IMG/VR virus record: IMGVR_UViG_3300009285_002477
Location: 1-20,575 of that record
DNA length: 20,575 nucleotides
Source of the DNA: a virus
Reading direction: 5' to 3' (one strand)
Shown piece by piece: positions 1 to 20,575 of this stretch. The stretch's first letter is position 1; each line of letters opens with the position of its first letter. The position numbers and the translations under genes were made by a program. The notes under the pieces were generated by a model. It searched no databases. It was not told where the DNA came from and was given only the letters and a program-made list of their open reading frames with translations.

Positions 1-36
1 CCAAAGTGGGGCGCAGGTGCTAGAAATTCTGACCCC

Positions 37-396
37 CTATCCCCATCGTCCGCCCTCGCTGCGGTTCTCCGCCGCCGTCTTCCGCGAGTGGCAGCCATGG
101 CAGGCGCCTTGTAGGTTCGCCAGCGTGTCGGCCCCGCCCTGGCTGCGTGGCGTCTTGTGGTCCGCCTGCGTGCTCCGTGCCCGCCCGCAGAGCTTGCAGA
201 TCGGGTCGCGCAGCAGGACGGCGTAGCGCAGCGCCCGCCATTCGGGAGTCGCGTAGAAGGCGCGTTCTGAGCGGCGCAGGGGCGTGTTGCCGGCGCGCTG
301 GTGGGCATCGGCGTGGCGTGGGCAGCGGCCTCGGTCCGTGCCAGCGTCCGGGCAGCGGGGCTCCGAGCAGGGCGAGAGGATGCGGGTCGGGCTCAT
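37..396 (-). CDS. HNH endonuclease, terminase-associated type
   Basis: 119 residues, full length for a small phage HNH protein. The core begins with FYATPEWRALR (47-57) and holds C67xxC70, the D79-H80 pair, N94 and a closing C99xxCH (99-103) followed by RKTA. C10, C15 and C25 near the N-terminus could form a further metal site. HNH proteins with this core sit next to the small terminase gene in many cos phages and, in HK97-like phages, work with terminase in DNA packaging; that role here is inferred from family and position. It is the last gene of the minus-strand run in this window and its ATG overlaps the stop of the preceding gene (ATGA). The neighbour beyond position 1 is expected to be terminase. 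Confidence 0.9.
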   Translation of the reverse strand: MSPTRILSPCSEPRCPDAGTDRGRCPRHADAHQRAGNTPLRRSERAFYATPEWRALRYAVLLRDPICKLCGRARSTQADHKTPRSQGGADTLANLQGACHGCHSRKTAAENRSEGGRWG

Positions 397-734
397 GGGA
401 GCGTCACCCGCGCGCGCTCCACCTTCCGCTGCCGTTCAGACGCCAAGAAGCTCTCGCGTGCCTTCTTTACCCCGCGTATCTCCAGCACACCATTGACCAC
501 AACTTCCCATTCCTCCTCATGAGGTTCGCCTAATACAGTGGTGACGGTTCGCTCAGGCCCTATCAGCCGCTCGGGCAGGCCGAGCATATGCACATCCCTG
601 GCCACAATGACCGTGCCCCTCTCATCGTCAGCACCCTTGCACCAGCGCGAGATATCCACGCCGTTCAAGTAGACGTGGACCATGATGGCCCACGGCTCGA
701 TGTCGACATGTATCCTCACTTCACCGCCCGCCAT
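393..734 (-). CDS. Conserved-looking hypothetical phage protein
   Basis: 113 residues from the only standard start in this frame. I do not recognise a family. The sequence has a beta-rich look (VYLNGVDISRW, about residues 21-31) and a basic C-terminus. It is coupled by ATGA to the HNH gene downstream. There is no good ribosome binding site before this ATG, and the same frame stays open for about 49 codons upstream with coding-like content, so the true gene probably begins at 885 and is broken by one base (see findings). Function unknown. Confidence 0.6.
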   Translation of the reverse strand: MAGGEVRIHVDIEPWAIMVHVYLNGVDISRWCKGADDERGTVIVARDVHMLGLPERLIGPERTVTTVLGEPHEEEWEVVVNGVLEIRGVKKARESFLASERQRKVERARVTLP

Positions 735-886
735 CGCCTGAGCTGCGTCCAGCGCAGGAGCTTCCGGCGCAGCCGCTTCAGCCGCTGATGCCGGTGTGCT
801 CCAACGACGTGGCAGCTCATCGGCATAGTGCCGGGCCAGCCGCCCCAGCTGGCCCGGCCAGAAGGAGGTCGCCGCTGATCGTCATG

Positions 887-1117
887 TCATGCCGCCTCTT
901 CCCCGTGGTCGCCGCACTCGAAGTAGATATCGCTCAGCTGGCAGCCCATCCCCCTCGGGATATCCAGCACCTCGGCAGCGTTCTCCGGGCTCACGTCCCA
1001 GAAGCCGACGTGATGAGCGATAGCGAGCGAATGGCGCAGGGGCAAGCCGGGGTGCCGGGCACAGCGCCAGAGTCCGGGACGGATGCTGCGCAGCGGCTTG
1101 CACGCTTTGACGCTCAC
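887..1117 (-). CDS. Small hypothetical protein
   Basis: 76 residues. Chosen over the overlapping 87-residue reading frame because its composition is ordinary (the competing frame is mostly Arg and Gly) and because its ATG overlaps the stop of the J-domain gene as ATGA. The C-terminal half reads as a normal acidic soluble protein ending ECGDHGEEAA. No family recognised. It lies in a run of tightly coupled small genes between the replication genes and the packaging end. Confidence 0.55.
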   Translation of the reverse strand: MSVKACKPLRSIRPGLWRCARHPGLPLRHSLAIAHHVGFWDVSPENAAEVLDIPRGMGCQLSDIYFECGDHGEEAA

Positions 1118-1416
1118 GTTGCGACGCCCGTCTCCAGCGCTTCATAGGCCGTGTTCAGGATGCTCATCCAGCGCCCCAGCTCCGCCTTCCGCTCGGGTGG
1201 CGCCAGATCCGGGTGCGCTATCTTCGCCAGGCGTCGGTAGGCGCGCCGGACATCCCGGCGCGGGGCGTCGCACGACAGGCCGAAGAGCCAGTGCGCGCAG
1301 ACGCGGGGCCGTAGGACGGGCGGTGGCAGCGCGCTGAAGCGGATGCGGAAGAACGTCCCGCTGAAGGCGCCGGAGGCATTAGTCCACGTGCTGGTCGTGT
1401 AGCCGTAGGGGGCCAT
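1114..1416 (-). CDS. J-domain (DnaJ-like) protein
   Basis: 100 residues. Residues about 43-95 match a J domain: a helix with LFGLSCDAP, a basic helix II with RRAYRRLAKIA (57-67), the diagnostic HPD at 68-70, and a last helix with MSILNTAYEAL (84-94). J domains stimulate Hsp70 ATPase, so the likely partner is the host DnaK. The first 40 residues are not part of the domain and have no Gly/Phe or zinc-finger region, so this is a minimal J protein and not a full DnaJ. It may recruit host chaperone to replication or to virion assembly; this is inference. Coupled at both ends by ATGA overlaps. Confidence 0.8.
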   Translation of the reverse strand: MAPYGYTTSTWTNASGAFSGTFFRIRFSALPPPVLRPRVCAHWLFGLSCDAPRRDVRRAYRRLAKIAHPDLAPPERKAELGRWMSILNTAYEALETGVAT

Positions 1417-1559
1417 CAGTTCCTCGCGTACTCCCAGGGCGACGGGAAGATGATGCAGAACATCGGCGGGTCGCGCACCACGATCGCGGAGGACGTCGGC
1501 CAGCAGCCGAACATCCCGACCAGCCAGCGAGCTTGCGTGACCGTGAGGACCGGCATCAT
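1416..1559 (-). CDS. Small hypothetical protein
   Basis: 47 residues starting from the first of two tandem ATG codons (MMPVLTVTQA). A longer frame starting at 1772 was rejected because it covers the better-supported coiled-coil gene. There is no ribosome binding site, but an extended -10 motif (TGCTATAAT) lies nine bases upstream, suggesting an almost leaderless transcript. The protein is hydrophobic with several Trp and Pro residues. Family and function unknown. Its stop overlaps the J-domain start. Confidence 0.55.
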   Translation of the reverse strand: MMPVLTVTQARWLVGMFGCWPTSSAIVVRDPPMFCIIFPSPWEYARN

Positions 1560-1568
1560 CGCGGCACG

Positions 1569-1577
1569 ATTATAGCA
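1569..1577 (-). promoter_or_regulatory. Putative extended -10 promoter before the 47-residue gene
   Basis: On the minus strand TGCTATAAT is a perfect extended -10 element. No -35 box is evident at 16-18 bp, which is acceptable for extended -10 promoters. The predicted start of transcription would be only a few bases before the ATG at 1559. It would give the J-domain/HNH end of the operon its own promoter. Confidence 0.35.
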
Positions 1578-1596
1578 CGCGCGTTCCCATCCGGCA

Positions 1597-1887
1597 TCAG
1601 TTGGCCCCCTTCGTGAGCCGTGCGACCTCAGCCTCCAGTGCCCGCGCCTTATATATTGCCTCCCAGCACATCGTTTTACGCTCGTCAGCAATGGCGCAAA
1701 CCGATGCCCAGTCTGTCTTGAGTTGTGCAATCTCAGACCGTGCCTCATGCATCTCCAGCCGGGCGTCGGCAAGGGCAGTGAGGTGTGCTTCAGTCAGTTC
1801 GCAGAGAGGGTGGTTCGTGCCCTCACAACCATACCTCAAATCGTGGAGTTCCTTCTCCGTCAGCACCGCTAGTTGTTCTTCGTTCAT
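1597..1887 (-). CDS. Coiled-coil hypothetical protein
   Basis: 96 residues beginning MNEEQLAVLT. I chose this ATG because GGAGGA lies five bases before it; the frame also has an upstream start at 1911 with no such site. Residues about 40-95 are rich in Ala, Glu, Leu, Arg and Lys with heptad-like spacing, consistent with a coiled coil. The start overlaps the stop of the HTH gene (ATGA). No enzymatic motif; could be a structural or oligomerising accessory to the neighbouring replication genes. Confidence 0.7.
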   Translation of the reverse strand: MNEEQLAVLTEKELHDLRYGCEGTNHPLCELTEAHLTALADARLEMHEARSEIAQLKTDWASVCAIADERKTMCWEAIYKARALEAEVARLTKGAN

Positions 1888-2087
1888 CGTGTCCTCCGTT
1901 CGCAGTCGCACTGACCCAGCACGTGATACCGCACGGTTGAGTGCGCCGAGAGCCCGAGCTTCAGCGCGATCATCGGCATCGACCAGCCCTCGCGGCGCAG
2001 GGCGATGATGCGTTGGTGCCGGGCGCGCACGTTCGCCGGCGCCTTGAAGCCGAGCGCGGCGTGCGCCTGCGGCTCTGGGATCACCAT
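1884..2087 (-). CDS. Small helix-turn-helix DNA-binding protein
   Basis: 67 residues from the ATG at 2087, preceded by GAGG; a start 12 bases upstream is possible. Residues about 22-57 fit a Trp/resolvase-like HTH: RHQRIIALRREGWSM, then MIALKLGLSAHSTVRYHV, where the second helix ends in a recognition-helix pattern. The start lies inside the end of the RusA gene and the stop is joined to the next gene by ATGA. Likely a DNA-binding regulator or replication accessory; the target is not deducible. Confidence 0.65.
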   Translation of the reverse strand: MVIPEPQAHAALGFKAPANVRARHQRIIALRREGWSMPMIALKLGLSAHSTVRYHVLGQCDCERRTR

Positions 2088-2473
2088 CGAACCTCGCACG
2101 CTAGCCCCGGCACCTCTCCGTAAACCTTCCCCACCAGCGCCTCGATGACCTGCGCGTCGTCAGAGAACACCACGCCGCTCATGGCGTCCAGTCCAGCACG
2201 TGCCAGTTTGTCCACGTCCGGCCGCACCGTGGGGAACGGCCGGCGCTTGGGCGACACGCTCGCGGGGCGGACTAGCGTGAACACCATCACAAGCGATACC
2301 GGGCCGGTGAGGATGCCGTGAGGCCAGTCCTGTAGCACGAAGCGGATCGTCTCCTCCCAGCGCCGGACCCCCGGGTTGTCGCTTGTCACGATCGCGCGCC
2401 CGTTGCGGACGAAGGCGCGAGCGCTGCCCTTCGGTTGGGGCTCGCCCTTCACGGTGAACGACCAGGAGCTCAC
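2081..2473 (-). CDS. rusA: RusA-family Holliday junction resolvase
   Basis: 130 residues with a GTG start that overlaps the upstream stop as GTGA and has GAAGG seven bases before it; an ATG at 2491 is the alternative. The N-terminus has the family's PQPKGSARAF (12-21) motif. The acidic metal-binding residues appear as RPDVDKLARAGLDAM (84-98: D86, D88, D96) and FSDDAQV (103-109: D105, D106). RusA enzymes cut four-way DNA junctions, and in phages they process recombination or replication intermediates before packaging. It sits with a RecT-type annealer and a replication initiator, which fits a recombination-linked replication module. Confidence 0.9.
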   Translation of the reverse strand: MSSWSFTVKGEPQPKGSARAFVRNGRAIVTSDNPGVRRWEETIRFVLQDWPHGILTGPVSLVMVFTLVRPASVSPKRRPFPTVRPDVDKLARAGLDAMSGVVFSDDAQVIEALVGKVYGEVPGLACEVRW

Positions 2474-2847
2474 GTCGTCGCCTTCCCGCACTGGTAACGC
2501 TCATACACCTCCGCCGCGTCGGTGCAGCAGACGCACGGTCCCTTGCCTGAAAGCGCCCGGCCCCGATGATAGCGCTCGTACAGCGCGCTCGCCTCCGCCT
2601 GGCCTTTCACGTCCACCACAGCGGCTGCCTGGATCACGCCCTTGCGAAGAAGGCTCACCATGTAGCCAAACGGCTTTTGGACAGCGTATCCGTTCGCCAT
2701 CTCGTCCTGAACTTGAGACAGCGCCGCCCGAACAAGCGGAACGCCATACTCGTCAACGATGGGCGCAACGGTATCTGTGCGGATTCCCCAAGCTTGAGCG
2801 ACTTCCATAATGGCCGCGTCAACTTCGGCCTCTATGTCGTACGGCAA
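2470..2847 (-). CDS. Probable replication accessory protein, DnaD-like
   Basis: 125 residues from a TTG start with AGAGAGGA nine bases upstream; no ATG or GTG is available. Residues about 8-68 resemble the helical C-terminal domain of phage DnaD-type replication proteins: alternating Val/Ala helices followed by a pattern like NGYAVQKPFGYMVSLLRKG (52-70), where those proteins have a conserved NPxxY/GY-loop-LR motif. The C-terminus has a CVCC (105-108) and later Cys113-like spacing, possibly a metal site. It directly follows the winged-helix initiator, suggesting the two domains usually fused in one protein are split here. Assignment is by resemblance only. Confidence 0.55.
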   Translation of the reverse strand: MPYDIEAEVDAAIMEVAQAWGIRTDTVAPIVDEYGVPLVRAALSQVQDEMANGYAVQKPFGYMVSLLRKGVIQAAAVVDVKGQAEASALYERYHRGRALSGKGPCVCCTDAAEVYERYQCGKATT

Positions 2848-2867
2848 TTCGTAACGTCCTCTCTTTG

Positions 2868-2985
2868 CTTTCTGGTACTGGAACTGTTCAGTACCAGTTC
2901 CAGATATGCTACGAAGTAGCTTCCTTTCCTACGGGACTACGGGTAACGGGCTACGGGAGACGGGTATCGCGCGGGTACGCGCGTG
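2868..2985. other. Candidate replication origin
   Basis: The block contains, in order, a relatively AT-rich stretch, the overlapping palindromes at 2872-2903, the palindrome at 2908-2920, five copies of ACGGG starting at 2931, 2939, 2946, 2953 and 2960 (spacing 8, 7, 7, 7), and a 6-bp GC stem CGCGCG-GGTA-CGCGCG at 2968-2983. The repeats encode the Pro-rich tail of the replication initiator. Lambdoid phages place their iterons inside the initiator gene, so this arrangement suggests an origin. Function is inferred from structure and position only. Confidence 0.5.
2872..2903. repeat. Two overlapping, mutually exclusive inverted repeats
   Basis: CTGGTACTG (2872-2880) pairs with CAGTACCAG (2889-2897). 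CTGGAACTG (2878-2886) pairs with CAGTTCCAG (2895-2903). Each is a perfect 9-bp stem with an 8-base loop, and they share bases so only one can form at a time. A further GCTAC-GAA-GTAGC palindrome lies at 2908-2920. They fill the only sizeable gap in the replication module, between the initiator stop and the DnaD-like start. Candidate protein-binding site, origin element or attenuator. Confidence 0.75.
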
Positions 2986-3366
2986 AACTTCGCTACCCTG
3001 TTCACCTTGAACGTTCGCGTCTTGTTCGCCGTCTTGTTCGCGGGAACGCAACTCGCTCATTCGCAGTTTCGCCGCCGCTCGCTTCGCAAGAACACGCTCT
3101 GCTGGAGGGTTGTAGTCTAGCCAGTCGTGGATGAAGTACCCGGCAGGATGATCCTCCCAGAGACCAGCGCTCACCAGCTCAGCAGCATGGCGCTTGCTGG
3201 CGCCGGCGTTCGTCCTGATGCCAGGAAGGTACCCGCTGGCGATAACGCCATCCGTCAGGTGCTTCGCCGAATGGGCAAGGCTGGCAAGGAAGAGGAGCCG
3301 GGCCAACGGACTCACCGACACCACCTTGCGGTGCTCAAAGAAGGAGTCGTCTAGCTTAGCCCACAT
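2929..3366 (-). CDS. Phage replication initiation protein, winged-helix N-terminal type
   Basis: 145 residues. The N-terminus MWAKLDDSFFEHRKV matches the winged-helix DNA-binding start of many phage replication initiators, continued by LTDGVIASGYLP (37-48) and GLWEDHPAGYFIHDWLDYNP (68-87). Residues about 88-120 are a basic helix rich in Lys, Arg and Ala. The C-terminus ends in a low-complexity Pro/Val/Ser tail encoded by the tandem repeats of the candidate origin. Its start lies 11 bases inside the preceding wHTH gene. It probably binds the origin and loads replication proteins together with the DnaD-like product downstream. No helicase or primase domain is present in it. Confidence 0.75.
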   Translation of the reverse strand: MWAKLDDSFFEHRKVVSVSPLARLLFLASLAHSAKHLTDGVIASGYLPGIRTNAGASKRHAAELVSAGLWEDHPAGYFIHDWLDYNPPAERVLAKRAAAKLRMSELRSREQDGEQDANVQGEQGSEVHARTRAIPVSRSPLPVVP

Positions 3367-3619
3367 ACTCCGCCTCCCACCACAGCAGCCGATACCCCTG
3401 CGCCGCCAACAGCCCGGCGGGCGTCAGCGTGTTCGTGCGCTCGCTCCTCGCGGGCCGTGGCTTGATATATCCCAAATGGTTGAGCCGCTCCAGCCTGTAG
3501 TTCACGGAGAAGGGACTCGGGATGCGGCAGCCCGCCATGAGCTCGCGGATGCTGGCCCCTGGATGCCGCCAGAGCCAGCGCAAGATCGCTTTGTCGCGGG
3601 GCGTGAGCGTGGCGTTCAC
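3356..3619 (-). CDS. Winged-helix DNA-binding protein
   Basis: 87 residues, essentially one winged helix. LTPRDKAILRWLWRHPGAS opens the fold (5-23), IRELMAGCRIPSPFSVNYRL (24-43) gives the helix-turn-helix, and LNHLGYIKPRP leads to a beta wing ending in LTPAGL. The pattern resembles the LexA N-terminal and MarR-type domains, but there is no peptidase domain. Likely a small transcriptional or replication regulator placed directly before the initiator gene. ATGA coupling upstream and an 11-base overlap downstream. Confidence 0.7.
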   Translation of the reverse strand: MNATLTPRDKAILRWLWRHPGASIRELMAGCRIPSPFSVNYRLERLNHLGYIKPRPARSERTNTLTPAGLLAAQGYRLLWWEAEYVG

Positions 3620-3918
3620 CGCAGGCCAGCCTTTAGCGGCGTGCAGTGGTCGCTCCGCACCACCACTCCGTTAACGTGCCGCTGGCCCCTCGGGCCGATG
3701 GCGCAGAGGTGTGCATCCCTCGGGGCGTGGCCGCGCTTGAACGTCAGCACGTAGTAGCGGTGGCGCTGGTGCTGCGCCACGATCACAGCCCGCACCCTGC
3801 GCACCCTGCCACGGTAGAGCACGTGTTGCGGCTCCGTGGCGGCGATGGGGCGCATGTCGCCGAGGGCAGGCGGCGGGCGATAGTTTGTTGCGTCGGGCAA
3901 GAGTTGGGTAGGTTTCAC
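3616..3918 (-). CDS. Hypothetical basic protein
   Basis: 100 residues from a GTG that overlaps the stop of the zinc-ribbon-like gene upstream (GTGA). The longer frame starting at 3963 would run over that gene. The central part (RVRRVRAVIVAQHQRHRYYV, about 53-72) is strongly basic and beta-like, which suggests nucleic-acid contact, but I do not recognise a family. Ends coupled to the winged-helix gene. Confidence 0.6.
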   Translation of the reverse strand: MKPTQLLPDATNYRPPPALGDMRPIAATEPQHVLYRGRVRRVRAVIVAQHQRHRYYVLTFKRGHAPRDAHLCAIGPRGQRHVNGVVVRSDHCTPLKAGLR

Positions 3919-4061
3919 CCCATCGCCTCCAGCGTGACGGTGACGCGGCAGAGCGCGGCGCACTTCGGGCAGTACGCGCTCCAGTCGGGCGGGCGGACCA
4001 GCGCCAGGAAGATGCGCCCGCAGTCGCAGGCTACGCTAACGTTCGCGCTCAGGGGCTTCAT
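3915..4061 (-). CDS. Small Cys-rich (zinc-ribbon-like) protein
   Basis: 48 residues, MKPLSANVSVACDCGRIF then CPKCAALC. The CxC near residues 12-14 and CPKCxxxC near 34-39 give a plausible metal-binding ribbon. It is bounded by ATGA with the gene before and GTGA with the gene after, which strongly supports translation even though it is short. Function unknown; one of several small Cys-rich proteins in the early region. Confidence 0.65.
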   Translation of the reverse strand: MKPLSANVSVACDCGRIFLALVRPPDWSAYCPKCAALCRVTVTLEAMG

Positions 4062-4360
4062 GTCCGCACCCACGCCTCCCAGCGATTGAAGGCTTCAACC
4101 GCCTCCGCCTCATCGTCCGTATTCAACTCGAATGCCTCCGCCCCCTCCCAGTTCGGTATCCGCCAGTGCGGGCATATGGGCGGCAAGTCCCCATCTTCCA
4201 GAATATGGGCGAAGACTACCCATCGGTGGGTGTGATCCCTCGGGCGGCAATCGCACAGTTCGTTCCGGTCCCCCAAGAAAAGACTCTTGTTGCCCAGTCG
4301 GGCCCATCGTTTGATAGCGGGATGCGGCAATTCGGCGCCCGTGCGTGTAGTCGTTGCCAT
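4058..4360 (-). CDS. Hypothetical protein
   Basis: 100 residues from the ATG three bases after the RecT-like gene ends; the 141-residue version starting at 4483 would run into the RecT gene and was rejected. The sequence includes CDCRPRDHTHRW (36-47) and CPHWRIPNWEGAEAFEL (62-78), giving Cys and His residues that might bind a metal. The C-terminus is acidic. Position immediately after the annealing protein suggests an accessory role in recombination, but nothing in the sequence proves it. Confidence 0.65.
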   Translation of the reverse strand: MATTTRTGAELPHPAIKRWARLGNKSLFLGDRNELCDCRPRDHTHRWVVFAHILEDGDLPPICPHWRIPNWEGAEAFELNTDDEAEAVEAFNRWEAWVRT

Positions 4361-4362
4361 CG

Positions 4363-5631
4363 TTACTCGTTGATCGCCGCCTGGGCGGCCTCTTCGGGTT
4401 CTGCTTCCGGCTCGGGCTCGGGCTCGGGGTCCGCCCACGGCGCGAGCTCTTGGCCTCGCAGCACGCATTCCAGCGTCCACCACGCGCCGGCCTCGCCCCG
4501 TCCGTCCACCGCCAGCATCGTGCGGTGCTCCATCAGCGCCTTGCAGGCGTTCGGATCGCCGTCAGTGTGGTTCCCCTGGCCGCCACAGGGAAAGCGCAGC
4601 GCCTCGTGCATCGTGGCCTGCGTCGTCAGCTTCTTCTCGCTGGCGGCGGCGAGAAACGAGCGGCGGGCCTCGTCGATGTCGGCGGCGTCCTGCGTCGTCT
4701 CTGGTGCGGGCTTCACGCGGCCGGTGGGCGCAGCGGGAGCCTTCGCGGCTTTGCGCTCGGCCTCCGCCATCTCGCGGGGCACCCAGCCCGCCTCGTCAGA
4801 CGGGGGCGCGGGCTCGGCCTTGGCGGCGGCGATGTCGGCCAGGCCAGTTGTCATCAAGGACACTGTTTCCATGAGCGTGTGGCCCAGAGCCGCCGATCGT
4901 GCTTCCGCGTAGCCTTTCAGCGCGCCCTCATCGGGCGGCAAATCCCAGAAGGCATGCACCTCTTCTCGGCTCAGCCCCAGCTCCTTCGCCGTGGCCCAGA
5001 AGGCGTCCCAGTTCGGCTTGTAGCCTTCCGGCGGGGCGCTCACCACCGGCACCGCCTCACCCTCGAAGACTTCGCCCGTCTCCACGTCCACACTGCCCGC
5101 CTCGGGCTCGCTGTCGGACAGCGGCATCGGCGCGCCCAGCAGGACTTCCGAGCAGAACCACTTGGCCCCGTTCCGCATCGCGGCGGCGTACAGCATGTTC
5201 TTGGGGTATGCCTTCCAGACGTCACGCTCGGCGAGTCCCGCCCGCTTCGCGTCGTCCATCGTGAACCGGCTCTCGCCGATGGCATGACCAGCGCGCAGGA
5301 ACCGGATCGCGCAGTGCTGCTCGTCGTGCTCCAGGACGTCGAAGTCGTAAGTCCCGCTCCGCCGCACCAGGTTCGCCAGCATGTTCGCGGAGAGCTGGAT
5401 GCTCGTGCGCTCGCGAGTTTGGATGACGTGAATCCCCATCATCGAAGCGACGGGGCCGAAGCCGAGTTCCCGCCCGGCCTGGATCTTGACCAGCGCCTGC
5501 GACGCGCTCTTGATCGTGGGGAAGAAGCCCGACGCCACCAGGGCGCGGGCCATGTCCATGTCGGTCGGCGCGATCGCGGGCATGCCTTCGGGTTCCGCCT
5601 GCGTCAGCTCCTTGCTCTCGTTGTCGCTCAT
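4363..5631 (-). CDS. recT: RecT-family single-strand DNA annealing protein
   Basis: 422 residues. The N-terminal 195 carry the family pattern: ALVASGFFPTIKSASQALVK (30-49), IQAGRELGFGPVASMMGIHVI (50-70), then the ft/AkrAGL segment (FTMDDAKRAGL) and WKAYPKNMLYAAAMRNGAKW followed by FCSEVLLGAPMPL. RecT-like proteins pair complementary single strands in phage recombination and replication restart, usually with an exonuclease; no exonuclease gene is visible nearby. The second half is long, Ala/Pro/Glu-rich and ends in an EPEPEPEAEPEE tail, with a likely small Cys-containing domain near 345-400. Good ribosome binding site (GGAGACGG). Start overlaps the preceding gene by ATGA. Confidence 0.88.
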   Translation of the reverse strand: MSDNESKELTQAEPEGMPAIAPTDMDMARALVASGFFPTIKSASQALVKIQAGRELGFGPVASMMGIHVIQTRERTSIQLSANMLANLVRRSGTYDFDVLEHDEQHCAIRFLRAGHAIGESRFTMDDAKRAGLAERDVWKAYPKNMLYAAAMRNGAKWFCSEVLLGAPMPLSDSEPEAGSVDVETGEVFEGEAVPVVSAPPEGYKPNWDAFWATAKELGLSREEVHAFWDLPPDEGALKGYAEARSAALGHTLMETVSLMTTGLADIAAAKAEPAPPSDEAGWVPREMAEAERKAAKAPAAPTGRVKPAPETTQDAADIDEARRSFLAAASEKKLTTQATMHEALRFPCGGQGNHTDGDPNACKALMEHRTMLAVDGRGEAGAWWTLECVLRGQELAPWADPEPEPEPEAEPEEAAQAAINE

Positions 5632-5822
5632 TCCGTCTCCTTCTCACCGTTGAGTTCCTGGAGCGCCGCCTGTCGGGCCCGCGCTGCCAGCGTTGCGGTG
5701 CGGTCCACGTCAGCCTCCGTGGCGTCGGAGGTCACCGTGGTCACGTAGCCCTCCTTGCCCCGTTCGGAAGAAGAGGACTTGAAGGTGATGGTTACGGCAG
5801 CTTTGGTCTCTTCGTCGCTCAT
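5628..5822 (-). CDS. Small acidic hypothetical protein
   Basis: 64 residues starting MSDEETKAAVTITFKSSSS. The first half is beta-like, the second half (about 37-60) is an Ala-rich helix. Joined to its neighbours by ATGA on both sides, so it is translated with the annealing protein. I do not recognise the family; a role as partner or modulator of the annealing protein is possible from context only. Confidence 0.65.
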   Translation of the reverse strand: MSDEETKAAVTITFKSSSSERGKEGYVTTVTSDATEADVDRTATLAARARQAALQELNGEKETE

Positions 5823-5923
5823 CGCTCAGCTGCCTCTCTAAGATAGGCATCAGTTGCAACGCCATGCTTCGGGACTGCCAACAGCCGCACGGCCAGGATG
5901 GCGCGCTCGTCGCTGGGCGTCAT
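5819..5923 (-). CDS. Very small hypothetical protein
   Basis: 34 residues, MTPSDERAILAVRLLAVPKH and onward. The ATG overlaps the stop of the gene before it and the stop overlaps the ATG after it (both ATGA), so it fits the coupling pattern exactly. Starting at 6025 instead would place 34 unrelated residues over the preceding gene. No recognised function. Confidence 0.5.
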   Translation of the reverse strand: MTPSDERAILAVRLLAVPKHGVATDAYLREAAER

Positions 5924-6360
5924 GTCGTCTTTTCTCCCAACTCGGATGGGTGCTGCCATGAGGTGTATATCGGGCGGTGCAGACAGCACCGCCCGCCCGT
6001 CGCCGCGCCAACATGACAAGGACAACTACATCGGTTGGCGTCCATCGGCGGATCGTACCTGATTGGGAGTTCGCTCTCCATGGCTATAATCGAGCCCCAC
6101 TCGCGCAGCGCCCGCCGGAGGTGAAGCACCACCATAGTCTCATGATCGAGAGCCTGCATTAGCTTGTCCGCCCGCTGCCAGATGTAGCCATGCCCGATCT
6201 CCTGGGTGAGCAACGTGGCGCATTCGGCCAGCGCAGAAGCCAGAGCCGTCGCCTCAGCCAATCGCTGTTCGCAATCCGGGCAGCGCTCGGTCACTCCACT
6301 ACCTCCACCGTCGCGGCCAGCACGCCGCGGCTTGATGGCCGCAATCTCTTCTGGCTTCAT
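5920..6360 (-). CDS. Hypothetical protein with two Cys/His clusters
   Basis: 146 residues from the ATG four bases after the lysozyme-like gene; the frame is open to 6588 but upstream codons belong to that gene. CPDCEQRLAEA (about 27-37) is followed by a helical region, then a C-terminal CSCPCH and RCCLHRP cluster that could bind zinc. Family not recognised. Ends with an ATGA overlap. Confidence 0.6.
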   Translation of the reverse strand: MKPEEIAAIKPRRAGRDGGGSGVTERCPDCEQRLAEATALASALAECATLLTQEIGHGYIWQRADKLMQALDHETMVVLHLRRALREWGSIIAMESELPIRYDPPMDANRCSCPCHVGAATGGRCCLHRPIYTSWQHPSELGEKTT

Positions 6361-6364
6361 GGCG

Positions 6365-6862
6365 TCACCAACAATCCCAGGGCGTCCACGAGTAGCCAGC
6401 CCGGACGTAAATGTCCCACGCGCTCGCCGTGTTCCACTCGGCATCGCTCCACAGCTCCCAGAAGCCGGGGAAGAATGGCCCCCAAACTGGAGCGTACAAC
6501 TGGAACAATCCGAAACTCTCCCCCGTCCAGCCCACGGCGCTCGGGTCCATGCGTGACTCGCACTCCACGATCCGTAGGGCCGTTCCACAATCCCAGTCGT
6601 AAGAACATATCAGCGCCTCTATCGTGCCTTGTGTTGGTACGGGCGGGGGATTCGGGGGTACGTCAGGCTGTACCGTAGGCTCGATAACCGCCGCTCTATC
6701 CGCCTCTGGTATCGACGGGCCGAAAGTCTCTCCGCCACGTAGAGCACGGAGAACAGCGTCAGGCCCAGGATGAACGGCACGAACACTATCAGGTTGTCCA
6801 TCATCTCCCCCTACTGCACTCAGGCCCAGTACCACGACGCCCACACCCAACCCCACACACAA
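6365..6862 (-). CDS. Secreted lysozyme/transglycosylase-like protein
   Basis: 165 residues from a TTG; alternatives are in-frame GTG/TTG codons just after, or a non-standard ATA at 6892 that would add a Lys-containing N-terminus typical of a signal peptide. Order of parts: hydrophobic segment (1-19), a Pro-rich linker (about 46-78), and a lysozyme-fold domain (82-165) with the catalytic-Glu context VECESRMDPSAVG (99-111, E102 as candidate acid) and GLFQLYAP (118-125), ending AGYSWTPWDCW. Such enzymes cleave the glycan strand of peptidoglycan outside the membrane. It lies in the early region, far from the amidase/holin lysis genes. The linker is overlapped by another well-supported frame. Confidence 0.65.
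   Translation of the reverse strand: MCVGLGVGVVVLGLSAVGGDDGQPDSVRAVHPGPDAVLRALRGGETFGPSIPEADRAAVIEPTVQPDVPPNPPPVPTQGTIEALICSYDWDCGTALRIVECESRMDPSAVGWTGESFGLFQLYAPVWGPFFPGFWELWSDAEWNTASAWDIYVRAGYSWTPWDCW
6619..6801 (-). CDS. Small membrane protein overlapping the lysozyme-like gene
   Basis: 60 residues beginning MDNLIVFVPFILGLTLF. AGGGGG lies five bases before this ATG. Residues 4-25 form one hydrophobic transmembrane segment, followed by a strongly basic tail with about ten Arg residues. Codons in this frame mostly end in G or C, as in other genes here, whereas the lysozyme-like frame over the same bases uses mainly T in third positions. So this frame is the better coding frame for this stretch. 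It may help export or anchor the cell-wall enzyme, or act like a small holin; this is inference. Confidence 0.55.
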   Translation of the reverse strand: MDNLIVFVPFILGLTLFSVLYVAERLSARRYQRRIERRLSSLRYSLTYPRIPRPYQHKAR

Positions 6863-6888
6863 CGAGAGCGCCGTGGTTTTGAGCCAAT

Positions 6889-7119
6889 CTATGCCTCTGT
6901 CCCGCCGCTAGGGCTGGTCGATGCAGTCTTCATCGGTTCCTCCCCTTTCAATTTCACCCATTGCCGTAGGCACCGGAGCGAACAAACGAGGGCGCCTGAA
7001 TCGGAATAGGCGTCGAAGACTCCTTGACGCACTAGATACCAGCCAACCGGCACATCGCTGGGCCGGGGGATGCTGTACGGCGTCTTCTCGTCGCAGATAT
7101 CGCAGACGTGGGCGATCAT
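6889..7119 (-). CDS. Small zinc-finger-like protein
   Basis: 76 residues. CDICDEK (6-12) and CSLRCLRQW (46-54) form a C2-C2 arrangement that suggests a bound zinc. Between them GWYLVRQGVFDAY is typical of small phage zinc proteins of unknown role. The ATG overlaps the TAA of the preceding gene. Low-complexity Ser/Thr/Gly at the end. Confidence 0.65.
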   Translation of the reverse strand: MIAHVCDICDEKTPYSIPRPSDVPVGWYLVRQGVFDAYSDSGALVCSLRCLRQWVKLKGEEPMKTASTSPSGGTEA

Positions 7120-7544
7120 TACGCCCCCTTCTCGATCGCCTGCGCCAGCAGCGCGATTGCGGACTCGCGGCTGAGGACCTGGACACCCAGTGGCGCCGCC
7201 AAGAAGTAGTCCAGCTCGCCGCCCTTGCGCGTCCAGACCTGCGCCCCGCCGTACTCATAGCCGACAAAGCGGTCACGGTCCTTGAGGATGAACAGCACGC
7301 GGCCCCAGTCGCCGGGGAGTGCGACGTACGCTCTCTCCGGCTGCTCGTGGGCCTGCTGCTCGATCTCCGCCAACCACTCGGCTGCCGTCGTCGTGAGCGC
7401 CGCCTCCCGAGCTAGCGCCCGCGTCTTCGGATCTCGCTCCGCCCGCACGCTGGCGGGCGTGGGCTCGCGTTCGGCGCGCAGGCGTTCGCCCAACGCCCGG
7501 CGGTCGGCGCCCGCTTCCGCGAGGAGGTCTTCGGGGGCGCTCAC
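7119..7544 (-). CDS. Hypothetical protein
   Basis: 141 residues from a GTG overlapping the stop of the upstream gene (GTGA). The frame is open to 7871 but that part is Arg/Gly/Pro-rich shadow of the upstream gene. Residues about 5-75 are a long charged helical stretch, followed by a beta-rich domain (YVALPGDWGRVLFILKDRDR, about 82-101). Not recognised; the helical stretch could be a coiled coil. Confidence 0.65.
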   Translation of the reverse strand: MSAPEDLLAEAGADRRALGERLRAEREPTPASVRAERDPKTRALAREAALTTTAAEWLAEIEQQAHEQPERAYVALPGDWGRVLFILKDRDRFVGYEYGGAQVWTRKGGELDYFLAAPLGVQVLSRESAIALLAQAIEKGA

Positions 7545-7906
7545 GATGCCACCTCGCGGGCCTGCGCGATGGCGGCGCGGGCTAGGTCGAAATCCTCGCG
7601 GCTCACCACCAGGGTGACCGATCCCGTCACTGATTCTCCATGCACGTTCACGGGCAAGGTGAGCCGCGCCAGCGCCGCCAGCAGGTCGGGGGCGGCGGCC
7701 ATGAGGCGGGCGTTGGCCGCCCATTCCTCCGCCGGGATTTGGCGGCCCCCATCGTGGAATTTGGTAGTGACATTGGCCAGTTGGTCGCCGCAGCCATCCT
7801 TGTAGTTGCCGCAGACGAACGCGACCCAGCCGCTCTCGGCAAACTGATTCGGCGCCATCTCCGCCTTCCACGGCCCCGGCGTGTGTCTGGTAGAATCGGA
7901 TTGCAT
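7541..7906 (-). CDS. Phage protein of the HTPGPW type, function unknown
   Basis: 121 residues. HTPGPWKAEM near the start and NARLMAAAPDLLAAL (about 65-79) are the hallmark of a widespread group of small phage proteins whose role is not known. The start is firm: AGGAGGT stands seven bases before the ATG, the best ribosome binding site in this half of the window. A stem-loop (7932-7960) lies just upstream. The downstream gene starts inside its stop. Confidence 0.8.
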   Translation of the reverse strand: MQSDSTRHTPGPWKAEMAPNQFAESGWVAFVCGNYKDGCGDQLANVTTKFHDGGRQIPAEEWAANARLMAAAPDLLAALARLTLPVNVHGESVTGSVTLVVSREDFDLARAAIAQAREVAS

Positions 7907-7931
7907 CGGTAGAACCTCCTATCGGTGCGCT

Positions 7932-7960
7932 AGGCCCTGGCGCTCAGCACGCCGGGGCCT
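7932..7960. other. GC-rich stem-loop in the leader of the HTPGPW gene
   Basis: AGGCCC pairs with GGGCCT and, inside it, GGCG pairs with CGCC, around a 7-base loop. Read on the plus strand it is followed by TTCTTCTTTC, like a weak intrinsic terminator for plus-strand transcripts; read on the minus strand it lies 26 bases before the ATG of the next gene and has no U-tract. It could block antisense transcripts or shape the leader. Confidence 0.4.
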
Positions 7961-7997
7961 TCTTCTTTCGATGGGATAGCAGCGGAGCCGGTGCGCT

Positions 7998-8708
7998 TCA
8001 ACTGAACGGGCTCCTGCCGTGGGTCGATCCGGCCCCGCTGCCTCTCGGGCCATCGCCGCCCGGCAGGCAGGGCAAAACCCGTTCGGGCAAGGGGGTGCGG
8101 CGATTGGAGATGTACCCTGCCTGCGAGGAAGCGATGGCGATGTTTCTTGCGTTTTGGCGTAGGCGTCGGCAGGGCCGACATTCACGTTTACCACTTGGGA
8201 GGCGACAGGTGTTGATTTCATTTAAGGGATGGCCGCGTAGGCAATGGGTTTGCCGTGCAGCGCGGGCCGATGGCCCATCTCCCCGTAATACGTTTTCTCG
8301 CGGAGTGACGGGTTCGATGTGGGCGGGAAAGATGCAGGGGCGATTCCGGCAGAGATGGTCGGACTCAAGCCCTTCGGGGATCGGGCCGACCAGCGTCTCA
8401 TACGCGAAGCGATGCGCTTGCAGAAACCTAGCCGTACGATCCCGCCGGCTGCCAACCTTGAATCGTCCATATCCTGTGCGCCGTGTCGCCGTCCACTCCC
8501 AACACCCGTTCTCCAAGACGCGCACTTTCGCCCAGAAGCGGGCAGGCAAACGGGGATCGCCAAAGGTGAAAGATGCCGGGCCGGCGTCTGCCGCCACCGA
8601 CCCGGCTATGGGGGGCAAGCCCGTGACGCCTTTGGGGAGGGGATCACGGACCGGGGAGCCGATCAAAGGCTTGAGGCTGTGCGCCCCGTTGTCACGGGAA
8701 GACCCCAT
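7998..8708 (-). CDS. HNH homing-type endonuclease (first of two related copies)
   Basis: 236 residues. After an unusual 55-residue N-terminus comes the HNH_3-like core: RFWAKVRVLENGCWEWTA (57-74), AHRFAYETLVGPIPEG (98-113), D117-H118, H130 and PRENVLRG (136-143), then a C156/H160/C177/C180 finger. Same order and spacing as the next gene to the right, so the two are paralogues. Such free-standing enzymes spread themselves by cutting DNA. The last 45 residues do not match the paralogue and may be a fused or drifting tail. Ribosome binding site is weak; the start is uncertain. Confidence 0.8.
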   Translation of the reverse strand: MGSSRDNGAHSLKPLIGSPVRDPLPKGVTGLPPIAGSVAADAGPASFTFGDPRLPARFWAKVRVLENGCWEWTATRRTGYGRFKVGSRRDRTARFLQAHRFAYETLVGPIPEGLESDHLCRNRPCIFPAHIEPVTPRENVLRGDGPSARAARQTHCLRGHPLNEINTCRLPSGKRECRPCRRLRQNARNIAIASSQAGYISNRRTPLPERVLPCLPGGDGPRGSGAGSTHGRSPFS

Positions 8709-8712
8709 TGCT

Positions 8713-9279
8713 TTAACCGGCTCCCTGGGCCGTCATGCGCCGACGGTTCCTGTAGTGACGTTTGATTTCGCGCTTTCTCTCGCGATGAGACTTGTTGTAT
8801 GCGATGTAATATTCCCGCCGCCCTGGATAAGCTGCCCGGTCAAAGGCCAATTTACAGGCCAAACATCTGCGTCCACCGTCCGGACGAAGATAGAGATTCG
8901 CTCCACTCAATGGGTGCCCCTTATTGCAATGAGTCTTAGATGCGTTGATCGCGGTCGCCCCAAAGCCTCGTAGAATGTTCTCCCGCATCGTTACCGCTTC
9001 TAGATGACTTGGCCGAACGCAGGCCCTCACGCGACAAAGGTGATCGATGGTAAGTCCACTGGGAATCGGGCCAATAAGAAGCGAGTAGGCCAGACGGTGG
9101 CTTCGGAGATGCGAACCTTGCCACCAAAAATAACCGTATCCTCCAGCGCTGCGCGCCCCTGTCCACTCCCAGCAGCCATCATCGCCGAGCCGCACCTTGG
9201 CCCAGAAGCGCAGCGGCAACTTCTCGGTCAGTCCAGCGAACGCCGCACCGAAGGCTCCACTCTTCTCCTGGGCCGTCAT
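8713..9279 (-). CDS. HNH homing-type endonuclease (second copy)
   Basis: 188 residues, with GGAGG seven bases before the ATG. Core: RFWAKVRLGDDGCWEWTGA (24-42), SHRLAYSLLIGPIPSG (60-75), D79-H80, C87, H92 and MRENILRG (98-105), then C118/H122/C139/C142 as a zinc finger, and a basic C-terminus from about 160. Shares the full pattern with the copy four bases downstream. Codon use is less GC-biased than in its neighbours, which fits a mobile gene. The start is coupled (ATGA) to the small membrane peptide gene. Confidence 0.85.
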   Translation of the reverse strand: MTAQEKSGAFGAAFAGLTEKLPLRFWAKVRLGDDGCWEWTGARSAGGYGYFWWQGSHLRSHRLAYSLLIGPIPSGLTIDHLCRVRACVRPSHLEAVTMRENILRGFGATAINASKTHCNKGHPLSGANLYLRPDGGRRCLACKLAFDRAAYPGRREYYIAYNKSHRERKREIKRHYRNRRRMTAQGAG

Positions 9280-9368
9280 CGCAGCGCCTCCATGAGCGCC
9301 CACACCCAGGGGCCGACGCCGAAGCCGAGCATCGCCACGAGCATCAGCGTGAACAGCCGCTCGCTCAC
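9276..9368 (-). CDS. 30-residue membrane peptide
   Basis: GTG start overlapping the upstream stop (GTGA), with GGAGGA six bases before it, and a stop overlapping the HNH start (ATGA). The product, starting MSERLFTLMLVAMLGFGVG, is a single hydrophobic span with one Arg near each end. The arrangement of signals at both ends makes translation likely despite the size. Function unknown; small phage membrane peptides can act as holins or superinfection factors. Confidence 0.55.
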   Translation of the reverse strand: MSERLFTLMLVAMLGFGVGPWVWALMEALR

Positions 9369-9586
9369 GCCGTCTCCTCCGCCCTTCGCACGCTGATCCG
9401 CTGCTGGAAGCGCTCACCGGCTGCCATGAACGGCCGCAGGCAGCGCAGGCAGAACAGGGAGCCGCCACCGAGGGCGTAGGCTGGCCCGTCGCAGGTCACG
9501 CAGCGGGTCTCGTAGGCGGTGCCAGACCTCACGCGGGTGATCTGCGCTCGCGGCTTCGGGGGTGCGGCCAGCACTTCGACGCTCAC
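9365..9586 (-). CDS. Small zinc-ribbon-like protein
   Basis: 73 residues from a GTG; an earlier start at 9715 would overlap the preceding gene. CVTCDGPAYALGG (about 29-41) and CLRCLRPF (46-53) give a CxxC-x14-CxxC ribbon. Basic C-terminus. Probably binds zinc and perhaps nucleic acid. Stop overlaps the membrane peptide start. Confidence 0.6.
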   Translation of the reverse strand: MSVEVLAAPPKPRAQITRVRSGTAYETRCVTCDGPAYALGGGSLFCLRCLRPFMAAGERFQQRISVRRAEETA

Positions 9587-9623
9587 TAGATCGCCGCCAA
9601 TTGCGCAAAATAGCGATTTCGCA

Positions 9624-9782
9624 TCATTCGGTGGGCTTCTCTTTCGGGGCTTTCCTTGCGCGGTTGCGGCGGGCGAGGGTGCGCCACTGGCAGCGCTTCG
9701 AGCAGTAGATGGCATCGAACCGGCGCTCGTCCGGCACGAACCGATTGCACCCCTCCGCTGCGCATCGCTTGTGGCTGCTCAT
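9624..9782 (-). CDS. Small basic zinc-finger-like protein, first gene of the early operon
   Basis: 52 residues starting MSSHKRCAAEGCNRFV. CAAEGC (7-12) and CSKRC (27-31) give a four-Cys finger similar to the CxxxxC...YCSxxC type found in small phage proteins, followed by a strongly basic tail. The ATG is only ten bases after the -10 box of a good promoter, so upstream start 9842 is unlikely. As the first gene transcribed it is a candidate early regulator. Confidence 0.65.
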   Translation of the reverse strand: MSSHKRCAAEGCNRFVPDERRFDAIYCSKRCQWRTLARRNRARKAPKEKPTE

Positions 9783-9792
9783 ACCGTCTACG

Positions 9793-9820
9793 ATTATGAC
9801 AGCGCGTCCGCTCTTGTCAA
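9793..9820 (-). promoter_or_regulatory. Strong sigma-70-type early promoter
   Basis: On the minus strand a perfect TTGACA (9820-9815) is followed after 16 bp by CATAAT (9798-9793), preceded by TGT as an extended -10. Transcription should begin about four bases before the ATG at 9782. It drives the whole leftward early operon and lies back to back with the integrase gene. Confidence 0.7.
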
Positions 9821-9842
9821 TGCCTTCTAGTGATGGTATCAT

Positions 9843-9915
9843 CTGTCTGTCGCGTAGCCTACACCGGCCCCGCCAGGAAATGCAATAGGGTTATCGTCAA
9901 CTTGCGGGGAAAATC
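9843..9915. other. Divergent intergenic region between early operon and integrase
   Basis: This short gap separates the leftward promoter from the rightward integrase start and must hold integrase control and, possibly, repressor sites. I see no clear operator repeats, no convincing integrase promoter and no attachment-site repeat, though phage attP sites are commonly next to integrase. Confidence 0.4.
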
Positions 9916-10467
9916 GTGAAGAAATCACGCCTCCCGGATTACCTGGAGCCCGACGAGCTCGACGCCCTGCTCGCCATCGCCCCGCCTCGGCACCGGCTGT
10001 ACTTTCTCCTGTGCGCCCGCGCCGGCCTGCGCGCCTCGGAGGCGGCCGCTCTGCGGGACGAGGACATCATCTGGCGCGACGGGGAGCCCGCGATCCTTCA
10101 CGTCATCGGCAAGGGGAACAAGGAGGCGCTGCTGCCGCTCGCCCTCTCCCTGCGGCGCTACCTCCCCGCCTTCACGCAACCCGCCCGGCGTGGCTGGCTG
10201 TTCGTCGGCTACAAGGGCGGGCACATGACGCGCGGTGCCGCCAGCGTCTGGCTGATGGCGGACGCGGCGAAGGCCGGGATCCCACGCTGCAAGGCGCACA
10301 TTCACGCCCTGCGCCACTCGTTCGCGACGCACCTGCTGCGCGCGGGGGTGGACCTGGTGACGATCAAAGAGTTGATGCGCCACGCCTCGCTGGTGAGCAC
10401 GCAGATCTATCTCCACGTGAACCCTGAGCGCTTACAGGGAGCGGTGGATATGCTGGACGGGGCCTAA
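9916..10467 (+). CDS. int: Tyrosine recombinase, catalytic domain only (integrase)
   Basis: 183 residues, GTG start with GGGGA just upstream. All catalytic residues are visible: R39 in ARAGLRASEA, K66 in IGKGNKE, H130-x-x-R133 in HALRHSFATHLL, H156 in LMRHAS and nucleophile Y165 in QIYLHV. Typical phage integrases are 300-400 residues with an arm-binding and a core-binding domain before the catalytic one; both are missing. It could act with a separate DNA-binding partner, or be a Xer-like resolvase. It faces the late operon head-on and the early operon back to back. Confidence 0.9.
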   Translation: MKKSRLPDYLEPDELDALLAIAPPRHRLYFLLCARAGLRASEAAALRDEDIIWRDGEPAILHVIGKGNKEALLPLALSLRRYLPAFTQPARRGWLFVGYKGGHMTRGAASVWLMADAAKAGIPRCKAHIHALRHSFATHLLRAGVDLVTIKELMRHASLVSTQIYLHVNPERLQGAVDMLDGA

Positions 10468-10481
10468 ACCGATCGCCAGCC

Positions 10482-10970
10482 TCAGCGAGCGGCCGAAGGA
10501 GAAGTGAGCGCGTATCCCACGCCCTTCTTGCACCTGATCTTCAGCCCCTTGCGGCGCAGCCGGTAGACGTAGACCTTCAGCTCGTTGCGATACCACCGGT
10601 CCTCGCCCCCGAAGATGTCCGGCAGCAGTACGTCGTAGGGCACAAGCTCACCGTTAGCCGCTCTCAGGACATCGTATAGCCTGCGCTCTAGCGTCTTCGC
10701 CTGGTGCCGCCCATTGCCCCGACCAGCCTCCAGCAACGCGGGGCCCAGGTTCTTGATTCGCTGATGCCGGGACTCCTGGCTGGCGAGTCGGCTGCGGGCT
10801 GAGTTCGCCTCACGCCAGGCGTAGACCCGGTTCGGAGGCGGCCATCGCGTGAACCTCAGCCATGTCTCCTGGTAGGCGTCCTCCCGTAGATGCCGCTCCG
10901 CTTGCGCCGCTACCGCTCGCGCTATGCGGTCAAGCTCAGTCAGACTCGGTTTCGTTCCCCGTGTCGCCAT
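10482..10970 (-). CDS. Probable transcription regulator: sigma-like N-terminus plus winged helix
   Basis: 162 residues from ATG at 10970 (an earlier start at 11000 is possible). Residues about 10-65 resemble ECF sigma region 2, with REDAYQETWLRFTRW (29-43) where sigma factors have D-x-x-QE-x-x-LR, then an AWREANSARSRLA helix. Residues about 95-155 match an OmpR/PhoB-type DNA-binding winged helix: LYDVLRAANGELVPYDVL, VYVYRLRRKGLKIRCKKGVGYAL. It lacks region 4 and any receiver domain. Being last in the late operon it may control late expression or lysogeny. Sigma resemblance is moderate; the winged helix is clear. Confidence 0.65.
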   Translation of the reverse strand: MATRGTKPSLTELDRIARAVAAQAERHLREDAYQETWLRFTRWPPPNRVYAWREANSARSRLASQESRHQRIKNLGPALLEAGRGNGRHQAKTLERRLYDVLRAANGELVPYDVLLPDIFGGEDRWYRNELKVYVYRLRRKGLKIRCKKGVGYALTSPSAAR

Positions 10971-11157
10971 CCGCAAAAACCACCGGGAAGCACCGACCAC
11001 ACCGCTCCATTGTGTCGTCCTCCTCCCCCAGGTGCAGCAGCCGGTAGCCCGTGGTGTCGTCGATATTATCGCCCTCAGATGTCAGCACCTTGCCGCCTTC
11101 GTCTACCGCCGCCACGTGGAGGACGTTGCCATCCGTCAGCAGATACCGCTTATCCAT
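10936..11157 (-). CDS. Small acidic hypothetical protein
   Basis: 73 residues starting MDKRYLLTDGNVLHVAAVDE. Beta-rich, with CGRC (53-56) and an acidic end. It overlaps the holin-like gene by eight bases and the regulator gene by 35 bases, and so is co-translated with both. No family recognised. Confidence 0.65.
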   Translation of the reverse strand: MDKRYLLTDGNVLHVAAVDEGGKVLTSEGDNIDDTTGYRLLHLGEEDDTMERCGRCFPVVFADGDTGNETESD

Positions 11158-11356
11158 TGCCGTTCCGCTTCGTCGCTACGTCCGAGCCCGCCTTCGCCGC
11201 GATGTACGTCACCAAAGCCCCCGTCGCCGCCAGCACCACGCCGTCCTCGAAGTGCGCCCAGCCCAGGCCGGACAGTAAGACGATGCTGTAGGAAGCGGCC
11301 GCCGCCAAGAAACCCCGTGAGGTGAGCCGTTGGAGCAGATCCGCAATGATCGTCAT
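11150..11356 (-). CDS. Holin-like small membrane protein
   Basis: 68 residues with two hydrophobic helices (about 16-33 and 39-56), a short loop with HFEDG, and a basic C-terminus ending KRNGNG. Size, topology and a position two short genes after an amidase fit a class II holin, which opens the membrane so that the endolysin can reach the wall. Holins share little sequence, so this rests on topology and context. GGAGGATAAGG precedes the ATG. Confidence 0.65.
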   Translation of the reverse strand: MTIIADLLQRLTSRGFLAAAASYSIVLLSGLGWAHFEDGVVLAATGALVTYIAAKAGSDVATKRNGNG

Positions 11357-11359
11357 TCC

Positions 11360-11554
11360 TTATCCTCCCTCTAGAGGCCAGCGCCCAAAGAATTCATCGT
11401 ATGCATCATTCAATGTCTGCTGGATTTCTCGCCATCGTTCCCATGCTGCGGCATGGAGCTTCCGCGCACTGCCCCCTGCGCCGTAGCGAGCTAGGGTGTG
11501 TGCCGCTAAAGGCGCTGGTGGTAATTTGAGGGGTCGCGCACTTCGTCTTCTCAT
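11360..11554 (-). CDS. Small basic hypothetical protein
   Basis: 64 residues with an excellent ribosome binding site (AGGAGG, five bases). The first 30 residues are basic and Pro/Ala-rich; the rest is helical with many Trp (WERWREIQQTLNDAYDEFF, 39-57). No family recognised. Lies between the small membrane protein and the holin-like gene in the lysis region. Confidence 0.65.
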   Translation of the reverse strand: MRRRSARPLKLPPAPLAAHTLARYGAGGSARKLHAAAWERWREIQQTLNDAYDEFFGRWPLEGG

Positions 11555-11670
11555 TCCTTCCTCCTATCGATAGGCTTCATAATGTCCTTGGCTGTCTTGC
11601 GCTTCGGTGGTGGGGGAGTCGAGCGCAGCACGAAAGCCATCCCCACTGTCATCAACAACAGGGCGAGCAC
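11551..11670 (-). CDS. Small single-span membrane protein
   Basis: 39 residues from the first available start, a GTG; the frame is open and coding-like back to about 11705 but has no start there. The product has a hydrophobic span (LALLLMTVGMAFVL), then a Pro/Lys-rich tail (RSTPPPPKRKTAKD). The stop overlaps the next ATG (ATGA). A missing base in the GGGG at 11690-11693 would explain the lost start (see findings). Topology would suit a spanin- or holin-like accessory, not proven. Confidence 0.45.
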   Translation of the reverse strand: MLALLLMTVGMAFVLRSTPPPPKRKTAKDIMKPIDRRKE

Positions 11671-11695
11671 GAGGACGGCTAGCTCGATGGCCCCA

Positions 11696-11917
11696 TCAGG
11701 TAAGCCTCACCATCGGCCTGCTTGTCTCTTCTAGCACTAGGCGCTTGATGTATTGAGTCACCAACTCGCCCGCAAACTCAGCATGACGGGCCACGCTCTC
11801 AGCCTCATCGTAGTTCAGGGAGATGACAAGGCTGATTTTTGGCCCTGAGACTTGCGCCTCAGTCGCTTCGCCCCATTCAACTTCGCCCGTCCCCTCGCAC
11901 ACTGGACACCTTTCCAT
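11696..11917 (-). CDS. Small protein with half zinc-ribbon
   Basis: 73 residues; ATG chosen because GGAGGA is six bases before it, with a GTG one codon earlier as alternative. Opens MERCPVCEGTGEVEWGEA, the CPxCxGxG pattern of DnaJ-type and other zinc ribbons, but no second Cys pair follows. The rest is a predicted alpha/beta segment with a helical end (FAGELVTQYIKRLVL). Overlaps the amidase stop. Function unknown. Confidence 0.65.
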   Translation of the reverse strand: MERCPVCEGTGEVEWGEATEAQVSGPKISLVISLNYDEAESVARHAEFAGELVTQYIKRLVLEETSRPMVRLT

Positions 11918-12600
11918 CACGCTTCCTCCGTCTCACCGCTGATGGTAGCACTGAGGTTGTGCTTGTGCGGCGCCGTCCCGCCAGATGCCTTCAGCGCGGC
12001 GATGTCCGACTTCAGGCTAGCAACGAGTTCGCCCAGCTTCTCCGTCCCCACGATCCCCTTGTCCAGTCCGAGCTGGCCCGCTCGCGCTATCCGCCCAATC
12101 GCCTCTGCGATTTGCTGATCTGTCATGATGTCGTCCTCCTTGTATTGAGCCCACGGTATCCGCCCACCCGGGCAGGACGTCGACGCCGAGCCAAACTGTC
12201 CAAGTTCTCGATGCTCCCACAATGTAACCCGCCGCTCCCAGTTTCCTATCCCTGCCTGAGAGAACAGCCACTTCACCAGTTCGTATGATGCTTGGAACTG
12301 CACCTCCGTCAACGGCTCCGGGGCCGACCCTTCGTGCTCTACCCCCCAGTAGCGGCGGTTTGATTCGTAAGAACCGTTCGTCCACGCTATCTCCGCCGAG
12401 TCCACACGCTGAATTATCTTCCCGTCCTTGTGGACCTCGAAGTGCCACGACGCCTCACGGGGTCCGTCGATGACGGACTGAAGACCAGCCGCTGATCCTT
12501 CTGCTGAGTGCAGGACGACGCCCATGTTCAGGTGCGTCTTGTCGCCGCCGTAGTTGCACTTCGTCGTGGGCTTCCAGATTGCGCTTGGGTAACGTGGCAT
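11917..12600 (-). CDS. N-acetylmuramoyl-L-alanine amidase endolysin (Amidase_2 type)
   Basis: 227 residues from MPRYPSAIW; the start 81 bases earlier belongs to the preceding gene. Zinc ligands are H31 (VVLHSAEG), H130 (LWEHRELG) and C143 (STSCPGG). The segment ASWHFEVHKDGKIIQ (50-64) and WGVEHEG (85-91) are also typical of the T7-lysozyme-like fold. The enzyme cuts between the sugar and the stem peptide of peptidoglycan. After residue 158 come a helical region and a short HKHNLS-containing tail that may bind the wall. It lies in the lysis region with a holin-like gene, but no signal peptide, so it needs a holin. Confidence 0.92.
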   Translation of the reverse strand: MPRYPSAIWKPTTKCNYGGDKTHLNMGVVLHSAEGSAAGLQSVIDGPREASWHFEVHKDGKIIQRVDSAEIAWTNGSYESNRRYWGVEHEGSAPEPLTEVQFQASYELVKWLFSQAGIGNWERRVTLWEHRELGQFGSASTSCPGGRIPWAQYKEDDIMTDQQIAEAIGRIARAGQLGLDKGIVGTEKLGELVASLKSDIAALKASGGTAPHKHNLSATISGETEEA

Positions 12601-12755
12601 CAGTTCACATTCACAGTCGCGCCGCCGTCGTACAGCCACTCGATGACAGGGCCGCGAGCGGCAGTGTCCCAAATCATCCACCTGAGTTCCGTGTTACGCG
12701 CGAAACGCTCGGCCTCGCGCCGCTCACGCTGTGCATCCTCCAGACAGTGCGTCAT
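12600..12755 (-). CDS. Small hypothetical protein
   Basis: 51 residues, MTHCLEDAQRERREAERFAR then a Trp-rich middle and a beta end (DGGATVNVN). GGAG lies six bases before the ATG, and its stop shares a base with the amidase ATG (TGATG). These signals support it although no family is recognised. First half is a charged helix. Confidence 0.6.
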   Translation of the reverse strand: MTHCLEDAQRERREAERFARNTELRWMIWDTAARGPVIEWLYDGGATVNVN

Positions 12756-12756
12756 G

Positions 12757-13134
12757 TCACGCTCCTATCAGGCTGACTACCAGCGCCACCGCGCCCAGCG
12801 ATGTCGCCGCCAACCCTATCCCCAGGAACCGTCCCTCTAGCTGTGATAGCCTGTCGTTCATGCGGTTCACGCTCTCTGCCGTCACGCGACTGAACCCCTC
12901 GAACACCTCGCGGGGGATGAACCGCATCCTGACGTCGTTCAAGAGTTCGTTCGTGTGTCCCTGTGTCCTCTCGGCGGCGATGTGCTCGCGGGTGTGCGCC
13001 TCCCAGTGAAGGTCAGATACCTCGTCCAGGTGCGCCTTCAGGGCAGCGATCTGGTCTATCACGGCGTCCAGCTTTTCGTGGACGTTGACCTGCATCCTGG
13101 CGCACTCGGTCTGGGTTACGAAGTCAGTGTCCAC
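12757..13134 (-). CDS. Coiled-coil protein with C-terminal membrane anchor
   Basis: 125 residues from a GTG with AGGAGG five bases upstream. Residues about 15-95 are charged helices with coiled-coil spacing (KLDAVIDQIAALKAHLDEV), and 102-124 a single transmembrane helix at the very end (GIGLAATSLGAVALVVSLIG). This resembles the XhlA-type proteins that associate with lysis membrane complexes in some phages, and its place between tail genes and amidase agrees. Could also be a tail-associated membrane protein. Confidence 0.65.
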   Translation of the reverse strand: MDTDFVTQTECARMQVNVHEKLDAVIDQIAALKAHLDEVSDLHWEAHTREHIAAERTQGHTNELLNDVRMRFIPREVFEGFSRVTAESVNRMNDRLSQLEGRFLGIGLAATSLGAVALVVSLIGA

Positions 13135-14722
13135 AACATCCTCCTACGGGCACCTGCTCTATGTACTCTTCCGCGCTGTCATTATGTGTGATGAACACCC
13201 GTCGCGCCGCTCCACCTGGGCTGCTCGGCTCGTCACAGTCCGCATTCTCAGTGCTGGTGTTGTTCGCGGGCTTCGTCACGGTGGGGCCGAGGATGACGGC
13301 CCCGAAGAGGCGCAGGTCAGCTTCCACACCTGCCACGAACCGCGACCCTATCGCCATCCCGTCAACTGCCGCCTTCGACCAGGCCGCCGCTCCCGGCGTT
13401 GTCTCCATGATGCGATAGCCGGAGGTGCCATAGCGGACGGCTGAGACGTAGCTCCGCGCCTCTCCGTCCACATGGCAGGAGAACTCCTGCTGATGCAGAT
13501 TGTCGCCGATGCCATACAGCATCACGGCGCGGGGGTCGTCGCTGGCCCCCATGTCGGGGATGCCGAACAGCACCTCGTCTTGATCGGTCGCCTCGTAGAG
13601 ACGGTCACCGGTAGTGAGCCCGCGCTCGTCGTTGTCGTCGTGATAGTCATCGATGAGCCGGTAGTGCTTGGTAGATGTCGTGGCGATGCTGTAGGTATCC
13701 CCGGGGGAGGGGGCGGGTGAAAAAGCCGCACATACAACTGACGTGGCGGTGTTAGACGAAATCACCTTCGTCTGGCCGTTTGCGGCCCCACTGGTCATGG
13801 TGACGCTGTAGTTAATCCATTGGTTCGTTGTCCATGCCTTCCCCGAATCGAAAACATGGGTGGCATCGGTGCCCGCCGTGGATGTCCCACTGTCCGACAG
13901 CAGCGTCCGAGTCCACTGCTTGATGATGTCGCAGTGGGGCTGGTAGGACTGCATCACCCAAGTATGGGGAATCATGCCGTCGAAGTCGCCAGCGCCACCG
14001 TCCTCGTCCGTGGGCCTGAACCCGCCCATCTCCGCTGTCAGGTGGGTCTTCCCCTTGCCAGGGGGATTGGCGACGTTCTTCCAAGCGATAGACACCAGCG
14101 CCGACACGTTGTTGGGGGCGGTCGCGCCGTTGTAGTCTATCTGCTTCGTGCCGTCCACCCAGACCTCGGCGGGCTTGAAGCCACTGCCATCCACCGTGCG
14201 CCGGAAGCGGCAGTTAATCCACTTGGGGGTGCCGGAGGCGAAAGTGTAGCTGGCGAGACTGGTGAAAGCGGTCAGGCTGGTCATCTCGACTAGCTCGATT
14301 GAGACGAGTCCCGTCCCACTTCCAGTGGCCGTGATGACGAGTCCATAACAGGTGTTGCTGGACGAGATGACGGTCGGGTCGTTGGTTGTGTAGAGACAGA
14401 CGTATTTGATGCCGATGGCGGTGCCAGCATCGATCCTGATTTTGAACGGCCACCAGAAGTAGTCGTAGGCAGTCTCGGCCCACGCCCCAGCGTTGTAGAT
14501 GAGGTCAGTGTTGGCTAACTGCAGTGTGTGCTCGAAGCTGCTGTCAAGGCTCCCACCAGAATCGTACACAGGCTGCGTCTTGGAGTAGGAAGCCCAGCCC
14601 CCGCAGACGGGCTGAAAGGGGCCATCAGAATAGTTCTCGTAGGAGAACTCCTGCCCTGACGCGCCCTCGTTGCGCACGTAGCCCAGGATGCCGACGGTGG
14701 GGTCCATCCACAGGAGCGTCAT
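13124..14722 (-). CDS. Large tail-fibre or receptor-binding-like protein
   Basis: 532 residues; the ATG at 14722 shares a base with the preceding stop (TGATG). Rich in Gly, Ser, Thr, Asp and aromatic residues, low in Lys, as for extracellular phage structural proteins. Residues about 100-240 look like a concanavalin/laminin-type beta-sandwich (KPAEVWVDGTKQIDY, WINCRFRRT). Around 290-350 is a segment of the DSGKAWTTNQWINYSVTMTS type that recurs in phage fibre proteins. No catalytic motif. Likely exposed at the tail tip. Confidence 0.6.
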   Translation of the reverse strand: MTLLWMDPTVGILGYVRNEGASGQEFSYENYSDGPFQPVCGGWASYSKTQPVYDSGGSLDSSFEHTLQLANTDLIYNAGAWAETAYDYFWWPFKIRIDAGTAIGIKYVCLYTTNDPTVISSSNTCYGLVITATGSGTGLVSIELVEMTSLTAFTSLASYTFASGTPKWINCRFRRTVDGSGFKPAEVWVDGTKQIDYNGATAPNNVSALVSIAWKNVANPPGKGKTHLTAEMGGFRPTDEDGGAGDFDGMIPHTWVMQSYQPHCDIIKQWTRTLLSDSGTSTAGTDATHVFDSGKAWTTNQWINYSVTMTSGAANGQTKVISSNTATSVVCAAFSPAPSPGDTYSIATTSTKHYRLIDDYHDDNDERGLTTGDRLYEATDQDEVLFGIPDMGASDDPRAVMLYGIGDNLHQQEFSCHVDGEARSYVSAVRYGTSGYRIMETTPGAAAWSKAAVDGMAIGSRFVAGVEADLRLFGAVILGPTVTKPANNTSTENADCDEPSSPGGAARRVFITHNDSAEEYIEQVPVGGCCGH

Positions 14723-15462
14723 CAGTCCCACCAGTTCCAGTGTGGTGTCCCCGTCACCAGCGCTGCCACCCCCATCGGCCACGGGTGCAGCGTGTAGAGG
14801 TGGACGCGGTGACCCGACGCGTCGGCCTCAAGAACCAGCTCGATGCCGCGCCTGTCTTCGCCGGTCAGACGGGGGTCGCGCAGAAGGTCTATCCGGCTCC
14901 TGATTTCGAGCGGCTCCTCGGCGGGCCGCACCCAGTCGAGGATGGCTGACAGCGACCCCTCTGAGCCGCCGACGACCGCGTTCACCTTGCTCACGAGGGC
15001 CGGGTGGTTCTGAAACACCGTGGCCAGCATCGTCTTGAGCTGCGCGTTCGTCAGGCCATAGGTCGTTTTGAGCCAGTAGAGGCTGTCTCGCCAGGAGGTA
15101 GCGTGGTCGGCAGCCAGATGGTCGGCAACGCCTTGAGCGGCGGTGCGGCGGGCTGGGGAGAGCGCCCCAGCCCGTTGCCGGATGAGCGCCGCCATGAAGT
15201 CGTGACGCGGCGGTAGGGAGTAAGCCCCGAAGGCGTCCCTGGGCAGGATACACTTCGACCAGTCCGACTGCCATGAGGTTGAATACTCGGTCAGCGCCCC
15301 GGACCAGTCGCCCACCACGAGGCAGCGCGAGAAGCTAACGTTGCGGAAGTCGTATCCCGTGAAGTTGCCGGACAGGATTACGTTCTCGAAGAACGAGTCG
15401 CGGGCGTCGTGGTCGGGCATGTCGGTGGGGGTCACGGTGCCAGTGGTGAAGACGTATCTCAT
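14722..15462 (-). CDS. Tail-associated protein with a short pentapeptide-like region
   Basis: 246 residues. Residues about 23-58 show a weak pentapeptide-repeat rhythm (FENVILSGNFTGYDFRNVSF), which folds as a right-handed beta helix. A helical middle (90-165) and a beta end follow. The start overlaps the previous stop (TGATG). Its place among tail genes suggests a fibre or baseplate component; no specific family is recognised. Confidence 0.5.
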   Translation of the reverse strand: MRYVFTTGTVTPTDMPDHDARDSFFENVILSGNFTGYDFRNVSFSRCLVVGDWSGALTEYSTSWQSDWSKCILPRDAFGAYSLPPRHDFMAALIRQRAGALSPARRTAAQGVADHLAADHATSWRDSLYWLKTTYGLTNAQLKTMLATVFQNHPALVSKVNAVVGGSEGSLSAILDWVRPAEEPLEIRSRIDLLRDPRLTGEDRRGIELVLEADASGHRVHLYTLHPWPMGVAALVTGTPHWNWWD

Positions 15463-16493
15463 CAGTCCACCGTGTACCTAATCGTGATGCAGAGTTGGGC
15501 GGGTGTCCCGCTTACGCTAGTCACAGCCAGAACGAGCCACGAGTCCGCGCTTACACCCCCGGAACTGAAGCTCGTCGCGTTCGCGTCAGTGGTGGTCGAG
15601 GTGAAATCGGAGGAGTTGATATCCGTTCCGGCCCCTCCACGAGTGGAACGCTTCTCGATGTTCCAGATAGCGTTGGTGGCCGCCGTAACGGCATGTTCAA
15701 TTTCTCGTATCGTCACGGCTTGGAAGAAGTAGCTGATGGCGATGTTATCCGCCGCAACAGGGGATTCAACGACGATGGTGACAGTCTTCATTTCCTGCGC
15801 CATCGTGGGGGCCGCTGCCACCCCCGCGCTACGGTAGTAGGTGTGGCCCAGCGCAGCGGACGGGGCAGCGCCAAGCGCGACCTCCTGTTCGTCACCTGAG
15901 CCATCTGTGTACATCATCTTCCAATTGGCGTGTCCGGTGTGGGCGGCGATGCCGTGGGCCTCGGCGCCGCCGCCCGGCAAATCGCCTATCGTGATTGACT
16001 TCTTGGCGTTCGCCGCAGCCGAGTCCTCGATGACTAGGAAATCTCCGCTGACCGGAGACGCCTTTGGTGTGATAGCGGCGATCTCCCCCGGCACGTTGTC
16101 GTGGATGGCGTCGCCGTCAGTTGCTCCGGCGCTGGTCAAGTCTTCCCAGTTGGCGTTCCCGACTCCGGCGCTCGTGCACACGTAGACCGATGTCCCGTAT
16201 ATCCAGCGGGACCCGATGCTGTAACCGGCCGAAGCGTCATCGTCCGCAGTCGGGGCTGCTTCCGCGTTCAGGTTGCTCTTGTGCAGGGTGTACGTCCCCG
16301 CTGCAACCTTCCGCATGTCCCCCTCTGCGGCGGTGAACTCACTGTGCAGGATGTAGACGTCGTGTGGATCCGCCGCGTCCTCGTGATCGCCAACGGACTG
16401 ACCCTCGACGAGCTTCTGCTGCCGCACGCCGCGAGCGGGCAGTGGCCCACGTTCGGGCCGACGCTTCAGGGGGTCGTCGCGGGGAATGGTCAT
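15462..16493 (-). CDS. Tail-fibre-like structural protein
   Basis: 343 residues, Ala/Thr/Ser/Gly-rich and acidic. The middle holds HSEFTAAEGDMRKVAAGTYT and SIGSRWIYGTSVYVCTSA, patterns common in phage fibre and coat-decorating proteins where short beta repeats join a trimer shaft. The end (from about 235) is a beta-rich domain. The first 30 residues are basic. ATGA with the upstream gene. Role inferred from composition and context. Confidence 0.55.
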   Translation of the reverse strand: MTIPRDDPLKRRPERGPLPARGVRQQKLVEGQSVGDHEDAADPHDVYILHSEFTAAEGDMRKVAAGTYTLHKSNLNAEAAPTADDDASAGYSIGSRWIYGTSVYVCTSAGVGNANWEDLTSAGATDGDAIHDNVPGEIAAITPKASPVSGDFLVIEDSAAANAKKSITIGDLPGGGAEAHGIAAHTGHANWKMMYTDGSGDEQEVALGAAPSAALGHTYYRSAGVAAAPTMAQEMKTVTIVVESPVAADNIAISYFFQAVTIREIEHAVTAATNAIWNIEKRSTRGGAGTDINSSDFTSTTTDANATSFSSGGVSADSWLVLAVTSVSGTPAQLCITIRYTVD

Positions 16494-17188
16494 GGCCCCA
16501 GGAACGTCGCCCAGAGGTCGGGCGAGTAGTTGCCGACGCTGGTGACGTTGAGGGCTGCGGTGCTCACCTGGCGCACCATGAGCTCCAGATAATCCGTGGC
16601 GTTCAGGCGATAGTGGGTGCTGACGTTCTGAATGATGACCTCTGACCCGCTGTCCGCTTCGTCTACCTGGGTGCCGCCAAGGTTAGTAGCGGCGTTCGCC
16701 ACGATGCTCAGATAGCGTCTGCCAGTGGCGTTCGCCGCCCACTGGACGGAGCCACCGATGGCGTAGAGCCCGGTGTGCTGGATCGTGAGACGGGTTGGAG
16801 CGCCAATGACCCACATGTTGTCGTTGTCCCAGCGCTCGCCACTGAAGGAGATGGCGGTGGAGGTGTCGTTTGTGATCGATTGGTTGGTATCCCGGTAGGC
16901 CCTGACGTGCGGCACGGCCCCGCCGACGATGATCCAGGCGGCGCCGTCATCCAGCCAAACAACCTTCGGGTCATCCGTCGCGTAGTAGAGGCGGCCAGCC
17001 TCTCCGAAGGCCGGACGTGCGGCGTTCGTTCCTGAGAGATGGCGGTGCTTGATGGTGGTGGAGGACGTGTCGCCGTCCACAGCCAGCGATAGGACGTGCG
17101 CCCGGTCGCGAATCTCCTGATTCATATCGGCGGATGCCAACACCGCTGCCGCCCAACTTTTCAGCGTTGCAACCCACGTGTCGCTCAT
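16490..17188 (-). CDS. Tail protein with C1q-like C-terminal domain
   Basis: 232 residues. The first 80 carry a small phage tail motif (WAAAVLASADMNQEIRDRAH, 12-31), then RLYYATDDPKVVWLDDGAAW, common where fibre proteins join the tail. From about 95 on, the pattern VRAYRDTNQSITNDTSTAI, a long HTGLYAIGGSVQW and closing WATFLG resemble the C1q/TNF jelly roll, which forms trimers in phage fibres. The start is close to the plus-strand HNH gene, and reading from the tape measure side must pass through it. Confidence 0.65.
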   Translation of the reverse strand: MSDTWVATLKSWAAAVLASADMNQEIRDRAHVLSLAVDGDTSSTTIKHRHLSGTNAARPAFGEAGRLYYATDDPKVVWLDDGAAWIIVGGAVPHVRAYRDTNQSITNDTSTAISFSGERWDNDNMWVIGAPTRLTIQHTGLYAIGGSVQWAANATGRRYLSIVANAATNLGGTQVDEADSGSEVIIQNVSTHYRLNATDYLELMVRQVSTAALNVTSVGNYSPDLWATFLGP

Positions 17189-17190
17189 AG

Positions 17191-17219
17191 TTGCCCTACC
17201 TACCTACAACTGGTATCAT
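17191..17219 (+). promoter_or_regulatory. Putative promoter of the plus-strand HNH gene
   Basis: TTGCCC (17191-17196), 17 bp, then TATCAT (17214-17219) preceded by TGG as extended -10. Only six bases separate the -10 box from the ATG at 17226, so the transcript would be leaderless or nearly so. The HNH gene opposes its operon and needs its own promoter. Confidence 0.45.
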
Positions 17220-17225
17220 TGTGTT

Positions 17226-17804
17226 ATGAAGTCCATGCTTACTTGCGAACGGTGTCAATCCAGCTTTGAGATTCGGCGGGGTGATCGAGTGCGGCGCTTT
17301 TGCTCTCGTCTCTGTTGGTATAAGACGCCCCGCCAACACTCTGCCGAGGCGAAGGAAAAGATGGCCCTCAGTAAGCGCGGCGATCAGAACCCCGCTAAGC
17401 GCCCAGAGGTGCGGGCCAAGATTAGCGAATCGCTGCGCAAACTTGGCCCTCGCCCCCGCCCAAATTATGAAGCCCCGCGAGGGCCGCAGGCTCACAATTG
17501 GAGGGGTGGAGTCTGGCAACGCAAAGATGGTTATGTCATCGTCTGGATTCCACCCGATGAACGGCACAAGTGGCCGGAGATTTCCCGACAAGGCTACGTC
17601 TTCCGCTCTCATGCCGCATGGAATGAAGCCCACCCCGACGATCCCTGGCGACCGGGTGAGGTCATCCATCACCGCAATGGGATTAAGGACGATGACCGGC
17701 CAGCGAACCTTGAGAAGTTGGCGAACCAATCTAGTCACTTCCAGCATCACGCCAGCCTTCTCGCCGCCGTCAGGCAGCGGGATGCGCAGGGGCACTTCAT
17801 TTAG
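17226..17804 (+). CDS. HNH homing endonuclease with NUMOD3-like motif
   Basis: 192 residues from ATG at 17226; the earlier in-frame start at 17178 is less likely given the promoter. Order: zinc finger C7/C10/C26/C30; a NUMOD3-like helix region (41-72, AEAKEKMALSKRGDQ then VRAKISESLRKLG); and an HNH core with EVIHHRNGIKDDDRPANLEK (145-164) and HFQHH (171-175). It lies on the opposite strand between two tail genes with little spare DNA, as expected of a mobile free-standing homing endonuclease. Codons are less GC-biased at third positions than in neighbours. The minus strand over it carries a long open frame that I consider a shadow. Confidence 0.9.
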   Translation: MKSMLTCERCQSSFEIRRGDRVRRFCSRLCWYKTPRQHSAEAKEKMALSKRGDQNPAKRPEVRAKISESLRKLGPRPRPNYEAPRGPQAHNWRGGVWQRKDGYVIVWIPPDERHKWPEISRQGYVFRSHAAWNEAHPDDPWRPGEVIHHRNGIKDDDRPANLEKLANQSSHFQHHASLLAAVRQRDAQGHFI

Positions 17805-17806
17805 TT

Positions 17807-19729
17807 TCACGGAGCCAGCACCTTCGCCCCGTCAATTGAATCGGTGTCGATGATGAAGTAGGCCAGATCCACGGGCACCAGTCGCCAGGTCGCTGCAATC
17901 TCCTGACCAGCGATGGCGAGATCGAGAGAGTCGATATAGAAATCGGCGTTGACCTTCGTGGACGTCGGCATGTTATCGTTCGTGAGCGTGATCCGGTCGG
18001 AGACCTTCGCGGCCAGCATCGCCGCCGTCAACCCCGTCAACGGCATGTCGCCGAATGGGTCAGCCATTGCGATTGCTATGTTCTCCCGTTGGGTATCGCC
18101 ATGACGCGCCGCCAGGTAGTTCGCCCACGATTGCATGTGAGCCTCACTGCCGTTCAGGCCGAAGCTGAAGGAGAGCACGGCGGCATACGGCACAACGGTC
18201 GTGGGCGTGGCGCGTGCGGGCGATGCCCCGTCTTCACGGCGCACGGGCTTGCCCCGGACGTTGAAGGGCGAGATCAGGTGAACCGTGCGGGCGACCGTGT
18301 TGGTGAAGACGGCCTGCGCGCCGCCGCCGAACGTGTCCCAGGCGAGTGTGACGTTCCCCGACTCGTCGGCGCCACCGCCGCCCGGGTTGGCGTTGATGAA
18401 GTAATCGGTGTTGGCGACCGGCTTGACGATGTCCCGTGCCGTCGCGCCGCCGAAATCGATCTCCACCCGGAGCGTGTCATTGGGCGGGATCGCGCGGGGC
18501 AGCGGCGCCACTGAGGCTATCGTCTCCTCAGTCGCCGCTTTCTCCCAGATCGGATAGCTAAGGATCACCTCGCCGACGCGGTCCGTCGCGTCCTCGTTGT
18601 ATGCGAGTTCCTTGAACCGTTCGTCGATGGTGACCTGGCTCGTCAGGCTTCGGCTCGCCGCCCAGCGGTGCGTCCGCTCCTCGAAGGTGGCCACGCCGGC
18701 GCCGTCGAAGTAGAACAGCCCGCCCAGCTCGTTCAGCGCTACCTCCTGAATGGCGGAGAGGGCGGAGACTTCATGGAAGAAGACGCGCTCCAGCGTCGGC
18801 ACGCCTGTCTCGGTAGAGCGCGCGTAGGCGTTGCCGAAGGTCACGCAATGAACCGCGCCCGTCCTGAACGTCGCGGCGGCACTCGTCATGTAGCCGTCGA
18901 TGTAGAAGTCCGTCGCCGCGCCGTTGAAGGTCCCACTCACCGTCACCCTCTGGGGTTGCGAGGTCAGCGTGACCGTTGCCGTGGCGATAACACCCACGCT
19001 GTCGCCCAGGCGGATCGTGAACGTCTCCCCCTCGTCGGCTGGAAGCGGCGTCCAGACATAGCACGAAGCCTGCACCTTGACCGATTGGAACTCGGAGTCT
19101 GCACTGTGCGGGATCGTGTACCGCCAGCCCGACGTCACCGCCGTTGTCACCGATTCCAGCGCGGCCGGTGCCTCCAGGACTATGCCTGTTGTGACGCGGG
19201 TATTCGTTCCCGTCCCGAGGACGGAGTAGCCGGTGAGGTCATCCTTGAAAATGGGGTTGTCGACGTGCTCCCCGATCTCGGCGTGGTCCAGCAGCCGGTC
19301 GATGATGACGCCGGGGTGGTGATTTTCCATCAGCGGCAGGCGGACGGACGTCCGCTCCAGTGCCCACATGAAGTCGGCGGCGGTGACGTAGACCAGGGCG
19401 TCATTGATGTGCGGCTTCACGCCGATGCCGGTGATGATGCCCTTGAACAGGTCGTAGGTGATGGCGTTGTAGGTCGCGCGGACTCGGATACCCGCATAGG
19501 GGTGGAAGGTGTTGTAGTAGGCTCCGCCCGTGTTTTTCGGCGAGAACCGGCCGTCACTGTTGTCCAGGGAGAGCGTGAGCGTGGCCGGGCTTGCGGCACC
19601 GAGGTCCGCCCGCCGACCGCGGCCGCTGATCCGCAGGCTATCGAAGCGCCAGACGTAGGCCGTGATGTCCGTCGCGTAGGAACCCGACCCGTCCAGGTCC
19701 AGCGTCACCTCCCACGTGGTCAGCGACAC
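17807..19729 (-). CDS. Minor tail protein, tail-tip type
   Basis: 640 residues with GTG start and GGGAG six bases upstream. The beginning (WEVTLDLDGSGSYATDIT) and the RISGRGRRADLGAASPATLT and GRFSPKNTGGAYY segments (33-70) match the distal-tail and hub proteins that follow the tape measure gene in siphophages. Residues about 215-285 look like a carbohydrate-binding jelly roll (FTIRLGDSVGVIATATVTL). The remainder is a long beta-rich region. Located immediately after the tape measure with one base between the stop and the start. Likely part of the tail tip that contacts the host. Confidence 0.75.
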   Translation of the reverse strand: MSLTTWEVTLDLDGSGSYATDITAYVWRFDSLRISGRGRRADLGAASPATLTLSLDNSDGRFSPKNTGGAYYNTFHPYAGIRVRATYNAITYDLFKGIITGIGVKPHINDALVYVTAADFMWALERTSVRLPLMENHHPGVIIDRLLDHAEIGEHVDNPIFKDDLTGYSVLGTGTNTRVTTGIVLEAPAALESVTTAVTSGWRYTIPHSADSEFQSVKVQASCYVWTPLPADEGETFTIRLGDSVGVIATATVTLTSQPQRVTVSGTFNGAATDFYIDGYMTSAAATFRTGAVHCVTFGNAYARSTETGVPTLERVFFHEVSALSAIQEVALNELGGLFYFDGAGVATFEERTHRWAASRSLTSQVTIDERFKELAYNEDATDRVGEVILSYPIWEKAATEETIASVAPLPRAIPPNDTLRVEIDFGGATARDIVKPVANTDYFINANPGGGGADESGNVTLAWDTFGGGAQAVFTNTVARTVHLISPFNVRGKPVRREDGASPARATPTTVVPYAAVLSFSFGLNGSEAHMQSWANYLAARHGDTQRENIAIAMADPFGDMPLTGLTAAMLAAKVSDRITLTNDNMPTSTKVNADFYIDSLDLAIAGQEIAATWRLVPVDLAYFIIDTDSIDGAKVLAP

Positions 19730-19730
19730 G

Positions 19731-20575
19731 TCAGGCTCCCATCGCCAGGTTGCGTCTGATCTGGCCGGTGAGGGCGCTGGTCAGCTGCTCGATGTGGTTG
19801 GGGTTGCTCAGGTCCCAGGTGCCGGAGATGTTGTTGATGATGGTGACGCCGCCGCCGCCCAGCATCTGCCGGGTCTGGCCAGCCGGGAAGACGCGCGAAC
19901 CCATCGGCAGGGCCGCTAGCTCGGGGCCGCGTTCACCCACGACCTGGAAGGGCGTCGACGTGATGCCGCCGAACTGATGCGCCCGAATCAAGCCCTGCCC
20001 CAGTACACTCCAGACACCCCCAGCCAGCCCGCCCAGCCAGCCGGGCAGCTTGGGGAGGTTCAGAATGGCGCGCCTCAGCCGCTCGAAGTTGGTCGCCACG
20101 ACGCCCACAGCCAAGCCGACGAGCAGAAGCGGCGACGCCATCAGCCAGAGCGGCGCGCTCAGGGCAGTGAATACCGGCCCTAGCTTCTGGGACGTAGTCT
20201 TGATGGCGTCAAGGTTCTTGTGAATGACGCCCAGCAGCAGGATGAAGGACACCATCGCCGCCGCAGCCAGACCGACAGGGCCAAAACTGATGTAGACCGC
20301 CGCGCCAATCGCCAGTAGCGCCGCGATCAGCGCCGCCTTGTTCCCGAACACATACAGGAACACCGCCTTAACGTCCATCAGCCCCACCTTGAACGTGTCG
20401 AACCACTTCTGGGCGATGGGCCTAGCATCCCGCAGGAAGTTCAGGATCGCCGGGAACGCCGTATTCTGTCCCCACTCCGTCCACCTCCGAACGGTCAGCC
20501 CGATCTGCTCCTCATGGTCCCGCAGGAACGTCGCGAGCTTATCGGCGAGCTGTGACGCCAGCGGCAGGAGCGCGG
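19731..20575 (-). CDS. Tail tape measure protein, C-terminal part (cut by window edge)
   Basis: The frame is open to the right edge, giving about 281 C-terminal residues; the true start is outside, and the GTG at 20387 is internal. Several hydrophobic segments (KAALIAALLAIGAAVYI, LAAAAMVSFILLLGVI, LLLVGLAVGVVATNF) are the membrane-inserting part. The ending is typical: FGGITSTPFQVVGERGPELA, then a Gly-rich stretch and TIINNISG. Tape measure proteins set tail length and help DNA entry. Complete ones exceed a thousand residues in many phages. Followed directly by the tail-tip gene. Confidence 0.9.
   Translation of the reverse strand, partial: ALLPLASQLADKLATFLRDHEEQIGLTVRRWTEWGQNTAFPAILNFLRDARPIAQKWFDTFKVGLMDVKAVFLYVFGNKAALIAALLAIGAAVYISFGPVGLAAAAMVSFILLLGVIHKNLDAIKTTSQKLGPVFTALSAPLWLMASPLLLVGLAVGVVATNFERLRRAILNLPKLPGWLGGLAGGVWSVLGQGLIRAHQFGGITSTPFQVVGERGPELAALPMGSRVFPAGQTRQMLGGGGVTIINNISGTWDLSNPNHIEQLTSALTGQIRRNLAMGA

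Follow-up and report, generated by a model that had tools for sequence, protein, structure and literature searches.

A short-period repeat tract inside phage initiator genes as a probable replication origin of actinobacterial and uncultured phages

Does a cluster of short repeats and palindromes at the end of a phage replication initiator gene mark the place where the copying of the phage DNA begins? In the present study, this question was addressed in a virus record of 20,575 bases and high GC content (the window) and in its relatives, and the pattern observed probably does mark such a place, judged from sequence comparison. The early region on the minus strand of the window encodes a RecT-like protein, a small wHTH protein, the initiator (P0001), a helical protein (P0002), RusA, a J-domain protein and an HNH nuclease. 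By its N-terminal domain, P0001 is assigned to the winged-helix phage replication initiators of phrog_2447, a replication initiation protein profile matched over residues 1-125 (E=3.8e-28); phrog_3926 was also matched (E=1.9e-18), Pfam gave no match, and tblastn with P0001 matched 120 actinophage records. The P0001 ORF ends at 145 aa, compared with 240-320 aa including a C-terminal domain in most relatives, and a few relatives likewise have an initiator ORF ending near the repeats described below. The J-domain protein carries an HPD motif; it is encoded at 1114-1416 on the strand of the initiator (minus), about 1.5 kb further downstream. Since the helicase complex of lambda is activated by host DnaJ/DnaK, a part for a phage J-domain protein in replication is conceivable. 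Elsewhere in the window, HNH-like ORFs were observed at 7998-8708 and 8713-9468 (both minus) and at 17178-17804 (plus), the last on the opposite strand among structural genes. A tyrosine integrase of only 183 aa (9916-10467, plus), on the strand opposite to most other genes, contains the catalytic domain and lacks the N-terminal arm-binding domain. The features of the locus are collected in Table 1.

Table 1. Features of the initiator locus in window coordinates
Feature	Position	Strand	Remarks
P0002, 125-aa helical protein	2470..2847	-	TTG start, AGAGAGGA upstream
Dyad, 32 bp, with four TGGWAC half-sites (two overlapping palindromes)	2872..2903	.	
Hairpin GCTAC-TTC-GTAGC, 5-bp arms, 3-nt loop	2908..2920	.	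about 10 bp downstream of the tract
Single in-frame TAG between the initiator and P0002 frames	2929..2931	-	one 298-codon frame besides this stop
P0001, putative winged-helix replication initiator, 145 aa	2929..3366	-	TAG stop at 2931-2929
Short tandem tract of five CCCGT copies (coding-strand reading)	2931..2964	-	7-8 bp apart; last copy overlaps the stop codon
GC hairpin CGCGCG-GGTA-CGCGCG	2968..2983	.	6-bp perfect arms
GAAC/GTTC iteron-like cluster	2985..3064	-	7 GAAC/GTTC in 80 bp

The initial annotation had described five ACGGG units at 7-8 bp spacing with a 6-bp GC hairpin on one side, and both were confirmed: on the plus strand ACGGG starts at 2931, 2939, 2946, 2953 and 2960 (spacing 8, 7, 7 and 7 bp), which reads as CCCGT on the coding strand. 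The copy at 2931 runs into the stop codon of the initiator, which leaves four copies inside the P0001 ORF. ACGGG is the sole 5-mer with five copies in 40 bp across the 20.6-kb window, and when the window was shuffled 200 times with its dinucleotides preserved, any 5-mer reached this density in one shuffle; at least four copies inside the ORF were reached by 34 of 3000 synonymous-codon shuffles. The coding-strand reading of the array is ACCCGTC TCCCGTA GCCCGTT ACCCGTA GTCCCGTAG, and its 7-bp period crosses all three codon phases, so the array is not a peptide repeat. The adjoining GAAC/GTTC cluster is the densest in the window (P about 0.02) and includes two perfect tandem copies of the 12-mer CGTCTTGTTCGC (3018-3029 and 3030-3041, plus-strand reading). 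Because the signal is weaker under coding constraint and the palindromes alone are unexceptional, the window by itself provides moderate evidence, and it is the relatives that decide.

Loci were gathered from 20 actinophages, 4 uncultured phages and 80 further IMG/VR records; this last and largest search was independent of the tract, since its query was an alignment of the winged-helix region. The removal of near-duplicates and of loci too short downstream left 93, the window included, from phages of Gordonia, Arthrobacter, Streptomyces and Microbacterium and from uncultured phages. Each locus of about 5 kb was scored over its whole length, without bias as to place, for the best segment matching itself when shifted by 4-9 bases. 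In 80 of the 93 loci, the top repeat of period 4-9 falls between +200 and +900 of the initiator gene, in nearly every case between +350 and +640, after the winged-helix domain. Among the 78 loci in which the tract is clear, 68 have a 5-bp period; CCCGA is the commonest unit, and CCCGT, CCCAT, CCCTT, TCCAT, CCCCT, AAAGAT, AGAG, ACAG and ACGT also occur. The constraint acts on the DNA: in 68 of 88 genes the observed tract score was reached by at most 1 of 100 synonymous-codon shuffles, and the arginine codon CGA accounts for 57 of 91 within the tract compared with 170 of 1509 elsewhere. Of six complete genomes, five (Gudmit, Footloose, Shoya, Moosehead and MrSmee) have the tract as their strongest repeat of this kind, and in the sixth, Raleigh, it ties for the top. 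A search of the open-access literature, with most subscription journals and preprints outside its scope, found no description of the tract.

The elements around the tract also recur in a common order. Directly upstream are dyad repeats, for example GTCACGCGTGAC, GTTCGGGCGAAC/CGAACGTTCG, TAACGGTGTTAC and CGATGGCAAAACGATGGCAAA, and repeat coverage in the 130 bp upstream of the tract is 0.35 compared with 0.18 in control windows. Immediately downstream of the tract, 32 of 78 loci have a perfect hairpin whose arms measure 6 bp or more, compared with 4.3% of controls, an enrichment of about ten times. The iteron class agrees between nearest winged-helix neighbours in 30 of 48 loci, compared with 16% by shuffling (maximum 37.5% of 1000 shuffles), an agreement of which shared descent explains part. 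In three loci with a TCCAT tract (L035, L039 and L040) the element order is inverted, with GTGAC/GTCAC dyads downstream instead of upstream. The averaged profile contains no AT-rich unwinding element, mean GC being 0.59-0.66 from -400 to +500 around the tract. The window's tract lies at +402 of its initiator gene, homologous to the tracts in relatives, and GAAC/GTTC is among the two commonest iteron classes upstream of these tracts; its own tract was shared by none of its close relatives. Taken as sequence patterns, the CCCGT array, the GAAC/GTTC iterons and the hairpin at 2908-2920 are best described as a diverged version of the relatives' pattern.

Could such a tract be maintained for reasons other than an origin? 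It could be nothing more than the coding of a flexible proline-rich linker, or a slippage-prone microsatellite with no role in cis, as the position of the tract between the N- and C-terminal domains of most relatives and the PDPTR-like linkers encoded there would suggest. We consider this unlikely, since the peptide varies with the unit (PDPTR, PSHPI, IHSIPF, KDKDK, RERER) while the repetition is kept, and degenerate units retain the period. Comparison across related phages had been named beforehand as a check, conservation of the peptide without the repeats being the pattern that speaks against an origin, and the opposite was observed. Also against a linker are the loss of the tract upon synonymous shuffling in those 68 of 88 genes, the three codon phases of the window's array, and Dori and Sonali, whose short initiator ORF ends before the tract and leaves it non-coding. 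Alternatively, the tract, with its G3 runs spaced 5-7 bp apart, might be selected as a former of a DNA quadruplex or i-motif, which would serve as a roadblock or a regulatory structure that is not read by the initiator. The array is indeed the only G3N1-7 quadruplex motif in the window, and such a motif is also present in 65 of the 77 tracts considered in relatives. However, the 12 remaining tracts, in the same place (with TCCAT, AAAGAT, AGAG, ACAG, ACGT and other units), cannot form one, so that the quadruplex is not the common denominator; such motifs are scattered over the Raleigh genome, and the strict 5-bp period and the flanking iterons are left unexplained. A quadruplex role is possible for the tract, but as the reason for its existence it appears quite improbable.

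The palindromes require a separate account. The initial annotation had placed three of them in the initiator gene, two sharing bases, and had proposed an alternative-stem switch between the initiator and a downstream DnaD-like gene. The three are present, and two of them, at 2872-2897 and 2878-2903 (9-bp arms, 8-nt loops), share bases 2878-2897; however, all three lie outside the initiator ORF, in the 81-bp gap between the TAG (2929-2931) and the TTG of the next gene (2847). Palindromes of such size are not rare in the window (13 nested hits at 5 places compared with 6.2 nested hits per shuffle), and their weight derives from conservation and not from rarity. The conservation was found in L006, a 28-kb IMG/VR contig with a homologue of the P0002 gene (88% aa identity) and the same block upstream. 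The 51-bp block at 2874-2924 is identical at 49 of 51 positions, the hairpin at 2908-2920 without change, compared with 78.5% DNA identity in the adjacent gene (P=5e-4 against gene divergence); the 76 changes in that gene fall mostly on third codon positions (12/7/57). Apart from P0002 and HNH-like genes, one of which is matched by the window's ORFs at 7998-8708 and 8713-9468, the genes of L006 have no match to the window, and neither an initiator nor a tract was found on this contig, which is a fragment. The dyad block and P0002 thus form a cassette (L006 4919-5366, window 2498-2924) in two otherwise largely unrelated phages; in L006 it is inserted against the late-gene direction, the block lying in a divergent intergenic region ahead of the P0002 homologue. 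A search with the dyad pattern found nothing in genome contigs and only L006 in viral contigs, and the window's block had no match to known phages at the DNA level.

Alternative RNA stems that switch between expression of the initiator and of the gene downstream would be consistent with the shared bases and with the fold of the window RNA (z=-2.0). This reading is extremely improbable, because both block differences in L006 fall on W positions, so that each of the proposed stems has one mismatch and no compensatory change, the L006 RNA folds as a different, single imperfect hairpin (z=-1.84), and the block there precedes the downstream gene without an initiator. The palindromes are better read, from their sequence, as a single 32-bp dyad of TGGWAC half-sites, and the 49/51 identity together with the uncompensated W-position changes suggests that the block is a DNA site bound by a protein and associated with P0002. 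It is quite possible, though somewhat less likely than not, that the part at 2872-2924 serves P0002 or another regulator as an operator or binding site, in a cassette independent of the origin; its sharing with an otherwise largely unrelated phage that shows no initiator, and its identity beyond the divergence of the gene, suggest as much, whereas L006 is only a fragment and the block in the window directly follows the tract, where relatives carry a hairpin. An operator is compatible with an origin, since it accounts for the palindromes only and not for the repeats. In the window the block adjoins the origin elements and may be an extra origin binding array, an operator of P0002, or both.

P0002 itself might belong to the initiator. 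The two genes share one frame (2470-3366, minus) consisting of 145 aa, the TAG, 27 codons and 125 aa, with 152 codons beyond the TAG, which is located inside the repeat array; a joint 298-codon protein would match full-length relatives in size, with the tract in its usual place. Among the C-termini of relatives, P0002 weakly matches the C-terminal domain of the initiator of L045 (E=3e-4), the nearest relative by winged helix. The DnaD-like character ascribed to this gene is unproven: this L045 C-terminus is its only match, and Pfam, PHROGs and NCBIfam gave no DnaD/DnaB_2 profile match up to E=10. No match was obtained in Pfam, PHROG, NCBIfam or PDB sequences, no hit at E<=0.001 by Foldseek with a model of low confidence, and no homologue in phages and bacterial genomes; against plasmids, one non-significant match (E=0.5) was to a Variovorax replication initiation protein. 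Since an open frame would be shared by chance in perhaps 1 of 6 cases by our rough estimate, it is likely, short of proof, that P0001 and P0002 are a split initiator, with P0002 as a candidate C-terminal or helicase-recruiting partner. The TAG may reflect a split gene, a nonsense mutation or a sequencing error. Recoding of TAG as glutamine was also considered and found no support, TGA being the dominant stop and large genes being open without TAG.

We therefore return to the origin embedded in the initiator, as the initial annotation had suggested. A tract with upstream iterons and often a downstream hairpin, at the same place in most relatives, supports it, and iterons inside or next to the initiator gene are present in the relatives and in the window alike. 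As far as sequence can tell, the block probably forms the central portion of a phage replication origin that lies within the initiator gene, towards its 3' end, in the fashion of lambda O and SPP1 gene 38. Herein, we infer the following order of events for a replication start at the block. The winged-helix domain of the initiator would bind the dyad iterons (GAAC/GTTC in the window phage); the adjacent tract (CCCGT, 7 bp apart) with its hairpin would be a second element serving strand opening, the loading of the helicase machinery, or both; and helicase recruitment would fall to P0002, as a C-terminal partner whose frame continues that of the initiator past one TAG. Several observations count against an origin: another repeat in its locus outranks the window's own 7-bp tract by the unbiased score, none of the close relatives shares this tract, the averaged profile lacks an AT-rich unwinding element, and L006 has the block and P0002 without tract or initiator. 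The proposed check by GC skew was uninformative or mildly against, the extrema lying elsewhere than the tract in the window and in six complete relatives; as these were at genome ends or mid-genome in the relatives, skew was dropped as an origin marker. The averaged profile being devoid of an AT-rich stretch, we call the arrangement a variant of the initiator-embedded origin.

More tentatively, we hypothesize that there is a widespread class of phage origins in which a GC-rich short-period tract replaces the AT-rich unwinding element between dyad iterons and hairpin, and serves the initiator or its partner as a ruler for strand opening or helicase loading. The unit in such a class might be mostly CCCGA every 5 bp, and CCCGT every 7 bp in the window, the tract perhaps showing in the protein as linkers of the PDPTR type. 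If so, PDPTRPDPTR linkers would be explained as origin DNA showing through, and a specific origin candidate would be available for many phages, actinobacterial and uncultured, with initiators that mostly carry the label 'hypothetical protein'. A GC-rich tract instead of an AT-rich unwinding element also raises the mechanistic question of how such origins open. With its wide distribution and no apparent description in the searchable literature, the tract is of fair general interest.

Among known systems, the DnaA-trio of bacterial oriC is a short repeated motif beside initiator boxes, used for strand opening; its 3-bp unit is read by the AAA+ protein DnaA, whereas the units here are GC-rich, of 5-7 bp and next to a winged-helix initiator, and the likeness is one of analogy only. 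RepA of the mycobacterial prophages Miko and Rachaly, a plasmid-type initiator of extrachromosomal prophages, is likewise an actinophage initiator with an origin suspected at or within its gene, and, unlike here, no short tandem tract is described in the part of the source considered (PMC7157519). In SPP1, the direct repeats of oriL lie inside the initiator gene, gene 38, and are bound by its product gp38 (PMC6316719), similar to the repeats inside the present initiator gene; however, neither the AT-rich unwinding element of SPP1 nor a second origin like its oriR was seen here. The lambdoid origin lies inside gene O, in the linker after the DNA-binding domain, with inverted-repeat iterons followed by a second element (PMC7466680), and the relatives described here share both this location inside the initiator gene and this order. 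The present proteins match phrog_2447 and not lambda O, and the second element of the present loci combines a GC-rich tandem tract (period 4-9 bp) with a hairpin, in contrast to the AT-rich one of lambda.
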